Shown here in pieces: positions 1 to 64,000 of a stretch of DNA of 64,000 bases; position 1 is the stretch's first letter; each line of letters opens with the position of its first letter. The notes under the pieces were generated by a model. The model was not told the origin of the DNA and did not search any database. It saw nothing but the letters and a program-made list of their open reading frames with translations. The DNA comes from Halostella limicola (lineage in GTDB: Archaea; Halobacteriota; Halobacteria; Halobacteriales; Natronoarchaeaceae): assembly GCF_003675875.1 (NCBI RefSeq), contig NZ_ML014752.1, positions 62,001 through 126,000 of the forward strand, read 5' to 3'. A program made the position numbers and the translations under genes.

Positions 1-1
1 C

Positions 2-1957
2 CGTTCGACGAATGTGAGCGAAGTCGATACTGTAGAATTCAACAAATACAGGGACTATGATAGAGAAAGAGGAACACTTACCGTTCACACTTATTGGAGC
101 GGGATATCACCCGGTAACTATACTGTTTTATCGGACGTAGAGATCTCTAACCAGAATCAAATAAATGATAGCACAGAATCCATTTCTACTACGTTCTCCG
201 TGACACCCAGTCCGCCTGAAATCCGGATCAATATCACTCATGGCGGATATTTCGAGCATATCCGCGACTTCGGAAAGGTCGTGGATGCCAGAGATTCGTT
301 TGATCCGGATGGGACGGAAATTAAGTTCCACTGGGGGCAAGGTGCGCAAGCGACTACCATAACCGGAGTTGGAAAGTTTAGCTCATTTCGGTATGCCAAT
401 TTAACAGTTAGGGACGATTATGGTCTAGAAAGTGAGATCCCCCATCAGTTCGCTCAGTATTATACTCCGGAGATAACACATGTAAGAGAAGTTTCTCAAG
501 GGCCCTATAATCTAACTGACTCAGTTCGATTCAATGTGTACTCTGACCGTTTTCAGTTTACAAAGAATCTATTCCATGAACGCCACGATGTAGAGGTAAC
601 TGCAGCGTATGGCGTCCGCTTGTTAGAATTCAACAGTAATACAATCGAAAGGAGAGAGGCAGAAACGGATCCAGACATCGATCAGAGTGGGCAACAATAT
701 GTGGCGACTGTCGAGGTTGAAGCAGCAGCGCTCACTGGAGACAGGCCTGTGCCAGATGTTACGTTCTACAATCCTTCACATCCCCAGACGACTCGTAAAA
801 ACGCCTCACTTACTACGGACAGCCGTATCTTCGCTGCCGCAGAGTGGGAACGAACGAACATGACGGTTGAAGATCTATCTTATGATGTCCGTCTGCCATA
901 TCGAATACAGCGAACGGTAGGCTCCAGAGAGCGACGCAACCAGTTGTTAGAAGCAGGGTATCGCGTTGATCGACAGGGCGAAGCTGGCACTGAGTATGTA
1001 GTGGAGAAACGAGAGCAGGTACGGGAAGCCCAGTATGACGAAGAAACGCAGTGGTACCGGACGAGAACCGAACGTAATCAGTTCCTTGAGGTATCCAAAG
1101 GATGGCAGACAGGAGAGAGAGACGTCCAGCAACGAACCCGTACTACCACTGAGACGGAGTGGCGAAATACCCGCGGGGGCCGGGGAGAATTCACCGGAAA
1201 TACCCGTCGTATTCAGACAGAACCTGCCCAGTATCGTACTCTTCGTAAATATCAATACGACACTGCTGTCGAGCGGACGAGAACGATAACGGAAACGCAC
1301 ACTGTTTCCGTTCCCGATCCGGACGGATGGGGGACGGTCGAACATACTTATGAGACGACAAAAGAAGAAACTTACACGACGACAGTCACGAGGTCGTATT
1401 GGAGTACAGCCGCTCGGGGATTCGGTCATTCATTCACCGGCGAAACACGGCGTGTCGAGAATTCACCTGCGGAGTACACGAATCAGTACCAGTATTCGTA
1501 TCAAACAGAAGTAATCGAAAACGTTCCTCGATACAGCGCTACACGACGTATACAGACGCAGACAGCGAAGTACGAGTGGCAGATACACGAGACACTATCT
1601 GACGGGGTTATCGCGAGACAAATGGCCCAAACGAGTTCTGATATGAGGATCGGTGAACGGAGGCCCATCAGCCAGTGGGTCTTGAGTAAACAAAGTGGAT
1701 TCCAGAACGTCACGAAGAGCGACTACGACAACCGAAACAATGTCATACGGACCAGAGCACTCGTCAGGGGGAATGTCACGCGCATTTCTGAACAAACCAA
1801 TGGTGACAATCTCCGACGAGAATACGTTCGTGACTTCACGACGGAATATGTAGACTCAGGGGTTGTGGATCCAGAGGAAATAAAAGACGAGTTGCATTCG
1901 ATGGGGGAAAAGAGAGATCCATGTCTCCCTAATCGAGTTACGAGGTGTGAGCGATGA
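2..1957 (+). CDS. Surface protein with PKD-like domain and Arg/Thr/Tyr-rich repeats (5' partial)
   Basis: The reading frame is open to the left edge, so the N-terminus is probably missing; a GTG at 14 is the first start codon seen. Counting from that GTG, residues about 67-140 look like a PKD-type beta-sandwich (DSFDPDGTEIKFHW, then ANLTVRDDYGL). Residues about 330-525 are Arg/Thr/Tyr/Glu-rich and hold two copies of a roughly 37-residue module (383-418 and 463-500) sharing FTG-TRR followed by a YQY core. No membrane anchor is visible in this part. The gene is clearly AT-richer than most of the window and its stop overlaps the next start (ATGA), so the two are probably cotranscribed. An extracellular or S-layer-associated role is inferred; the function is unknown. 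Confidence 0.75.
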   Translation, partial: RSTNVSEVDTVEFNKYRDYDRERGTLTVHTYWSGISPGNYTVLSDVEISNQNQINDSTESISTTFSVTPSPPEIRINITHGGYFEHIRDFGKVVDARDSFDPDGTEIKFHWGQGAQATTITGVGKFSSFRYANLTVRDDYGLESEIPHQFAQYYTPEITHVREVSQGPYNLTDSVRFNVYSDRFQFTKNLFHERHDVEVTAAYGVRLLEFNSNTIERREAETDPDIDQSGQQYVATVEVEAAALTGDRPVPDVTFYNPSHPQTTRKNASLTTDSRIFAAAEWERTNMTVEDLSYDVRLPYRIQRTVGSRERRNQLLEAGYRVDRQGEAGTEYVVEKREQVREAQYDEETQWYRTRTERNQFLEVSKGWQTGERDVQQRTRTTTETEWRNTRGGRGEFTGNTRRIQTEPAQYRTLRKYQYDTAVERTRTITETHTVSVPDPDGWGTVEHTYETTKEETYTTTVTRSYWSTAARGFGHSFTGETRRVENSPAEYTNQYQYSYQTEVIENVPRYSATRRIQTQTAKYEWQIHETLSDGVIARQMAQTSSDMRIGERRPISQWVLSKQSGFQNVTKSDYDNRNNVIRTRALVRGNVTRISEQTNGDNLRREYVRDFTTEYVDSGVVDPEEIKDELHSMGEKRDPCLPNRVTRCER

Positions 1958-2892
1958 GTAAGAAGTTGGTTTCCATTTCAGTATTACTATTGCTTCTTGT
2001 GGGTTCTCTGGGAAGTGTACCGATAGCTCTAGGAGAGCCAACTGCTGATGAAGGGTTTGACAATAATTCTGAAGAGGTAACTGATAGATATGGGATAGAA
2101 TACACCGTTAAATTTCAGGAAAGTGAAAATAGGATCGAAGTGAGTGCCCATAATCCCACGTCCAGAGAGCAGTTGACAGGATTCGAAGTAAGAGTAGACG
2201 GTTATCGAAATAGAGAAGAAACTCTGAATATTTCCCAGAATAAAACCTGGAAAGAGTCGTGGGATATTACTGACAATATTGATGGTACTCAAGATGAACA
2301 TCGAGTGATATTTTCAGTAGTTGGTGAATCTGTCAGGTTCAACTTTAACCGAGAGATAGATCTCTCAAATTCCACAGAAGTCCCCTCACCACGAATAACG
2401 AACGTCGAAGTGACCAACGGAACGGTCTACGGAAACGAAACTTCGGTCTTAGAGGTTACTGTGGAGAACCCCGCAGACCAGCTTTACGGTTCAAACTTGA
2501 TGGTACATACGCTTGAAACGAACCATAGCCGTCTCGGGGGTGCTACCGCTGCACCCGGGGAACAGACGACGGTCCAAGTCCCGCTAGACGAACCACGGGG
2601 ATCGACCATCGCCGGAGAGGTCCGACTGTACGACGAGAACCTCTCCGAGGCGGAGGACGGTTTCGATCAGCGCGAGTTCGTCGGCCGCGCCGGCGGGGAC
2701 ACGAAGGTGTGGAACAGGACGTACGAACCGGCCGACCCGCACTGGGCCAAAAGCGGCGGGTACCGGTACGAGAACGAGACGATGGAGGAGCGGATCGACG
2801 ACGGTGAGGAAGAGTCGTCGGTGCCCGCAACCGTGACCCTCGCGGCGGGAATCATCCTCCTCCTCGCGCTCGTCGTCTGGCGGTATCGGTAA
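1954..2892 (+). CDS. Secreted, C-terminally membrane-anchored surface protein
   Basis: The 312-residue protein has a hydrophobic signal peptide at residues 1-27 (SISVLLLLLVGSLGS) and one C-terminal membrane span at about 288-308, followed by a short basic end. Between them lie beta-rich regions with several Asn-X-Ser/Thr sites, so most of the protein should face outward. Its start overlaps the stop of the upstream surface-protein gene, which suggests the two are translated together and perhaps form a pair. The 5' two thirds are AT-rich while the part after about 2530 has the GC-rich haloarchaeal pattern, so the gene looks mosaic. No specific family was recognised. Confidence 0.8.
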   Translation: MSKKLVSISVLLLLLVGSLGSVPIALGEPTADEGFDNNSEEVTDRYGIEYTVKFQESENRIEVSAHNPTSREQLTGFEVRVDGYRNREETLNISQNKTWKESWDITDNIDGTQDEHRVIFSVVGESVRFNFNREIDLSNSTEVPSPRITNVEVTNGTVYGNETSVLEVTVENPADQLYGSNLMVHTLETNHSRLGGATAAPGEQTTVQVPLDEPRGSTIAGEVRLYDENLSEAEDGFDQREFVGRAGGDTKVWNRTYEPADPHWAKSGGYRYENETMEERIDDGEEESSVPATVTLAAGIILLLALVVWRYR

Positions 2893-2896
2893 CCCC

Positions 2897-4051
2897 TTAC
2901 TCCTCGTTCTCCGGACTACTGGGGTGGTACTCCGTATCGTACTCGCCGGGCCGGTCGTCGACGCGGTCGGGGTTCATGCGGCCGGAGAGCAGCATGAAGT
3001 CGACGAGCGTCAGCGCGAGCATCGCCTCGACGACGGGGACGCCCCGCGGCGGGAGGACCGGGTCGTGCCGGCCGATCACCTTCTCCTCTTTCTCCTCGCC
3101 GGTCTCCCAGTCGACCGTCTGCTGGGACTTGGGGATCGACGTGGGCGCGTGCAGGGTCACCTCGCCGTAGATGGGTTCGCCGCTGGTGATGCCGCCCTGG
3201 AGGCCGCCGTGGTCGTTCTCGGCGGGGACCGGGTCGCCGTCCTCGCCGAACTCCCAGTGGTCGTTGCGCTCGTAGCCGGTGTACTCCCGGGCGTCCTTGC
3301 CGAGGCCGAACTCGAAGGCGGTCGTCGCGGGGACGCTCATCATCGCCTGGCCGAGGCGGGCCTCGACCGAGTCGAACCGGGGCGCGCCGAGGCCGCGCGG
3401 GACGCCGCGGGCCTCGAAGTAGATGCTCCCGCCGATGGAGTCGCCCTCCTCCTGGTACTCCTCGATGAGTTCCTGCATCGCCTCGGCGGTCTCGGGGTGG
3501 GCGCAGCGGACGTCGTTCTCCTCGGAGTGCTCCTTGATCTGCTCGAAGGAGACCTCGGGCGCCTCGACGTCGCCGATCTGGTTGACGTGGGCCTTGAGTT
3601 CGATCCCCTCGCGGGCGAGCAGTTTCTTGGCGATCGCGCCGGCGGCGACCCAGTTGACCGTCTCGCGCGCGGAGGAGCGCCCGCCACCGCCCCAGTTTCG
3701 CGTGCCGAACTTGGCGGAGTAGGTGAAGTCGCCGTGGCTCGGCCGCGGCGCAGTGATGAAGGGCTCGTACTTGCCGGAGCGGGCGTCCTTGTTCTGGATG
3801 ACCATTCCGATCGGGGTGCCCGTCGTGTAGCCGTCCTGAACGCCGCTTTTGATCGAGACGTCGTCCGGCTCGCCGCGGCTCGTCGTGATCATCGACTGGC
3901 CGGGTTTGCGCCGGTCGAGGTCTTGCTGAATGTCCTCCTCGGAGAGTTCGAGCCCGGCAGGACAGCCGCTGACCGTCACGCCCATGGCCTCGCCGTGGCT
4001 CTCGCCGAAGGTGGTCACCTGGAACAGGCGACCGAAGCTGTTGCCGTTCAT
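2897..4051 (-). CDS. aroC: Chorismate synthase
   Basis: This enzyme makes chorismate from 5-enolpyruvylshikimate-3-phosphate using reduced FMN, the last step of the shikimate pathway. The 384-residue length is normal. The N-terminal signature TTFGESHG (His19), the middle region SHGDFTYSAKFG followed by GGGGRSSARET, and the C-terminal RHDPVLPPRG block are all present. It shares its strand and region with aroA, and tyrA lies 5 kb away, so this is an aromatic amino-acid neighbourhood. Its 3' end meets the surface-protein gene tail to tail with only four bases between. Confidence 0.97.
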   Translation of the reverse strand: MNGNSFGRLFQVTTFGESHGEAMGVTVSGCPAGLELSEEDIQQDLDRRKPGQSMITTSRGEPDDVSIKSGVQDGYTTGTPIGMVIQNKDARSGKYEPFITAPRPSHGDFTYSAKFGTRNWGGGGRSSARETVNWVAAGAIAKKLLAREGIELKAHVNQIGDVEAPEVSFEQIKEHSEENDVRCAHPETAEAMQELIEEYQEEGDSIGGSIYFEARGVPRGLGAPRFDSVEARLGQAMMSVPATTAFEFGLGKDAREYTGYERNDHWEFGEDGDPVPAENDHGGLQGGITSGEPIYGEVTLHAPTSIPKSQQTVDWETGEEKEEKVIGRHDPVLPPRGVPVVEAMLALTLVDFMLLSGRMNPDRVDDRPGEYDTEYHPSSPENEE

Positions 4052-4143
4052 TACTCACTCGTCCGGACGCCGGCCATTTAGATGTTGCAATACGCGCAAG
4101 AACGGGCAGGGCGGCTCGGCAGCGTCGGCGAGATGGACGCCGA

Positions 4144-5391
4144 CTACTCCCGCAACTCGGACAGCCGGACAGCCGCGAACGGCACCAGCATCTCGTGGGG
4201 GTGTAGGCCGCCGTGCATCCCGATCAGTTCCAGCTCACCCGGTTCGGCGTCGCCCCACCAGGTCCCCAGGTTCCGGTGAGTGAGAACCAGGTCGCCGAGG
4301 CGGCGGCGGAAGGCTCCGGAGGGCTCGACGTCGCCGAACAGGTCGCGGCCGAGGACCTCCTCGCGGGTGAAGACCCGCGCGTCGAGTTCGCCGCGGAGGC
4401 GGTCGGCGACGGCGTCGACGCGGTCCGGCCGGAGCTGTAGGTGAACGTTCCGTGGGCTCCCGGAGAAGCGGATCGGCGTGCCGTCGGCGCGCTGGCGGAG
4501 GGAATCGGGCAGCCCATCGATGCCGCCGAGGTCCACGTTGCGTGCGGGGTCGGTGTCGACGTGGCCGTGGTCGGCGGTGACGACGAGGAGCGCGTCCTCC
4601 GCGGTGTCGTCGCCGACGCTTTCGACCGCGCGTTCGAGCTGCTCGCAGAGCGACGCGAGCGTCTCCTGATAGGACTCCGCCTCGGTCCCGTCAGCGTGCG
4701 AGGCGGCGTCGATCTGGGGGAGGTAGGTGAAGACGTAGGACAGCCCGTCCCCGTCTGTGTCGACGAGGGCATCGCGGAGTCGGTCGCCGACCTCTACGAC
4801 GTCCTCGTACGGGTAGCCCTCGACACCCTCGACCCCGTCCGCGAAGGGCGACACGAAGCGCGCCCCGATCCCCGCGTCCGCGAGTTCCGGGTACAGCGGG
4901 TCCGCGTTCGCCACGTCGTCGCGGGTCAGCCCGGTCGGCGGAGTCCCGTCCTTGGTCAGGAACGGGAGCGCTTCGAACTCCTCGTCGACGGTCGGTTCGT
5001 ACACGTTCCAGCCGACCACGCCGTGTTCGGCCGGGAGGGCGCCGGTGTGGAGCGTGGTGATAGCTGCGGCCGTCTCCGAGGGATAGACGGAGGTGAGCGG
5101 CGTGACGACGCCGCGTTCGGTGATCCGGTCGAGGAGCGCGTGGCGCTCGCGGTCGCGCTTCCACTGTTGGAGACCGAACCCGTCGATCAGGACGACGAGG
5201 ACGGTGTCGACGCCGTCCGTCTCGACGCCGTCGAAGACGTCTTCCGGGAGCGTTCGCCCGGTCTCCGCGCCGAGCAGCGACGTGGCGGTGTGGGAGACGT
5301 TCGCGAAGCAGTACCCCTCGTAGTCCGGGAAGAGGTAGCCGTCGTCCTCGAACTCGTCACGGAGGTGGGCCTCCACGTCCGACCGAAGCAT
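4144..5391 (-). CDS. Alkaline phosphatase superfamily / type I phosphodiesterase-nucleotide pyrophosphatase
   Basis: The 415-residue protein has the metal-site pattern of the alkaline phosphatase superfamily: LIDGFG with Asp70, the nucleophile region SVYPSETAAAITTLHTG at 101-117, DAASHADG near 240, TADHGHVD near 280, and a late GMHGGLHPHE block. Family members cleave phosphodiester or phosphomonoester bonds with two metal ions. There is no signal peptide, so it should be cytoplasmic. It sits between aroC and aroA on the same strand with short gaps and may be cotranscribed with them, although no direct role in aromatic synthesis is evident. The substrate cannot be told from the sequence. Confidence 0.88.
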   Translation of the reverse strand: MLRSDVEAHLRDEFEDDGYLFPDYEGYCFANVSHTATSLLGAETGRTLPEDVFDGVETDGVDTVLVVLIDGFGLQQWKRDRERHALLDRITERGVVTPLTSVYPSETAAAITTLHTGALPAEHGVVGWNVYEPTVDEEFEALPFLTKDGTPPTGLTRDDVANADPLYPELADAGIGARFVSPFADGVEGVEGYPYEDVVEVGDRLRDALVDTDGDGLSYVFTYLPQIDAASHADGTEAESYQETLASLCEQLERAVESVGDDTAEDALLVVTADHGHVDTDPARNVDLGGIDGLPDSLRQRADGTPIRFSGSPRNVHLQLRPDRVDAVADRLRGELDARVFTREEVLGRDLFGDVEPSGAFRRRLGDLVLTHRNLGTWWGDAEPGELELIGMHGGLHPHEMLVPFAAVRLSELRE

Positions 5392-5460
5392 GGTCGAGGC
5401 GTCGGCCGACCGCGAGAAGTAGCTATCGGTGCTGTGGGTCGGTGTACCGCTCTCGGTGGT

Positions 5461-6771
5461 TCACTCCCCCGAGCGTTCGACCGACGCGCCGAGGTCGTAC
5501 AGCACGTCGAAGAAGTCGGGGAAGGAGACGTCGACGTGTTCGCCGCCCTCGATCGTCGTCTCGCCGTCGGCGACGAGGCCGGCGACAGCTAGCGACATGA
5601 CGACGCGGTGGTCCGCGCGGCCGTCGACCCGCGCGCCGACCAGGTCCGAGTCGCCGCCGTGGATCGTGAGGGTGTCCTCCTCTTCGCTGACCTCCGCGCC
5701 GAGCTTCTCCAATTCCTCGGCCATCGCGCTCACGCGGTCGGTCTCCTTGTAGCGCACGTGCTCGCAGTTTTCGATCTCCGTGACGCCGTCGGCGATAGCG
5801 CCGACCGCGGCGACCGTCGGCAGGAGGTCCGGCGTGTCGCCCACGTCGACGGTGGTGCCGACGAGGTCGGAGCGTTCGACGGTGATGACGCCCTCCTCGC
5901 GGTCCCAGTCGACGGACGCGCCCATGTCTTCGAGGATGCCGACGATCGCGCTGTCGCCCTGCGCGCTCGGATGGGCGCCCTCGACGCGGAGGTCGTCCCC
6001 AGCGGCGACAGCGCCGGCGGCGAGCAGGTACGACATCGAGGAGAAGTCGCCGGGGACGTGGTACTCCCCGCCGGCGTCGTAGGACTGCCCGCCGGCGTCG
6101 TAGGACTGCCCGCCGGCGACGCTGAACCCGTCGTCGGTCTTCTCGGCGTCGACGCCGAAGTCGTCGAGCACCTCCAGCGTGATGTCCACGTACGGCGCGG
6201 ACTTCAGTTCGGTTTCGAGGTCGACGTCGATCCCCTCGTCGGTGACGGCGCCGGCCATCAGTAGCGCCGTGATGTACTGTGACGACACGTCGCCGGGGAT
6301 AGAGACCTCGCCGCCGGAGAGGGGGCCGCCGACGACCAGCGGCGCTTGCCCGTTGCCGCGGGTGCTCTCCGCGCGCCCGCCCAGGTCCTCGATGGCGTCG
6401 AGCAGCGGCCCTTGCGGGCGCGACCGAAGGGAGTCGTCGCCGGTGATGACCGTCGCGCCGTCGGCGAGCGCCGCCGCGGCGGTGACCAGCCGCATCGTCG
6501 TCCCGCTGTTGGCGCAGTCGACGACGTCGTCCGGGACGTAGGGGCGGCCGGCGAAGCCGGTGATCGCGAGGTCGTCGCCGGAATCTTCGACGGTGCCGCC
6601 GAAGGCCTCGACGGCGCGCATCGTCGCGCGGGTGTCGGCGCTCCGGAGCGGGTCGTGGACCAGCGCCCCGTCCGCGTAGCCGGCGGCGAGGATGGCGCGG
6701 TGCGTGTAGCTCTTCGACGGCGGGGCTCTCGCAGCGCCCGCGACCGTCGACTCGGAGACGGTGACGTCCAT
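5461..6771 (-). CDS. aroA: 3-phosphoshikimate 1-carboxyvinyltransferase (EPSP synthase)
   Basis: This enzyme joins shikimate-3-phosphate and phosphoenolpyruvate, the step before AroC. The 436 residues include the N-terminal substrate loop [10 protein letters not shown] (Lys20, Arg25), the NSGTTMR phosphate-binding loop near residue 88, and RYKETDR near 340. At residues 221-235 a heptapeptide AGGQSYD is repeated twice and followed by a partial third copy, encoded by exact 21-base DNA repeats; this lengthens a loop and is probably a recent expansion. The start at 6771 is divergent from the M24 peptidase gene across 120 bases. Confidence 0.96.
6068..6118 (-). repeat. 21-bp tandem repeat inside aroA
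   Basis: Two exact 21-base units (6068-6088 and 6089-6109) are followed by nine more matching bases. Because 21 is a multiple of three the reading frame is kept, and the unit encodes a Gly-Gly-Gln-Ser-Tyr-Asp-Ala cycle. Slippage or unequal exchange is the likely origin. Confidence 0.9.
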
Positions 6772-6891
6772 AGCGGATGCTTTCCCCGCACCGCTATCAG
6801 GCTACCGGAGTCGGCAGCGTTCCCCCGCAGCGGACGCCGAGAGCGGATCGGATCCCCGCATATTTTGTCGGTTCCGGCCGGAGCAACGCGC

Positions 6892-8064
6892 ATGGAACCC
6901 GACCTCTCGCGACTCGACGCGCACCTCGACGACGCGGACGCCGACGGCTACCTCATCTACGACGACGACTCGGAGTCGGACCAGCTCTATCTCGCCGGGT
7001 TCGGCGCGCCCGACCCGTTCACGACGCTGTACACGCCCGACGGCCTCCACCTGCTCGTCTCCGGGCTGGAGTACGGCCGCGCGACCTCCGAGAGCAGGGC
7101 CGACAGCGTCACCCGACTGGCCGACTACGACCGCCGCGCGAAGATCGAGGAGTACGGTCGCCACGAGGCGTTCTACCGGATCATCGCGGAGTTCCTCGAC
7201 GACCACGGCGTCGCCGCCGCCGCCGTCCCCTCGGACTTCCCCGTCGGCCTCGCCGACGGCCTGCGGGACCTCGACGTGACCGTCCTTCCTGAGACCGACG
7301 ACGTGATCACGGAGATCCGGTCGGTCAAGACCGACGAGGAGGTCGAGCACGTCCGCGCCGCCCAGAAGGCGAACGAGGCGGCGATGGCGGCGGCGGAGTC
7401 GCTGATCGCGGCGGCCGACGTGGAGGACGGCACCCTCGTCTACGAGGGCGAGCCCCTGACCAGCGAGCGCGTCAAGGAGGAGATAGAGGTGACGCTCCTG
7501 CGCAACGGCTGCGCGCTCGACGAGACCATCGTCGCCTGCGGCGCGTCGGCCGCCGACCCGCACGACCGCGGGAGCGGCCCGCTCGCGGCCGACGAGACGA
7601 TCGTCGTCGACATCTTCCCGCGGGACAAGGAGACGAAGTACCACGCCGACATGACCCGGACGTTCGTCAAGGGCGAGGCGAGCGACGAGGTCCGGGACTA
7701 CTACGAGACGACCCACGACGCGATGGAGGCGGCGTTCGACGCCATCGAGCCCGGCGCGACTGGGGCCGAGGTCCACGACGCCGTCTGCGACGTGTACGAG
7801 TCGGCCGGCTACCCGACGCTTCGGAGCGACGAGAGCGCCGAGACGGGATTCATCCACGGCACCGGCCACGGCGTCGGTCTGGACGTCCACGAGCAGCCGG
7901 GCGTCCACCCGGACGGCGAGGAGCTCGAACCGGGTCACGTGATCACCGTCGAGCCCGGCCTCTACGACCCCGAGGTCGGCGGCGTCCGCATCGAGGACCT
8001 CGTGGTCGTCACGGAGGACGGGTACGAGAACCTCACGGACTACGAGAAGGCGTTAGAACTGTAA
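6892..8064 (+). CDS. M24 family metallopeptidase (Xaa-Pro aminopeptidase-like)
   Basis: The 390-residue protein has an N-terminal creatinase-type domain and a C-terminal pita-bread peptidase domain. The metal ligands are visible in order: VVDIFPRDKETKYHADMTRT (two Asp), HGTGHGVGLDVHE (His), VEPGLYDP (Glu) and GVRIEDLVVV (Glu). Such enzymes remove N-terminal residues before proline in the cytoplasm. The ATG at 6892 is preferred over longer in-frame starts because a TATA-like CATATTTTG lies about 27 bases upstream, which fits a leaderless transcript, and because homology begins there. It diverges from aroA. Confidence 0.93.
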   Translation: MEPDLSRLDAHLDDADADGYLIYDDDSESDQLYLAGFGAPDPFTTLYTPDGLHLLVSGLEYGRATSESRADSVTRLADYDRRAKIEEYGRHEAFYRIIAEFLDDHGVAAAAVPSDFPVGLADGLRDLDVTVLPETDDVITEIRSVKTDEEVEHVRAAQKANEAAMAAAESLIAAADVEDGTLVYEGEPLTSERVKEEIEVTLLRNGCALDETIVACGASAADPHDRGSGPLAADETIVVDIFPRDKETKYHADMTRTFVKGEASDEVRDYYETTHDAMEAAFDAIEPGATGAEVHDAVCDVYESAGYPTLRSDESAETGFIHGTGHGVGLDVHEQPGVHPDGEELEPGHVITVEPGLYDPEVGGVRIEDLVVVTEDGYENLTDYEKALEL

Positions 8065-8094
8065 CCCGCGCGTCGCGGGAAGTCGCTCCCGGAG

Positions 8095-8889
8095 TTACGC
8101 CTGCGAGCGGGCGTCCTCGACCCACGCCGGCGGTTCGACCGTCACGTCGCCGAGCGCGGTGACGCGGTAGCTCGCCTCGAACGAGACCGCCGTCCCGTCG
8201 CTCGTCGTCCCCTCGGCGGAGACCTGCACCTCGTGGACGACGCCGGACTCGCTGACGAGGGCGAAGCCGGAGGCGTTCTCCGTCTCGAAGTTCTCGTTGC
8301 TGTCGTTGTACGCGGCCAGCTCGTAGCGGACCAGGGTCTCGCCGTCGCGCTCGACGACCTCCTCGGCGGTGAAGTTACCGGTCGAGAGGAGGTCGTTCAC
8401 CAGCTGGCCGGCGGTCTCCTGCCGGTGGGTCTCCTCGAAGGACGCGCTCGACTCCTGGACGCGGAGCCTGGTGTCGCCGTTCGCGGTCAGGTTGTTGTGC
8501 TGGTGCGTCGCGTTCTGGTACCACTCGTTTTGCATCCCCTCGGTCGCGATCGCGCCGACCATCCGCTGGTCGTCGAGGCTGCTCCGGAGGGAGTACGTCA
8601 CGTTCTGGCTCCGCTCGCCCTGGACGGACGTCTGGTCGATCTCAATCGCGTAGTCGCTCTCGTTCAGCGCCGCGCCGTGGGCGGCGACCACTGCGTCCAC
8701 GTCGTCGATGCCGTCGGCGGACGCCCCGTCGGGGTAGTCGACGTCCGAGAGCGACAGGGCCTCGGTCGTCTCCATCTCCGTCGTTCCGTTCGTCTCTCCC
8801 TCGGGCGCGTCCGAGCCCACGAGGCCCGAACACCCCGCGAGAGCGACGAGGGCGATCACGGCCGTGACTGCGAACAATCTGCGATTCAT
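8095..8889 (-). CDS. Secreted lipoprotein of unknown function
   Basis: The 264-residue protein starts MNRRLF and has a short hydrophobic stretch ending in a lipobox (LVALAGC, Cys20), so it should be lipid-anchored outside the membrane. An acidic Thr/Glu-rich linker follows, then a domain that looks all-beta with several N-glycosylation sequons. It resembles the common haloarchaeal lipoproteins with a LolA-like fold, but that is an impression only. An upstream in-frame start five codons earlier (8904) is less likely because the signal peptide begins at MNRR. It converges with the M24 peptidase gene. Confidence 0.82.
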   Translation of the reverse strand: MNRRLFAVTAVIALVALAGCSGLVGSDAPEGETNGTTEMETTEALSLSDVDYPDGASADGIDDVDAVVAAHGAALNESDYAIEIDQTSVQGERSQNVTYSLRSSLDDQRMVGAIATEGMQNEWYQNATHQHNNLTANGDTRLRVQESSASFEETHRQETAGQLVNDLLSTGNFTAEEVVERDGETLVRYELAAYNDSNENFETENASGFALVSESGVVHEVQVSAEGTTSDGTAVSFEASYRVTALGDVTVEPPAWVEDARSQA

Positions 8890-8983
8890 ACCGATACCTA
8901 CCATTTCTCATTGATAAACCTGGCGAGGGTATCGGTGCGCTGATCGAACCGCTTTTAGGAGAGAGCGAGCCTACTTCCCGTCA

Positions 8984-9712
8984 ATGGAGGTACTGGTCGT
9001 CGGCGCGGGGGCGATGGGTCGCTGGTTCGCCGACGCCGTCGGGGCCGCGACCGCGTTCGCCGACGTGGACCGAGACGCGGCGGCGGCCGCCGCCGAGGCG
9101 ACGGGCGGGCGCGTCGTCCCCCTCGACGGGGACGAGACGTTCGACGCGGTGTGTATCGCGGTGCCCATCTCGGCCGGCGAGGCGGCCATCGCAGAGCACG
9201 CCCCGCGGACCGAGCGCGCGCTGGTGGACGTCACCGGCGTCATGACCGGCCCCGTCGCGGCGATGGCCGAACACGCGCCCGACCGCGAGCGGCTGAGCCT
9301 GCACCCGATGTTCGCGCCGGAGAACGCCCCCGGCAACGTGGCGGCGGTCCGAGACGCCGCCGGCCCCGTCACCGACGCGATCGTCGAGGACCTGGCCGCG
9401 GCGGGCAACGACCTGTGCGAGACGACGCCCGCGGAGCACGACGAGGCGATGGAGACTGTACAGGCGAGTGCCCACGCCGCCGTCCTCGCGTTCGCGCTCG
9501 CGGCCGGGGACGTGCCCGAGGGGCTGACGACGCCGGTGTACGAGGACCTGGCCGCCATCGCGGACCAGGTGACCGGGAACGAACCGCAGGTGTACGCCGA
9601 GATCCAGTCGACGTTCGACGGCGCGGACGCGGTGGCGGAGGCGGCGGCCCGTCTCGCCGACGCGGACGGCGACGCGTTCGAGGCGCTGTACCGGGAGGCG
9701 AGCGAGCGATGA
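8984..9712 (+). CDS. tyrA: Prephenate dehydrogenase
   Basis: The 242-residue protein opens with a Rossmann NAD(P) motif (VLVVGAGAMGRWFADAVG) and continues with HPMFAPENAPGNVAAVRDA and a helical C-terminal domain typical of compact archaeal prephenate dehydrogenases. It would oxidise and decarboxylate prephenate to 4-hydroxyphenylpyruvate on the way to tyrosine, downstream of AroC. A GCTTTTAGG promoter element sits about 25 bases before the ATG. An Rsm22-like gene follows after 40 bases on the same strand and is probably cotranscribed. Confidence 0.9.
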   Translation: MEVLVVGAGAMGRWFADAVGAATAFADVDRDAAAAAAEATGGRVVPLDGDETFDAVCIAVPISAGEAAIAEHAPRTERALVDVTGVMTGPVAAMAEHAPDRERLSLHPMFAPENAPGNVAAVRDAAGPVTDAIVEDLAAAGNDLCETTPAEHDEAMETVQASAHAAVLAFALAAGDVPEGLTTPVYEDLAAIADQVTGNEPQVYAEIQSTFDGADAVAEAAARLADADGDAFEALYREASER

Positions 9713-9752
9713 GCGACCGGCCCGCGACAGACGACAGCGAGGACACCAGACG

Positions 9753-11183
9753 ATGACAGACCAGCGAGCGGCGATACGATCGAACGCGAAGTACCTGCGC
9801 AACGTCAGGCCAGTCGATCCCGAGGAGATCTGCGAGTACGTCGAGGGCCAGCCCCACCCCGCGGTCGTCCGGCAGACGCTCCGCGAGGAGGCGTTCGACC
9901 TCGGCCTCGTCGAGCGCGAGGACGGCACCTTCGTCCCGGTCGACGACGAGCCGGCGCGGCCAGCGTTTCACGGCGTCACGTCGTTTCCCGACGCCTACGC
10001 TCGGGAACTGGAGGACCTGCTGGTCGAGCGCTACGGCGCCGGCTGGCCCGAGGGAGAGAGCGGCGACGCGCTGCGGGAGACGATCCGGAAGCTGAAGGAC
10101 GCATACTACCGACAGCATCCCGTCGAGTACGATGCGGAGGCGGCGCTCGCCTACGCGGTCTACCACCTGCCGGACTACTACGCCGCCGTCCAGTACGTCC
10201 TCGCGGAACTGGCCGAGGAGGGGCTGCTGCCCCGGACGCTCCGCGTGCTGGACGTGGGCGCGGGCGTCGGCGGCCCGGCGCTCGGCCTGCACGACTTCCT
10301 CCCCGACGACGCGCTCGTCGACTACCACGCCGTCGAGCCCAGCGCGAGCGCGGACGTCCTCGAACAACTACTCGACGGGACGCGGCGGAACTTCCGGACG
10401 ACCGTCCACCGCGACCGGGCGGAGGAGTTCGACCTGAAAACGGATGGCTCGGCGGGAGACGGCGACGACTGGGACCTGATCCTCTTCGCCAACGTCCTCA
10501 ACGAACTGGACGACCCGGAGGGGACGGCCCGCAGCTACCTCGACGCGCTGGCAGAGGACGGCTCGCTGGTCGCGCTTGCGCCCGCGGACAAGAACACGAG
10601 CGCCGGCCTCCGCGCGGTCGAGCGCTCCCTGACCGACGACGCAGCGGTGTTCTCGCCGACCGTCCGCCTGTGGCCCCACGAGGAACCGGACGACGCGGGC
10701 TGGTCGTTCACGGTGAAACCCGACCTCGACGCGCCGGCGTTCCAGCGTCGACTGGACGAGGCCGCGACCGATCCCGAACACGAGCCCGGCGAGTTCGTCA
10801 ACGTCGACGTGCAGTACTCCCACGCGATACTGCGGCCGGACGGCCGGCGGAAGATCGACTACAACCCCGACCCGTCGCGGTTCGCGAAGATGGCTGAGAT
10901 GGACGCCCACGTCACCGACCGCATCGACCTCGTCGCGCTCAAGTTGAGCCACGACCTCAGCGGTCCCGACGCCAACCCGCTGTTCAAGGTGAGCGACGGG
11001 AGCGAAGGGGTCGACCACTACGCCGTGTTGACGAAGGAGACGACGCTGAACGCCGACCTCCGGACGGCGGAGTACGGCGACCTGCTGACGTTCGACGGGG
11101 CGCTCGCGCTGTGGAACGACGACGAGGGGGCGTACAACCTCGTGATCGACGAGGAGACCGTGGTCGAGCGCGTGCCGGTGTAG
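9753..11183 (+). CDS. Rsm22-like class I SAM-dependent methyltransferase
   Basis: The 476-residue protein combines an N-terminal helical region (LPDYYAAVQYVLAEL near residue 140) with a SAM-binding motif (VLDVGAGVGGPALGL, about 164-178) and the later FANVLNELDD segment. This matches the small ribosomal subunit Rsm22 family, which is linked to ribosome assembly and may bind or methylate rRNA. The Cys cluster known at the C-terminus of many bacterial and mitochondrial members is not seen. It lies directly after tyrA, with no clear metabolic link to it. Confidence 0.78.
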   Translation: MTDQRAAIRSNAKYLRNVRPVDPEEICEYVEGQPHPAVVRQTLREEAFDLGLVEREDGTFVPVDDEPARPAFHGVTSFPDAYARELEDLLVERYGAGWPEGESGDALRETIRKLKDAYYRQHPVEYDAEAALAYAVYHLPDYYAAVQYVLAELAEEGLLPRTLRVLDVGAGVGGPALGLHDFLPDDALVDYHAVEPSASADVLEQLLDGTRRNFRTTVHRDRAEEFDLKTDGSAGDGDDWDLILFANVLNELDDPEGTARSYLDALAEDGSLVALAPADKNTSAGLRAVERSLTDDAAVFSPTVRLWPHEEPDDAGWSFTVKPDLDAPAFQRRLDEAATDPEHEPGEFVNVDVQYSHAILRPDGRRKIDYNPDPSRFAKMAEMDAHVTDRIDLVALKLSHDLSGPDANPLFKVSDGSEGVDHYAVLTKETTLNADLRTAEYGDLLTFDGALALWNDDEGAYNLVIDEETVVERVPV

Positions 11184-11213
11184 GCACGACCGGCGGCCGC
11201 AGACCGCGGACCC

Positions 11214-11231
11214 CCGACCGCTGACGGTCGG
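11214..11231 (+). terminator. Short GC-rich hairpin after the Rsm22-like gene
   Basis: A perfect 7-bp stem (CCGACCG/CGGTCGG) with a four-base loop lies 31 bases past the stop codon. No T-run follows, so a role in termination or mRNA 3' processing is only possible. Confidence 0.35.
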
Positions 11232-11286
11232 TCCCTCGCTCCGACCGAGCGGTGGGCTTTTCGCGGAGGCCTCCTAGTCGAAGCCC

Positions 11287-12090
11287 ATGGCGGAGAACGA
11301 CCGGCCCGAGATCCTCCTGACGAACGACGACGGCATCGAGAGCCCCGGCTTCCGCGCGCTGTACGACGCGCTCTCGGCGGTCGGCAACGTCACCGCCGTC
11401 GCCCCCGCGGACGACCAGAGCGCGGTCGGGCGGGCGATGTCGAACGAAGCGGCGGTGACCGAACACGAGCTCGGCTACGCGGTCGAGGGGACGCCCGCGG
11501 ACTGCGTCGTGGCCGGGCTCCAGGCGCTCGGGCCGTATCCGGACATCGTGGTCTCCGGATGCAATACCGGCGCTAACCTCGGCGCGTACGTGCTCGGGCG
11601 GTCCGGCACGGTCAGCGCGGCCGTCGAGGCGGCGTTCTTCGGCGTACCGGCCATCGCCGTCTCGCTGTACGTTCCCGTCGGCGACATCGAGTGGTCCGAC
11701 TTCGAGCCGGCCCCCGGGGACTACGAGGAGGCCGTCCGCGCGACGACGCACCTCGTCGAGAACGCGCTCGACGCGGACCTGTTCGAGACCGCGGACTACC
11801 TGAACGTGAACGCGCCGATGCCCGAGGGGACGCCCGCCCCGATGGAGGTCACCGAGCCGTCGCACGTCTACGACATGGACGCCACCCACGAGGACGGCGT
11901 CGTCCGCCTCCACGACCGCATCTGGGAGCGCATGGCCGAGGGCGACGTTCCGGACCCCGAGGGGACGGACCGCCGGGCGGTCGCCGAGGGGCGGATCAGC
12001 GTCTCCGCGCTCACCGCGCCCCACACCACCGAGCACCACGAGCCGCTCGACTCGCTCGTCCAGGCGTACCCGGGCAACGCGTCGCGATAG
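11287..12090 (+). CDS. surE: 5'/3'-nucleotidase SurE
   Basis: SurE removes phosphate from nucleoside monophosphates with a divalent metal. The 267-residue protein has the N-terminal metal site LLTNDDGIESPGF, then SAVGRAMS, the GTPADCV loop, VSGCNTGANLG (a Ser/Asn ligand region) and GRSGTVSAAVEAAFFGVPAIAVS, all in family order. It is cytoplasmic with no signal peptide. GGCTTTTCG about 28 bases before the ATG could be its promoter. The Rdx-family gene follows after 70 bases with its own promoter-like element. Confidence 0.96.
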   Translation: MAENDRPEILLTNDDGIESPGFRALYDALSAVGNVTAVAPADDQSAVGRAMSNEAAVTEHELGYAVEGTPADCVVAGLQALGPYPDIVVSGCNTGANLGAYVLGRSGTVSAAVEAAFFGVPAIAVSLYVPVGDIEWSDFEPAPGDYEEAVRATTHLVENALDADLFETADYLNVNAPMPEGTPAPMEVTEPSHVYDMDATHEDGVVRLHDRIWERMAEGDVPDPEGTDRRAVAEGRISVSALTAPHTTEHHEPLDSLVQAYPGNASR

Positions 12091-12160
12091 GCCGCGAGGC
12101 CGGTCCCGCAGCGGTGACCGCGCGCGTGGTTTTACGTCGCGGTCGCCCGTACCGTCGACC

Positions 12161-12391
12161 ATGTCGCACGTCGAAATCGAGTACTGCGTCCCCTGCGGCT
12201 TCCTCGACCGCGCCGAAGACGTCCAGCACGCCCTGCTGTCCTCGCTGGGAGAGGATCTAGAAGCCGTGACGCTGCGCACCGGCGACCACGGCGTGTTTCG
12301 CGTCGACGTCGACGGCGAAACCGTGTTCGACAAGGCCGACGACGAGTTCGACGTCGACGGCATCGTCCGCGACGTTCGGAACCGGCTCTAG
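12161..12391 (+). CDS. Rdx (SelT/SelW/SelH-like) thioredoxin-fold protein
   Basis: The 76-residue protein starts MSHVEIEYCVPCGF, with a Cys-X-X-Cys redox motif at the end of the first beta strand, and continues with the compact beta-alpha-beta-beta-beta-alpha pattern of the SelW/Rdx family (TGDHGVFRVDVDGETVFDK). Both motif positions are cysteine, so no selenocysteine is implied. A GTTTTACG element about 30 bases upstream suggests a leaderless transcript. The physiological partner is unknown. Confidence 0.88.
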   Translation: MSHVEIEYCVPCGFLDRAEDVQHALLSSLGEDLEAVTLRTGDHGVFRVDVDGETVFDKADDEFDVDGIVRDVRNRL

Positions 12392-12449
12392 CGCCCCCTC
12401 GTACCGCTCCGCCGACACCGTTTTGGTAGCCGTCCCCGAGACCCGACGT

Positions 12450-13106
12450 ATGACCGACAGATCCGTCGCGGGGGCGACCGAGCACCGCGACCGCCCCGTC
12501 TTCCGAGCGATCGCCGACGAGATGGAAGCGTGGCTGGGCGACGACTCCACCGGCCACGACATGGACCACGCGTGGCGCGTGTTCGACCTCGGCGTCCGCA
12601 TCGCCGAGGCGGAGGGCGCGGACGTCGAGGTCGTCGGCGCCGCCGCGCTGACCCACGACGTGCACCGCGCGATGGGCGAGTCGATGGACGTCCACCCGAA
12701 GGAGTCGCTTGAGGAGGTCCGAGCCGTGCTCTCAGCGGCGGGCTACCCCGCGGAGAAGGTCGACGACGTGCTCCACTGCGTGACGGTCCACGACGAGTAC
12801 GAGTTCCGCGGGATCGAGCACGAGGCCGAGAGCGTCGAGGCCGAGGTGCTCCGCGACGCGGACAACCTCGACGCGATGGGGGCGGTGGGTATCGCCCGGA
12901 CCTTCGCGTTCAGCGGCGTCGCGGGCCACCGTCTCTGGGACCCCGACGGCGGGGAGTACTCGGCGCTCGACCACTTCGACGAGAAGCTGTTGCGACTGCG
13001 CGAGGAGATGCACACGGAGACGGCGCGGGCGTTCGCCGAGGAGCGCCACGCCTTCATGGAGGAGTTCGTCGAGCGCTTCCGCGAGGAGTGGCGGGGCGAA
13101 CTGTAA
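12450..13106 (+). CDS. HD-domain phosphohydrolase
   Basis: The 218-residue protein has the HD metal-binding set: His in GHDMDHAWRVFDLG, the paired His-Asp in AALTHDVHR, and a later His in CVTVHDEYEFRG followed by Asp in EVLRDADNLDAMG. This matches the YedJ-like branch of single-domain HD hydrolases, which act on phosphorylated small molecules such as nucleotides. The ATG at 12450 is chosen over an upstream TTG because a CGTTTTGGT element lies about 26 bases before it. Confidence 0.88.
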   Translation: MTDRSVAGATEHRDRPVFRAIADEMEAWLGDDSTGHDMDHAWRVFDLGVRIAEAEGADVEVVGAAALTHDVHRAMGESMDVHPKESLEEVRAVLSAAGYPAEKVDDVLHCVTVHDEYEFRGIEHEAESVEAEVLRDADNLDAMGAVGIARTFAFSGVAGHRLWDPDGGEYSALDHFDEKLLRLREEMHTETARAFAEERHAFMEEFVERFREEWRGEL

Positions 13107-13136
13107 CTGACGCGAGGACGTCGCCGCGGCCCGAAC

Positions 13137-13370
13137 TCAGTGCTTGTGCGTGAACAGCAGCACGTCGTCCTCGTGAGTCGTCACGCAGAGGTCGAGCAGC
13201 ATGCTCAGTTCGAGGCTGTTCATCTCCTCCTCGCAGATCACGAGGTCGTCGAACGGATCGTCGCAGGCCGGACAGGTGATGCTCACCGTGTTGCGGTAAG
13301 TCGTGACGCCGTCGGCGGACTCGTGGGGCGTCAGCGACGAGACCATCTCGTCGAATTCGCTTTCGTCCAT
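13137..13370 (-). CDS. Small Cys-containing protein of unknown function
   Basis: The 77-residue acidic protein carries a zinc-ribbon-like CPAC motif and a third Cys (VICEEE) with no obvious fourth ligand, followed by a helix and a His-rich end (FTHKH). Alternative in-frame ATGs at 13397 and 13394 exist, but the TATTAT box sits right there, and the spacing of about 27 bases favours a leaderless start at 13370. It lies between the HD hydrolase and the cold-shock gene, and I cannot assign a role. Confidence 0.72.
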   Translation of the reverse strand: MDESEFDEMVSSLTPHESADGVTTYRNTVSITCPACDDPFDDLVICEEEMNSLELSMLLDLCVTTHEDDVLLFTHKH

Positions 13371-13498
13371 GGTCTGACAGACGGACCGATCCATCATAAT
13401 ACTTCGTCGCCGCGGACCGGCGCGTGGGCTCGTCGGTCGTGCGGTCACAGAACCGTCGGTCGTCGCGCCCGATAGCCGGAGCGGTCGCTCGCCGGTCG

Positions 13499-13503
13499 AA
13501 AAA
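13499..13503 (-). terminator. Oligo-T stop after cspA
   Basis: Read on the minus strand, five T residues occur 24 bases past the cold-shock stop codon. Archaeal RNA polymerase terminates at such T-runs without needing a hairpin. Confidence 0.5.
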
Positions 13504-13526
13504 TCGTAGAAAGCGTGGGTCGAACT

Positions 13527-13721
13527 CTAGACGCGAACGACGTTCGTCGCGCGCGGGCCCTTGGGGGCCTGCTCGATGTCGAATTCGATGTCCTCATCTT
13601 CTTCCAGGTCGGGGCCGCCAACGTCTTCCATGTGGAAAAACACGTCGTCGTCCGCGTCGTCAGTCGAGATGAAACCGTAGCCGCCAGTGTCGTTGAAGAA
13701 ATCAACAGTTCCTTTCGCCAT
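13527..13721 (-). CDS. cspA: Cold-shock domain protein
   Basis: The 64-residue protein is a single cold-shock domain. The first RNA-binding motif reads GGYGFIS, and the second, DDVFFHMED, corresponds to the VFVH motif. These small OB-fold proteins bind single-stranded RNA and act as RNA chaperones. Upstream in-frame codons are rejected because the domain begins at MAKGTVDFFN. The acidic stretch LEEDEDIEFDIE is typical of haloarchaeal members. An oligo-T terminator follows. Confidence 0.95.
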   Translation of the reverse strand: MAKGTVDFFNDTGGYGFISTDDADDDVFFHMEDVGGPDLEEDEDIEFDIEQAPKGPRATNVVRV

Positions 13722-13935
13722 TACGAATAGACAAACGGCCGCTCTACGGATAACCTTTCCGAGAGTCGTGGTACCACGATGGTATCTTGATGGACGGTCG
13801 AACGAAAATACCCGGGCTCGTTCAACGCTCATCTATCCGAGTTGGGAGAGCTACGCCGGTTCGTCGGTCACCCCCTCACCGCCGGCGTGGCACGGCCACC
13901 CGACCCCGGTTAACGGGTGACAGTCACCCTCACAG

Positions 13936-13943
13936 TTTATAGT
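13936..13943 (+). promoter_or_regulatory. TATA box for the gene at 13970
   Basis: TTTATAGT lies 27 bases before the ATG in an AT-richer stretch, which predicts a leaderless or nearly leaderless transcript. Confidence 0.6.
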
Positions 13944-13969
13944 TAACGAGAACCACGTTACGAGTTAGC

Positions 13970-14485
13970 ATGAGCAGCGAACACTCGGAGGCCAGTTCGA
14001 TACCCGGCGAAGAAACGGTGCTCGCCGAAGAGATCCCGATCACGCTCCGGTTGATCGGGACGGCCATGGTCAGCGGGCTGGTCGGGATGATCCTGATGCT
14101 GCCTCTACTGGCGGGGGTCCCCATCCTGGTCGACCTGTTCCGGACCGAACCGATCCTGGAGTTCGCGACGTTCGCGACAATCATCGGGGTCGAGCCGTCG
14201 CTGATCGTCGGGATGGCGCTGTTCGGCCTCGGCGGCACGCTGTTCCTTCCAGTCCAGTTCCTCGTCGTCGGGGCGTTCCTCCCGCCGGACACCCCGCGGT
14301 ACCTCCGCGGCGTCAGCTTCGCCCTCATCTACTGGATCGGGTTCATGCTGGCGTTCTGGCCCGGCGGCAGCGCCCTCGCGATCGGCCTGTTCATCGTCGT
14401 CTCGTTCGTCTCGCACGTGATCTACGGCCTCTCGATCGGCTACCTGACGGACCGGTGGGCCGAGATCCCGCAGCACGCGGTCTGA
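13970..14485 (+). CDS. Multi-pass membrane protein of unknown function
   Basis: The 171-residue protein has an acidic N-terminus and about four or five membrane spans (near 24-50, 67-105, 112-130 and 135-160) joined by short loops. It looks like a small haloarchaeal integral membrane family, possibly DUF6789, though that number is from memory and unchecked. It stands alone between the cold-shock gene (divergent) and a methyltransferase gene, and has a strong TATA box. No catalytic motif is evident. Confidence 0.78.
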   Translation: MSSEHSEASSIPGEETVLAEEIPITLRLIGTAMVSGLVGMILMLPLLAGVPILVDLFRTEPILEFATFATIIGVEPSLIVGMALFGLGGTLFLPVQFLVVGAFLPPDTPRYLRGVSFALIYWIGFMLAFWPGGSALAIGLFIVVSFVSHVIYGLSIGYLTDRWAEIPQHAV

Positions 14486-14658
14486 GGTTTCGAACCCTTT
14501 TCGAGAAGTCCGCAGCGGATCGGCTACTCGGTGATGCCGTGAGACGCTACCCTCGGTGCAGTGTTACGCCTCCCTCGACGAGCCCAGAACCGTGACCGAG
14601 CACTTGCCCGCATGAGCAACCCCCGCGGGTACATAGGCCCGGAGGCCGAAGGGCCGCT

Positions 14659-15279
14659 ATGACCTCGTGGGACGAACGCTTTCGCACCGGTAGCTATCCG
14701 TCCGACCCGGATCCCGCGCCGGTCCTGCGGGACTACGTCGAGACGTTTCCGGACGGACGCGCTCTCGACGTGGCGACCGGCACCGGCCGAAACGCCGTCT
14801 TTCTCGCCGAGCGTGGGTACGAGGTCGACGGACTCGACAGATCCCGCGAAGGACTCCGGATCGCGCGACGGAACGCGACGCGGCGCGGCGTCGACGCGCG
14901 CTGTAACTGGATCCAGGCCGACGCGACGGCGTTCGAGTATCCGGCGGACCGGTACGACGTGATCGCGATCAGTTTCTTCCGACCGTTCGGGCGACTCCCG
15001 GACATCAAAGCGGCGCTGGCGCCCGGCGGCGTCCTCTTCTATCACCACCATCTCCGGTCGTCGGACCCCGTCGACGCCGGCCCCGGAACGGACCGCTACC
15101 GGTTCGCGTCGAACGAACTCCTCCGGGCGTGTCTCGACCTGACCGTCCTCTACTACGAGGAGACGACCGACCCCGACGGCGACCGTTCTGCCGCCCACGC
15201 AACCGTCATCGCCCGGAACTCGTCGGGTCCGGAGCAAACCTATCCGCGAACGCCCCGGTCGAGAGGGAGAAACGGGTAA
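14659..15279 (+). CDS. Class I SAM-dependent methyltransferase (TehB-like)
   Basis: The 206-residue protein has the SAM motif ALDVATGTGRNAVFLAERG (about 35-53), an acidic residue ending the second strand (VDGLDRS), and the motif-IV-like segment YDVIAISFFRP. The layout resembles short TehB/thiopurine-type methyltransferases. The last 15 or so residues are basic and look unstructured. It is monocistronic, with about 170 bases upstream and 190 downstream that hold nothing I recognise. The substrate is unknown. Confidence 0.85.
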   Translation: MTSWDERFRTGSYPSDPDPAPVLRDYVETFPDGRALDVATGTGRNAVFLAERGYEVDGLDRSREGLRIARRNATRRGVDARCNWIQADATAFEYPADRYDVIAISFFRPFGRLPDIKAALAPGGVLFYHHHLRSSDPVDAGPGTDRYRFASNELLRACLDLTVLYYEETTDPDGDRSAAHATVIARNSSGPEQTYPRTPRSRGRNG

Positions 15280-15472
15280 GGACCGCCGCGACCGAACTCG
15301 TCGGCGGTGCCGACGCCCTGCCCGGCGAACCCCGCAGCGTCCTCGCACGCACGAATCACCGCCACCGCCTGTGCGGTGGAGACTAGTGTCGGGCACTGTC
15401 TCACCCGCTGGTCGGCGTAGACTCAGTTCGGAGGAGGGACCCGAGGCCCGGATACCCGGTCGGACAGTCGGT

Positions 15473-16725
15473 TCATAACAGGATCAGGAAGAGGAGATAC
15501 GACCCGACGACCGATAGCGACGGCGTGAGGATCCAGAGGACGACGATACGGCTCGTTGCCGCCGGATCGAACAGGGTTTCGGCGGTCAGTTCCTCGATGT
15601 CCTCCTTGCCGATCGGTGGCACCGACGGGGGATCGTCGTCCCGGCCGGCGCGGGCGGGGCCCTCACCAGCCGCGAGCTTGCCGACGGTCGGGCCTGCGGG
15701 CTCGTCGCCCTCGGCCGGCGGGGCTGCGAGCGCTCCGATGGCGAGACTCGGGCCGGGTTCGTCCTCGGTGGGGAGGGCGGCTAGCTCCGCGAGCGTGACA
15801 GCACGACTCGCCCGACCCCAGCCGAGGCCGATGATACAGCAGGTCGTGCTCACCGCGAGGCTCGCAGGAATGCCGTAATACGAGAGGACGGTGATGATCG
15901 TCGCACCCACGGTGGAGACGATCAGAGCCGCCAGGATCGGGAGATCGGTGATGCCGTCACCGACCGTCGCGAGGGTGCGACGAGCGATAGTGAACCCGCC
16001 GAGGCTGATGGCGCCGACCGCGAGAAGCACGCCCTGGTCGATACTGACCGCTCCGTTGCCGACGACGGGGCGACCGCGTTGGCCGCGTTCGAAGCCCCTG
16101 CACTGAACCCCATGTAGCAGGCGATCCCGAGTACCAGCGCCGACCCGACGAGGTCGCGCGGTGACGCGTTCCGGTTGAATCTGAGTCGTGGAAGACCGCC
16201 CGAGCGGTCGACCTGTATCAACTGCCGTTCGAGTCGCGTGAACGACATGCGAGCGTCGAGTTGCGGATAGACGTACCGGCCGATGACGGTATCGATCACC
16301 AACCCGATGAGCGGCGCGACGAGCCACGCAGAAACGATGGTGAACATCAACGCCTCGTTGAGCGTCCCCGTCGCGAGCCCCAGTCCGACGATAGCACCGA
16401 CGGCCGTCATCGACGTCGAAGCCGGGACGCCGTAGATGTTCGATATCAGCAGCGAGAGGCCGGTGAAAAACCGGACGCCGATACCCGCCACGGGGGTGAA
16501 CTTCACCGACGGGACGATGCCGCCGCTCATCGTCTCGATGACGTTCCGGCCGACCGTCCACGCGCCCAGAAACGCGAAGACGGTAAAGAGCACTCCGGCA
16601 GTGAATTTTCTGACAAGTCAGCTCCCGACGGCCGGCCCGAAGGCGACCCCGGTCGACGATCCGCCCATATTAAACCCGACGAATGCGGCGACAAACAGGC
16701 CAACGACGAGCAGTGTTGTGGCCAT
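15473..16725 (-). pseudogene. Broken inorganic phosphate transporter (PiT family)
   Basis: A PiT-family permease can be read from ATG at 16725 (MATTLLVVGLFVAAFVGFNM) to the stop at 15473, but two lesions interrupt it. Codon 36 is TGA (16618-16620), where CGA (Arg) would fit the frame. Near the GGGG run at 16067-16070 one base is missing: upstream reads GASNAANAVAP, and downstream VVGNGAVSIDQGVLL resumes in another frame. The span is 1253 bases, exactly one short of 418 codons. Both PiT signature regions (GxNxGG-like near the N-terminus and GASNAAN in the middle) are still recognisable, and the C-terminal extension is Pro/Ala/acid-rich. The decay is recent, or the lesions are sequence errors. 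Confidence 0.85.
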
Positions 16726-16893
16726 AGTCGACTCTCGTATAGGACGACCGTTCCGGTTGTAAATGTAAGGGACCGTCTATCTGTGGTCGGGGCGTACGAT
16801 GGCGATTCACAGAACGGCAAACAGGAGCGGGGACGAAGACGTCCGAACAGGATCCTTTCCTCTCGAACCCTGATCACGCCGCGAGAACGGTAG

Positions 16894-16965
16894 TGGACTC
16901 GGCGGGATTTGAACCCGCGGCCTTCCCCGTGCCAGGGGGATGATCTACCGCTGATCTACGAGCCC
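16894..16965 (-). tRNA. tRNA-Ala (anticodon GGC)
   Basis: The 72-nt minus-strand sequence folds as a cloverleaf with a 7-bp acceptor stem containing the G3-U70 wobble pair that identifies alanine tRNAs, a GATC/GATC D-stem, an anticodon stem TCCCC/GGGGA with loop CTGGCAC (anticodon GGC), and a perfect T-arm GCGGG-TTCAAAT-CCCGC. The discriminator is A73, the CCA end is not encoded, and no intron is present. Confidence 0.96.
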
Positions 16966-16996
16966 TCGTGCGCAGTATATCGTAGCGTCGGATGTA

Positions 16997-17006
16997 TTGA
17001 TAAAAC
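16997..17006 (-). promoter_or_regulatory. TATA box for tRNA-Ala
   Basis: Read on the minus strand, GTTTTATCAA lies about 32-41 bases before the mature 5' end of tRNA-Ala. That places the transcription start a few bases upstream of the tRNA, as expected. Confidence 0.55.
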
Positions 17007-17186
17007 CGTCGGATCGGTCGCTCCCCGGGACAGCGTATCACTCGGTCGACTCAACCCCGGTCGTTCGGCTCCGATCCCCGAGTACCAGCCCCGAGACGGT
17101 CACACACCGGCCGCACCGTCGGACCGAAGATCCGGAACGATCGTGACGTAGAAACGCTTTCTCATCGATGCGTGCTATCAATCACC

Positions 17187-17741
17187 ATGGTCGATTTCGA
17201 CTTCGCCGACATCGACGCCGTCGCGGTCGACCCGGACCACTGCCACCGCTGCGGCGAAGCGGTCGGCACCTGCGAGTTCGAGGGGAACGAACAGCCGTGG
17301 TGCCCGGAGTGCGACCTCGTGCTCTCCCGGAACCCGGTGCCGGGGGTCCACGTCGTCGTGCGCGACGAGGACAGCGTTCTCGTCCTCGACGAACCGATCC
17401 CGCAACATGAGGGGGTGTTGAGCCTTCCCGGCGGACACGCGAGACACGACGAGGGCCCGCGGGAGGCGCTCGTCCGCGAACTGGAAGAGGAAACCGGTCT
17501 CCGGGCCGACCCCGCGGACCTACGGCTGCTCACCGTTCTCCACGCCGAGGGGGCGGACGTCGCCTTCTACCTGATCACGTACGCGCTGGCGCGGGCCGAC
17601 GCCGAGGGCGCGTTGACGCCGGAGGCCGAGGGGTTCGAGGTCGAGTTTCGACCGCTGCGGGAACTCAGAGCGTCGTCCGACCGAATTCGAGACTCCGACC
17701 TGGAGCGCATCGAGCTGGCGTTCGACGGCGACGCGGAGTAG
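17187..17741 (+). CDS. Nudix hydrolase with N-terminal zinc ribbon
   Basis: The 184-residue protein joins a four-Cys zinc ribbon (Cys19, Cys22, Cys39, Cys42) to a Nudix domain whose box GGHARHDEGPREAL followed by RELEEETGL matches the GX5EX7REUXEEXGU pattern. Nudix enzymes hydrolyse nucleoside diphosphate derivatives with Mg2+; the zinc-ribbon arrangement resembles NudC-like NADH pyrophosphatases and small archaeal relatives. The ATG at 17187 (MVDFDF) is chosen over a start five codons upstream because homology-like sequence begins there. Confidence 0.9.
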   Translation: MVDFDFADIDAVAVDPDHCHRCGEAVGTCEFEGNEQPWCPECDLVLSRNPVPGVHVVVRDEDSVLVLDEPIPQHEGVLSLPGGHARHDEGPREALVRELEEETGLRADPADLRLLTVLHAEGADVAFYLITYALARADAEGALTPEAEGFEVEFRPLRELRASSDRIRDSDLERIELAFDGDAE

Positions 17742-17893
17742 AAACCCTTTAGTCCGGCACGCGGGTACGGTCCGACGGGAACAGCACGACCGCAAATCTG
17801 ACACGCCGTCGCGTTCGACGGCTCGGGATTGCGGTAGTGCAGGCGCGAACGCGCCGATACTACAGCGGTCTGTGCGGTTCCTATCCTCAAACT

Positions 17894-18358
17894 ATGGCAC
17901 GAATGCACACCCGACGCCGCGGCTCGTCCGGTTCGGACAAGCCGACGGCGGACGAACCGCCGGAGTGGAGCGACGTCGACGACGAGGCCATCGAAGAGCG
18001 CGTCGTCGAACTGGCAGAGCAGGGGCTTGACCCGAGTCAGATCGGGATGAAGCTCCGTGACGAGGGCGTGAAAGGCACGCCGGTCCCGGACGTCAAGCTG
18101 GCGACCGGGAAGAAGGTCACGGAGATCCTAGAAGAGAACGACGCCGGCTCCGACCTGCCGGAGGACCTGCGGAACCTCATGGAACGCGCGATCCGACTGC
18201 GCGAGCACATGGAGGAGAACCCCCAGGACCACCAGAACAAGCGCGCGCTGCAGAACACCGAGTCGAAGGTCCGCCGCCTGGTCGACTACTACCGCGGCGA
18301 CGCCCTCGACGAGGACTTCACGTACTCGTACGACGTCGCCGTCGACCTCCTCGAATAG
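17894..18358 (+). CDS. rpsO: 30S ribosomal protein S15 (uS15)
   Basis: The 154-residue protein is of archaeal length, with a basic N-terminus (MARMHTRRRGSSGS) and the archaeal extension before the S15 helical core (LPEDLRNLMERAIRLREHMEENPQDHQNKRALQ, then RRLVDYYRG). It binds 16S rRNA early in small-subunit assembly. The stop codon at 18356-18358 is immediately followed by the start of the recJ-like gene. An ATACTAC element about 35 bases upstream may be its promoter. It heads a four-gene translation operon. Confidence 0.97.
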   Translation: MARMHTRRRGSSGSDKPTADEPPEWSDVDDEAIEERVVELAEQGLDPSQIGMKLRDEGVKGTPVPDVKLATGKKVTEILEENDAGSDLPEDLRNLMERAIRLREHMEENPQDHQNKRALQNTESKVRRLVDYYRGDALDEDFTYSYDVAVDLLE

Positions 18359-19540
18359 ATGTCCACCACGGGTCGAACCGCACCGGCCGACGCCGACGCC
18401 CTCGCCGCGCGGCTCCGCGAGGCCCCGTTCGTTCGGATCCTCGCGGCCGCCGACGGCGACAGCGTCGCCGCGAGCGCCGTCGTCGCTCGCGCGCTCGACT
18501 CGCCGTTCCAGGTGAGCGTCACCCGGACGGCCGACGAGCGCGAGCGCCGCGCGGCGCGGGTCGCGGACGACCACCCTGACGAGGCGGCCCTGACGCTCGT
18601 CGTCGGCGACGACGCCGACGGCCCGGCCGTCCCGGGCGTCGAGCGGCCCGCCAGCGTCACCGCCGTCGACGTCGCCCGCGAACTGGGCGCGTCGCCGGAC
18701 CCGGTGCTTTCGCTCGCCGGAACGTTCGCGGCGGGGACCGTCCCCGGCGCGGGCGACAGCGCGAGCGTCCTCGCCGCGGCGGAGGAGCGCGACCTGGTCG
18801 AGCGCCGACCGGGCGTCGCCGTTCCCACCGCCGACCTGACGGACGGGCTGGCTCACACGACGCTCGTCCACGCCGACTTCTCCGGCGACCCGACGGCGGC
18901 CGGCGCGGCGCTGGCCGACCTCGACCTGCCGGCGGAGCTCGACGACGACGCCCGGCGGTCGGTCGCATCGCTCGTCGCGCTGTCGGCCACGGGCGGCGAG
19001 GGGACTATCCCGCGCGCCGCCGACGCCGTCGAACGGGCGCTTCGCCCGTACGCGACGCCGGACGCGCCCTTCGCCACCGTCGGCGGCTACGCCGACGTGC
19101 TCGACGCGGTCGCCGAGCACGCGCCCGGCACCGCCGTCGCGCTGGCGCTCGGCCACGACGCCCGCGACGCCGCGCTCGACGCGTGGCGCGACGCGAGCGA
19201 GCGCGCGCACCGCGCGCTCCGCGAGGCGACGACCGGCCGGTACGACGGCCTGTTCGTCGCCCGCGACGACGCCGCGCCGGTCGCCACGGCAGCCCGACTG
19301 CTGCGGGACTTCCGATCGCCGGAGCCCGTGGCGCTCGTCGTCGGAAACGGCGAGGCGGCCGCCGCGGCGACGGACGACCGCGGTATCGGCCCGGCGATGC
19401 GCGCCGGCGCTGCGGCCGTCGACGGCGAGGCAGGCGGCGACACCCGCACCGGCTACGCGCGGTTCGACCCGGACGAGGACGACGGGGCGACCAGCCCCGA
19501 AACGAGGGAGTTCATCGCGGCGTTCAGGGGGGCACTATGA
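18359..19540 (+). CDS. RecJ-like DHH-superfamily protein, probably non-catalytic
   Basis: The 393-residue protein occupies the place where haloarchaea carry a RecJ-like gene between S15 and Pcc1. The first phosphoesterase motif is weak (AAADGDSVAAS instead of HxDxDG) and no DHH triplet is visible (VVGDDADGPAV appears where it is expected). A C-terminal stretch (YDGLFVARDDAAPVATAARLL) fits a degenerate DHHA1-like region. It may be a structural partner, like RecJ homologues that bind GINS or replication factors. It abuts rpsO with no gap and overlaps pcc1 by ATGA. Confidence 0.75.
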   Translation: MSTTGRTAPADADALAARLREAPFVRILAAADGDSVAASAVVARALDSPFQVSVTRTADERERRAARVADDHPDEAALTLVVGDDADGPAVPGVERPASVTAVDVARELGASPDPVLSLAGTFAAGTVPGAGDSASVLAAAEERDLVERRPGVAVPTADLTDGLAHTTLVHADFSGDPTAAGAALADLDLPAELDDDARRSVASLVALSATGGEGTIPRAADAVERALRPYATPDAPFATVGGYADVLDAVAEHAPGTAVALALGHDARDAALDAWRDASERAHRALREATTGRYDGLFVARDDAAPVATAARLLRDFRSPEPVALVVGNGEAAAAATDDRGIGPAMRAGAAAVDGEAGGDTRTGYARFDPDEDDGATSPETREFIAAFRGAL

Positions 19541-19773
19541 AGCGCGCCGAGATCCGCACGGAACTGGAGCGGCCCGCCCTCGTCGCCGCGGCGGTCAGCC
19601 CCGACAACACGTCGGAGATGACCACGCGCGTCGAGGGCGACGCCGTCGTCACGCGCATCGAGCGCGAGACGACCGGCGGGCTCCGGTCGACCGTCGACGA
19701 CTACGTCGTCAACCTCGACGTCGCCTCCCGGGTAGCACAGCTCGGAAACGACTTCACCAACACACAATCATGA
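19537..19773 (+). CDS. pcc1: KEOPS complex subunit Pcc1
   Basis: The 78-residue protein has the Pcc1/CTAG fold pattern: a hydrophobic first strand, the SPDN motif, and a long C-terminal helix (LRSTVDDYVVNLDVASRVAQL). Pcc1 dimerises the KEOPS complex that makes threonylcarbamoyl-adenosine at position 37 of tRNAs. It overlaps the recJ-like stop and the rps3ae start by ATGA on both sides, so translation is coupled with ribosomal protein synthesis. Confidence 0.93.
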   Translation: MKRAEIRTELERPALVAAAVSPDNTSEMTTRVEGDAVVTRIERETTGGLRSTVDDYVVNLDVASRVAQLGNDFTNTQS

Positions 19774-20405
19774 GCGAACGATCAGTCTCGAAGCAGAAGC
19801 AGGAGAAGCGGTGGTACACCGTCCACGCCCCGGAGCAGTTCGACCGGGAGCCGCTCGGCGATACCCCCGCGGACGAACCTGAGAAAGTACTGGGCAGAAC
19901 GATCGAAACCACGCTCGGCGACCTCACCTCGGACGCCGGCGAGAACAACACGAAGCTGACCTTCAAGATCAACGACGTGGGCAGCGACGCGGCCTACACC
20001 GAGTTCATCAAGCACGAACTCACCCGCGACTACCTGCGCAGCCTCGTCCGCCGCGGCGCCTCGAAGATCGAGGCCAACATCACGGTGCTGACGACGGACG
20101 ACTACCGCGTCCAGATCCAGCCCGTCGCGTTCACGACGAAGAAGGCCGACGCTAGCCAGGAGAAGGCCATCCGCCGGACGATGATCGACCTCGTCAACGA
20201 GGCCGCCGACGAGCGCTCGTTCGAGCAGCTCATCGACAGCATCGTCGAGGGGCGGCTCTCCAGCGCCATCTACGGCGAGGCGAAGACGATCTACCCGCTT
20301 CGCCGCGTCGAGATCCAGAAGGCGACGCTCGAAGCGCGTCCCGAGGAAGTCGCCACCGAAGAGGAGACCGCTGTCGACGTCGACGAAGAGGAAGTCGAGG
20401 TCTAA
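19770..20405 (+). CDS. rps3ae: 30S ribosomal protein S3Ae (eS1)
   Basis: The 211-residue protein has the archaeal/eukaryotic S3Ae pattern: basic start (SKQKQEKRWYTVHAPEQF), GRTIETTLGDLTSD, a central RDYLRSLVRRG followed by KIEANITVLTTDDYRVQIQPVAFT, and a C-terminal IYPLRRVEIQK followed by an acidic tail. It binds the small-subunit platform. It is the last gene of the operon, and an oligo-T run follows within 15 bases. Confidence 0.97.
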   Translation: MSERSVSKQKQEKRWYTVHAPEQFDREPLGDTPADEPEKVLGRTIETTLGDLTSDAGENNTKLTFKINDVGSDAAYTEFIKHELTRDYLRSLVRRGASKIEANITVLTTDDYRVQIQPVAFTTKKADASQEKAIRRTMIDLVNEAADERSFEQLIDSIVEGRLSSAIYGEAKTIYPLRRVEIQKATLEARPEEVATEEETAVDVDEEEVEV

Positions 20406-20414
20406 CCGACGCAA

Positions 20415-20419
20415 TTTTT
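20415..20419 (+). terminator. Oligo-T terminator of the rpsO-rps3ae operon
   Basis: Five T residues lie nine bases past the S3Ae stop and before the convergent pilin-like gene at 20454, consistent with archaeal intrinsic termination. Confidence 0.55.
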
Positions 20420-20453
20420 CTCCGCGACGCCCGAACGAGCCGAGAGCGCCGCG

Positions 20454-21221
20454 TCAGCCGATGAACCGGATGTGGATCTCGGTCTGTCGGACGTAGAGGT
20501 CGATCTGACCGCTATCGGGGGCGCACTGGTACGTGACCCTGTTACCGTCGGTTTCCTCGTGGGTCCATCCCTCGTCCTCGAAGTAGTCGCCCCAGGCCTC
20601 GGTCTTGCTGGAGTCGATGGTCACGTTCACGTAGTCGACCGATGCGGTGTCGGACGACGTGGTCGTACTCCGGTTGAGCGGATACCGCAGGTAGCGCTTG
20701 TCGAGTTCCGCGACGACCTGCGCGGTGCCGTCGGAACTGTAAGCGGTTTCCTCCGGCGTCGACAGCGACACGATCGAGACGACGGCGTGCGAGTCGGAAC
20801 ACTGGATCTCGGGCTCCGAGAGCATCGCGCGGCGGTTGTCGCCGTCGCGGCGGAACACGGCCCCGCTCTCGTACTCGATACGGGTGCCCTCGTACTCGTA
20901 CGTTAGCGCCCCGACCCGATCGAACGATTGGTTCCAGTTCGGGGACGAGACGTTGAACTGGGTGTCCTCCTGGACCGAGATGGTCCCGCCCGAGAGCCGG
21001 AGTTCGCCGGATCGGCCCTGAACCTGTCGGTCCTCGATGTCGCCGAGGTTGTCCGAGAGGGCGACGAACGCCCGTTCGGCGTTGCGCTTCTGCTCGTCTT
21101 CCTGGTAGCCGGTGAGCGTCGACAGCCCGTAGGTGTAGGTGATACCGACGCTCGTGATGATGAGCGAGAAGACGAGCACGAACGCGATCATGTCGCTGAC
21201 GGCGCGGTCCGTTCCTCTCAT
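20454..21221 (-). CDS. Pilin-like secreted protein (minor pilin candidate, DUF7289-like)
   Basis: The 255-residue protein begins with a short basic stretch and RAVSDMIAFVLVFSLIITS, which strongly resembles the archaeal pilin N-terminus (RAVSPVIGVIL type), followed by a long beta-rich exposed domain with many Asn sequons and two Cys (IQCSD, YQCAP). It is the last gene of the pilB3 operon; its ATG overlaps the preceding stop (TCAT on the plus strand). The DUF number is from memory. A role as a minor or tip pilin is inferred from position and the N-terminal helix. Confidence 0.8.
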   Translation of the reverse strand: MRGTDRAVSDMIAFVLVFSLIITSVGITYTYGLSTLTGYQEDEQKRNAERAFVALSDNLGDIEDRQVQGRSGELRLSGGTISVQEDTQFNVSSPNWNQSFDRVGALTYEYEGTRIEYESGAVFRRDGDNRRAMLSEPEIQCSDSHAVVSIVSLSTPEETAYSSDGTAQVVAELDKRYLRYPLNRSTTTSSDTASVDYVNVTIDSSKTEAWGDYFEDEGWTHEETDGNRVTYQCAPDSGQIDLYVRQTEIHIRFIG

Positions 21222-21724
21222 GGGTCGTTCTCGATAGTTATCGTCGGGCTTTCGCCCGGTTCGTTTTCGTACACGATGAACACGTCGCCACCGTTCGCGG
21301 CACCGTCCTCCACCTTCGTGTCCAGATCCAGCGGGACGACCACGTCGCGATCGAGCTCCGAAGTGGACAGTACCAGACATCCGTCGTACGCATCGACGTA
21401 ACTGACGTCGCAGACGGTCCCGTTCCGTAACCGGACCGTGTAACTGGACCCGCTCACCCGCGACGGGTGGTTGGTCTCCAGTTCGATGCGTTCGTCGGCG
21501 TCAGGGGTCGCCGCTCGGTCGACGCTGCTTATCTCCCCGCCGATACGGTCGCCGATCGTGTTGAGCTCTCCGCGGGCCGCGTTCTCGCGTTCCTGTTCGA
21601 GGATGCTCCCCGCGGAGATGAGCAGTCCCGCGAGCAGGATCGTCGTGATACCGATGGCGAGGATGTGCGTGACGGCGACCGAGACGCCGCGGCGGTCGTC
21701 GCGGAAGTGGCCGCGGTCGATCAC
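21218..21724 (-). CDS. Pilin-like membrane protein (DUF7266-like)
   Basis: The 168-residue protein has the N-terminal pattern DRRGVSVAVTHILAIGITTILLAGLLIS, a single membrane helix after a basic RGVS motif as in archaeal type IV pilins. A coiled segment (EQERENAARGELNTIGDRIG) and a small beta-rich domain with a Cys pair (TVCDV, DGCLV) follow. It overlaps both neighbours by start/stop sharing. The function is inferred as a pilus assembly component or minor pilin. Confidence 0.8.
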   Translation of the reverse strand: MIDRGHFRDDRRGVSVAVTHILAIGITTILLAGLLISAGSILEQERENAARGELNTIGDRIGGEISSVDRAATPDADERIELETNHPSRVSGSSYTVRLRNGTVCDVSYVDAYDGCLVLSTSELDRDVVVPLDLDTKVEDGAANGGDVFIVYENEPGESPTITIENDP

Positions 21725-22683
21725 TGCGGTCCCTCCCTGACCGTGACGGTCTGGTTGCTCTCGTAGGTGACCGACCGGGACTCGAAGTCGAGGTCGACGC
21801 CGGCCTCTAGAAGGATGACGTTAGCGTACGGATCGTCTCCATTTCTGGTGTTGTAGTCTGATCGGCCGTCGTAGTCGGTTCCGTTGACGATGAACGAGTA
21901 GTTTCCTTCAATCTTATCCGAATCGTCGTACGAAACCGAATATGGGGCAGTAAGCTGCTCCATCGAATCGAACGTGCAGCCGTCCCCGTTGATGCTGCCG
22001 TTCGTCACATTAACCGACACCACTCCTGACGGATCACTCTCCGTGCATGACTTCTCTAACGTGTTCCCCTGATACTGATTGAGTACCAGTTCGTTGGACC
22101 CGGTTGTATACATTTCGAGCGTTATATCTTGCTCCGAACCGCCCTCACTTCGGAGCGTGATGTTGAAGTAACTGACAGCACTGCTGTAGTCTGGACCGGT
22201 ATCGACGTTGATGATAAAATCGCTTACATTTCGAGGGTCAGAGTCTTCTACTGGGTGCCAGTCAGTATCTGAATCTGCAGATACAAACGTCCCGCCGTCT
22301 TCCTGCACCACTCGCGTCCCGTTCACTGTGCTCGATTTGTTGAACCGCACGTCGACGTACTGCGGACTCGTGTCCGCGTACGACTCCGCTAGGAGGTCGC
22401 CGTACACCGTGACGTTCTCGTCGACGTTCTCGACGACCTTGTCGTTGGAGTCCGTCCCGTTTTCCACGTGTTTCACGAGTTCGGGCAGTTCGCGGTCGAC
22501 CTGCTGCTGGAACTCCGAGGCGTCCTCGACTTCCTCGACGGCGCCGCGGGCGGCGAGGTTGTTCGTGAACAGGACGGTGTTGAACACGACCACCAGACTG
22601 AGGATGATGAACGCGATGGCGACGCTCCCCACGAGTACCAGTTGGGCACGGTCGTCATCGGTGAAAGCGGGTCGGGTCACCAT
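21721..22683 (-). CDS. Pilin-like secreted protein (DUF7261-like)
   Basis: The 320-residue protein has a short charged N-terminus (DDDRAQLVLVGSVAIAFIILSLVVVF) giving one membrane helix, a coiled segment (AARGAVEEVEDASEFQQQVDRELPELV) and a long exposed domain rich in Asn, Ser and Asp with at least ten sequons. The coding DNA for about residues 120-280 (roughly 21840-22320) is visibly AT-richer and uses different codons from both ends, which suggests that the exposed part was exchanged or is diverging quickly. It overlaps both neighbours. Confidence 0.8.
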   Translation of the reverse strand: MVTRPAFTDDDRAQLVLVGSVAIAFIILSLVVVFNTVLFTNNLAARGAVEEVEDASEFQQQVDRELPELVKHVENGTDSNDKVVENVDENVTVYGDLLAESYADTSPQYVDVRFNKSSTVNGTRVVQEDGGTFVSADSDTDWHPVEDSDPRNVSDFIINVDTGPDYSSAVSYFNITLRSEGGSEQDITLEMYTTGSNELVLNQYQGNTLEKSCTESDPSGVVSVNVTNGSINGDGCTFDSMEQLTAPYSVSYDDSDKIEGNYSFIVNGTDYDGRSDYNTRNGDDPYANVILLEAGVDLDFESRSVTYESNQTVTVREGPQ

Positions 22684-23324
22684 ACGACGACGCGCACCTC
22701 CGCGACGGTGTAGATGGTACTGTTCGGAGCGGTGTCGCTCACCGGGAACTCGTAGTTCGGGTCCGCGGCCGCATCCTCGACCGTGCCGTCGTAGTTCGGC
22801 AGCGTGTCGTTGTCGTAGATCGTCACCATTCTGGTCGCGACGACGGCGTTGTCCGACGGCACGCCGCGATACACCATGTTCCTGCGCATCACGCCGACGG
22901 TGGCGTTCCCGCCCGCGCCCTCGCAGTTCGAGTCGTTCGTCGCGACGCAGCGGTACTCGACGACGACGTTGTACACCTTCCCGCGCTGGTTGAACGTCTG
23001 GTTCAACATCGTCCCGAACTGCGTTGGAGGCGGGTCCGCGCCGTAGCCGATGTCAGACCGTTCGCTCCCCTCGTAGTAGTCCGAGTCTTCGCCGTCGAAG
23101 TTCAACACGAGATACTTCAGCGACCCGTTGTTGTGGGCCTGCTGCAGGATGTCGTTGGCCTGCGTCTGGTGCTGCGCGCGGACGTCGCGGTCGACCGTCC
23201 CCGAGGTCGTCGGGGTGATGATGACCGACTGGAGCGCGAACAGCACCGCCGTCAGGATCAGCATCGAGCCGATGAACCCTTCGAGCGTGAACGCCTGCGC
23301 GCGCTCGTCGTTTCGTCCCGGCAT
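22677..23324 (-). CDS. Pilin-like secreted protein (DUF7288-like)
   Basis: The 215-residue protein begins MPGRNDERAQAFTLEGFIGSM, where AQAFTLEG closely resembles the Phe-Thr-Leu-Glu of type IV pilins and pseudopilins, with the usual Gly before Phe replaced by Ala. One membrane helix, a QTQAND helix and a beta-rich domain with Cys pairs (EYRCVATNDSNCEG) follow. The ATG at 23324 lies two bases past the preceding stop; a GTG three codons earlier is less likely. Confidence 0.8.
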   Translation of the reverse strand: MPGRNDERAQAFTLEGFIGSMLILTAVLFALQSVIITPTTSGTVDRDVRAQHQTQANDILQQAHNNGSLKYLVLNFDGEDSDYYEGSERSDIGYGADPPPTQFGTMLNQTFNQRGKVYNVVVEYRCVATNDSNCEGAGGNATVGVMRRNMVYRGVPSDNAVVATRMVTIYDNDTLPNYDGTVEDAAADPNYEFPVSDTAPNSTIYTVAEVRVVVW

Positions 23325-23326
23325 GA

Positions 23327-23821
23327 TCACCACACCCTCACGAGGAGTCGGCAGGCGGACTGGTTGTTGCCCGGGTCAGGGCTACAGACGTTGCCCTCGT
23401 CGAACGTGACCACGCGACTGGAACTCGCGGACGGCTGGTCACGGTACGTGTCGCCGCGGGCCAGTTTCGTACTGTCGATACTGTGGATCGTCGACCCGTT
23501 CTGCGTCCTGACCGTCACGTTGATTTGCGATGTCGTCGGCAGGGAGTAGAGCTTCCGGAGGGCGTCGCCGCCGTTTCCGGCGTCGAAGAACTCCTCCACC
23601 GACGCGTTGTCGAGCGTTCCGGACTTGCCCTCCACGGAGTGGTTGTCGACGAACGCCGACGCGACGCGGTCGGACTGGGCGATCTCGCTGTTCTGTACGT
23701 CCCCGTCGAACGGGGAGAAGATGGTGGGGATGAACGCGAACACGAACGCGGTCGTCAGCAGGAAGATGCTGATCCCCACCGCGAAGTCCTGGTTCGTCTG
23801 GGCGCGCTCGTCGCCGATCAT
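23327..23821 (-). CDS. Pilin-like membrane protein (DUF7287-like)
   Basis: The 164-residue protein reads MIGDERAQTNQDFAVGISIFLLTTAFVFAF, a basic start and one membrane helix, then a Ser/Asp/Asn-rich exposed domain with two Cys near the end (GNVCSPD, QSACRLL). It directly follows pilC3, and its ATG overlaps that stop, which fixes the start. The operon position after PilB3 and PilC3 argues for a pilin-like structural or assembly subunit. Confidence 0.8.
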   Translation of the reverse strand: MIGDERAQTNQDFAVGISIFLLTTAFVFAFIPTIFSPFDGDVQNSEIAQSDRVASAFVDNHSVEGKSGTLDNASVEEFFDAGNGGDALRKLYSLPTTSQINVTVRTQNGSTIHSIDSTKLARGDTYRDQPSASSSRVVTFDEGNVCSPDPGNNQSACRLLVRVW

Positions 23822-25851
23822 CCCACCACCGTCCATACCGCGAGCGCGATCGTCTGGAGGATGACGACGAACTTCAGGCCGCCCATCAGGTCCGCCTCCC
23901 GCATGTAGCCGCTGATCATCCCGGAGAGGATCGCCTGCAGGGTCACCGCGTGGAAGAACAGCAGCGACAGCATCTGCGTGTCCACGCCGCTGGTGAGGCC
24001 CTGTTGCCCGCCGCCACCGCCGCCGGCCTGGTCGCCGAGCCCGGCCATCACGTCGAGGAACTGGGTCTTCAGGATGGCCATGACCGCGAGCAGCGTCAGG
24101 TAGGTCATGATGATGATGACCATCTGCATCCGCGTCCGGGACTTCCGCTCGCGCTCGATGTCGTCCTGGTTCTCGCTCGCCTGCGCGGCGGTCGTCAGCA
24201 CGGCCGTGATCTGGCTGGACGCCTCCTGGGACTTGCTGATGAGCTTCACCGTGCGGGCGAGGCGGGGGATGTGGTACTTGTTGTTGAACTCCACCAGCGC
24301 CGCCTTCAGGCTCATCCCGTAGTTGACCTTGGCGTGGATCTGCTCGAACTCGTAGGCCAGTTTGCCGGAGGTCGTGTTCGCGACCGTCTCGAACGACTCC
24401 AGCAGCGTCAGCCCGGTGTCGTTCGCGGACGACAGCTTTCGGAGGTTGTTCGAGATGTCCGACAGCACGGCCTTCCGCGTCCGGATGTTCCACTCCCGGA
24501 AGATGGTCAGCGGGACGACGACGATGTACGTCGGCACGTACACGTAGAGGAACGTCCCCCAGACCGGCTGCTCGATCATCCCGTCGATGGAGGTCGGGGC
24601 CGACCCCGACGCGACCGCGGTGACGAGGATGACCAGCGCCGCCGGGACCGTCAGCGCGAGCGTGTACAGCGGGTTGTCGCGGAAGAAGATGTGCGGTCGC
24701 TTCAGCACCTTCTTCGTCTCGTGAGTCCCCTCGCGGCTTTTGATCCGGTCGAAGACGCTGTACTCGCCGGTGAACATCTCAACGAGGCCGAGGTCGAGCA
24801 GGCTGTCGTTGCTCGCGTTCTTCAGGCGGTCGCTGCTGCCGGCGGGTTCGAGGTAGCCGTCGCCGACCTCGTCCTGCTTGACCGTCGACACCATCACCAG
24901 GAACCCGACCCCGAGGATGGGGATGAGGCCGTACACGGTCCCGTACAGCATCGTCGTCTTCGCCTCGCCCATCATCCCCATGATGACCATGATGATGATG
25001 AGCAGCAGCGGGAACAGCGAGAGGGTCATGTACATCTCGCCGAACAGCTCCAGGGTCTCCAGCGTTAGCTCCTGTTGCTGTTTCGCGGTGCGCATGTGCT
25101 TTTCCTTCTTGTCGTCGAGGAAGCCCTGCATGTCACCGCCGCTGTTGACGATAGAGAGCATGTCCGTCAGAAACTGGCTGAGTTCGTCGCTCGGTGTCTC
25201 CATCGACTGCGTCCGCAGCGCGGTCCGGTAGTCCGTGTCGAAGTACTCCGTCTCCTGGACGATGTTCTTGAACTCGTAGGCCACTTCGCCGTACGTGTCC
25301 TCCGCCTGCGCCATCGCCTCGAGGATCTCGAGCTGGTTCAGCCCCCCCACCGACAGCGCGTACATGAACGAGACGGCGTCGGGGAGGAGCATGTTGATCT
25401 CCCGCTCGCGCGCCGACGCGCGGGAGTACGGTACCGCGACGAGCGCGCCGAAGCCCATCCCGAAGCCGATGGAGCCGAGGACGAGCCCCGTCACCACGAT
25501 GAGCGCCGGGATCTTCAGCGTCTGAACGAGCCACAGCAGCGTCTCGTTCGGGATCCGCGCCCCGAGGATGAGCCCCACCTCCACGACGCCCGTCGCGAAC
25601 AGCACGTACCCGAGCAGAGTCCCGATGAGCCAGAGGAACCCGCCGGTGAGGAAGCCGATACCGAGCGCCCGCGAGAGGTACATCTCGACGGGGTCGGTCA
25701 TCCGCGCCTGCGCGAGTTTCGTCTCGACGCCGGCGATGAAGTCGCTGTTCTCGTCGAACAGCATCTCGTACAGGGGGTAGAACGCGTCGCCGACGGGGTC
25801 GTCGCTGGAGCCGATCGACCCGCCCGGTCCCGATTTGGTGTCTAAGCTCAT
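23818..25851 (-). CDS. pilC3: Type IV pilus membrane platform protein PilC3 (type II secretion F family)
   Basis: The 677-residue protein carries two GspF/TadC-type helical domains (around residues 150-290 and 445-590) separated and flanked by membrane spans. The repeated helix-rich pattern is visible (MYALSVGGLNQLEILEAMAQ, and LSDISNNLRKLSSANDTGL). It forms the inner-membrane platform on which PilB3 acts to assemble pilins. It overlaps pilB3 by start/stop sharing. A Gly-rich run (DQAGGGGGGQQ) near residue 620 is probably a flexible loop. Confidence 0.92.
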   Translation of the reverse strand: MSLDTKSGPGGSIGSSDDPVGDAFYPLYEMLFDENSDFIAGVETKLAQARMTDPVEMYLSRALGIGFLTGGFLWLIGTLLGYVLFATGVVEVGLILGARIPNETLLWLVQTLKIPALIVVTGLVLGSIGFGMGFGALVAVPYSRASAREREINMLLPDAVSFMYALSVGGLNQLEILEAMAQAEDTYGEVAYEFKNIVQETEYFDTDYRTALRTQSMETPSDELSQFLTDMLSIVNSGGDMQGFLDDKKEKHMRTAKQQQELTLETLELFGEMYMTLSLFPLLLIIIMVIMGMMGEAKTTMLYGTVYGLIPILGVGFLVMVSTVKQDEVGDGYLEPAGSSDRLKNASNDSLLDLGLVEMFTGEYSVFDRIKSREGTHETKKVLKRPHIFFRDNPLYTLALTVPAALVILVTAVASGSAPTSIDGMIEQPVWGTFLYVYVPTYIVVVPLTIFREWNIRTRKAVLSDISNNLRKLSSANDTGLTLLESFETVANTTSGKLAYEFEQIHAKVNYGMSLKAALVEFNNKYHIPRLARTVKLISKSQEASSQITAVLTTAAQASENQDDIERERKSRTRMQMVIIIMTYLTLLAVMAILKTQFLDVMAGLGDQAGGGGGGQQGLTSGVDTQMLSLLFFHAVTLQAILSGMISGYMREADLMGGLKFVVILQTIALAVWTVVG

Positions 25852-28800
25852 CGTTCGTCCTCGTCCTCGTCGCCGGCGTCACCGAAGACCGATCCGCCGT
25901 CGTCGCCGTCGTCCTCGTCGTCACCGAATATCGACCCCTCGTCGTCCTCGCCGTCGCCGAAGACCGACCCGCCGTCGCCGTCGTCCTCGTCGTCGGTACT
26001 GAATATCGACTCGCCTTCGGTTTCCCCGAAGATCGATTCGTCGTCGTCACCGAATATCGACTCGTCATCGTCGTCGTCGCCGAAGACCGAATCGCCGCCG
26101 TCCTCGCTGCCGCCGTCGTCGCCGAAGATCGATCCGCCGTCGCCGCCGTCGTCATCGTCGTCGAAGAACGACTCGTCGTCGCCGAAGAGGCCGTCGCCGC
26201 CGTCGCCGCCGTCGTCTCCGAACGGGGAATCGTCGATGTCGGCTCCGTCGCCGCCGAACACGTCACCGGACGAGCGGTCCTCGTCTACCGAACTGTCGGA
26301 CGGGGTCTCGTCGGGGCGGTCGGTCGTTCCGTCGGAGTCCCCGAACGGACTATCGTCGGCTTCGTCTCGGTCCGCGGAGTCGGCCTCCGAGGACGTTCCA
26401 CCTTGCTGGACGGGATCAGCTTCCGCCGGCGTCGTCGCCGCCTCAGCCGCGTCGGAGGTCTCGGCGGTATCGGCGGACGGCTCCTCGGGCGTCGCGCTCG
26501 CGTCCGGCGGCGACTCATCGGCGCTGACGTCGCCGTCGCCGCCGGAGGCGGAGGCGTCGCCGCTAACCGGGTCGTCGTCGGTCGCCGAGGCGTCGGTCGC
26601 CGCCTCGTCGCCGGCGTCCCGGTCCGGGCTGGAACTGAACACCGGGTCGTCGCCGGGGTCCTCGACGTCGTCCGGTTGCTCGGCAGGACCGGCCGGTTCG
26701 GCGGACGACGCGCCAGCCTCCCCGGTTTCGTCGCCGTCCGTCGGGTCGCTGAAGACGGGGTCGTCCGGCTCGCCGTCGGCCGCGTCGTCCTCCGGCGCGT
26801 CCGCATCGGCGTCCTGTGCGGGGCTTGCGTCCGCGGGAGACTCGGTTCCCGCGGCGTCCACGGCCTCCGCACCCGCCTCGGTGGCGTCCTCGCCGGCCGC
26901 CGCGAGGGCCGGCGTCTCGTCCTCGTCGTCGTCCGCCTCCGACGCGTCTTCCCCGTCTTCGAGTTCCGGTGTCGCGTCGGCGTCGGCCGCCGGCGGTTCG
27001 TCTGCCGCGTCGTCCTCGCCGTCGCCGAACCCGTCGTCACTGAGCCAGCCGGGCCCCGCGTCGGACACTTCCTCGTCGCCCTCGGCGGTGCTGCCGAAGG
27101 TGAAGTCCTCGGCGTCGTCGCCGAGGTCGAAGTCCCCGTCGTCGACGCCCTCGTCGGTCAGGCCGCCGCCGAAGTCGAAGTCGTCGGCGTCCGCGGCGTC
27201 GGGCGTGATCGTCGGCTCCTCCTCGCCGGAGATGCCGCCGAGGGCGCTCCCGAGTCCGTCGGGGACCTGCCCGCGGTACTCCTCGAAGATGCGCTCCTCC
27301 GCGCGTTCGAGGATGTCCGTCGCCTCGTTGTAGATCTCCTCGCCGGCGTCCGGGCGCGGGACCAGCGCCTCCTTCTCGGGGTCGACGTCGATGAGGACGG
27401 ACTCCATCTCGCGGAGGTCCTCGAGGCTCTCCTCCAGTTGCTCGTTCGCAATGAGCGTGAGGATCGTCTCGGGGTCGTTGATGTACGCCTGCACCGTCGC
27501 GGCGACCTTCGTGTACTCGTTCAGCCCGTTCTTGATGAGGTACGCGAGGATGACGCGTCGCTCGAACAGCTCGTCCTCCAGCCGGTCGCGGCTCCACCCG
27601 CGGTCGAACTGGATCTCGTCGAGGGTGTTCGAGTCCCCCATCATGAGGAACTCGTCGGTCTCGGCCTGCCACTGATAGACGTCCTGAACGTTGATCTCGT
27701 CGTTCTCGGCGTCGTAGTGGTTGATCTCGGTCAGCGACTTGTTTCGGCGGACCTTGTTCCCCTTGACCCGCGTCTGGGTCTGGATGGAGACGAGGTCGAG
27801 CGCCGTGAACATCGTCTTCGAGACGTTGATCGGGTCGGTGGTGAACCGCTTCAGCACCTCGCCGACGGAGTCGGCGTGGAACGTGGTGTAGGTGGTGTGC
27901 CCGGTCGACATGACCTGGAACAGCGTCCGGCCCTCTTCACCGCGGATCTCGCCCATGACGATGTAGTCGGGTCGCTGACGCAGCGCGGCCTCCAGCAGGT
28001 CGAACTCGTCGACGTCGCCCTCGCTGTCGTCGGAGAACGACGGCCGAGTGACGCTCGCGATCCAGTTCCGCTGGGGCAGCTCGACCTCGCGGGTGTCCTC
28101 GATGGAGACGATCTTCGAGCTCGACGGGATGAAAAGCGAGATCGCGTTCAGGCTCGTGGTCTTCCCGGACGCCGTACCGCCGGCGAAGATGAGCGACTTG
28201 TGGTTCTCGATGCAGAGCCACAGGAACGCCATCTCGTCCAGCGAGAACGTGTTCCAGTTGATGAGGTCGATCGGCGTGAACGGGACGTCCTTGAACTGTC
28301 GGATGGTGTAGTTCGTCCCGTGGTCGGACACCTCGCGCCCGAGCGTCAGCTGCGAGCGCGACCCGTCCGGCAGCGTCGCGTCGACCTGCGGCCGGCGCTT
28401 GCTGATGCCTTTCCCCGAACGCTGGGCGAGCTTGACGACGAAGTCGTCGAGTTCCTCCTCGCCGTGATAGATGTTCGAGATGATCTGCTCGTGGTCGGAG
28501 TGGTAGACGAAGACCGGGGAGTGGTAGCCGTTACAGGAGATGTCCTCCACGTTGATGTCGTGTTTGATCGGGTCGATCCGCTCGTAGCCGATGAAGTTCC
28601 GCTTGAGGAGGTAGAGCAGTTTCTCGACCTGATACTCCGAGAGCTGGTCCGGATCGTCTTCGAGGATAGCCGGTTCCGGCCGGGCGGACAGTCCGTCGAG
28701 ACCGCCGTCATCGTCGTCGTCAGGCTCGGTCCCCGCGGTCGCCTCCTCATCGCCGAACAGTTCCTTGATGCGGCCGACGACCGACTCGGCGTCGATGCCG

Positions 28801-29867
28801 CCGACGGTACCGCCGCCCGGGTTCTCGAAAAGGTCGTAGCGTTTCAGCAGTCGCTTCGTCTCGCGTTCGATGACGGCCTTGCGGTCCTCGTCGCCGCCGT
28901 CGACCGCGGCGACGTCGTCGTCGGCGTACTTGATCGCCGTCCTGAGCTTCCCGGAGAGGAAGTCCTGCAGGTCCTCCTCGATCTCGGTGAGGTAGGGTTC
29001 GATCGCGTAGTACTTCTTCTCGTTTTCCTTCTCGGAGTGAAACAGGATGATGAAGGAGTAGGGCTTGTTGACCCAGTATCGGTCCTCCTCGCGGAAGTGG
29101 GTCTTCTTCTCCAGCGGAACCGCCTTCTCCATGTCGTAGCGGTTGACGACCGTCGTGTGGCCGTCCTGGGTGCTGAAGAACTCGTCCTCGTCCTCGTGAC
29201 GGATGTTGACGGTCCGCTCCTCGACGACGTCGTGAAGTTCGTCGGCGAAGTCCTGTCCCTGGCTCAGGATGCCCTCTATCTCCTCGGGGTCGAAGCCGGC
29301 GGCGTCCTCCTTATCGAACGGCTCGGTCTCGCCCTCGGCGTCGGTCGGCAGGTCGCCGTCCTCCTCGTAGTAGAAGTCCCACTTGTAGTGTTCCCACGTG
29401 TACTCGTCCTTGACGACCGGCGTCGACTCGATGTCCTCCTTGAAGTCGGCCCAGAGCCGTTTCGCCGGCGGCGCGGCGTCCTCGGTGATGATCTCGCCGA
29501 GGTCGTCGGGGTGAAACCCGAGGTACTCCTCGGGGTCGAACTCGACGCCGTTCCAGTCGTCGCCGCTGGGGGGACCGACAGCCTCGTCCTCGGAACTGCC
29601 GAGACCGAGCGACCCTCCCGAATCGTTCGTCGAGTTCGCCGGGTACACCCTGTCGACCTCGTCGGCGTACCCGTGTTCCTCCATGAAGTCCGCCCACGTG
29701 TACTCCCCCACTACGGCGCCGCCCCCCTGGTCGGCGGCGTCCGGTTCCGCGTCGTCCGTCTCGGGCTCCGCAGAAGAATCCGGGTCGCCCGCGGACTCAG
29801 GTGCCGACTCATCCACCTCCCCTTCGAGTTGTTTAGTATCCGACTTGTCGGCGTCGTCGATAGCCAT
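25848..29867 (-). CDS. pilB3: Type IV pilus assembly ATPase PilB3 with long acidic repeat tail
   Basis: The protein is 1339 residues, far longer than the several hundred usual for such ATPases. An acidic N-terminal region (about 1-150) precedes the secretion-ATPase core, with Walker A AGGTASGKTT near residue 560, an Asp box (VSIEDTREVELPQRNW), Walker B/His box DYIVMGEIRGEEGRTLFQVMSTGHTT near 630, and arginine fingers upstream. After about residue 880 comes a roughly 460-residue tail almost wholly of Asp, Glu, Ser, Ala and Gly that ends in about a dozen short F-G-D repeats. The protein powers pilin assembly through PilC3. A GGGGG Shine-Dalgarno-like element lies about 7 bases before the ATG. 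Confidence 0.93.
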   Translation of the reverse strand: MAIDDADKSDTKQLEGEVDESAPESAGDPDSSAEPETDDAEPDAADQGGGAVVGEYTWADFMEEHGYADEVDRVYPANSTNDSGGSLGLGSSEDEAVGPPSGDDWNGVEFDPEEYLGFHPDDLGEIITEDAAPPAKRLWADFKEDIESTPVVKDEYTWEHYKWDFYYEEDGDLPTDAEGETEPFDKEDAAGFDPEEIEGILSQGQDFADELHDVVEERTVNIRHEDEDEFFSTQDGHTTVVNRYDMEKAVPLEKKTHFREEDRYWVNKPYSFIILFHSEKENEKKYYAIEPYLTEIEEDLQDFLSGKLRTAIKYADDDVAAVDGGDEDRKAVIERETKRLLKRYDLFENPGGGTVGGIDAESVVGRIKELFGDEEATAGTEPDDDDDGGLDGLSARPEPAILEDDPDQLSEYQVEKLLYLLKRNFIGYERIDPIKHDINVEDISCNGYHSPVFVYHSDHEQIISNIYHGEEELDDFVVKLAQRSGKGISKRRPQVDATLPDGSRSQLTLGREVSDHGTNYTIRQFKDVPFTPIDLINWNTFSLDEMAFLWLCIENHKSLIFAGGTASGKTTSLNAISLFIPSSSKIVSIEDTREVELPQRNWIASVTRPSFSDDSEGDVDEFDLLEAALRQRPDYIVMGEIRGEEGRTLFQVMSTGHTTYTTFHADSVGEVLKRFTTDPINVSKTMFTALDLVSIQTQTRVKGNKVRRNKSLTEINHYDAENDEINVQDVYQWQAETDEFLMMGDSNTLDEIQFDRGWSRDRLEDELFERRVILAYLIKNGLNEYTKVAATVQAYINDPETILTLIANEQLEESLEDLREMESVLIDVDPEKEALVPRPDAGEEIYNEATDILERAEERIFEEYRGQVPDGLGSALGGISGEEEPTITPDAADADDFDFGGGLTDEGVDDGDFDLGDDAEDFTFGSTAEGDEEVSDAGPGWLSDDGFGDGEDDAADEPPAADADATPELEDGEDASEADDDEDETPALAAAGEDATEAGAEAVDAAGTESPADASPAQDADADAPEDDAADGEPDDPVFSDPTDGDETGEAGASSAEPAGPAEQPDDVEDPGDDPVFSSSPDRDAGDEAATDASATDDDPVSGDASASGGDGDVSADESPPDASATPEEPSADTAETSDAAEAATTPAEADPVQQGGTSSEADSADRDEADDSPFGDSDGTTDRPDETPSDSSVDEDRSSGDVFGGDGADIDDSPFGDDGGDGGDGLFGDDESFFDDDDDGGDGGSIFGDDGGSEDGGDSVFGDDDDDESIFGDDDESIFGETEGESIFSTDDEDDGDGGSVFGDGEDDEGSIFGDDEDDGDDGGSVFGDAGDEDEDER
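25857..26380 (-). repeat. Degenerate FGD/acidic repeats encoding the end of PilB3
   Basis: The DNA encodes about a dozen copies of a unit of the form Ser-Ile/Val-Phe-Gly-Asp followed by 4-20 acidic or Gly residues (for example SIFGDDED, SVFGDGED, SIFGETEG, SPFGDDGG). Spacing varies, so it is a motif array rather than an exact tandem repeat. Confidence 0.8.
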
Positions 29868-29899
29868 TAGGTACCCCCTGACGCCGACTAGGCAAAAAA

Positions 29900-29910
29900 C
29901 CTTTTATCGA
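29900..29910 (-). promoter_or_regulatory. TATA box for the pilB3 operon
   Basis: Read on the minus strand, TCGATAAAAGG lies 33-43 bases before the pilB3 ATG, next to an AT-rich stretch. A GGGGG element at 29874-29878 could pair with 16S rRNA, so this transcript probably has a short leader rather than none. Confidence 0.55.
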
Positions 29911-30311
29911 TTATCATTACTGATATTCGAAAACTACTCCCGTACGCGATCTGGATTTCCGGGACTCTTGTGGCGTATCTCCGTTTTAATCTATCACTAT
30001 CTCCGGTTGGGACACATTTCTGCGCAGATATTTCGGGGTGATCTACGCAGCGCTATATTTAGTATATCTTACCAGTCGGGTGAGTGTCGTAAACCGGACT
30101 CTGAAAGTATATTGACAGGACGGGTGAGAAGTCAGGTCGACTGGCCTCGCGTTCGCGTGATTCGGCTCCGGTTCCGCTCACACGGCTCACTGGCGTTCGC
30201 CGGTGAGCGGACGTGATGGGATTCGAACCACGCCGTCGGCTCACTCCGTTCGTCGCCGTCTACTTCGAATCTCGTACATCGCGGTCGCTCACGTCCGTTC
30301 GCGACACGCAG
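29911..30311. other. Gene-free AT-rich spacer between pilB3 and tRNA-Arg
   Basis: No convincing gene is seen. The part up to about 30120 is AT-rich and contains TATA-like stretches (for example around 30050-30070 and 30105-30112). From 30185 to 30208 a 10-bp hairpin (GCTCACTGGC/GCCGGTGAGC, one G-U pair, four-base loop) occurs. A fragment of tRNA-Arg follows at 30206-30229, and then about 80 GC-rich bases before the true tRNA. Confidence 0.6.
30206..30229 (-). repeat. Duplicated 3' fragment of tRNA-Arg
   Basis: These 24 bases are identical to 30310-30333, which hold the 3' acceptor strand and T-arm end of the tRNA-Arg gene, 104 bases away in the same orientation. After the identical part, one base is missing before similarity (ACGC) briefly resumes. 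It resembles an att-site remnant or a tRNA-derived repeat. Confidence 0.75.
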
Positions 30312-30385
30312 CGGACGTGATGGGATTCGAACCCACGCTCTGGAGGTTAGGAACCTCCCGCCTTGGTCCACTAGGCCACACGTCC
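30312..30385 (-). tRNA. tRNA-Arg (anticodon CCT)
   Basis: The 74-nt minus-strand sequence folds into a full cloverleaf: acceptor GGACGTG/CACGTCC, D-arm GCC-TAGTGGACCAA-GGC, anticodon stem GGAGG/CCTCC with loop TTCCTAA (anticodon CCT), T-arm GTGGG-TTCGAAT-CCCAT, discriminator G73. CCA is not encoded and no intron is visible. It begins 20 bases past the tatA stop on the same strand, so it may be processed from a shared transcript. Confidence 0.95.
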
Positions 30386-30405
30386 GCAAAAGGAAGATCG
30401 CCGCG

Positions 30406-30705
30406 TTACTGCTCGGTATCGCGCTCGGTGTCCGTCTCCTCGCTGGTGACGGGGTCGGTGTCGACGAAGTCGTCGTCCGCGGTAGTGTCCGTGCTGGAGT
30501 CGGTACCGCCCTGACGCATCTCTTCGAGTTCTTGTTCGACTTCCTCGCGACCCTTCTGGAACTCGCCCATCGCCTCGCCCGTCGACCGCGCCAGTTTCGG
30601 GATCTTGTTCGCCCCGAACAGGAGCACGGCGATCAGGAGGATGACGACGAGTTCGGTTCCGCCGGGGAGGCCCCCAACGAAAGCCGGTGCAGTTTCAAGT
30701 ACCAT
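30406..30705 (-). CDS. tatA: Twin-arginine translocase subunit TatA
   Basis: The 99-residue protein has the TatA layout: a short outside N-terminus, one membrane helix (ELVVILLIAVLLF), the hinge GANKIPKLARSTG, an amphipathic helix (EAMGEFQKGREEVEQELEEM) and a highly acidic Thr/Asp tail. TatA oligomers form the pore that exports folded proteins, the main export route in haloarchaea. A TATAATC box lies about 30 bases upstream and GAGGT just before the ATG. Confidence 0.94.
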   Translation of the reverse strand: MVLETAPAFVGGLPGGTELVVILLIAVLLFGANKIPKLARSTGEAMGEFQKGREEVEQELEEMRQGGTDSSTDTTADDDFVDTDPVTSEETDTERDTEQ

Positions 30706-30827
30706 CTCTACCTCAGGCTAGCCGACTGGCGATTATAGTCTTTTTGCTCAGGAAGGCCACGTAGCGGGCTGATAGGTCAGTTGTAAACGTAATTGACTTC
30801 CCCCTGCTTTCGGAACTACCGAGCGCA

Positions 30828-31304
30828 ATGATCGACACAGGTGACGACGCTCCCGACTTCACCGCACCGCTCGCGAACGGCGACATCGAGTCGTTCACCC
30901 TCTCGGAGGAACTCGACGACGCGCCCCTCGTTCTCGCGTTCTTCCCTGGGGCGTTCACGAGCGTCTGCACGTCCGAGATGTGCACCTTCCGCGACGAGCT
31001 CTCCGCGTTCGAGGACGTCGGCGCGACGGTGTACGGGGTCAGCGTCGACACGCCGTTCACGCTGAACGAGTTCCGCGACCAGAACGACCTGAACTTCGGG
31101 CTTCTCAGCGACGTCGACAAGGACGTCATCGACGCGTACGGCGTCAGCATGGACTTCGCCGACCTCGGCGTCCACGGCGTCGCCAAGCGCGCGGTGTTCG
31201 TCGTCGACGACGACGGCGAGGTCGCCTACGAGTGGGTCAGCGACGACCCCGGCGTCGAACCCGACTACGACGAGGTCGCCGCGGCCGCCGAGGACGCCGC
31301 GTAA
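30828..31304 (+). CDS. Peroxiredoxin (AhpC/TSA, Bcp-like)
   Basis: The 158-residue thioredoxin-fold protein has the peroxidatic site PGAFTSVCTSEMC with Cys47 as peroxidatic and Cys52 as possible resolving Cys, an arrangement seen in atypical two-Cys (Bcp/PrxQ-like) enzymes. KRAVFVVDDDGEV marks the late strand. It would reduce peroxides in the cytoplasm using thioredoxin-like donors. It diverges from tatA across a 122-base region holding both promoters. Confidence 0.93.
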   Translation: MIDTGDDAPDFTAPLANGDIESFTLSEELDDAPLVLAFFPGAFTSVCTSEMCTFRDELSAFEDVGATVYGVSVDTPFTLNEFRDQNDLNFGLLSDVDKDVIDAYGVSMDFADLGVHGVAKRAVFVVDDDGEVAYEWVSDDPGVEPDYDEVAAAAEDAA

Positions 31305-31352
31305 CGGACCCGCTCCCGATCTCTTTTAGCTTCGCCCCGCGAACGGAGTCGT

Positions 31353-32168
31353 ATGGCAGAGATATCTAGCGACGGCAACGGCCGTACGTACGCACCCGAC
31401 GCGGAGCACGCGTTCCCGGACGAGCGCCTGAACGCGGTGCTCGAGTTTCTGCGAAACGACGAGGAGGTGCAGGCGTACCTCGAAGCGCAGAACGTCAACC
31501 CCGTCACGCGCAAGGGGTACAACGACCACGGGGCGAAACACATCAGCATCGTTCGCAACCGCGCGCTGTGCCTCTACGACCTGCTGAAGGAGGCGGGCGT
31601 CGAGTTCAACGGCGCGAGCGACCAGGGCCTCGACGAGGCGGACGAGGCCGTCATCGTCGGGCTCGCCGGGACGCTCCACGACATCGGTCACGTCGTCCAC
31701 CGGGACAGCCACGCCTACTACTCTATCCCGCTGGCCGCCGACGTTCTCGACCGGATCCTCCCCGAGTTCTACGACACGGCGGACGCCGTGCGGGTGAAAG
31801 GCGAGGTCCTGCACGCTATCCTCTGTCACCACACGTCCGAGGACCCACTGACCACCGAGGCCGGCGTCATCCGGGTCGCCGACGCGCTCGACATGGAGCG
31901 CGGCCGGTCGCGGATGCCCTACGAGATGGGTGGTCGGGGGATCAACACGATCTCCAGTCAGGCCATCGAGAACGTCGCCCTCCTGCCCGGCGACGACCGG
32001 GCGGTGCTCGTCGAGATCGAGATGACCAACGCCGCGGGCGTCTACCAGGTGGACAACCTGCTCAAGGCGAAGCTGCACGGGTCGGGCCTCGAAGACGACA
32101 TCCGCATCGTCGCGGTCAACGTCAACGAGGAGGACGCGGACCAGCTCGTCGAGCGGATCGAGCTGTAG
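31353..32168 (+). CDS. HD-domain phosphohydrolase
   Basis: The 271-residue protein has the HD site: His59/His63 in NDHGAKHISIVRN, the His-Asp pair 109-110 in GTLHDIGHVVHRDSH, His residues in HAILCHHTSED near 155, and Asp in GVIRVADALDMERGRSR. A C-terminal alpha-beta domain (AVLVEIEMTNAAGVYQVDNLLKAK) follows and may sense ligands. The substrate is unknown; relatives act on nucleotides or cyclic nucleotides. CTCTTTTAGC about 28 bases upstream is a probable promoter. Confidence 0.9.
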   Translation: MAEISSDGNGRTYAPDAEHAFPDERLNAVLEFLRNDEEVQAYLEAQNVNPVTRKGYNDHGAKHISIVRNRALCLYDLLKEAGVEFNGASDQGLDEADEAVIVGLAGTLHDIGHVVHRDSHAYYSIPLAADVLDRILPEFYDTADAVRVKGEVLHAILCHHTSEDPLTTEAGVIRVADALDMERGRSRMPYEMGGRGINTISSQAIENVALLPGDDRAVLVEIEMTNAAGVYQVDNLLKAKLHGSGLEDDIRIVAVNVNEEDADQLVERIEL

Positions 32169-32222
32169 GGACGCGAGTTCTAAGGACTTACAAGCGTCCG
32201 GCGGCTGTTTCGGTTCGTAACC

Positions 32223-33518
32223 GTGTCGGGGTCCCCGGGCAGCGTTCGACATCTCTTTCGGAACCGCGAGTTCGTCGCGCTGGCGAGCACCGCGTTCGCC
32301 CGCAGTCAGGCGTATTCGACGATCCTCATCGCGCTCGCGCTGTACGCCGACCTCTTCAACACGAGCGGCGCGGTCGAGGGGCTGTTCGGCACCGCCTTCG
32401 CGGCGGCGCAACTCGTCATCGTCCTCCCGCTCGGCCGGTTGATCGACGTCGGCAACGCGAAGCGGTATCTCGTCGCCGGCCTCCTGCTCAACGTCGGCGT
32501 GTTCGTGGGGTTCTCGTTCGTCTCGGCCGTCGAGCACGTCGTCGCAATGCGCGTGGTTCAGGGAGTCGGCGCGAGCCTGCTCTGGATCACCGGTACCGCC
32601 GTCGTCGGCGAGATCAGCCCGGACGAGTCCCGCGGGCTCTGGCTCGGGGCGTACAACCAGGTCGGTGCCGTCTCCAGCCTCGCGGGCGACGTGTTCGGCG
32701 GCCTCCTGCTCTATCTCTACGGCTTCCGGACCACCTACGCCGTGCTGATCGCCGTCACCGCGTTCGCGACGCTCTCGGTCGTCCTCTTCCTCCGGGACAA
32801 CCCCGGCGGGAAGAAGGACGCCGACGAGGCGACGGGCGTCCAGACGCTCCGGAACCTCCTCGGCCGGACCGCCGTCCGCGCGCTCGTCACGTTCCGCCTC
32901 GCGTTCAGCGTCGGGAAGATGGCGGTCATCATCTTCCTGCCCATCTACGCGCGCACCGAGTTCGGGATCAGCGCGCTCCTCATCGGCGGTATCCTCGCGG
33001 GCGGGAAACTCACGAAGTCGCTGCTGCAGGGGACCGTCGGCGAGTACACCGACAGGGTCGGGAGCAAACACCACTTCGTGCTCGCCGGTGCGCTGCTGTA
33101 CGCGGTCGGGACGGCGCTCATCCCGTTCGCGGAGTACGGCGCGGCCGTCTTCCCGACGGTGTCGCTGACGGTACTCGGGGACACGCTGACGCTCGTACCC
33201 GCCTTCTTCGCGCTGTTTACCGCCTACGGGCTGATCGGCGTGGCCGACAGCCTCCGCCTGCCGGCGAGCATGGCGCTGTTCGTCGAGGAGGGGGAGCAGT
33301 TCGACGCCGTCGCCGGGAGCATGTCGCTTCGCTCTATCGCCTGGAAGGTCGGGCAGGTGTCCGGTCCCGTGGCGGTCGGCGCGCTCTGGGACGCGACGTC
33401 AGTGTTCGTCGCCTTCTGGACCGCGGCCGCATTCATCGTCGTCTCCTCGGGCGCGTTCGCGGTGCTGTACGACCGCGACCCGATCGGGGACGCGACGACC
33501 GTCGCGTCGACCGACTGA
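32223..33518 (+). CDS. Major facilitator superfamily transporter
   Basis: The 431-residue protein has about twelve membrane helices in two halves, with the inter-helix motif-A-like segment GRLIDVGNAKRYLVAGLL after helix 2 and a related stretch (EYTDRVGSKHHFVLAG) at the same place in the second half. The GTG at 32223 gives the best N-terminus, with an amphipathic lead-in before helix 1. The substrate cannot be predicted. It follows the HD gene after 54 bases. Confidence 0.9.
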   Translation: MSGSPGSVRHLFRNREFVALASTAFARSQAYSTILIALALYADLFNTSGAVEGLFGTAFAAAQLVIVLPLGRLIDVGNAKRYLVAGLLLNVGVFVGFSFVSAVEHVVAMRVVQGVGASLLWITGTAVVGEISPDESRGLWLGAYNQVGAVSSLAGDVFGGLLLYLYGFRTTYAVLIAVTAFATLSVVLFLRDNPGGKKDADEATGVQTLRNLLGRTAVRALVTFRLAFSVGKMAVIIFLPIYARTEFGISALLIGGILAGGKLTKSLLQGTVGEYTDRVGSKHHFVLAGALLYAVGTALIPFAEYGAAVFPTVSLTVLGDTLTLVPAFFALFTAYGLIGVADSLRLPASMALFVEEGEQFDAVAGSMSLRSIAWKVGQVSGPVAVGALWDATSVFVAFWTAAAFIVVSSGAFAVLYDRDPIGDATTVASTD

Positions 33519-33726
33519 ACGGCCGGCGAAAAGGTCCCGGCCGCTTCGCGGACGTGCCGCCCGTTGCGGTCTGGGAGAGGGGGGAACGCAACAGCCGTTA
33601 GTGACCACGCAACCGACTGTGACGGCGTCCGCAGTTGGCCGTGTGAAAGACGACGTAATATGCGTTGTGGTTTTGGAGGAACGTTCGTGTGAAACGCCGT
33701 TCCGGAGCGGCATGGATTTCCCGCCC

Positions 33727-33948
33727 TCACGTAGGCCGATACGTGTCGGCGTCTTTCCGCACCAGGTCCTGCCGCGAGAGGGTCTCCAGAATGCTGAACA
33801 GGGTGATCTTCTCCAGATGCAGTCCGTCCTGTAGCGCCTCAACGGTCGCCCCGCCCCGGGTGGAGAGATACAGGTACACCAGTTTCGCGCGCGGCGACTT
33901 CAGTTCTCGGGGGAGCGTCGCCTCCCCGCTCTGGGTCCGTGTAGCCAT
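33727..33948 (-). CDS. Small winged-helix DNA-binding protein
   Basis: The 73-residue protein reads as a single winged helix: KSPRAKLVYLYLST (helix 1), TVEALQDGLHLEKITLFSILETLSRQDLV (helix-turn-helix) and a short wing (RKDADTYRPT). This matches the many short haloarchaeal MarR/TrmB-like regulators. ATG 33948 is chosen over an upstream GTG because a TATA box 25-35 bases before it fits leaderless expression. Its target is unknown. Confidence 0.85.
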   Translation of the reverse strand: MATRTQSGEATLPRELKSPRAKLVYLYLSTRGGATVEALQDGLHLEKITLFSILETLSRQDLVRKDADTYRPT

Positions 33949-33972
33949 CGTACGCCGTTCCACCGGTTCGAC

Positions 33973-33983
33973 GATATTAAAAC
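33973..33983 (-). promoter_or_regulatory. TATA box for the winged-helix gene
   Basis: Read on the minus strand, GTTTTAATATC lies 25-35 bases before the ATG at 33948, which predicts a leaderless transcript. Confidence 0.6.
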
Positions 33984-34223
33984 CACTCTACGACGTTCGT
34001 CGAACTGAAACGCCGCGTTCGGTCCGTCGCGAGCGGCGAACCCGATCCTCGACGGCGAACGACGGCGTTTCTCGTCGCCGGACGCTCGTTCCGTTCGACC
34101 ACCGTCGATACCGATGACTGATCGTGAACGTCCGCGGCCGCGGCGTCGGCAAGACTGCGATTACCAAGCACACCCAACTGTTTAGGCTCTGCACTCATCC
34201 GTCGGAGCGGCCTCCGTGTGCAC

Positions 34224-34451
34224 ATGAAAGACATCGTCAGTGCCCTACGGTCCAGCCTCGGACTCCAGCGCTCGTCCGTCGAAGCGCCGAACGATCCGGA
34301 TCTGGCCGCGTCGAACGCGGGCGCTGCGGAGCGGGATCCGACGGGGTCGAGCGTCGACCTCTACGAGTGTCCCGCGTGTAACACCGTCCTCATCGAGCCA
34401 GCGAGCGACGAGTGTTCGCAGTGTCCCGACGGGACGCTGCTGAAGGTCTGA
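34224..34451 (+). CDS. Small zinc-ribbon protein
   Basis: The 75-residue protein has a variable N-terminal half (MKDIVSALRSSLGLQ) and a C-terminal four-Cys ribbon (YECPACNTVLIEP, then CSQCPDGTLL), typical of haloarchaeal proteins that bind zinc and nucleic acid or a partner. The ATG at 34224 is preferred over a GTG two codons earlier. It stands alone, and no partner is implied by the neighbours. Confidence 0.75.
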   Translation: MKDIVSALRSSLGLQRSSVEAPNDPDLAASNAGAAERDPTGSSVDLYECPACNTVLIEPASDECSQCPDGTLLKV

Positions 34452-34534
34452 CGCGGTCGCCGCTGTTCTCCGAAGACGACGTCGCTCGATAGCAGCGGCT
34501 CCCGAGAGAGCGCCTCGCAGACTGTGGTCCGGAG

Positions 34535-34631
34535 TGGAAGGGGCGGGATTTGAACCACGCGAAGCCTTGGAAGCCGCGCCGACGGGCAGGATCCGTCCGC
34601 GCGGGGCGCTCTACCACTGAGCCACCCTTCC
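34535..34631 (-). tRNA. tRNA-like element with extra helix (intron-containing or degenerate tRNA)
   Basis: On the minus strand the ends fold as a tRNA: acceptor GGAAGGG/CCCTTCC (7 bp, perfect), D-arm GCTC-AGTGGTA-GAGC, T-loop TTCAAAT and A73. The T-stem needs a bulged T (GCGTGG against CCCGC). The middle is unusual: CCGCGC and GCGCGG pair around a second stem GACGG/CCGTC with a seven-base loop ATCCTGC, and GCTTCCAAGGCTT follows before the T-arm. Total length is 97 nt. The middle could hold an intron with bulge-helix-bulge ends, or the gene could be a pseudo-tRNA. The anticodon is not resolved (CCT or TCC are candidates). Confidence 0.5.
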
Positions 34632-34763
34632 TCGAGCGGAGCTACGATACCGAGCGACTAAGAAATGTCGCCCGAGCCGTCATACGGTCTGCCGGAACGA
34701 TCTCCCGGAAGCAACCGCAGGACGAGTCGCGGTTGCGCCGGAAAGAGCTTGCAGCAGTCCGTC

Positions 34764-36596
34764 TCAGTAACTGCGGACCTTCGGCTCGTAGGTCTTGTTT
34801 TCGCCTTCGAGGATGACGGGCTTGTAGAACAGCTCGGGGTCCCCGTCGTTCCAGCGCAGCAGCGTGTGCTTCAGCCACTCGTCGTCGCGGCGCTCCTGGA
34901 ACTCCTGTCGCCAGTGCGCGCCGCGGAACTCCTCGCGGGCGAGCGCGCCGAGGGTGATGGCCTCGGCGAGGTCGATGAGGTTCCGCGTCTCGATGGTGTG
35001 CAGGAGGTCGGTGTTGAACGTCCGGGACGGGTCGTCGACGTACACGTCCTGGTAGCGCTCGCGCGCCTCGCGGATGTCCTCCAGCGCGGTCTTCAGGCCG
35101 TCCTCGTTGCGGAAGACGTTGACGTTCTCCGTCATCGACGCCTGCAGGTCCTCGCGGATCGCCGCGTGCTGGAGCCCTTCGTCCTTCTCGAGGAACGACT
35201 GCACGCGCTCGCGCTCGTGCTCGACGGTCTGCTCGACGACCGCCGTGGGGTCGGCCAGCGCACCGCCGTCGGCCGCGACGTCGTCGCTCGTCTGCCGAAT
35301 TGAGCCGGGCGCGACGGGCGTGTCGACCTCGCCGGGCTCGCACTCGTCGGTGTAGCCCGTCGTGATCTCGGCCTCCTTCATGTCCTTGCCGGCGGCGTGC
35401 TGCCCGGCGCGCTTGCCGAACACGATGAGTTCGGGCAGGGCGTTGCCGCCCAGGCGGTTCGACCCGTGGACCGAGACGCAGGCGCACTCGCCGGCCGCGT
35501 ACAGGCCCTCGATACAGGTCTCGCCGTTCTCGTCGGTCTCGATGCCGCCCATCTCGTAGTGCTGGCCGGGCTTGACCGGCATCGGCTCCACGAGACCGTC
35601 GACGCCCTCGAAGTCCTCCGCGAGGTGGAGGATGTTCTCCAGGCGGTCGAGGATGCGCTCCTCGCCGAGGTGGCGCATGTCGAGGTAGACGTACTCGTCG
35701 TTGACGCCCCGTCCCTCGTTGACCTCGGTCAGCTCGGCGCGGGAGACGACGTCGCGGGAGGCGAGTTCGCCCTCGTTGTTCGCGTAGCCGTGTTCGAACA
35801 TGAACCGCTCGCCGTCGGCGTTGTAGAGGACGCCGCCCTCGCCGCGGACGCCCTCGCTGATGAGGACGCCGGTCGAGGGGAGCGTCGTCGGGTGGAACTG
35901 GACGAACTCCATGTCCTCGAGCGGGACGCCGGCGCGGTAGGCCATCGCGTAGCCGTCGCCGGTGTTCGAGACGGCGTTGGTGGTGTGGTCGTACACCTGG
36001 CCGGGACCGCCGGTCGCGAGGATGACCCCGCGGTTGGCCTTGAAGCCCTCGATGTTGCCGGTCTTGACGTCGTACGCGACGACGCCGTGGCACTTGCGGT
36101 CCTCGGGGTCCTCGTGGTCGGTGACGGCGAGTTCGGTCACCTGCCACTCGTCGTACACCTGGATGCCGTGTTTGACCGCCTGCTCGTACATCGTGTGCAG
36201 CAGGTGGTGGCCCGTCTCGGCCCCGGCGTACGTCGTCCGGGGGAACGAGAGGCCGCCGAACGGGCGCTGGGAGACGCGGCCGTCGTCCTCGCGGGAGAAC
36301 GGCATGCCCCAGTGTTCGAGGTTGATGACCTCCTCGGGCGCGTCCTGCGCCAGTGTCTCGATGGCCGGCGCGTCGCCGAGGTAGTCCGACCCCTTCATCG
36401 TGTCGTAGGCGTGGTCCTCCCAGGAGTCGCCCTCTCGCAGAGCGGCGTTGATGCCGCCCTCCGCGGCGCCCGTGTGACTGCGCACCGGGTGCAGTTTCGA
36501 GACGATCGCCGTGTCCGCTCCTTCCTCGCTCGCTGCGATCGCGGCTCGGAGGCCCGCACCGCCGCCGCCGACCACGATCACGTCGTGTTCGTGCAT
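34764..36596 (-). CDS. sdhA: Succinate dehydrogenase / fumarate reductase flavoprotein subunit
   Basis: The 610-residue protein has the FAD Rossmann motif DVIVVGGGGAGLRAA, His41 in SHTGAAEGG for covalent FAD attachment, the substrate-site region (HPTTLPSTG, GVRGEGGVL), HGSNRLGGNALPE near 390 and the C-terminal helical domain ending in EPKVRSY. It oxidises succinate to fumarate on the cytoplasmic side. It is the last gene of sdhCDBA, 37 bases after sdhB. Confidence 0.97.
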   Translation of the reverse strand: MHEHDVIVVGGGGAGLRAAIAASEEGADTAIVSKLHPVRSHTGAAEGGINAALREGDSWEDHAYDTMKGSDYLGDAPAIETLAQDAPEEVINLEHWGMPFSREDDGRVSQRPFGGLSFPRTTYAGAETGHHLLHTMYEQAVKHGIQVYDEWQVTELAVTDHEDPEDRKCHGVVAYDVKTGNIEGFKANRGVILATGGPGQVYDHTTNAVSNTGDGYAMAYRAGVPLEDMEFVQFHPTTLPSTGVLISEGVRGEGGVLYNADGERFMFEHGYANNEGELASRDVVSRAELTEVNEGRGVNDEYVYLDMRHLGEERILDRLENILHLAEDFEGVDGLVEPMPVKPGQHYEMGGIETDENGETCIEGLYAAGECACVSVHGSNRLGGNALPELIVFGKRAGQHAAGKDMKEAEITTGYTDECEPGEVDTPVAPGSIRQTSDDVAADGGALADPTAVVEQTVEHERERVQSFLEKDEGLQHAAIREDLQASMTENVNVFRNEDGLKTALEDIREARERYQDVYVDDPSRTFNTDLLHTIETRNLIDLAEAITLGALAREEFRGAHWRQEFQERRDDEWLKHTLLRWNDGDPELFYKPVILEGENKTYEPKVRSY

Positions 36597-36633
36597 AGTT
36601 TGGTGGTAGTGTCGGTGGTTGGTTTCGCGTCGG

Positions 36634-37509
36634 TCACCAGAACTTCAGGTTGCTCTTGACAGCCTCGCGCTTGAGCTCCTGAATGTGTTCGGTCAGGGGG
36701 ATGTCCTTCGGGCACACCTCGGTACAGGAGAACTGGGTCTGGCAGCGCCAGACGCCGTGTTCCTGTTCGAGGACGCGCATCCGGTGTTCCTGCAGGTCCT
36801 CGCCCTCGCGCTCGTCCATGTAGAAGCGGTAGGCCTTGTTGATCGCCGCGGGGCCGAGGTACTCGTTGTCCCCGGCGGCGATGTTGCAGGAGGACATGCA
36901 CGCGCCGCACCAGATGCAGCGCGTCGACATCTTGATCTTCTCGCGGTTCTCGCGGGACTGGCGCTGCTCCTCCAGTTCGCCGTCCGGCGTCTCGTTGGTC
37001 TGGAAGTACGGCTCGACGGCCTCCATCTGGTCGTAGAAGTGCTGCATGTCGACGACCAGGTCCTTTACGACCTCCTGATGGGGGAGCGGCTCGACGCGGA
37101 CGGGGGTCTCCAGCTCGCCCAGCTGCGTCTTGCAGCAGAGCCGCTGGGAGCCGTTGACGAACATCGCGTCGCTCCCGCAGATGGCCTGCCGGCAGGAGTG
37201 CCGGAAGGTGAGCGAGGAGTCGTAGTGGTCGCGCGCGTACATCAGCGCGTCGAGCACCGTCATCCCCTTCTCGTAGGGGACGTGGAAGTCGTCGAACCGC
37301 GGCTCCTGCTTGCCCTCGACTTCGGGGTCGTAGCGGAACACCTTCAGGTGGACCGTCTCGTCGGCGGCCTCCAGTTCCTCGCGCGCGAGGCGCTCGCGGT
37401 CGGCGGCCTCGCGGCGCTCGGCCTTCTCGGCCATCCGGCGCTCCTGATGCGGTTTGCTCTCCGTCTCGGCTTCGGTCTCCGTCTCGGTCTCCGGAACTTG
37501 CGTGCTCAT
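36634..37509 (-). CDS. sdhB: Succinate dehydrogenase iron-sulfur subunit
   Basis: The 291-residue protein starts with a low-complexity Glu/Thr extension and a charged helix (residues 1-50), then a ferredoxin-like domain with Cys106, Cys111, Asp114 and Cys125 or 126 for [2Fe-2S]. The [4Fe-4S] set is Cys198-X2-Cys201-X2-Cys204-X3-Cys208, and Cys256, Cys262 and Cys266 contribute to the [3Fe-4S] centre and the remaining [4Fe-4S] ligand. Asp in the third [2Fe-2S] position also occurs in bacterial SdhB. It passes electrons from SdhA to quinone. Confidence 0.97.
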   Translation of the reverse strand: MSTQVPETETETEAETESKPHQERRMAEKAERREAADRERLAREELEAADETVHLKVFRYDPEVEGKQEPRFDDFHVPYEKGMTVLDALMYARDHYDSSLTFRHSCRQAICGSDAMFVNGSQRLCCKTQLGELETPVRVEPLPHQEVVKDLVVDMQHFYDQMEAVEPYFQTNETPDGELEEQRQSRENREKIKMSTRCIWCGACMSSCNIAAGDNEYLGPAAINKAYRFYMDEREGEDLQEHRMRVLEQEHGVWRCQTQFSCTEVCPKDIPLTEHIQELKREAVKSNLKFW

Positions 37510-37510
37510 G

Positions 37511-37873
37511 TTAGAATCCCGCCATTGCGATGGCGACTCTGACGCCCTGTGCGATCAGTCCGAGGCTGGCGACGACCAGCACCCACTTGACGACCTGCTT
37601 CTGCGTGCCTTCGAGGCCCTGATTGATCAGGGCGTTGTACACGCCGTTGACGCCGTGGAACGTGCCCGTCACGAGGAAGGCGATCATCGTCGCGAAGTAG
37701 CCGATGTTCTGCATCCGGGCCTGCGTGCCGGCGAACTCGATCTCGTAGGCGTGGTGCACGAAGTGCAGGAGGAAGAAGTGGAACGCGAGCACCACGACGA
37801 GAAACGCCGCAGTCACGCGCTGGAGGACCCATCGCGTGCTGGCGGGCTCGAACGAGGAATACCGTTCCGCCAT
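37511..37873 (-). CDS. sdhD: Succinate dehydrogenase membrane anchor subunit
   Basis: The 120-residue protein has three membrane helices (about 20-40, 54-76 and 95-117) and several His in the first (FHFFLLHFVHHAYEI), suitable for haem or quinone binding. Its ATG overlaps the sdhC stop (TGATG) and its stop lies one base before the sdhB start, which fixes the frame. Confidence 0.92.
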   Translation of the reverse strand: MAERYSSFEPASTRWVLQRVTAAFLVVVLAFHFFLLHFVHHAYEIEFAGTQARMQNIGYFATMIAFLVTGTFHGVNGVYNALINQGLEGTQKQVVKWVLVVASLGLIAQGVRVAIAMAGF

Positions 37874-38268
37874 CAGACGCCCACCTCCGAGAGGAAGGTC
37901 GGGACGCTCGCGACGACGATGAGGCCGGTCAGCACCATCGACGCGTAGAAGCTCTTGTCCTGCGCTTCGAGGCCGACGCCGAGGTCGACCATCAGCAGGC
38001 GGATCCCGTTGAGGATGTGGAACACGGCGACCGCCAACAGCCCGATCTCCATGATGCGGACGATGAACAGGCTCTCGAGGCCCTGCAGCGTCGTGTTGTA
38101 CACTTCGGCGCTCTGGGTCGCGCTGCTCAGCACGGCGATGTGCGTGAACAGGTAGCCGATGAGCACCCAGCCGGTGAACTTGTGGAAGACCCAGGCCCAC
38201 ATGCCGGCCGAGAACTCCCGCCACCGACCGAAGTCCTCGACGCGACCTCGATTGTAAGACTGACTCAT
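37873..38268 (-). CDS. sdhC: Succinate dehydrogenase cytochrome b subunit
   Basis: The 131-residue protein has three membrane helices; His29 and His43 in [21 protein letters not shown] and His near residue 83 ([11 protein letters not shown]) fit the SdhC haem b pattern. As first gene of sdhCDBA it sits about 45-50 bases after a CTATACC promoter element. It anchors the complex and reduces the quinone, menaquinone in haloarchaea. Confidence 0.93.
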
Positions 38269-38372
38269 GCTCTACTCTGAGGCTTGGACCCCGGCGGTAT
38301 AGAAGTTACTACCTTTCGCCGTCGGCGCCGGGGTTCGTCGGGGTCTCGGGGCGAACGCGTTCGCCCGACCGG

Positions 38373-39392
38373 TCAGACGGTCCCCCCGCGCTCCCGCTCC
38401 AGGGCGCTTCTGGTCGCCGGGTCGAGTTCAACGAGGTGGCAGATCGGGTTCCCCGGATACACGAGCGGGTTCTGGAGGATGCCCACGAGCAGGCCCGTGA
38501 AGGGGGCCGTCACATCGTTGGTCTCGGTCTCGAAGGGGTTGGTGATCGTGCATATCGTCTCGCCCTTCCGGACGAGCGACCCCCGCGAGAAGTGCATCTC
38601 GACCATCCCGCCGGTGTCGGCGCGGAGCCACGTCTTCTCGGCGGACCCGTCGACGACGGTGCGCCAGCCCGGCCACCTGACGGCGTTGGTGGGGTGCAGC
38701 CCGAACTCGGCGAAGACGCTCGCGACGCCCTCCAGCGCGCGGTCGATGAAGTGGCGCTGGAACTCGTGGGCCTTCCCCATCTCGATGGTGATCGTCGGGA
38801 CCCCGTGCTCGGTCGCCTCCCGCCGGAGGGTGCCGCTCGGCCCGTCGCTGGAGATGATGACGTTCGACCCGAACGCGTTGGCCAGCCGGCGCACCTCCTC
38901 GTTCTCCGTGTCCCCCCGGACGTGGAGCATGTTCGTTCGGCCGCGCGTCGAGGTGTGGAAGTCGAGGCCGATGTCGCAGGGGGCGATGAAGTTGTCGAAG
39001 ATACGGGAGGCGATCCGCTTCGAACTCGTGCTGTTTTCCGACCCGGGGAACGAGCGGTTGAGGTCGCGGTCGTAGATGGGGAGGTAGCGCTGCTGGGCGA
39101 GGAACCCGGGGACGTTGACGACGGGCATGCAGACGACCGTGCCGCACAGCCCCGAGTGGTCCCACTCGTTCGCCACCTCGCGGACGACCTCGATGCCGTT
39201 GAGCTCGTCGCCGTGGACCGCCGCGCTGAGAAACGCCGTCGGGCCGGGACGCTCCCCGTTGACGATCGTCACGGGGATCCGGACGGGGTCGCCGAGGTAC
39301 GTCTCGCTGACGCTGTACCGGATGTTGGCCGACTCACCCGGCGCGACGCTCCCGCCGTTGTAGGTGAACGTCTCGGCCTCCGTGTCGCTCAT
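38373..39392 (-). CDS. AstE/aspartoacylase-family (M14-like) zinc deacylase
   Basis: The 339-residue protein has the zinc site His60-Gly-Asp-Glu63 (SAAVHGDELNG), His146 in DIGLDFHTSTRG, and the catalytic Glu204 in ITIEMGKAHE. A C-terminal beta domain (residues about 240-339) resembles a biotinyl/lipoyl-like barrel (MVEMHFSRGSLVRKGETICTI), common in this branch. Family members release acyl groups from amino acids or cut amide bonds. It diverges from the RimK-retropepsin gene, with two promoters back to back, which implies a shared pathway. Confidence 0.9.
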   Translation of the reverse strand: MSDTEAETFTYNGGSVAPGESANIRYSVSETYLGDPVRIPVTIVNGERPGPTAFLSAAVHGDELNGIEVVREVANEWDHSGLCGTVVCMPVVNVPGFLAQQRYLPIYDRDLNRSFPGSENSTSSKRIASRIFDNFIAPCDIGLDFHTSTRGRTNMLHVRGDTENEEVRRLANAFGSNVIISSDGPSGTLRREATEHGVPTITIEMGKAHEFQRHFIDRALEGVASVFAEFGLHPTNAVRWPGWRTVVDGSAEKTWLRADTGGMVEMHFSRGSLVRKGETICTITNPFETETNDVTAPFTGLLVGILQNPLVYPGNPICHLVELDPATRSALERERGGTV

Positions 39393-39414
39393 ATACGTGG
39401 TTCCGCGTCGGCCA

Positions 39415-39423
39415 CGTAAAAGT
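39415..39423 (-). promoter_or_regulatory. TATA box for the deacylase gene
   Basis: Read on the minus strand, ACTTTTACG lies 23-31 bases before the ATG at 39392, consistent with a leaderless transcript. Confidence 0.55.
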
Positions 39424-39531
39424 CTGCCACGTCACGGTTTCGATGGGATCGAGTCCGACACCGAGCGGACGCGCCCGCACAGGCGGCAACTGACTGACCA
39501 CGCTGTCTGTGGACCCGGAACACAGCTAACA

Positions 39532-39540
39532 GTTTTTGTT
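39532..39540 (+). promoter_or_regulatory. TATA box for the RimK-retropepsin gene
   Basis: GTTTTTGTT lies 21-29 bases before the ATG at 39561, consistent with a leaderless transcript. Confidence 0.55.
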
Positions 39541-39560
39541 ATGGCTATCGAACAGTACCT

Positions 39561-40892
39561 ATGTCCAATACCGGGGAGACGGTTTCGGTCGGCGTTCTCA
39601 GTCTACACAACAGCAAGGAGACGAAGGCGATACTCAACGCGGTCGAGGAACTGGGACACGATCCGGAGTGGCTCCGCGAGGAGAACACGGCCGTCGAGAT
39701 CGAGGACGGCGAGGTGCACATCGAGCCCGACGTCGACCTCGTGGCGAACCGACTGCTGCTGTCGAACACCGAGCAGCCGTCGGAGGAACTCGGGCTCGCG
39801 ACCACGTTCGAACACCTGCGGCCGATGCTAAACAAGCCCCAGGCCGTGCTGACGGCGATGCACAAGTTCGCCGCGGCGACGGCGCTCTCGAACGCCGGCA
39901 TCCAGGTCCCAGACGCCTTGCTGGCGCTCAGCAACGACCGTCTCAACCGCGACCGGTTCAAGTTCGGCGACGAGGCGGTGTACAAGACCGCCATCGGCAC
40001 GCACGGCGGCGGCACGTGGAAGATCGGCCCCGAGGAGGAGGTCAACCCCCGCGTCGGCAACCGCCAGGCGTTCCTCCAGAGCCTCATCGAGCGCAGCGGC
40101 GAGCGCCACCGCGACCTCCGCGTCTACGTCGTCGGCGACGAGGTCATCGGGGCGATGAACCGCTACGCCCCCGAGAACGACTGGCGGACCAACGTGGCGC
40201 TCGGCGGCGACGTGGAGAACGCGAGCGAGGATCTCCCGTCGGAGGTCGTCGACATCGCCTTGCAGAGCACGGACGTCATCGGCCTCGACTACGCCGGCGT
40301 CGACCTCGTCGAGGGCGAGGGCGGGTGGTACGTCCTCGAAGTCAACCCGACCGCGGGGTTCAAGGGGATGTTCGAGGCGACCGGGCGGAGCCCCGCGCCG
40401 TACATCGCGAAGCTCGCCGTCGAGAGGGCCGGCGGCACCGTCGACGACTCGACCGTCGAGGATCTCTCCCGGGTCCTCGACGACTCCGTCCCGACGTGCA
40501 AGCCGGAACCGCTCCGCGCGCCCTCCGGCGAGTCCCTCGTCATCGGCTACACCGAGGAGGTCGTGGTCAGCGGCACCAGCGGGTCGGCGAACGTCGTCGC
40601 GAAGTCCGACACCGGTGCGACGCGGACGAGCATCGACACGCGCCTCGCCGCCGAGATCGGCGCGGGGCCGATCAAGAGCCTCACCAAGGTCCGCTCCGGC
40701 AGTTCGAAGACGGGACGCACCCGCCCGGTCGTCGACATCGTGGTCGGCATCGGCGGGCAGCGCCACACCGTCACAGCGAGCATCGAGGACCGCAGCCACA
40801 TGTCCTACGAGATGATCCTCGGCCGGGACATCCTCGGGGACTATCAGGTCGACGTCAGCCGGCGCATCGACGCCGAGGAAGAAGAGGAGTAG
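39561..40892 (+). CDS. RimK-type ATP-grasp amino-acid ligase fused to a retropepsin-like aspartyl protease domain
   Basis: The 443-residue protein has a RimK pre-ATP-grasp and ATP-grasp region (about 1-295) with the Lys142-Thr-Ala-Ile-Gly-Thr-His-Gly-Gly-Gly loop, RVYVVGDEVIGAMNR and the metal/ATP site VDLVEGEGGWYVLEVNPTAGF. A second domain (about 325-435) carries AKSDTGATRTSID with Asp350-Thr-Gly-Ala, the hallmark of retroviral-type aspartyl proteases, and later MILGRDILGDYQV. RimK-like enzymes attach amino acids, often glutamate, to protein or cofactor tails; the protease domain could trim them. The partner gene upstream encodes an AstE-like deacylase. Confidence 0.9.
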   Translation: MSNTGETVSVGVLSLHNSKETKAILNAVEELGHDPEWLREENTAVEIEDGEVHIEPDVDLVANRLLLSNTEQPSEELGLATTFEHLRPMLNKPQAVLTAMHKFAAATALSNAGIQVPDALLALSNDRLNRDRFKFGDEAVYKTAIGTHGGGTWKIGPEEEVNPRVGNRQAFLQSLIERSGERHRDLRVYVVGDEVIGAMNRYAPENDWRTNVALGGDVENASEDLPSEVVDIALQSTDVIGLDYAGVDLVEGEGGWYVLEVNPTAGFKGMFEATGRSPAPYIAKLAVERAGGTVDDSTVEDLSRVLDDSVPTCKPEPLRAPSGESLVIGYTEEVVVSGTSGSANVVAKSDTGATRTSIDTRLAAEIGAGPIKSLTKVRSGSSKTGRTRPVVDIVVGIGGQRHTVTASIEDRSHMSYEMILGRDILGDYQVDVSRRIDAEEEEE

Positions 40893-40898
40893 CCGGCG

Positions 40899-41954
40899 TC
40901 ACGGCTTCTTGATCGCCTGGAGCAGCGTGTTGCCCGGGCCGGCGCCCCGTATCGCGGTGCGCTCGATCCCCTCGAACCCGGCGTCGCCGAGCCACGCGGC
41001 CACCTCGTCGAACGCGGGAAGCGACGCGCCGAGGGTGACGAGGTAGGTCAGCGCGACGAAGCCGAGGCCGGCCCGGCCGACGGGCGTCCGCGCCGATCCG
41101 ACGAACTGGTCGAGCACCGCGATCCGACCGCCGGGGTCGAGCGCGTCGTGCGCGCGCTCGAACAACCGGACGGTCTCGTCGCGGTCGTGAGCGTGGACGA
41201 CGTTGAACGCCAGCGCGAGGTCGTAGCCGTCGCCGAGATCCTCCCGGAGGTAGTCCGCGCCCCGCGTCGTCACACGGTCGTCCAGCCCCGCATCGGCGGC
41301 GGTTTCGCGCGCGAGGCCGAGCGCGGCGGGGCGGTCGACGACCGTCGCCGAGAGCCCCGGCCGCGAGCGGCAGAGTTCGACGGCGAACAGGCCGTGCCCC
41401 CCGCCGACGTCGAGGACCGCGGACGCGCCCTCGGGAATGTCGACGGCGTCGACCACCTCGTCGACGACGACGCTCGCGGCCGCGCGGAAGCCGCGTTGAG
41501 TCGTCTCCCAGCGCTTTTCGTCGTCACCCAGCCACTCGTACAGCGTCTCGGGCGGCTCGCCCGTTCGGACCGCCGCTTCGAGGTTCTCCTCCCAGAACGG
41601 GAAGACGAGGTCGTCCCAGAACGTCAGCCACGAGGCCACGCTCGTGGACGACCCCGACGTCACCCACTTCGTCGTCATCCGCGTGTTCCGGTATCGGCCG
41701 TCTCGCTCCCTGACGTACCCCTGCGCGTCGAGAAACCCGAGGAGCGCCCGGACGCCGTCCTCGTGGGCGTCGATCCGGTCGGCCAGTTCGGCGGCGGTCT
41801 GTGGGTCGTCCGACAGCGCCTCGAACAGTCCCACGTCGACGGCGAGCGCCACGGCCTCGAACCCGGCGGCGCCGAAGAGGTCGAGCATCGGCGCCGGCGC
41901 CCTGTTCAAACGAAACAGGACGAGGCGTTCGAGGAGATTTGGAGCGACCGGCAT
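40899..41954 (-). CDS. Class I SAM-dependent O-methyltransferase with dimerisation domain
   Basis: The 351-residue protein has an N-terminal winged-helix dimerisation region (DVGLFEALSDDPQTAAELADRI) and a methyltransferase domain with VLDVGGGHGLFAVELC (about 191-206), a VVDRPAAL acidic strand end, and FNVVHAHDRD. This is the plan of small-molecule O-methyltransferases (methyltransf_2 type). It converges with the RimK gene only six bases apart. The substrate is unknown. Confidence 0.88.
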   Translation of the reverse strand: MPVAPNLLERLVLFRLNRAPAPMLDLFGAAGFEAVALAVDVGLFEALSDDPQTAAELADRIDAHEDGVRALLGFLDAQGYVRERDGRYRNTRMTTKWVTSGSSTSVASWLTFWDDLVFPFWEENLEAAVRTGEPPETLYEWLGDDEKRWETTQRGFRAAASVVVDEVVDAVDIPEGASAVLDVGGGHGLFAVELCRSRPGLSATVVDRPAALGLARETAADAGLDDRVTTRGADYLREDLGDGYDLALAFNVVHAHDRDETVRLFERAHDALDPGGRIAVLDQFVGSARTPVGRAGLGFVALTYLVTLGASLPAFDEVAAWLGDAGFEGIERTAIRGAGPGNTLLQAIKKP

Positions 41955-42009
41955 ACGCTGACTACGACCCGGACCTACTTCGTTCCGGTCGTCGCGCCGG
42001 CTCCGGCCC

Positions 42010-42603
42010 TCAGTTCGTCCCCACCGTCGCGTCGCCGCCTTCGTACTCGTGCCAGAGGTACAGCGACGCGACGGAGCGGTACGGCCGCCACGTCTCCGCG
42101 TACTCGACCATCTCGGCGCGCGTCAGCTCGCCGAACAGCAGCTCCATCCCGCCGCGGATCCCCAGATCCTCGACGGGGAACACGTCCTCCCGCCCGAGGA
42201 CGAACATCGCGAACATCTTCGCCGTCCAGAGCCCGATGCCGTGAATGCCGGTCATGACGTCGTACACCTCCTCGTCGGTCATCCCCTCGAAGCGCTCGAC
42301 GACGCGACCGTCCTCGAACTCCCGCGCGACGTTGCGGACGTACTCGATCTTCTGGCCCGAGAGGCCGATGTCGCGCAGCATCGCCTCGTCGGCCGCGAGC
42401 ATCGCCTCCGGTGTCACGGCGTACTCCGCGAACAGGCGCTCGCGGATGGCCTCGGCGGAGGCCACCGACAGCTGCTGGTTGACGATCGAGACGACCAGTC
42501 GCTCGAAGGGGGAGTAGTCGTGGGTCAGCGTGAGTTCCCCGTACTCCTCGACCAGCGGGCCGATGTCGGGGTCCTCGCGGAGGAACTCGTGTGCGTCGGT
42601 CAC
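42010..42603 (-). CDS. DNA-3-methyladenine glycosylase (HhH-GPD, AlkA-like)
   Basis: The 197-residue protein has the HhH-GPD core: IVNQQLSVASAEAIRERLF, the helix-hairpin-helix TGIHGIGLWTAKMF, then the Gly/Pro-Asp loop with catalytic Asp in EDVFPVEDLGIRGG. It removes alkylated bases in base-excision repair. No Fe-S cluster Cys are present, which separates it from EndoIII/MutY. The downstream gene is the O-methyltransferase on the same strand, 55 bases away. Confidence 0.92.
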   Translation of the reverse strand: MTDAHEFLREDPDIGPLVEEYGELTLTHDYSPFERLVVSIVNQQLSVASAEAIRERLFAEYAVTPEAMLAADEAMLRDIGLSGQKIEYVRNVAREFEDGRVVERFEGMTDEEVYDVMTGIHGIGLWTAKMFAMFVLGREDVFPVEDLGIRGGMELLFGELTRAEMVEYAETWRPYRSVASLYLWHEYEGGDATVGTN

Positions 42604-42831
42604 GGCGTCCCGTAGCTATCCCACGGAAATATGCGTTCCGGGCCGGAAGCCCGGCGCGAGGCCGTGCGTCGAGCGTCGCGTGACCCACCGGGAGACGCTT
42701 CGCGTCTTCCGAGCCCCGCTCGCTCCGCTCGCGAGGACGGGAAAGGTCGTCGGCAGAAGAGAGTGATGGGGGTCGTGCATAAGCGTCCGCGAGCGAAGCG
42801 AGCGGAGCGAGGTCGCGGCCTTTTGGCCGAG

Positions 42832-42884
42832 CTTTTTCGCGGGAGAGGTTCGCTCGAAGAGCGAGCGAACCGACCGCGAAAAAG
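42832..42884 (-). terminator. Nested palindrome after the acyl-CoA dehydrogenase gene
   Basis: An outer 11-bp perfect inverted repeat (42832-42842 with 42874-42884, including five T or five A) encloses an inner 10-bp perfect stem (GGTTCGCTCG/CGAGCGAACC, 42847-42856 with 42862-42871). It lies just past the stop of the minus-strand gene, and the outer arm supplies a T5 run on either strand, so it can act as a two-way terminator. The region 42604-42831 upstream holds only low-complexity GCGAGCGAAGCGAGCGGAGC-type sequence. Confidence 0.6.
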
Positions 42885-42889
42885 GTCGT

Positions 42890-44044
42890 TTAGTAGCCCT
42901 TCCCGAGCAGTTCGCGGGCGATGATGTTCTTCTGGATCTCGGTGGTGCCCTCGTAGATCTGGGTGATCTTGGCGTCGCGGTAGAACCGCTCGACGTCGAA
43001 GTCGTTGACGTAGCCGGCGCCGCCGTGGATCTGGACGGCCTCGTCGGCGACGTCGACGGCGACGCGGGAGGCGTACTCCTTGGCCATCGACGCGAGGGAG
43101 GTGAGCTGCTCGTCCTCGTTGTTGATGCTCCAGGCGGACTTGTACGTGAGGTTACGGGCCGCCTCGGTCTTGGTGTGCATGTCCGCGAGCTTGTGCTGGA
43201 TGGCCTGGAACTCCGAGATGGACTGGCCGAACTGCTCGCGCTCCTGAGCGTACTCCAGCGCGCGCTCGCAGGCGCCCTTCGCGATGCCGACGCCCTGCGC
43301 GGCGACCATGGTGCGGGTCTCGTCGAAGAACTGCATGAGCTGGAGGAAGCCGGCGCCGCGGGTGCCGACGAGGTTCTCCTCGGGCACGCGCACGTCGTCG
43401 AAGATCAGTTCGGCGGTGTCGCTGGCGCGGATGCCGAGCTTGCCGGTGATCTTGTCTGCCTCGAAGCCGTCGCGGTCGGACTCGACGACGATCTGCGAGA
43501 AGCCGGAGTAACGGTCGGCCGCGTCGGGGTCGGTCTGGCAGAGGACGACGTAGTAGTCGCCGACGCTCCCGTTGGTGATCCACATCTTGTTGCCGTTAAT
43601 CACCCACTCGTCGCCGTCCTTCTCGGCCTGCGTGGAGACCGAGGAGACGTCGGAGCCCACGTCGGGTTCGCTGATCGCCGCGCCCATGATGGCCTCGCCC
43701 TTCGCGACGGGTTCGAGGAACCGCTCCTTCTGGTCCTCCGTCCCGAACTCCATGATCGCGTCCCCGCCGAAGGAGGCGCTGGTGATCGAGAGGCCGATGC
43801 CGGGGTCGACGGCGAACAGTTCCTCGACGATGATCGCCACTTCGAGCGGCGAGTAGCCCGCGCCGCCGTACTCGATGGGGATGTTGGCGCCGGTCAGCCC
43901 CATCTCGGCGGCCTTCTCGATGATCTCGTGCGGGAACTTCTCCTCGCGGTCGTGTTCTTTCGCGATCGGTTCGACCTCGTTCTCCGCGAAGCGGCGCACC
44001 TCGTCGCGGATCGCCTGCTGTTCGTCGGACAGTCCGAAGTCCAT
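42890..44044 (-). CDS. Acyl-CoA dehydrogenase
   Basis: The 384-residue flavoenzyme has the family order of blocks: N-terminal helices ([20 protein letters not shown]), FAD loop ([20 protein letters not shown]), [28 protein letters not shown], and C-terminal [33 protein letters not shown] with Glu in YEGTTE as the likely catalytic base. It opens beta-oxidation by making 2-enoyl-CoA. The ATG at 44044 fits a TTTATTATTG box 19-29 bases upstream. It diverges from the fused beta-oxidation gene. Confidence 0.95.
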
Positions 44045-44062
44045 GTGATGGCATTCCTTACA

Positions 44063-44073
44063 CAATAATAAAG
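44063..44073 (-). promoter_or_regulatory. TATA box for the acyl-CoA dehydrogenase gene
   Basis: Read on the minus strand, CTTTATTATTG lies 19-29 bases before the ATG at 44044. It shares a 115-base divergent region with the beta-oxidation fusion gene, so a common regulator could control both. Confidence 0.55.
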
Positions 44074-44104
44074 ACCTTTGTAACCTGAAGTGAACCCAAA
44101 TATC

Positions 44105-44112
44105 GTTTATTA
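44105..44112 (+). promoter_or_regulatory. TATA box for the beta-oxidation fusion gene
   Basis: GTTTATTA lies about 48-55 bases before the ATG at 44160, leaving a leader of about 20-25 bases that contains TGAGGT as a Shine-Dalgarno element. Confidence 0.5.
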
Positions 44113-44159
44113 CTTCTTCGAGGGAAACGTTGAAACCAGTTGCAGATGAGGTAACTCGT

Positions 44160-46136
44160 ATGGAGCTAGACGATATCAACAGCATTGCAGTTCTTGGTGC
44201 CGGGAACATGGGCCACGGAATCGCCGAAGTGGCGGCGCTCGCGGGCTACGAGGTGAACCTGCGGGACATCAAAGAGGAGTTCGTCCAGAACGGCTACGAG
44301 CAGATCGAGTGGAGCCTGAACAAGCTCGAGGAGAAAGAGCAGATCGGCGACGGCGAGGCCGACGCCGCGCTCGACCGGATCACCCCACTCGTCGACGTCG
44401 AGGAGGCCGTCGGCGACGTGGACTTCGTCATCGAGGCCGTCCCGGAGAAGATGGAGATCAAACAGGACGTGTACGGCGAGGTCGAGGAGCACGCGCCCGA
44501 CGACGCCGTCTTCGCGACGAACACGTCCAGCCTCTCGATCACGGACCTCTCCGAGGTGACCGACCGCGAGGAGCGGTTCTGCGGCATGCACTTCTTCAAC
44601 CCGCCGGTGCGCATGCAGCTGGTCGAGGTCATCTCCGGCGAGCACACCGCCGAGGAGACGCTCGACGTCACCGAGGAACTTGCCGAGGACTTCGGCAAGA
44701 CGCCTGTCCGCGTGCGCAAGGACAGCCCGGGCTTCATCGTCAACCGGATCCTCGTCCCGCTGATGAACGAGGCCTGCTGGCTCGTCCACGAGGGCGAGGC
44801 CACCATCGAGGAGGTCGACAGCACGACGAAGTACGACATGGGCCTCCCGATGGGGAGCTTCGAGCTGGGCGACCAGGTCGGTAACGACGTGAGCTACCAC
44901 GTGCTCGAATACATGCACGAGGTGCTCGGCGACGCCTACGAGCCGTGTCCGCTGCTGGAGGAGAAAGTCGAGAACGAGGAGCTCGGCAAGAAAACCGGCA
45001 AGGGGTTCTACGACTACGAGGACGGCGACGGCGCCGACATCCCCACCGACGCCGGGAGCGAGGAGATCCGCGACCGCCTGCTCGCCGTGATGGCCAACGA
45101 GGTCGCTCACCTCGTGGGCGGCGACGTGGCCGACCCCGACGCCATCGACGAGGCCGTGATGCTCGGCGCGGGCTTCCCCGAGGGGCCGGCCAAGCAGGCC
45201 GACGAGGCCGGACTCAAAGGCCTGCTGGAGACGCTCGAAAACGCCCACGAGGAGACCGGCGCGGCCCGCTACGAGCCCGCCGACTACCTCAGCGAGGCCG
45301 TCGAACAGGGCGGCTTCCGCGGCGGCAGCGAGGGCGAGGGCGACGCCTACGCCTTCGAGACCATCAGCGTCGAGGTCACCGAGGACATGGTAGGCCACGT
45401 CACCCTCGACCGCCCCCACCGCATGAACACCATCAGCGGCGACCTGCTCGACGAGCTGTCCGCCGCGGTCGACGAACTCGACGCGGACGACGACGTCCGC
45501 TCGATCCTGATCACGGGCGCGGGCGACAAGGCGTTCTCCGCCGGTGCGGACGTCCAGAGCATGGCCGCGGGCGGCGGCGACCCGCTCGAAGCGGTCGAGC
45601 TCTCCCGGAAGGGCCAGCGCACGTTCGGCAAGCTGGAGGAGTCCGACATGCCCGTCGTCGCGGGCATCGACGGCTTCTGCCTCGGCGGCGGCATGGAGCT
45701 GGCGACCTGCGCGGACATGCGCGTCGCCAGCGAGCGCTCGGAGCTCGGCCAGCCCGAGCACAACCTCGGCCTGCTGCCCGGCTGGGGCGGCACCCAGCGC
45801 CTGAAGCACATCGTCGGCGAGGGCCGCGCCAAGGAGATCATCTTCACCGCCGAGCGGTTCGACCCCGAGACGATGGAGCGCTACGGCTTCGTCAACGAGG
45901 TCGTCGCGAACGACGAGCTCGGGGACCGCGCTTACGAGCTCGCCGCCGACCTCGCCGCTGGCCCGCCCGTCGCGCAGCGCTACACGAAGCGCGCCATGCT
46001 CGCCGGTCGCGACGACACCGACGCCGGCCTCGAAGTCGAGGCGCAGGCGTTCGGCCAGCTGATGCAGACCGACGACCTGATGGAGGGCATCACGGCGTTC
46101 ATGGGCGACGAGGAGCCAGAGTTCGAGGGCAAGTAA
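44160..46136 (+). CDS. Fused 3-hydroxyacyl-CoA dehydrogenase / enoyl-CoA hydratase
   Basis: The 658-residue protein joins two beta-oxidation enzymes. Residues 1-390 are a 3-hydroxyacyl-CoA dehydrogenase (NAD motif [16 protein letters not shown]; catalytic His in [20 protein letters not shown]). Residues about 400-658 are an enoyl-CoA hydratase of the crotonase fold (oxyanion loops [11 protein letters not shown] and [27 protein letters not shown] with the general-base Glu region). Dehydrogenase-first order is common in archaea. The ATG at 44160 is chosen over TTG 44130 because a Shine-Dalgarno-like TGAGGT lies 8 bases before it. Confidence 0.95.
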
Positions 46137-46176
46137 GCGAAGCGAACGCGTGCCCGAGTCGAGGTTCGTCGCCGTA

Positions 46177-46206
46177 GACGAGGAGCCGGAGTTCGAGGGG
46201 AAGTGA
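46177..46206 (+). repeat. Duplicate of the 3' end of the beta-oxidation fusion gene
   Basis: These 30 bases repeat 46107-46136, the last nine codons and stop of the preceding gene, with three differences. The copy still encodes Asp-Glu-Glu-Pro-Glu-Phe-Glu-Gly-Lys followed by a stop codon, but the 70-base offset puts it out of frame with the gene. Confidence 0.85.
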
Positions 46207-46215
46207 GGCGACTGT

Positions 46216-46236
46216 CGTCGGAGCGGCGCTCCGACG
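46216..46236 (+). terminator. Hairpin downstream of the beta-oxidation fusion gene
   Basis: A perfect 9-bp stem (CGTCGGAGC/GCTCCGACG) with a three-base loop lies 80 bases past the stop codon. No T-run follows, so its role is uncertain. Confidence 0.4.
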
Positions 46237-46352
46237 CGACGAGGGCGTGAGCCGGTCGACCTCGTGCCTTTCACGTACCGAATGTAACGGATTTACGTTT
46301 TACTGACCTGTCGTCCACAAGACTTTCACCGGGGCTGTCCCGAGGCCAGGGT

Positions 46353-46868
46353 ATGCGACGATTAGCCGTCGCAGTCGCAGTGATCGCGCTCGTATCGCTC
46401 GCCGGTTGTTCCGCGATCGGCGGAGGGACGGCCGACGACGGAGCGGCCGACGGTCCCCTCGTCGAGGCCGGGGACCCGTCGGCGAACGCCACCGACGTCA
46501 CCCAGACGGTCCGGATCGAAGTCGGCGAGGCGTCGGCCGGCGAGGAGTGGGAATCGGTCGCCGTCACGTACCCCCGCGACCGGTTCTCGGTCGACGGAGC
46601 GCAACACGACGCCGTCGAGTACGGCGTCGACACGAACGGCGACGGCGAGATCGACCGGGAGTTCAACGAGACCGACGTCAGCGGCGTCAACAACAACGCC
46701 TACTCGTACGCGCTCACCCTCGAAACGGGGTACACCCTGGCGGAGGGCGACGTGATCGTCGTTCGGTATCCGACCATCGACAACCCGTCCGAACCCGGTG
46801 AGTACGACGTCGAGGTGACGGTCAACGGCGCGCAGAACGAGACTGGGACGCTCACCATCGAGGAGTAG
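46353..46868 (+). CDS. Small secreted lipoprotein
   Basis: The 171-residue protein has a signal peptide ending in the lipobox VSLAGC (Cys19), a Gly/Asp-rich linker and one beta-sandwich-like domain (VRIEVGEASAGEEWESVAVTYPRDRF, then YDVEVTVNGAQNETGTLTIEE). A Ca2+-loop-like DTNGDGEIDREF lies near residue 93. It would be anchored outside the membrane. A GTTTTACTG promoter element lies about 55 bases upstream. The function is unknown. Confidence 0.82.
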   Translation: MRRLAVAVAVIALVSLAGCSAIGGGTADDGAADGPLVEAGDPSANATDVTQTVRIEVGEASAGEEWESVAVTYPRDRFSVDGAQHDAVEYGVDTNGDGEIDREFNETDVSGVNNNAYSYALTLETGYTLAEGDVIVVRYPTIDNPSEPGEYDVEVTVNGAQNETGTLTIEE

Positions 46869-46945
46869 ACTCGACGCCGCGGTCAGCGGACGACGAGTCG
46901 ATATGGACGGTGAATCGTTCGCTCGGCGTCACCGACCGCTTTTCG

Positions 46946-47716
46946 TCAGAGTTCGTGCGCGATGTACTCGTTGAGTTCCGTGACCGCCGACGGCGAGTAC
47001 GTCCAGTAGCCGGCCCAGACGCCCGGCTCCGTCTCCGCGGCCACGAGCGCGGCGTGTTCGGTCCCGTCGTCGGACGACGCGGGGTCCGGCGGGACGTACA
47101 CGACGAACCACGCGTCGCGGAAGTCCTCGTCGTAGCCGCCGTGCATCGTCACGCCGAGGTCCCGAGGCGGCGTCCAGTCCGGAACCCCGTAGACGTGGGT
47201 GTCGACGGCGGTGCCGGCGAGCGTTTCGTAGACCCGCCTCGTCCCCCGTTCGTCGTCGATCCGGGAGAGGCGCTGGAACGACGCCCGGAGCGTCCCCTCG
47301 CCGGCTTCCCAGGCGGTCCGTTCGACGTACCGCGAGACGAGTATCAGCAGCAGCTTCTCGGTGTCCGACTGGGGGTACCCCCGGAGCGTGAACGGGACCT
47401 CGTCGAGGCCGGCGAGCACGTCCGGCACCTCGACCTCGGCGAGGTCGCGAGCCCCCGTTCGGAAGAGGTCGGAGTTCACGAGGAGGAGCGCGTCGGCGAG
47501 GGCGTCCAGCGGCGAGGTCGCGACCATTTCCCCGTCACGGACGAGCGCGACGACGTCCTCGTCGCGGTCCGGAAGGCTGCGCTCGTCGACGTCGACCGGC
47601 TGGTCCTCGAACGCGTCCTCGACCATCTCGGCGAGCGGGCGCGGCGCGGTGCGGTTTGCGACGACGAGCGACAGCGGGTCGGCGTCGAGGTCGTCGACGA
47701 ACGTTTTCAGTGTCAT
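46946..47716 (-). CDS. DICT sensory domain protein (paralogue 1)
   Basis: The 256-residue protein resembles the DICT domain, a sensory module found with bacterial diguanylate cyclases and two-component systems: SLVVANRTAPRPLAEMVEDAF, VVALVRDGEMVATSPLDALADAL, then AWEAGEGTLRASFQRLS, DTHVYGVPDWTPP and GYWTYSPSAVTEL. The same blocks occur in the protein at 50174. It has no output domain of its own. ATG 47716 is chosen because the domain begins there. It diverges from the EamA transporter gene. Confidence 0.8.
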   Translation of the reverse strand: MTLKTFVDDLDADPLSLVVANRTAPRPLAEMVEDAFEDQPVDVDERSLPDRDEDVVALVRDGEMVATSPLDALADALLLVNSDLFRTGARDLAEVEVPDVLAGLDEVPFTLRGYPQSDTEKLLLILVSRYVERTAWEAGEGTLRASFQRLSRIDDERGTRRVYETLAGTAVDTHVYGVPDWTPPRDLGVTMHGGYDEDFRDAWFVVYVPPDPASSDDGTEHAALVAAETEPGVWAGYWTYSPSAVTELNEYIAHEL

Positions 47717-47876
47717 TGGTCTGCTCCGCGACGGGATCGAGATCCGAGCGGACACAGTCGTTTGTCTGGCGACCTACAAAAACTCGGCGCACGGGAGTAC
47801 TCCGCGGGCGGCGGGACGACGGATCAGGCCCGCCGCTTTCTCCATGTTTTTGACCCCTCCCCGCGCAGTGGCGTCC

Positions 47877-48770
47877 GTGACGGACGAACGCTTCTGGGGC
47901 GCCGCGCCGGCCGCCGCCGCAGGGTTGTGGGGCGGCATGTACGTCGTGAGCAAGTGGGGGTTCTCGCACGTGCCGCCGGTGACGCTGGCGTTCCTTCGCG
48001 TGTCGCTCGCGGCTGTCGCGCTGCTCGTCATCGTGCGCGTCAGCAAGCCGGCCCGGTCGTTCTCCCGGCGTGACTGGCTGGACTTCCTCCACCTCGGCGT
48101 CTGGGTCGCCGTGACGCTCGTCACCCAGTTCGTCGGGACCGACCTGACGAACGCCAGCCAGGGGTCGCTGTTGACCGTCCTGACGCCGGTGTTCACGCTC
48201 GCGCTCGGCGTCGCGTTCCAGAGCGAGCGGCTCACCGGCCGCAAAGCGGGCGGGATGGCGCTGGCGGCCGCGGGGACCGTGCTGGTGCTGTCCGGCCAGT
48301 ACGACCTGACCCGCGTCGCCGACGGGAGCCTCGCCGGCGTCGCGCTCCTCCTGCTCGCCAGCCTCGGGTGGGCGGCCTACACGGTCGGCGGGAAGCGCCT
48401 CGTCAGGACGTACTCCGCGCTGGAGACCGCGACGTACTCCACGCTGTTCTCCGTGCCGCTGATCGGCGTCCTCGTCCCTGCGGAGGCCCTCCTGACCGAC
48501 GCGACGCCGACGGCCGTACCCCTCACCGCGGGCGTCGTCGGCGCGGTGCTGTATCTCGGCCTGCTCTCCACCGCCGCGGCCTGGTACCTCTGGTACAAGG
48601 GTCTGGAGTTCGCCGACGCCGGAACCGTCGCGGTGTTTTTCTTCGTCCAGCCGCTCGTCGGCGCGGCGCTGGGCGCGACTCTGCTCGGCGAGTCGCTCGG
48701 CCCGTGGTTCGTCGGCGGCGGCGCGGCGATGGCGGCCGGCGTTTACGCGGTGACGACGGCGAGGGCGTGA
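47877..48770 (+). CDS. EamA/DMT family transporter
   Basis: The 297-residue protein has ten predicted membrane helices in two EamA repeats (first: AAAAGLWGGMYVVSKWGF; second: LLLASLGWAAYTVGGKRL), with GTDLTNASQGSLLTVLTPVF closing the first half and GLEFADAGTVAVFFFVQPLVGAALG the second. Such transporters export or import small metabolites. The start is taken as GTG 47877 (VTDERFWG); an ATG eleven codons upstream is possible. The substrate is unknown. Confidence 0.9.
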   Translation: MTDERFWGAAPAAAAGLWGGMYVVSKWGFSHVPPVTLAFLRVSLAAVALLVIVRVSKPARSFSRRDWLDFLHLGVWVAVTLVTQFVGTDLTNASQGSLLTVLTPVFTLALGVAFQSERLTGRKAGGMALAAAGTVLVLSGQYDLTRVADGSLAGVALLLLASLGWAAYTVGGKRLVRTYSALETATYSTLFSVPLIGVLVPAEALLTDATPTAVPLTAGVVGAVLYLGLLSTAAAWYLWYKGLEFADAGTVAVFFFVQPLVGAALGATLLGESLGPWFVGGGAAMAAGVYAVTTARA

Positions 48771-48880
48771 CGGCGGCGACACGATAATGGCGGAGCGCGG
48801 TGGACGTGACGGCGCGGGCGGCCCCGAGATTCGTTCACTTTCACTAACACTTTTGTGCCGGTGCTGTGATACCGGTGCGC

Positions 48881-49627
48881 ATGAGCACGACCGTACGCGG
48901 CACGGTCCGCGGGATGGGGACCCGCGCGAACCCGGCGTTCGCCGTCGGCGCGGTGGCGGTCCCCGTCGTCGTTCTGGCGTACGCGGTGACCGGACCGCTG
49001 CAGCACCACACCTACGCGCACGTGATGGCGGGCACGCTCTGGACGGGGATCGACCTGTTCATGGCGCTGATCCTCGGTCCCGTGCTCGGCGGGCTCGACG
49101 TCGACGCGCGGGCGAGCGTCTTCGAGCGGTTCACCCCGAAGATGACGTTCCTCATGCCCACGCTGGCGACGGTCACCATCGTCGGCGGGATCACGCTCGC
49201 GGAGCGTCTGGGCTACTTCCCGCACGCGGACCCGTGGCTCGCGCTGTTCACGGCCGCGACGCTGCTGCCCGCGCTCGCGCTGATCGGCTGGCAGTTCCGC
49301 GCGTTCGGCGACCGACGCTGGCAGGCCGCTTTCGGCCTCGCGCTGGTCGGCAGCGCGGCCTATCTCGCCCGCACGCTGCCGGAGTTCGCCATGACGCGCC
49401 CGGTTATCGCCGTGACACTGGTCGTCGTCGCGGCGCTCGCCGTGCTCGGGTTCGGCGTCCTGATGCCCGGCGAGGTGCGCATATACCGCGAGATGGTGTC
49501 GAGCGACCCCGACCCCGAGGTGATCAGCCGCATCGGGATGCGGAACGCGAAGCTCAGCGGCGTCCAGGGCGTCCTCCAGCTCGCCGTCATCGCCGTCATG
49601 GTGTATCTGCGCTGGGGAGGGTTCTGA
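48881..49627 (+). CDS. Multi-pass membrane protein of unknown function
   Basis: The 248-residue protein has about seven hydrophobic helices with His-containing loops (GPLQHHTYAHVMAGTLWTGIDLFMALILGPVLGG) that could bind metal or haem, and a cytoplasmic loop IYREMVSSDPDPEVISRIGMRNAKLSG before the last helix. The early Trp-Thr-Gly-Ile-Asp block resembles DUF2269-like families, but I am not sure. It precedes the Cys-rich gene at 49699 on the same strand, separated by a strong inverted repeat. Confidence 0.78.
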   Translation: MSTTVRGTVRGMGTRANPAFAVGAVAVPVVVLAYAVTGPLQHHTYAHVMAGTLWTGIDLFMALILGPVLGGLDVDARASVFERFTPKMTFLMPTLATVTIVGGITLAERLGYFPHADPWLALFTAATLLPALALIGWQFRAFGDRRWQAAFGLALVGSAAYLARTLPEFAMTRPVIAVTLVVVAALAVLGFGVLMPGEVRIYREMVSSDPDPEVISRIGMRNAKLSGVQGVLQLAVIAVMVYLRWGGF

Positions 49628-49643
49628 TACCGCCGAGCCGGCG

Positions 49644-49695
49644 CCGGGCTAGGGACCGCGCCACCGGCGTTTTGGTGCCGCGGTCCCTAGCCCGG
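49644..49695. promoter_or_regulatory. Perfect 17-bp inverted repeat ending three bases before a start codon
   Basis: CCGGGCTAGGGACCGCG at 49644-49660 is exactly complementary to 49679-49695. Inside, CACC/GGTG adds 4 bp after one mismatch, leaving an eight-base loop that contains TTTT. The hairpin sits between the membrane protein stop (49627) and the ATG at 49699. It could be a terminator for the first gene, an operator, or an RNA structure hiding the start. Confidence 0.8.
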
Positions 49696-49698
49696 TCC

Positions 49699-50130
49699 AT
49701 GTACACGGGGAAGACGGAGAAGCCGTGCTGTCTCTGCGACGACCCGTCGATCAGCGCGCGCATCGACCTGCCGCCCCGGGCCGTGCAGCTGCTGAAGCAC
49801 AGTGACCCCATCGCGTGGCGCGACATCGTCGGGGAGGTGTCCATCTACTTCTGCGCGGACGACTGGGAGACCGTCAAGGAGCTGGTGCTGGAGACGGGGA
49901 TGAGCCCGCTCTCGCGGTGCAACGTCGCCCGCGCCTCCTTCGACCTCCGCGAGGACTTCGAGGCGCTGCTGAACGAGACGCGGGCGGAGCCGGACCAGCG
50001 ACCGGTCGAGCGGGAGTTCCGCGAGCGGAGCGATGCCGCGCTGGCCGACCCCGACGCGGCGTCCGAGCGCGAACTGGTCGAGGCGCGGGTCGTCAGGTGG
50101 GCGCTCAAGGACCTCGCCGACGAGGCCTGA
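49699..50130 (+). CDS. Cys-containing protein of unknown function
   Basis: The 143-residue protein starts MYTGKTEKPCCLCDD with a CxxC-like metal motif, has further Cys in IYFCADDW and SRCNVARA, and a C-terminal half of charged helices. Four spaced Cys positions suggest a zinc- or iron-binding domain. The ATG at 49699 follows directly after a perfect 17-bp inverted repeat. The DICT gene at 50174 follows 43 bases after its stop on the same strand, so the two may be cotranscribed. No family was recognised. Confidence 0.75.
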   Translation: MYTGKTEKPCCLCDDPSISARIDLPPRAVQLLKHSDPIAWRDIVGEVSIYFCADDWETVKELVLETGMSPLSRCNVARASFDLREDFEALLNETRAEPDQRPVEREFRERSDAALADPDAASERELVEARVVRWALKDLADEA

Positions 50131-50173
50131 CCCGCCCACAGGTTATTACCGTTCGACGCGTAGGAGCGCCCGA

Positions 50174-50902
50174 ATGTCGCTCCGGGACGTGGTGCGAGAC
50201 GTGGAGGACCGGCGCAAGACCCTGACCGTCTTCAACCCGCGGCAGGGGGACGGGTTCGTCGACGACCTCCGGTCGTACTTCGAGCGCCAGAACGTGACCG
50301 TCCGGGCGGAGGAGACCGACACCGGCCGCCCGACGGACTTCGCGGTGCTGCGTCGGGGCGACGAGGTCCTCACGACGACGCCCGCGGACGCGCTCGCCGA
50401 CGCGGTGGCGTCGCCCGCGACGAGCGACGACGGGGACGGCGCCGACGGCTCGGTCCGCACCGACGTGTTGCGGTACCTGAACGAGACGACGTTCACCGCC
50501 TACGGCGTCGACCGGATGCTGACGGCCTCGCGCGAGATCGAGGACCGCGCCTGGCGCGTCGGCGAGGGCCGCCTCCACGCCGGGTTCCAGTACGTCTCGG
50601 TGCTCGACGGGGAGACGGACGTGTACGGCAACCTCGCGGAGCGGCCGATCGACGTCCACGTCTACGCCGCTCCGGACGAGGCGCCGCCCTCGCTGGCCGG
50701 CGTCTCGGTCCACGTCGAGAGCGCGGACGAGATCGAGCGCACCTGGTTCGTCGCCTTCGACGGCGGCGGCTTGGACGACCAGAAGTGCGCGCTCCTGGCC
50801 GAGGAGCGCGGCGACCGCAACTTCTACGGGTTCTGGACGTACGACCCGGCGATCGTCGACCGGATCGTCGACCACCTCGAACGGCGGTACGTCGGTCGGT
50901 GA
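50174..50902 (+). CDS. DICT sensory domain protein (paralogue 2)
   Basis: The 242-residue protein matches paralogue 1 in block order: TLTVFNPRQGDGFVDDLRSYF, FAVLRRGDEVLTTTPADALADAV, AWRVGEGRLHAGFQYVSVL, DVHVYAAPDEAPP and FYGFWTYDPAIVDRI. The differences are large outside the blocks, so duplication is old. It precedes the HalX response regulator on the same strand, suggesting a sensor input to that system. It has no output or membrane domain. Confidence 0.82.
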   Translation: MSLRDVVRDVEDRRKTLTVFNPRQGDGFVDDLRSYFERQNVTVRAEETDTGRPTDFAVLRRGDEVLTTTPADALADAVASPATSDDGDGADGSVRTDVLRYLNETTFTAYGVDRMLTASREIEDRAWRVGEGRLHAGFQYVSVLDGETDVYGNLAERPIDVHVYAAPDEAPPSLAGVSVHVESADEIERTWFVAFDGGGLDDQKCALLAEERGDRNFYGFWTYDPAIVDRIVDHLERRYVGR

Positions 50903-51085
50903 ACGGGCGAGTGCGGCCGAGCAGTTCGGTCCCGCCCGCGGAGAACCGGACCTCCGTCGGCCGGGCGACCGCGTTGCGAAGGCCCGGACCGGACGACGGT
51001 CGCCCCCTGTCGGGCCGCGGCATTTATCACTCATTGATTCCTTGCTCTCAGTAACCGAGAACGTGACTCGGATCCCGACCCAACC

Positions 51086-51658
51086 ATGTCCGATGACTCT
51101 CTCGAAGTACTCGTCGTAGACGACGAATCGCGCCTTGCCGATCTGTTCGCCGCCTGGCTCGGGAGCGAGTGGAACGTCGAGACGGCGTACGACGGCGAAG
51201 CCGCGCTCGAACGAATGACCGAGTCGGTCGAACTCGTCCTCCTCGACCGGCGGATGCCCGGTCTCTCCGGCGACGAGGTCCTCGAACGGATCCGAGAGGA
51301 GGGCTACGACTGCCGCGTCATCATGGTGACCGCGGTCGACCCCGACTTCGACATCATCGAGATGGGCTTCGACGACTACCTCGTCAAGCCGGTCTCGAAG
51401 GAGGACCTGCTCGACATCGCGGAGAAGATGGAGACCCGGTCGACCTACGCCGCGGAGGTACAGGAGTACTACGCCCTGACGTCGAAGAAGGCGCTTCTGG
51501 AGTCCGAGAAGTCCGAGCGCGACCTGGAGGAGCGCGAGGAGTACCGGGAGCTCTGCGAGCGGGTCGACGAACTCGAGGAGCGCGTCGACGACGCGATGTC
51601 GGGGCTCTCCGACCACGACGACTTCGTCGGGGCGTTTCAGGACCTCCCCGGCGAGTGA
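51086..51658 (+). CDS. Response regulator with HalX domain
   Basis: The 190-residue protein has a receiver domain with the acidic pair VVDDES, phosphoacceptor Asp54 (VLLDRRMPGL), Thr82 (MVTAVD) and Lys101 (LVKPVS), followed by a helical HalX domain (KKALLESEKSERDLEEREEYRELCERVDELEERVDDAM), an output module found mostly in haloarchaea. A CATTTATCA promoter lies about 60 bases upstream. It converges with the histidine kinase gene at 51695, 36 bases apart, and that kinase is the most likely partner. Confidence 0.94.
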   Translation: MSDDSLEVLVVDDESRLADLFAAWLGSEWNVETAYDGEAALERMTESVELVLLDRRMPGLSGDEVLERIREEGYDCRVIMVTAVDPDFDIIEMGFDDYLVKPVSKEDLLDIAEKMETRSTYAAEVQEYYALTSKKALLESEKSERDLEEREEYRELCERVDELEERVDDAMSGLSDHDDFVGAFQDLPGE

Positions 51659-51694
51659 TCGCCCGGCTCCTCGCCGCTTTTCTCGCCGCGTCCC

Positions 51695-53695
51695 TTACTC
51701 CGCCGGCCGCTTCACGTCCGCGAACTCGAACCGGGCCCCGCCGCTCTCGCTCTCCGTCGCCGTCACCGTCCAGCCGTGCGCGCTCGCCACCTCGCGCACC
51801 ACCCACAGCCCCAGCCCGAGGCCGTTCTCCGACGTCGTGAAGTCGGACTCGAAGGCGTGCTCGCGGACGTGCTCCGGCATCCCCCGGCCGTCGTCCGCGA
51901 CGAAGAAGCCAGCCGTCCGCCGGTTCTCCGCCGCGTCGGCCACCGGCGGGTCCAGCGCCTCCGCCGCTGCCGGGTCGCCGACGTCGAGGGGACCGGCCCT
52001 GACGGCGACGTCGTCGCCGCCGTGTTCGATCGCGTTGCGGAAGAGGTTCTCCAGCAGGCGCAGCAGTCGCGACCGGTCCGCGGCCACGCTGCCGAGGTCG
52101 TCGACGGACAGGGTCGCCGCCTCGGTGCTGACGTTCGACCACGCCTCCTCGACCGTCGCCGTCAGGTCGGTCGGGTCGGTCTCGGTGACCGTCTGTCCGT
52201 GTCTGGCGAGCGCGAGCACGTCGCCGATGATGTCCTCCATCCGGTCCAGGGCGTCGTCGACGTTGTCGAGCTGACTCGTGCTGTCCTGCTCCATCGCGAG
52301 GTCGAGGTAACCCTGCGCGACCGACAGCGGGTTCCGCAGGTCGTGGCTGACGATCTCGGCGAACGCCTCCAACCGCTCGTTCTGACGCTGGAGCTCGCGC
52401 TCGCGTTTCTTCCGTTCGGTGATGTCGCGTACGACGCCAACGGTGCCCTGAAGATCCCCGTCATCGTCGGTGAGCAGGGCGATCTGGTTCTCGCAGGGGA
52501 CGACCCGCCCGTCCTTCGTGTGGACGCCCATCTCCATGGCGGCCGTCTCGGCGTCGCCGTCGAGCAGTCCGCGGATCTTCTCGCGCCCCTCCGCGACGTC
52601 CGCCTCGTCCATGACGATCGAGACGTGCTCCCCGAGCAGGCCTTCGCGCGTGTACCCCGTCATCGCGACGAGGCCGTTGTTGACGGTCATGAAGTGGCCG
52701 TCCGCGTCGAGGGCGTACATCCCGTCGCCGACGGTCTCGACGAGGCGCTCGTACCGCCGGAGGACGCGCTCCTGCTGTTCGATCCGTCCCCGGAGCGCCA
52801 TCGAGTGGAGCACGTTCGACACCGTGTCCGCGATCTCCTCTATCGCCGACCGCTCCATCTCGGAGACGCCCTCCGGGTCGTCGGTGTAGACGCCGAGGAC
52901 GCCGTACAGTTCGTCGTCGGCGGCGAGGGGAGCGAGCACGGTCGCGGTGCAGTCGTTGTCGAGGGCGGTCTCCTCCCACGGCACCGACAGCGGGTGGTCG
53001 CCGACGTCCTGCACCACTGTCGTCTCCCGGGTCCGGAGGACCCGCTCTATTAGCGTCTCCGGCGTCGAGGGATCGACGGCGAACGTCTCGGCGATCGACC
53101 AGTCGTCGACCGCCGCGCCCGTCACCCAGGGGACGACCTGGCGCTCCCCCGTGTCGTACTCGCCGATCCAGGCGAACGAGTACCGGCCGCCGAGGGTCAG
53201 CTGGTCGCAGACCGCCCGCTCGACGTCCATGGGCGACGTCGCGTCGACCAGTCCCCGCTTGACGTCCCTGACGACGTCCTCCGGTCGGGTCCCGCCCGGC
53301 GGCGCCGCGTCGGCGGGGTTGCGGGCCATCGAGTTCGCGACCCAGCCGGCGAACGCCTCGTCCGACCCCGGCTGCCCGAGCTCGTCGACGAAGTCGACGA
53401 CCTCCGCGACCGCCGTGCCGCTTCCGTCCGGCGTGTCGTACTCGGTGACGATCAGCAGCGGGAGGTCCGGGTGGCGCTCGCGGATGGCCTGCAGTATCGC
53501 GGGGGCGGCGGACACCGTCGCGTAGTCGCTCACCACGCAGTCGACGTTGCCGTCCTCGACGTAGTCGATGGCGGCGTCGAAGCCGGGGGCGGTGTCGACG
53601 GAGACGGCCGGCGCCGACCACCGAAGGGGCGCAGCGAGCTGTTCCCGTCGCTCCGCGTCGTCACAGACACAGAGGACCCGTTTCGACTCAGTCAT
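51695..53695 (-). CDS. Hybrid-type sensor histidine kinase (receiver-GAF-PAS-HisKA-HATPase)
   Basis: The 666-residue cytoplasmic protein has, in order, a receiver-like domain (Asp57 in CVVSDYAT), a GAF domain (about 150-310, GGRYSFAWIGEYD, then LAPLAADDELYGVLGVY), a PAS domain (about 330-440, ERLVETVGDGMYALDADGHF) with PAC, HisKA with phosphorylatable His451 (IVSHDLRNPLSVAQG), and a HATPase domain (NLFRNAIEHG, DDGRGMP, GLGLGLWVV). The ATG at 53695 is chosen because the receiver begins there. The ligand is unknown. Confidence 0.94.
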   Translation of the reverse strand: MTESKRVLCVCDDAERREQLAAPLRWSAPAVSVDTAPGFDAAIDYVEDGNVDCVVSDYATVSAAPAILQAIRERHPDLPLLIVTEYDTPDGSGTAVAEVVDFVDELGQPGSDEAFAGWVANSMARNPADAAPPGGTRPEDVVRDVKRGLVDATSPMDVERAVCDQLTLGGRYSFAWIGEYDTGERQVVPWVTGAAVDDWSIAETFAVDPSTPETLIERVLRTRETTVVQDVGDHPLSVPWEETALDNDCTATVLAPLAADDELYGVLGVYTDDPEGVSEMERSAIEEIADTVSNVLHSMALRGRIEQQERVLRRYERLVETVGDGMYALDADGHFMTVNNGLVAMTGYTREGLLGEHVSIVMDEADVAEGREKIRGLLDGDAETAAMEMGVHTKDGRVVPCENQIALLTDDDGDLQGTVGVVRDITERKKRERELQRQNERLEAFAEIVSHDLRNPLSVAQGYLDLAMEQDSTSQLDNVDDALDRMEDIIGDVLALARHGQTVTETDPTDLTATVEEAWSNVSTEAATLSVDDLGSVAADRSRLLRLLENLFRNAIEHGGDDVAVRAGPLDVGDPAAAEALDPPVADAAENRRTAGFFVADDGRGMPEHVREHAFESDFTTSENGLGLGLWVVREVASAHGWTVTATESESGGARFEFADVKRPAE

Positions 53696-53862
53696 TAGTG
53701 TTCGCTGGTCTCGTACCGACGTCGCCCGGAACGCGCGGACGGCGTCGGGCGCTTTCCTACCTTTAGCCAACACGCCGTTATAACGTTTGTTGTCACCTTT
53801 TCGGCGGCAGCGACGGCCGAGACGGGCGCCGCCTCAGCGGACTCCTGAGGGTCCGAGCCGCC

Positions 53863-53870
53863 AAGTATAT
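53863..53870 (+). promoter_or_regulatory. TATA box for the membrane histidine kinase gene
   Basis: AAGTATAT lies about 45 bases before the ATG at 53914, which puts the transcription start at about 53893, where the palindrome begins. Confidence 0.5.
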
Positions 53871-53891
53871 TCGTGCACGCCTCCAGAGATG

Positions 53892-53910
53892 AGATAGTTC
53901 GGAACTATCT
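53892..53910 (+). promoter_or_regulatory. Palindromic operator candidate before the membrane histidine kinase
   Basis: AGATAGTT and AACTATCT form perfect 8-bp arms around CGG, ending three bases before the ATG and overlapping the predicted transcription start. The symmetry and spacing fit binding of a dimeric winged-helix repressor. Confidence 0.5.
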
Positions 53911-53913
53911 GCG

Positions 53914-55518
53914 ATGCGTTTGAGAACCAAGCTCCTCGTTCTTTTCCTCCTCCTCGCGCTGACGACGGGGAGCGTGGTGTTTCTTGAGTTCCAGTCCCAC
54001 CAGCGGCTACTGATCGAGAACGCCGAGACGGACGCCGAGAAGCAGGCCGAGTCGACCGCGGTCCAGCTCGACGACAGGCTCGTCACGAGCCAGCAGACGC
54101 TCTCCGTCGCCGCGTCGCATCCCGACGTGGCGAAACACGGCTCCGACACGCAGTCCCGATATCTCGACTCGCTGCTGGAGCGGACGGCGTTCGACGGCGC
54201 GTCCGTCGTCGCGGGGAACGGGACGCTCGTCGCGATCGGCGGCGTCGACGAGTCGACGCGGCGGGACGTGCTCGGCAGCGACCTGAGCGACCGTCGGTAC
54301 GTCCGGCGTGCATTGGCCGGCGAGACGCACGTCAGCGAGCCGATAGACGCCGAGACCGACAACGCGGTCGTCGTCGTGAGCGTGCCGGTCCGCGAGAACG
54401 GGTCGGTCGTCGGGTCGCTCAACGCCGCGATTCACCTGTCGAACGCCTCCTTTTTCTCCTCCATCGCGGGGCGGACCGACGAGACCCAGTCCATCGCCGT
54501 CGCGGCGGGCGAGCGGACGCTGTACGACTCCGGCGGCGACTTCGACGACCCGGTTACCGGGACCGCTCGGATGGATGCGACCGGGTGGACCGTGACGGTC
54601 TCGCAGGACCGGGCCGCGGTCGCCGAGGGCGTTCGGAGTCTGGTGGTGCAACAGCTCGCCCCCATCGTCGTCGCGTTCGCGACGCTGTTCGGCGTCGTCG
54701 CCTGGGTCTACCGCAAGGACATCAAGCAGGCCGAGAAGCTGCTGAACGGCGTCACCGCGCTGGAGCGACGGCAGTACGACACCGAACTCGTCCTCTCGGG
54801 GAGCAGCGAGTGGGGCGAGCTGGAGGCCGCCTTCTCGCGGCTCGCCGCGACCCTCGCCGAGCGCGAGACGATGCTGCTCGTCCTGAACCGGCTGCTCCGG
54901 CACAACCTCCGCAACTCGCTGAACGTCATCCAGGGGCGGGCGGGGCTGCTGAAGGACGCGACCGACGACGCCACGCGGCGGCACAACGCCGAGGTGATCC
55001 GAGAGACCAGCCAGGAGCTGATCGCCCTGAGCGAGAAGGCGCGGACGACGGAGCAACTGCTCGTCCCGCCCTCGGAGGTCGATACCTCGCCGGTCGACCT
55101 CGCGGCGGTGGTGCGACGCGCCGTCGGCGAGTTCCGCGACGCCCATCCCACCGTCGCGTTCCACCTGACCGCGCCCGACTCGGCGTCGGTGCGGGCGGGC
55201 CACGAGGTGGAGATCGCCGTCGAGGAACTACTCGACAACGCGGTGAGCCACGCGGGCCGCGACCCGCGGATCGACGTCACCGTAAAGCGGCGCGGTGACG
55301 CGACGGAACTGCGCGTCACCGACGACGGCCCGGGGATCCCCGCCGACGAGCGCGAGGTGCTGCTCGGCGAGCGCGAGATATCCCAGCTCCACCACAGCGG
55401 CGGCCTCGGGCTGTGGCTCGTCGGGTGGATCGCGAACCGCTACGACGGGGAGTTCGACATCGAGAGCGACGGCGGGACGACCGTCGCGCTCCGGTTCGCG
55501 ACCGCCGACGGCGCCTGA
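53914..55518 (+). CDS. Membrane sensor histidine kinase with extracellular domain
   Basis: The 534-residue protein has a signal-anchor helix (KLLVLFLLLALTTGSVVFLEF), an extracellular region of about 215 residues that resembles a Cache-type fold (RRYVRRALAGETHVSEPIDAETDNAVVVVSVPV), a second membrane helix near 247-267, a linker, HisKA with His330 (LLRHNLRNSLNVIQG) and a HATPase domain (ELLDNAVSHAG, DDGPGIP, GGLGLWLVGW). It would sense an external ligand and phosphorylate a response regulator, perhaps the nearby HalX protein. Confidence 0.93.
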   Translation: MRLRTKLLVLFLLLALTTGSVVFLEFQSHQRLLIENAETDAEKQAESTAVQLDDRLVTSQQTLSVAASHPDVAKHGSDTQSRYLDSLLERTAFDGASVVAGNGTLVAIGGVDESTRRDVLGSDLSDRRYVRRALAGETHVSEPIDAETDNAVVVVSVPVRENGSVVGSLNAAIHLSNASFFSSIAGRTDETQSIAVAAGERTLYDSGGDFDDPVTGTARMDATGWTVTVSQDRAAVAEGVRSLVVQQLAPIVVAFATLFGVVAWVYRKDIKQAEKLLNGVTALERRQYDTELVLSGSSEWGELEAAFSRLAATLAERETMLLVLNRLLRHNLRNSLNVIQGRAGLLKDATDDATRRHNAEVIRETSQELIALSEKARTTEQLLVPPSEVDTSPVDLAAVVRRAVGEFRDAHPTVAFHLTAPDSASVRAGHEVEIAVEELLDNAVSHAGRDPRIDVTVKRRGDATELRVTDDGPGIPADEREVLLGEREISQLHHSGGLGLWLVGWIANRYDGEFDIESDGGTTVALRFATADGA

Positions 55519-55525
55519 TCCGGCC

Positions 55526-56674
55526 TCAGGACTGGTTGTAGATGAGGTTCCGCTGGATCTCGTTGGCCCCCTCGTAGATGACGGGGATGCGTACGTCGCG
55601 GTAGACGCGGGCGATCCGGCGGTCGGTGAGGATCGAGCGGCCGCCGTGGAACTGCATCCCCCGCTCGGCGCAGTCGACGGCGGTCTCGGTCGCCTTCGTC
55701 TTCGCCATGGCGGCCCAGAGGCCGGCGTTCCCGCCGCTCTCGACCTTCTCCGCGGCGCGGTAGGCGAGCGACCGGGCGGCCTCGTACTCCATGCGCATGT
55801 CCGCGAGGCCGTGCTGGACCGCCTGGAAGTCGCTGACGTCACGCCCGAACGCCTGCCGTCCGTGGGTGAACTCCCAGGCCTCCTCGATGGCCGCCGCGGC
55901 GAGGCCGAGGCCGTGACCCGAGACGACGACGCGGCCGTGGTTGAAGAACTCGGCGAGCATGTAGAAGCCGGCGTCCTCGTGGCCGATCAGGTTCTCCTCG
56001 GGGATCCGGCAGTCGTCGAAGACGATGTGGCCCTGCTTCGAGGCGCGCATCCCCATCTTCTCGGGGATGTGCTCGGCGTCGTAGCCGTCCGCGTCGGTGG
56101 GGACGATGAAAAGCGAGTGGTTGCCGTAGCGGTTGTCCTCGTCGTCGCCCGTCCGGGCGTACACCGTAAGCCAGTCGCCCTCGACGGCGTTGCCGACCCA
56201 GTACTTCTCGCCGTTGAGGACGTACTCGTCGCCGTCTTTCTCCGCGCGGGTCTGCATCCCGGCGAGGTCGCTGCCGGTCTCCGGTTCGGAGACGGCGAGG
56301 CCGGTTATCTGCTCGCACTCCGCGACGGGGCGGAGGTACTCCTCTTTCTGCTCCTCGGTCCCGTACTCCTCGATGATGGAGGCGCCGAAGCTCGCGAGCT
56401 GGAGCGTCAGCGCGATGCCGGCGTCGGCGCGGAAGAACTCCTCCGCGATGCCGAGCACCTCGACGAGCGAGAGGCCGCGGCCGCCGTACTCCTCGCCGAT
56501 GTCCTGCGCGACGAGTCCCGCCTCCTGGCCCGCTTCGAGGATCTCCCAGGGGTACTCGCCGGCGCTGAAGTACTCCTCGGCGTTGGGTGCGATGTGCTCC
56601 TCGGCGAACTCGCGGGCGTCTCGTTTCACGTCCCGCGCGTGCTCGGGGACGATACTCTCGTCAAGTAGTTCCAT
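55526..56674 (-). CDS. Acyl-CoA dehydrogenase
   Basis: The 382-residue protein has the family blocks QLASFGASIIEEYGTEEQKEEYL, GLAVSEPETGSDLAG, YWVGNAVEGDWLTVYA, and C-terminal FHGGRSILTDRRIARVYRDVRIPVIYEGANEIQ, with Glu in YEGANE as probable base. It differs clearly from the copy at 42890, so the two probably prefer different acyl chains. Its promoter region faces the small acidic gene at 56853. Confidence 0.93.
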   Translation of the reverse strand: MELLDESIVPEHARDVKRDAREFAEEHIAPNAEEYFSAGEYPWEILEAGQEAGLVAQDIGEEYGGRGLSLVEVLGIAEEFFRADAGIALTLQLASFGASIIEEYGTEEQKEEYLRPVAECEQITGLAVSEPETGSDLAGMQTRAEKDGDEYVLNGEKYWVGNAVEGDWLTVYARTGDDEDNRYGNHSLFIVPTDADGYDAEHIPEKMGMRASKQGHIVFDDCRIPEENLIGHEDAGFYMLAEFFNHGRVVVSGHGLGLAAAAIEEAWEFTHGRQAFGRDVSDFQAVQHGLADMRMEYEAARSLAYRAAEKVESGGNAGLWAAMAKTKATETAVDCAERGMQFHGGRSILTDRRIARVYRDVRIPVIYEGANEIQRNLIYNQS

Positions 56675-56852
56675 GGACGATACAGGGAGCGATCGGTCAT
56701 ATAGCCCATGGAACGCACGACACGGCGCGAAGAATTTACCTGCCGTTGGGAGTTGGCGCCGTTCCCGCTCCGTCGCGGCCGTGCGATGCGAACGCGTCCC
56801 GAACGTATCCCGAGTCGTGATACTTTACTTGCTACCGGCTCCCCGTCGGGGT

Positions 56853-57023
56853 ATGGGCTTCGGTAGCTACGACGAATCCGAACAGCAGGACCAGAACGTG
56901 GACGACGAGGACGACGGCGAGGGCATCAACGTCCACGAACACGAACACGAGGGCGAGGTCTCCACGGAGGGCGCCGACAGCGACGCGCTGCTCGACCAGC
57001 TGCAGGACATCAAAGAGGACTGA
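56853..57023 (+). CDS. Small acidic His-rich haloarchaeal protein (DUF5786-like)
   Basis: The 56-residue protein starts MGFGSYDESEQQDQ and contains a His/Glu run (VHEHEHEGEV) that could bind metal, ending in a short helix (DALLDQLQDIKED). It resembles a small conserved haloarchaeal family I recall as DUF5786 (number from memory). TACTTTACTT about 25-32 bases upstream is a likely promoter. The function is unknown. Confidence 0.85.
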   Translation: MGFGSYDESEQQDQNVDDEDDGEGINVHEHEHEGEVSTEGADSDALLDQLQDIKED

Positions 57024-57088
57024 GACACGTCGTTTTCTCGCTGTTTCGTTTCGTAACGAATATCACGGTTTTGGCTGAACGAGGGGGT

Positions 57089-58180
57089 ATGGATCCCCGA
57101 GTCCGCGAACACGCGGAAGTGATCGTCGACCAGTGCACCGACGTCGAGGCCGGCGACGAGGTCGTCATCTCGGCGCCCGCGGTCGCCGAGGACCTGGTCG
57201 TCGCCCTCTACGAGCTGGTCGGCGAACGCGGCGGCATCCCCCGCACGACCGGCGCACCGAAACGCGCGCACCGTGCGTACATGCGGGCCGCCGACGAGGA
57301 CCAGTTCGAGCTCTCCGAGGTCGGCATGGCGATGGCGGAGGCGGCGGACGTGGCCATCCACGTCCGGGCGTCGTCGAACGCGTTCGAGACGAGCGACGTG
57401 GACCCCGAGAAGACTGCCGCCCACCGAAAGGCGAACCGGCCGGTCAGCGAAGAGATGATGGACAGCCGCTGGTGTCTCACGAAGTATCCGGCCCCGGCGA
57501 GCGCCCAGAAGGCCGAGATGAGCACCGAGGCGTACGAGGAGTTCGTCTGGAGCGCCGTCAACAAGGACTGGGAGGCCCAGCGCGAGTTCCAGGAGCAGCT
57601 GGTCGAGATCCTCGACCCCGCGAGCGAGGTCCGGATCGTCAGCGGCGACGGGACCGACCTGACGATGAGCGTCGACGGGATGAACGCCGAGAACGACTGG
57701 GGCGACGTGAACATGCCCGCGGGCGAGGTGTTCACTGCGCCGGTGCCGGACTCCGTCGAGGGAGCTGTCCACTTCGACATGCCGCTCATCGCACAGGGAC
57801 GCGAGGTCCTCGACGTCCGCCTCACCTTCGAGGACGGCGAGGTCGTCGACCACAGCGCCAGCAAGAACGAGGAGGTGCTCACGTCGCTGCTGAACACGGA
57901 CGAGGGGGCGCGTCGGCTGGGCGAGCTCGGCATCGGGATGAACCGCGACATCGACCGGTTCACCTACGACATGCTGTTCGACGAGAAGATGGGCGACACC
58001 GTCCACATGGCCATCGGCCGCGCCTACGAGGAGAACGTCGGCGAGGACCGCGAGCACAACCAGAGCGCCGTCCACGAGGACATGATCGTCGACATGAGCG
58101 AGGACTCCTACATCGAGGTCGACGGCGAAGTGATCCAGCGGAACGGGACGTTCGTCTTCGAGGACGGGTTCGAAGCGTAA
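57089..58180 (+). CDS. M29-family aminopeptidase (AmpS/PepS-like)
   Basis: The 363-residue protein matches the M29 thermophilic metallo-aminopeptidases: an N-terminal alpha-beta domain (VISAPAVAEDLVVALYELV) and the metal-binding segments NMPAGEVFTAPVPDSVEGAVHFD (Glu), AYEENVG and HEDMIVDM near the end. These enzymes remove N-terminal residues in the cytoplasm using two metal ions. ATG 57089 is chosen over an upstream TTG because the conserved N-terminus begins at MDPRVREHAEV. Confidence 0.93.
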   Translation: MDPRVREHAEVIVDQCTDVEAGDEVVISAPAVAEDLVVALYELVGERGGIPRTTGAPKRAHRAYMRAADEDQFELSEVGMAMAEAADVAIHVRASSNAFETSDVDPEKTAAHRKANRPVSEEMMDSRWCLTKYPAPASAQKAEMSTEAYEEFVWSAVNKDWEAQREFQEQLVEILDPASEVRIVSGDGTDLTMSVDGMNAENDWGDVNMPAGEVFTAPVPDSVEGAVHFDMPLIAQGREVLDVRLTFEDGEVVDHSASKNEEVLTSLLNTDEGARRLGELGIGMNRDIDRFTYDMLFDEKMGDTVHMAIGRAYEENVGEDREHNQSAVHEDMIVDMSEDSYIEVDGEVIQRNGTFVFEDGFEA

Positions 58181-58201
58181 GCCAAGCGCCGGTTTGGTGG
58201 T

Positions 58202-58867
58202 TCACTGCACCCGATAGCTCACCGCGATCCCCTCGCCGAGCGGGAGGACGACCGTCTCGAAGTCCGGGTCGTCGCGGACCGTTTCGAGGTACTCCGCGAT
58301 CCCCAGCGTCTGCTCGTTCGCGTCGCCGGGGTCGTCGCCCTCCAGGATCGCCAGCAGCTTCTCGAACTCGATGACCCCGGCTATCATCGCGTTGTCGGCG
58401 ACGACGACGCCGCCCGGCGGCACCTTCTCGCGGACGGCGTCGAACGCCTCTCGGTAGCGGTGCTTCTGGTGGTCGATCAGCACCACGTCGAACGGGCCGT
58501 CGTAGCGCTCGACGGCGTCGAGGGCGTCGCCGCTCTCGTACCGCGCGAGGTCGTCGTAGCCGCCGCGGGCCATGTACTCGCGGGCCAGCTCCAGTTCGTC
58601 CTCGTCGTGCTCGGTGAGGACGATCTCGCCGTCCCCGGGGAGCGCCTCGGCGAACCAGTACGCCGAGTAGCCGTACCCCGAGCCGAACTCGAAGACGCGC
58701 TCGGCGTCGACCATCCGCGCGGCGATCCGCAGCGTCGCGCCGACCTCGTGACCGACGGTCGGGAAGCCCGTCTCGTCGGCGTACTCGGCCATCTCCTTCA
58801 GCACCTCGTCGGGGGCGGGCGCGACGGCGCGGACGAAGCGAACCGTCTCGTCGGGAACGATCTCCAT
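58202..58867 (-). CDS. SAM-dependent O-methyltransferase (COMT-like)
   Basis: The 221-residue protein has the class I layout of the catechol-type O-methyltransferases: HEVGATLRIAARMVDAERVFEFGSGYG (SAM motif), VLTEHDEDELELAREYM, VLIDHQKHRYREAFDAV with Asp as the metal-site residue, and GGVVVADNAMIAGVI. It needs a divalent metal in the known family. The start is taken as ATG 58867 (MEIVPDE); an earlier GTG is possible. The substrate is unknown. Confidence 0.92.
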   Translation of the reverse strand: MEIVPDETVRFVRAVAPAPDEVLKEMAEYADETGFPTVGHEVGATLRIAARMVDAERVFEFGSGYGYSAYWFAEALPGDGEIVLTEHDEDELELAREYMARGGYDDLARYESGDALDAVERYDGPFDVVLIDHQKHRYREAFDAVREKVPPGGVVVADNAMIAGVIEFEKLLAILEGDDPGDANEQTLGIAEYLETVRDDPDFETVVLPLGEGIAVSYRVQ

Positions 58868-58935
58868 GTGCGTCCGTGCCACTGACGGCACCGTAACGGT
58901 TTGGTTCGCGGAGCGGGAGCGCCCGCGACGGTCCG

Positions 58936-59256
58936 TCAGGGCCAGTTCGCGGGCAACTCGTCCCGGTGATCGTCGAAGAGACTGAGGACCGGTCGGATGC
59001 GGTCGAAACGGGGGCCTCTGGACACTCGCTCGCTCTCGCGGTCCCAGTCGACGTACCCTTCGTGAGTCAGCAACGGCAGGTGGTTGTGGAACAGTTCGAC
59101 CCGCAGGGTTTCGAGGTCTTTCTCCCCCGCGTGCACGTCTTCCGGGACGTCCAGACCGTCGATTGCCGCCTCCTCGTCGAGCAGCGAGACCAGCAGCCGC
59201 CGACGCGGCCGGTCTCTGAGCGCGGAGAAGATGTCGTTCCAGTCAGGGTCGGACAC
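58936..59256 (-). CDS. Winged-helix regulator (DUF7344-like)
   Basis: The 106-residue protein has an N-terminal DPDWNDIFSALRDRPRRRLLVSLLDEEAA, a helical recognition segment and FHNHLPLLTHEGYVDWDRESERVSRGPRFDRI, typical of the haloarchaeal winged-helix regulators. GTG at 59256 is chosen because the family begins near there; no ATG is available in the right place. The target is unknown. It lies between two convergent or divergent unrelated genes. Confidence 0.78.
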   Translation of the reverse strand: MSDPDWNDIFSALRDRPRRRLLVSLLDEEAAIDGLDVPEDVHAGEKDLETLRVELFHNHLPLLTHEGYVDWDRESERVSRGPRFDRIRPVLSLFDDHRDELPANWP

Positions 59257-59356
59257 GGTCGTCGAAGTGTTAGTGCTGCAACAACAAACCCCTTTTGCCG
59301 GTCCGTGAAGGTTGCCCACACCCTCCGCGACCGCCGGACCGGTCGGCGGCCGGGCC

Positions 59357-60310
59357 TCAGCGGTTGCGGCTCACCGGGAACGCCACGCGGTCGGGGCGGT
59401 CGTTGAACCGCTCCAGTATCCGCTCGTACAGGGCGTTCTTCGTGCGCTGACCGCGCTTCGGGTGGACGAGGTAGCGCAGGCGGAGCTCTACCCACGACTC
59501 CTGCTGGACGACGTTGACGCTCGGCCGGTCGTTCACCTCGAGTTCGACCGGCGTCTCCGAGAGCACCTCCCGGTAGCGCGCGACGTTGCGGCGCATCTCC
59601 TCGCCGAGGTGATCGTCCGCGACGGCGATCATCTCGCTCCGGGCGAACTCCAGGTCGGTCTCGTAGGCAACCTGCACCGACACCTCGTTCCAGACGTAGG
59701 GGAACTCCTCCCAGGAGTAGTTGAACACCTCCGAGGAGAGTACGACGCTGTTGGGGACGGTGACGATCCGTCCCGACGGCTGGTTCGAGGTGACGAGGTC
59801 CCCGTTTATCTCCCACAGCGTCGTGACCAGGAAGTCGACGTCGATGACGTCGCCCTTCGCCTCCTCGATCCGGACGCGGTCGCCGACCTGGTACGGGCGC
59901 TTGACGAGGATGTACACCCACCCGAGCAGGGAGAACAGCGGCTGCTGGAGCGCGAACGTGACGGCGAAGCCGACGACGCCCAAGGAGAAGAGGACGCCCA
60001 CCCACTGCTCGGTGAGCGCGCCGAACACGCCGACCAGCGCCGCCGCGCCGAACGCCAGCCGGAGCACGTTCCGGACGTCGTGCAGGCGGCGCTTGCTCTT
60101 CGAGCGGCGTTCGAGCGCCCCGAAGACGAGGAGGTAGAGGCCGTACGCGCCGAACGCCACCGCGGCCGCCGTCAGCAGTTTCGCGGCGAGCACGTCCGCG
60201 GCGAGCGTCCCGACCGTCGGCCACTCCGTCGGGAGAGACCGCACGAGCGCGACGCCGAGGGCGCAGGCGAGACCGGCGAGGATCGACAGACTTCCGAGGC
60301 GACGAGTCAC
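59357..60310 (-). CDS. Small-conductance mechanosensitive channel (MscS family)
   Basis: The 317-residue protein has three to four membrane helices (near 6-24, 32-60, 85-118) and the MscS pore helix region (VGFAVTFALQQPLFSLLGWVYILVKRPY), then the beta domain (VGDRVRIEEAKGDVIDVDFLVTTLWEINGDLVTSNQP) and VTVPNSVVLSSEVFNYS. It opens on membrane tension to release solutes during osmotic down-shock, relevant for a halophile. Confidence 0.94.
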   Translation of the reverse strand: MTRRLGSLSILAGLACALGVALVRSLPTEWPTVGTLAADVLAAKLLTAAAVAFGAYGLYLLVFGALERRSKSKRRLHDVRNVLRLAFGAAALVGVFGALTEQWVGVLFSLGVVGFAVTFALQQPLFSLLGWVYILVKRPYQVGDRVRIEEAKGDVIDVDFLVTTLWEINGDLVTSNQPSGRIVTVPNSVVLSSEVFNYSWEEFPYVWNEVSVQVAYETDLEFARSEMIAVADDHLGEEMRRNVARYREVLSETPVELEVNDRPSVNVVQQESWVELRLRYLVHPKRGQRTKNALYERILERFNDRPDRVAFPVSRNR

Positions 60311-60447
60311 TGTCGAACGGTTACGCGGGCGTCACTAAACCGTTCCGACGCCGTCCCGCGGCGCGCGGTCGGCCGTCGTCCGCGTACGGGCCGGGATCCG
60401 CGACCGGCAGACGAATAGGGCCCCAGCCCGTAGGGAGGTCAAGTACG

Positions 60448-60990
60448 ATGTCCACAGCGAAAGCGACGTTCGGCGGCGGTTGCTTCTGGTGCACCGAGGC
60501 GGCGTTCAAGCAACTCGACGGCGTCGAGTCCGTCACCTCGGGGTACGCCGGCGGGCACGTCGAGGACCCCACCTACCGGGAGGTCTGTTCCGGCGACACC
60601 GGCCACGCCGAGGTCGTGCAGGTCGAGTACGACACCGACGAACTGAGCTACCCCGACCTGCTGAAGGTGTTTTTCACCGTCCACGACCCGACCCAGCTGA
60701 ACAAGCAGGGGCCCGACGTGGGGACGCAGTACCGCTCCATCGTCCTCTACCACGACGACGAGCAGCGCGAGCAGGTCGAACGCTTCCTCGTCGAACTGAC
60801 GGAGGAGGGCGCGTACGACGACGAGATCGTGACCGAGGTCGAACCCCTCGAAGAGTTCTACGAGGCGGAGGAGAAGCATCAGGACTACTACGAGAAGAAC
60901 CCCGACGACCGCTACTGCAGTTTCTACGCCGAGCCCAAGGTGCAGAAGGTCCGCGAGAAGTTCGGCGATCAGGCGGCCGCCGAGCAGTGA
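60448..60990 (+). CDS. msrA: Peptide methionine sulfoxide reductase A
   Basis: The 180-residue protein has the MsrA site GGGCFWCTEAAF (Cys12), GYAGGHVEDPTYREVCSGDTGHAEVVQVEYD and HQDYYEKNPDD, all standard. It reduces methionine-S-sulfoxide in proteins to repair oxidative damage. Its stop overlaps the start of a second MsrA homologue (GTGA), so the two are translated together. Confidence 0.96.
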   Translation: MSTAKATFGGGCFWCTEAAFKQLDGVESVTSGYAGGHVEDPTYREVCSGDTGHAEVVQVEYDTDELSYPDLLKVFFTVHDPTQLNKQGPDVGTQYRSIVLYHDDEQREQVERFLVELTEEGAYDDEIVTEVEPLEEFYEAEEKHQDYYEKNPDDRYCSFYAEPKVQKVREKFGDQAAAEQ

Positions 60991-61610
60991 CCCTGTACCC
61001 CGCCGCTATCGAGTCGTACGACGAGTCGGCGCCGTCGCCCGACGAGACGGAGACGGCCACGTTCGCCCTCGGCTGCTTCTGGGGCCCGGACGCGGCGTTC
61101 GGCGCCCTCGACGGCGTCGTCCGCACCCGCGTCGGCTACGCCGGCGGATCGAAGGCGGACCCGACGTACCACGCTCTCGGCGACCACAGCGAGGTCGTGC
61201 AGGTCGACTACGACCCCGGCGAGCTGTCGTTCACGGACCTGCTCGACGTCGCCTTCCGCAACCACGAGCCGCGTTCACAGCCGAAGAAGCGCCAGTACCA
61301 GAACGTCGTCTTCCACGAGACCGACGCGGAGCGCGAGGCGATAGCCGACTACGTCGCGGAGAGCGACTGGCCGGCGGACAGCGTCGAGACGCGGGTCGAA
61401 CCCCTCGATACGTTCTACCTCGCGGAGGACTACCACCAGAAGTTCAACCTCGGCAACCAGCCGTCGCTGGAGCGCCCGTTCGAGGAGGCTGGCTACGACG
61501 CCGACGAACTCCGAGAATCGGCCGCCGCGACGAAGATCAACGCCCACGCCGCCGGGAAGGACGTGCCCGCGTTCGAGGAGGCGCTGACGTACGACCCGCG
61601 GAAGAGGTAG
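60987..61610 (+). CDS. msrA: Second MsrA homologue, overlapping the first
   Basis: The 207-residue protein has GCFWGPDAAFGALDGV with Cys30, GYAGGSKADPTYHALGDHSEVVQVDYDP, AEDYHQKF, and a C-terminal extension (residues about 155-207) the first copy lacks. The start is the GTG of the GTGA overlap. The sequence is clearly diverged from its neighbour, so this is an old duplication or a different substrate class, for example free methionine sulfoxide. Confidence 0.9.
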   Translation: MTLYPAAIESYDESAPSPDETETATFALGCFWGPDAAFGALDGVVRTRVGYAGGSKADPTYHALGDHSEVVQVDYDPGELSFTDLLDVAFRNHEPRSQPKKRQYQNVVFHETDAEREAIADYVAESDWPADSVETRVEPLDTFYLAEDYHQKFNLGNQPSLERPFEEAGYDADELRESAAATKINAHAAGKDVPAFEEALTYDPRKR

Positions 61611-61750
61611 TCGCGTCGCGTTCCGAACGGACGGCTCAGCGATTTCTGTCGGCCGCCGTCGTCAGCAGCGACTCGTGTCCGACATCCGGTATTCTATACA
61701 GCGAAACACGATTCACGAGACGCGTTTCGAGCGACTCGCGCCGACGGCCG

Positions 61751-62794
61751 CTACGGCTTGATCACCGCGCGGCCCTCGATCTCGCCGTGTTCGAGCTTCT
61801 CGGCGACGGTGTTGATCTGGTCGAGGTCGTACTCGGTGGTGTGCAGTTCCATCTCGCCCTGCTCGACGAGGGCGACGAGTTCCTGCAGTTCGGTGTAGGT
61901 GCCGACGAGCGTCCCGCGGTAGGAGACCTCGCCGTCGACGAGCGTCTGCGAGGGCTCGTGGACGTGGCCCCCGTAGCCGACGACGTGGTGGTCGCCGCGG
62001 CCGGCGAGGATATCGGGCGCGAGTCGGGTGGTCTCGTCGCTGCCGACGAAGTCGAGCGACTGCAGCGCGAGGTCGCCGTCGGTGATCCCCTCGACCGCCT
62101 CGCCGACGTCCTCTTCGGTCGGGTTGATCGTGTAGTCGGCCCCGCACTCCTCGGCCAGATCGAGCGCGGCGTCCTTCACGTCGACGGCGATCGTCTGGGC
62201 GGCGCTCATCGAGTCGACGGCCTGCAGGCCGATGTGGCCGAGACCACCGATGCCGATGACGACCGCGTAGCTGCCGGGCACGAGTTCGTCGACCGCCTTC
62301 TTCGCGGCGTGGTAGGCCGTGATGCCGGCGTCGGCGTGCGGCGCGATGTCCACCGGGTCGAGCGAGTCGAGCTTGATCGCGGCCCGCTCGTTCGTGAGCA
62401 GGTACTCCGCGAAGCCGCCGTCGGTGGTGAGGCCGGGGAACTGCGCGTTCTCGCAGTGCATGTCGTCGCCGAGGCGGCAGCGGCGGCACTGCCCGCAGGT
62501 CATCAGCGGGTGACAGATCACCTGGTCGCCCTCCTCGACGGTGGTCACCTCCTCGCCCGTCTCGACGACGGTGCCGGCGTTCTCGTGGCCGAGGGTCTGC
62601 GGCAGGTCGACGGGGGCGTACTCCTCCCACATGCCCTCGACGATGTGGTTGTCCGTCTGGCACCAGCCGGCGCCCTCGACCTCGATCACGACGTGGTCCG
62701 ACCGGGTCGCCTCGGGACGGTCGACCTCCTCGACGCTCAGCGCCTCGCTCATGTCGTCCGTGTACTCGTGGAGTCGCGCGGCGAGCATGCGCAT
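61751..62794 (-). CDS. Zinc-dependent alcohol dehydrogenase (MDR family)
   Basis: The 347-residue protein has the catalytic-zinc motif with Cys45 ([10 protein letters not shown]), the Gly-His-Glu block [11 protein letters not shown], the structural zinc set [15 protein letters not shown] and the NAD motif [15 protein letters not shown]. It oxidises alcohols or reduces aldehydes. ATG 62794 is preferred: a TTTTTACAAG box lies about 20-27 bases upstream. The divergent DJ-1/PfpI gene shares the 116-base promoter region. Confidence 0.94.
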
Positions 62795-62910
62795 TGATAT
62801 CACATAACTCTTGTAAAAAGTACGGGCGGCGGCGGATCCGGCCGGGAAACCGGTTTGAATTCCGAGTCGTCGGGGACGTTAATAGGGCGTATGGCCTATG
62901 TTATCATGCC

Positions 62911-63498
62911 ATGTCCCGGATACTGCTACTGGCGGGCGACTTCGTCGAGGACTACGAGGTGATGGTACCGTATCAGGCGCTTGAGATGGTCGGGCACGAC
63001 GTCGACGCGGTCTGTCCGGAGAAGGAGGCGGGAGAGACGGTCAAGACCGCGGTCCACGACTTCCGCGGCGACCAGACGTACGTCGAGTCGCGGGGGCACG
63101 ACTTCGAACTGACCGCGACGCTCTCGGCGGTCGACCCGGCGGAGTACGACGCGCTCGTCGTCCCGGGCGGTCGGGCGCCGGAGTACCTGCGGGGCTACGA
63201 CGAGGTGCTCGACGCCACGAAGCACTTCTTCGAGGCGGACAAGCCGGTCGCCGCCCTCTGTCACGGCCTGCAGATACTCGCCGCGGCGGACGTGCTCGAG
63301 GGCCGCACCTGCACGGCGTACCCGGCGCTGCAGTCCGAGGTCGAGACGGCGGGCGCGGAGTGGGCCGACGGCGTCGCGCGCGACGGTAACCTCGTCACCG
63401 GACAGGCCTGGCCGGACCACCCCGAGTGGCTGTCGGAGTTCCTCGACGTGCTGGGCACCGAGATCGACCACGGCGAACCCGTGGCCGCCGACGACTGA
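62911..63498 (+). CDS. DJ-1/PfpI-family protein
   Basis: The 195-residue protein has the class I glutamine-amidotransferase-like fold with the nucleophile elbow [15 protein letters not shown] (Cys117, His118) and an acidic residue in the first helix (GDFVEDYE). Known members act as glyoxalases, deglycases or proteases. ATG 62911 is chosen because CGTTAATAG lies about 27 bases before it. It diverges from an alcohol dehydrogenase, which could fit joint aldehyde detoxification, an inference only. Confidence 0.93.
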
Positions 63499-63657
63499 CC
63501 GCCCTTCGAGCGTTCTTTTACTGGCCGACGGTTTCCCGCTGATACCGCCGATCCTTCTAGCTGATATAACATTATCCCGACAGTGAGTGAAACTAATTAG
63601 ATTTTTGTGAGATGTTTTCTATCGTAGGTGGTACGGATCAGTATTTTGACTTTATCG

Positions 63658-64000
63658 ATGCTCCGGACCAACTCAGCGAAAGCGCAGGTGTCTCGCTTCG
63701 CGAGGGGACTCTTGATCCTCCTCGTAGCAGTAGCGGCGACGATGGCCGTCGCGGTCCCCGGTGCGGCAGTTGGCCCGCCGGCGACGGTGGGCGATCCGGG
63801 ACCTGCCGCCCATGGAGCGACGGACGTGCCCGGGGACACGAACGTGACGGAGCACAACGTCACGCTGATCAGCGGACAGACCGTGACCGTGGTCCGGCGC
63901 GGAAACGACACCGAGTACCGGGTTGCGCCCGGCGCGGACCTCCGAAAGGTGTCGACGCCGGAGGGGACGTACTTCTTCCCGGAGCACGTCGACCTCGATC
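63658..64000 (+). CDS. Secreted protein with signal peptide (3' partial, possibly S8 protease)
   Basis: The reading frame opens at ATG 63658 and runs off the window end after 114 codons. Residues 1-40 contain a basic start and a hydrophobic segment (LLILLVAVAATMAVAVPG), a signal peptide. The text HNVTLISGQTVTVVRRGNDTEYRV resembles the start of subtilisin-type proteases with a propeptide, but no catalytic residues lie in the window. An AT-rich stretch upstream (TATTTTGAC around 63641) may be the promoter. Confidence 0.75.
   Translation, partial: MLRTNSAKAQVSRFARGLLILLVAVAATMAVAVPGAAVGPPATVGDPGPAAHGATDVPGDTNVTEHNVTLISGQTVTVVRRGNDTEYRVAPGADLRKVSTPEGTYFFPEHVDLD

Follow-up and report, generated by a model that had tools for sequence, protein, structure and literature searches.

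Bacterial poly-alpha-glutamylation is known mainly on ribosomal protein S6, and S6 of E. coli is the classic RimK substrate. RpsF of Pseudomonas fluorescens ends in DNADE, and the protease RimB cuts Glu tails but not Asp tails and needs about five to six Glu (PMC11957791). RimB-RimK hybrids with the protease at the N-terminus have been published for bacteria; the RimBK hybrid DP2392 of Desulfotalea psychrophila cleaves poly-glutamylated RpsF, and the authors saw no RpsF glutamylation by the tested hybrid (PMC11957791). In the published model of the retropepsin RloA, K46, R114, and R137 contact poly-Glu, and the Arg mutants fail (PMC12239564). Here we describe a locus of Halostella limicola in which a RimK-type ligase and a retropepsin-like domain are joined in the opposite order, beside a gene for an AstE-like hydrolase.

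In the 64,000-nucleotide stretch of DNA analysed (the window), the gene for the 443-aa fusion lies on the plus strand and the AstE-like gene on the minus strand (Table 1), in agreement with a sequence-only reading that had described two functions as fused and the third as divergent. That reading had placed the start of the feature at 39393, which takes in the 168-bp intergenic region; the ORF begins at 39561. The fusion of a RimK ligase to a retropepsin-like domain is real, as family HMMs scored over their cut-offs and a retropepsin fold was modelled. In the ligase part, PF08443 matched with E 1.3e-23 (84 bits vs a cut-off of 21), and the RimK family model TIGR00768 scored 152.7 bits, over its cut-off of 143.4. 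Residues K102, K142, R187, R201, R209, N211, D248, E260, and N262 were invariant in all 62 haloarchaeal sequences on which residue conservation was counted, so that the ATP-grasp lysines (K102, K142) and the Mg ligands (D248, E260, N262) were present in 62/62. An AF2 model of the whole chain with these 62 sequences as input, a monomer prediction like all structure models used here, had a pLDDT of 88.8, and its last three residues were disordered (pLDDT <50). In Foldseek searches of the PDB, the top matches were LysX/ArgX with LysW (5k2m, 3vpb), which cover the ligase part, and RimK was matched too. Judged by its residues and its model, the fusion is a RimK-type ligase with a full set of metal and ATP residues, and ATP-dependent Glu ligation is predicted for it from family knowledge and the kept residues. 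It scored below the equivalog cut-offs of S6-modifying RimK (PRK10446, 59.4 of 331 bits), LysX (TIGR02144, LysX_arch, 112.3 of 275.6 bits), CofF (TIGR04443, 55.1 of 300 bits), and MptN (NF040720, 119.8 of 350 bits), the last being the best equivalog-level score.

Table 1 Features of the fusion/AstE locus, in positions of the window.
Feature	Position	Strand	Details
RimK-type ATP-grasp ligase with C-terminal retropepsin-like domain	39561..40892	+	443 aa, ATG start
RimK ATP-grasp domain	residues 100-274 = 39858..40382	+	PF08443, TIGR00768, Foldseek to LysX/ArgX and RimK
Retropepsin-like domain	residues ~322-432 = 40524..40856	+	D350-TGA; K348, R388, R411; G421-R-D
Acidic linker and terminal Glu tail SRRIDAEEEEE, proposed Glu-ligation acceptor	40857..40889	+	terminal-Glu conservation, tree
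AstE/AspA-like zinc hydrolase	38373..39392	-	339 aa; PF24827; H60, E63, H146, E204
168-bp intergenic region between the divergent genes	39393..39560	.	AT-rich TATA-like stretches upstream of each start, viewed in an alignment of six close relatives

The C-terminal domain of the fusion matched PF05618 over its cut-off at residues 371–436, and Asp350-Thr-Gly-Ala was found exactly where the sequence-only reading had put it. Both the D-T/S-G and the GR motifs are present, with DTGA kept in 61/62 and GRD in 62/62 haloarchaeal fusions. The earlier expectation of an aspartyl protease was borne out by the monomer model: modelled alone, the domain reached a pLDDT of 86, and its best PDB folds were Lpg0085 and the RloA retropepsins (E ~7e-7), followed by HIV protease and Ddi1. 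Profile comparison with stand-alone RimB (Prob 95.6, E 1.2e-8) aligned 113 columns, with DTGA, DR.HM, and LLGR among them; the cut-off of the RimB equivalog NF052261 was missed (13.1 of 200 bits). K46, R114, and R137 of RloA correspond to K348, R388, and R411 of the fusion, with which the HMMER alignment to 9g59 agrees, and both the K-x-D relation (Lys two residues before Asp) and the 23-residue gap between the two Arg are preserved. These poly-Glu contact residues were kept in 61, 61, and 62 of the 62 fusions, respectively. As far as conserved positions and the model indicate, the retropepsin domain of the fusion retains its catalytic Asp along with a Lys/Arg set for poly-Glu binding, and its protease chemistry is predicted from family knowledge and these residues.

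The divergent neighbour matched AstE_AspA_cat (PF24827) with E 4.6e-46 (157.2 bits vs a cut-off of 25). The zinc deacylase residues named earlier, His60-Gly-Asp-Glu63, His146, and Glu204, were all in place, and H60, E63, H146, and E204 were invariant in 62/62 haloarchaeal pair partners and 9/9 operon homologs. The protein missed the cut-offs of AstE of arginine catabolism (TIGR03242, 23.7 of 305.65) and DoeB (TIGR02994, 93.6 of 402.7). Among 341 Halobacteria genomes, with the fusion called at E below 1e-100, both genes were found in 305, AstE only in 3, the fusion only in none, and neither in 33 (fusion orthologs 305, AstE partners 308); the fusion orthologs mostly shared 62–74% identity, and with this spread the fusion is no chance event. 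Fusion and AstE are haloarchaeal core genes, and all three families, ligase, retropepsin, and AstE, are present in Haloferax volcanii. Both genes were lost jointly in 18 genera, and presence was mixed in 11 of these; the co-loss count is inflated because adjacent genes can go in one deletion; likewise, the Fisher value for co-occurrence (8e-43) overstates independence, as the genomes are related and a single deletion can take both. In 71 genus-level loci, AstE was divergent within 275 bp in 44 and divergent at 1–4.5 kb in 17, on the same strand in one, and absent from the locus in nine (one at a contig edge). The linkage expected by the sequence-only reading therefore holds across haloarchaea, with AstE a divergent neighbour in 61/71 genera and lost together with the fusion. 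Diverged second fusion/AstE pairs also move together, one of them on a plasmid. Signs of decay were seen as well: in one genome (G202), both main-pair genes are fragmentary and a diverged pair survives.

Some further features of these loci were observed. In G110 (L120), the fusion has decayed to an 89-aa remnant by an in-frame internal loss, with its start and Glu-ended tail kept and AstE intact. An AstE-family paralog in the genome of the window (L005, G000:C2:827341-827895) apparently has Asp for the first zinc His, and may be inactive or have other metal ligands. Succinate dehydrogenase genes for flavoprotein, iron-sulfur, and membrane subunits adjoin AstE in the window (34764–38268), and SdhB-like and SdhA-like neighbours were found in 46 and 43 of the compared loci. 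In Natrialbaceae-like genomes (L080, L085, L088, L093, L098, L053), AstE and the fusion are separated by the gene of a GNAT acetyltransferase (~254 aa) whose C-terminus resembles a zinc ribbon, joined in several of them by the gene of a flippase-like membrane protein; both genes are lineage-specific and were rejected as members of the core.

The nearly invariant C-terminal Glu, absent from the sequence-only reading, is the most informative feature of the fusion. The window protein has five Glu at its very end. After the last strand (residue 432), the tail runs for 9–27 residues and its sequence is different in nearly every genus. The last residue was Glu in 69/71 and Asp in 0/71 genus-level orthologs, and the next-to-last residue was Glu in 56, Leu/Val in 14, and Asp in none; the body of the fusion contains 7.5% Glu and 8.1% Asp. 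On a tree of the protein core, position −1 changed twice, position −2 15 times, and positions −3 to −15 29–47 times each, and tail length underwent 42 changes. In a control limited to neighbouring genes of the fusion loci, 20% of background ORFs ended in E and 7% in EE, and among 16 other neighbour families one (712 aa, 9 loci) had an E end in 8/9, the rest in ≤38%. The two exceptions, and others among close relatives, have a run of at least five Glu followed by 1–5 residues. Most of the diverged fusion paralogs (46–64% identity) still have an E/EE end. Full-length paralogs L128, L130, L154, and L157 are without a Glu end, and L156 keeps the EE end with a dead protease motif; among paralogs, protease death and tail loss do not go together cleanly. 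In the second-copy fusions L130, L156, and L157, the protease motif is degenerate (EPVA, NPAH, and DTTA for DTGA) and all checked ligase residues are kept. A like, Glu-ended C-terminus is that of E. coli bS6, which ends in DDAEAGDSEE and whose fully modified form has 135 residues, 4 longer.

Elsewhere, the same three functions are encoded by separate genes. Methanogen loci carry retropepsin (~160 aa), RimK (301 aa), and AstE in that order on one strand, with RimK and AstE beside the retropepsin in 10/10 methanogen loci tested, and bacterial plasmid records have rimB-rimK-astE in Salinivibrio, Acaryochloris, and Phaeobacter and rimK-astE-rimB in two Vibrio. These compact three-gene operons bear out the earlier view of ligase, retropepsin, and AstE as linked partners. 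They are like the haloarchaeal pair in having three functions at one locus and the AstE H, E, H, E in common, but their genes are separate, their RimK is of another subfamily, and their ligase is without a Glu-ended tail, mostly having -RGKG-type ends, not EE. On the RimK tree, one of two deep trees that are both limited by long branches, the operon RimKs form one close-knit group and the haloarchaeal ligase a separate deep branch; because of this separate branch, we rejected the idea that the haloarchaeal fusion is the methanogen operon simply joined up.

In one methanogen and three Vibrionaceae (L041, L144, L145, L170), the RimB/RimK/AstE operon is next to mechanosensitive-channel genes, with Mg transporters in two of these, neighbours that hint at an osmotic or ionic role. 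A same-order bacterial fusion in Vibrio campbellii was rejected, as it consists of two adjacent genes. Second-tier methanogen PF05618 matches were set aside, the proteins examined having no DTG. Methanogen proteins of ~180 aa (L131, L133) match PF05618 at positions 25–138 with E 1e-9 to 1e-12, lack DTG, and end in a DHELEH or DHEMEH segment. The fusion was not found in viral contigs, and its viral origin or spread was rejected, phages having RimK-like domains only.

Taken on sequence comparison, the chance is close to even that fusion and AstE form a haloarchaeal module that makes and trims poly-alpha-glutamate, in which the ligase would glutamylate, most likely, its own tail. The make-and-trim idea itself came from the sequence-only reading and is supported by the retropepsin fold, by the linkage and joint loss with AstE, and by the three-gene operons elsewhere; the substrate, which that reading left unnamed, narrows to poly-glutamate, with the tail of the enzyme as its probable site. 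The ligase would spend ATP and add glutamates singly to a C-terminal glutamate. We infer from the tail features that the likeliest acceptor would be the enzyme's own tail, a variable, flexible, acidic linker with a strictly kept Glu end, built like bS6. Dimerised retropepsin domains would trim the chain at about 5–8 Glu, as RimB and RloA do, and AstE, to judge from co-retention and its deacylase family, would remove the short stub or recycle the released glutamyl peptides. The tail could act as a built-in primer or a charge-bearing switch, and free poly-Glu from it might also be a product. Since the operon RimKs end in -RGKG and not EE, self-tailing would be a haloarchaeal invention. Automodification by C-terminal ligation was suggested earlier for the ATP-grasp family CDC123 (PMC4431377), which by analogy gives the self-ligation idea a precedent, not a proof. 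Further points against self-tailing are that, in Halostella relatives, only ~8 residues extend past the fold, perhaps too few for the tail to get to the ligase site in cis, that AF2 leaves the tail disordered (pLDDT <50), and that some full-length paralogs are without the Glu end. That ligase, poly-Glu protease, and acceptor tail make up a one-chain auto-polyglutamylating enzyme, class-wide in archaea and with AstE as obligate stub remover, is a tentative proposal to which we give somewhat less than an even chance.

It is possible though unlikely that the ligase works in trans on a cofactor or a different protein, with the -EE tail as a pseudo-substrate regulating one active site. Relatives of RimK modify S6 as well as cofactors (MptN, CofF), MptN gave the best equivalog-level score (119.8 bits), some genera have a short tail, and methanogens and bacteria run the trio without it; however, all equivalog cut-offs were missed by far (MptN 119.8/350, CofF 55.1/300), and a pseudo-substrate has no obvious need for a terminal carboxylate that is always on Glu amid a changing linker. 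The tail could also be a LysW-like carrier, the gamma-carboxyl of its terminal Glu holding another amino acid in biosynthesis and the AstE-like hydrolase freeing the product. LysX couples its substrate to a Glu at a C-terminus, and LysX/ArgX with LysW were the top Foldseek matches (5k2m, 3vpb), but we see a slim chance for a carrier, as the LysX_arch cut-off was missed (112.3 of 275.6), the retropepsin with its poly-Glu-binding signature would be left without a role, and no biosynthetic genes travel with the pair among the compared haloarchaeal loci.

In our estimate, there is a small chance that free poly-alpha-glutamate is what the module produces, for use as a counter-ion or osmolyte, and that the tail serves solely as its primer. 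Such a product would fit the stimulation by RimB of free poly-Glu synthesis by RimK (PMC11957791), the action of Rlo proteases in hypo-osmotic tolerance (PMC12239564), and the related operons of Vibrio, Salinivibrio, and a methanogen, which have mechanosensitive channels and Mg transporters as neighbours, whereas no channel gene was recognised beside the window pair or in the neighbour families that recur at haloarchaeal loci. We found no poly-Glu measurement in haloarchaeal cells in the literature. It is very unlikely that the tail just reflects the usual surface acidity of haloarchaeal proteins and has a functionless terminal Glu. Such proteins are acidic, a Glu end is present in 20% of neighbouring ORFs, and one of the 16 other families is Glu-ended in 8/9 (712 aa; its loci come from one family of genera). 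Nevertheless, Asp matches Glu in frequency over the body of the fusion yet is absent at −1 and −2, position −1 underwent 2 changes vs 29–47 per linker position, and the other 15 families are Glu-ended in ≤38%.

With a ligase, a matching protease, and a fixed Glu end in a core haloarchaeal pair, the substrate is testable by mass spectrometry in the tractable Haloferax volcanii. Archaea are not known to have bS6, the RimK substrate, which leaves room for other roles of RimK-type ligases there beyond cofactor and lysine synthesis. AstE is added as a third component of RimB/RimK systems; our literature search found no paper that deals with RimK in haloarchaea or with rim operons that include AstE. 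Self-tailing, if true, would give Archaea a system for protein poly-glutamylation, and the search found no earlier report of one.

Among known systems, RimABK of Pseudomonas fluorescens is alike in that it uses ATP to add Glu at the C-terminus of a protein and has a retropepsin for removal, but its acceptor is RpsF, and in place of AstE it has a c-di-GMP phosphodiesterase as third component. LysX/ArgX with LysW, the closest solved fold of the ligase part, also adds to a C-terminal Glu, whereas its carrier is a separate protein, it has no protease, and the fusion misses the family cut-off. The RloA retropepsins of Pseudomonas (9g58, 9g59) are among the closest solved folds and have the poly-Glu contact residues in common with the fusion; they are secreted and unfused, and their flap region is ~28 residues longer by residue spacing. 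The RimBK hybrid DP2392 likewise has a RimB-type retropepsin and a RimK ligase in one chain, but a RimB domain N-terminal to RimK, as in the hybrid, is not what the haloarchaeal fusion has: its retropepsin is C-terminal and followed by the Glu-ended tail. The paper on the hybrids names no archaea, and its components do not include AstE (PMC11957791). The haloarchaeal protein is a variant of the published RimB-RimK fusion, from which it differs in domain order, ligase subfamily, tail, and AstE partner.
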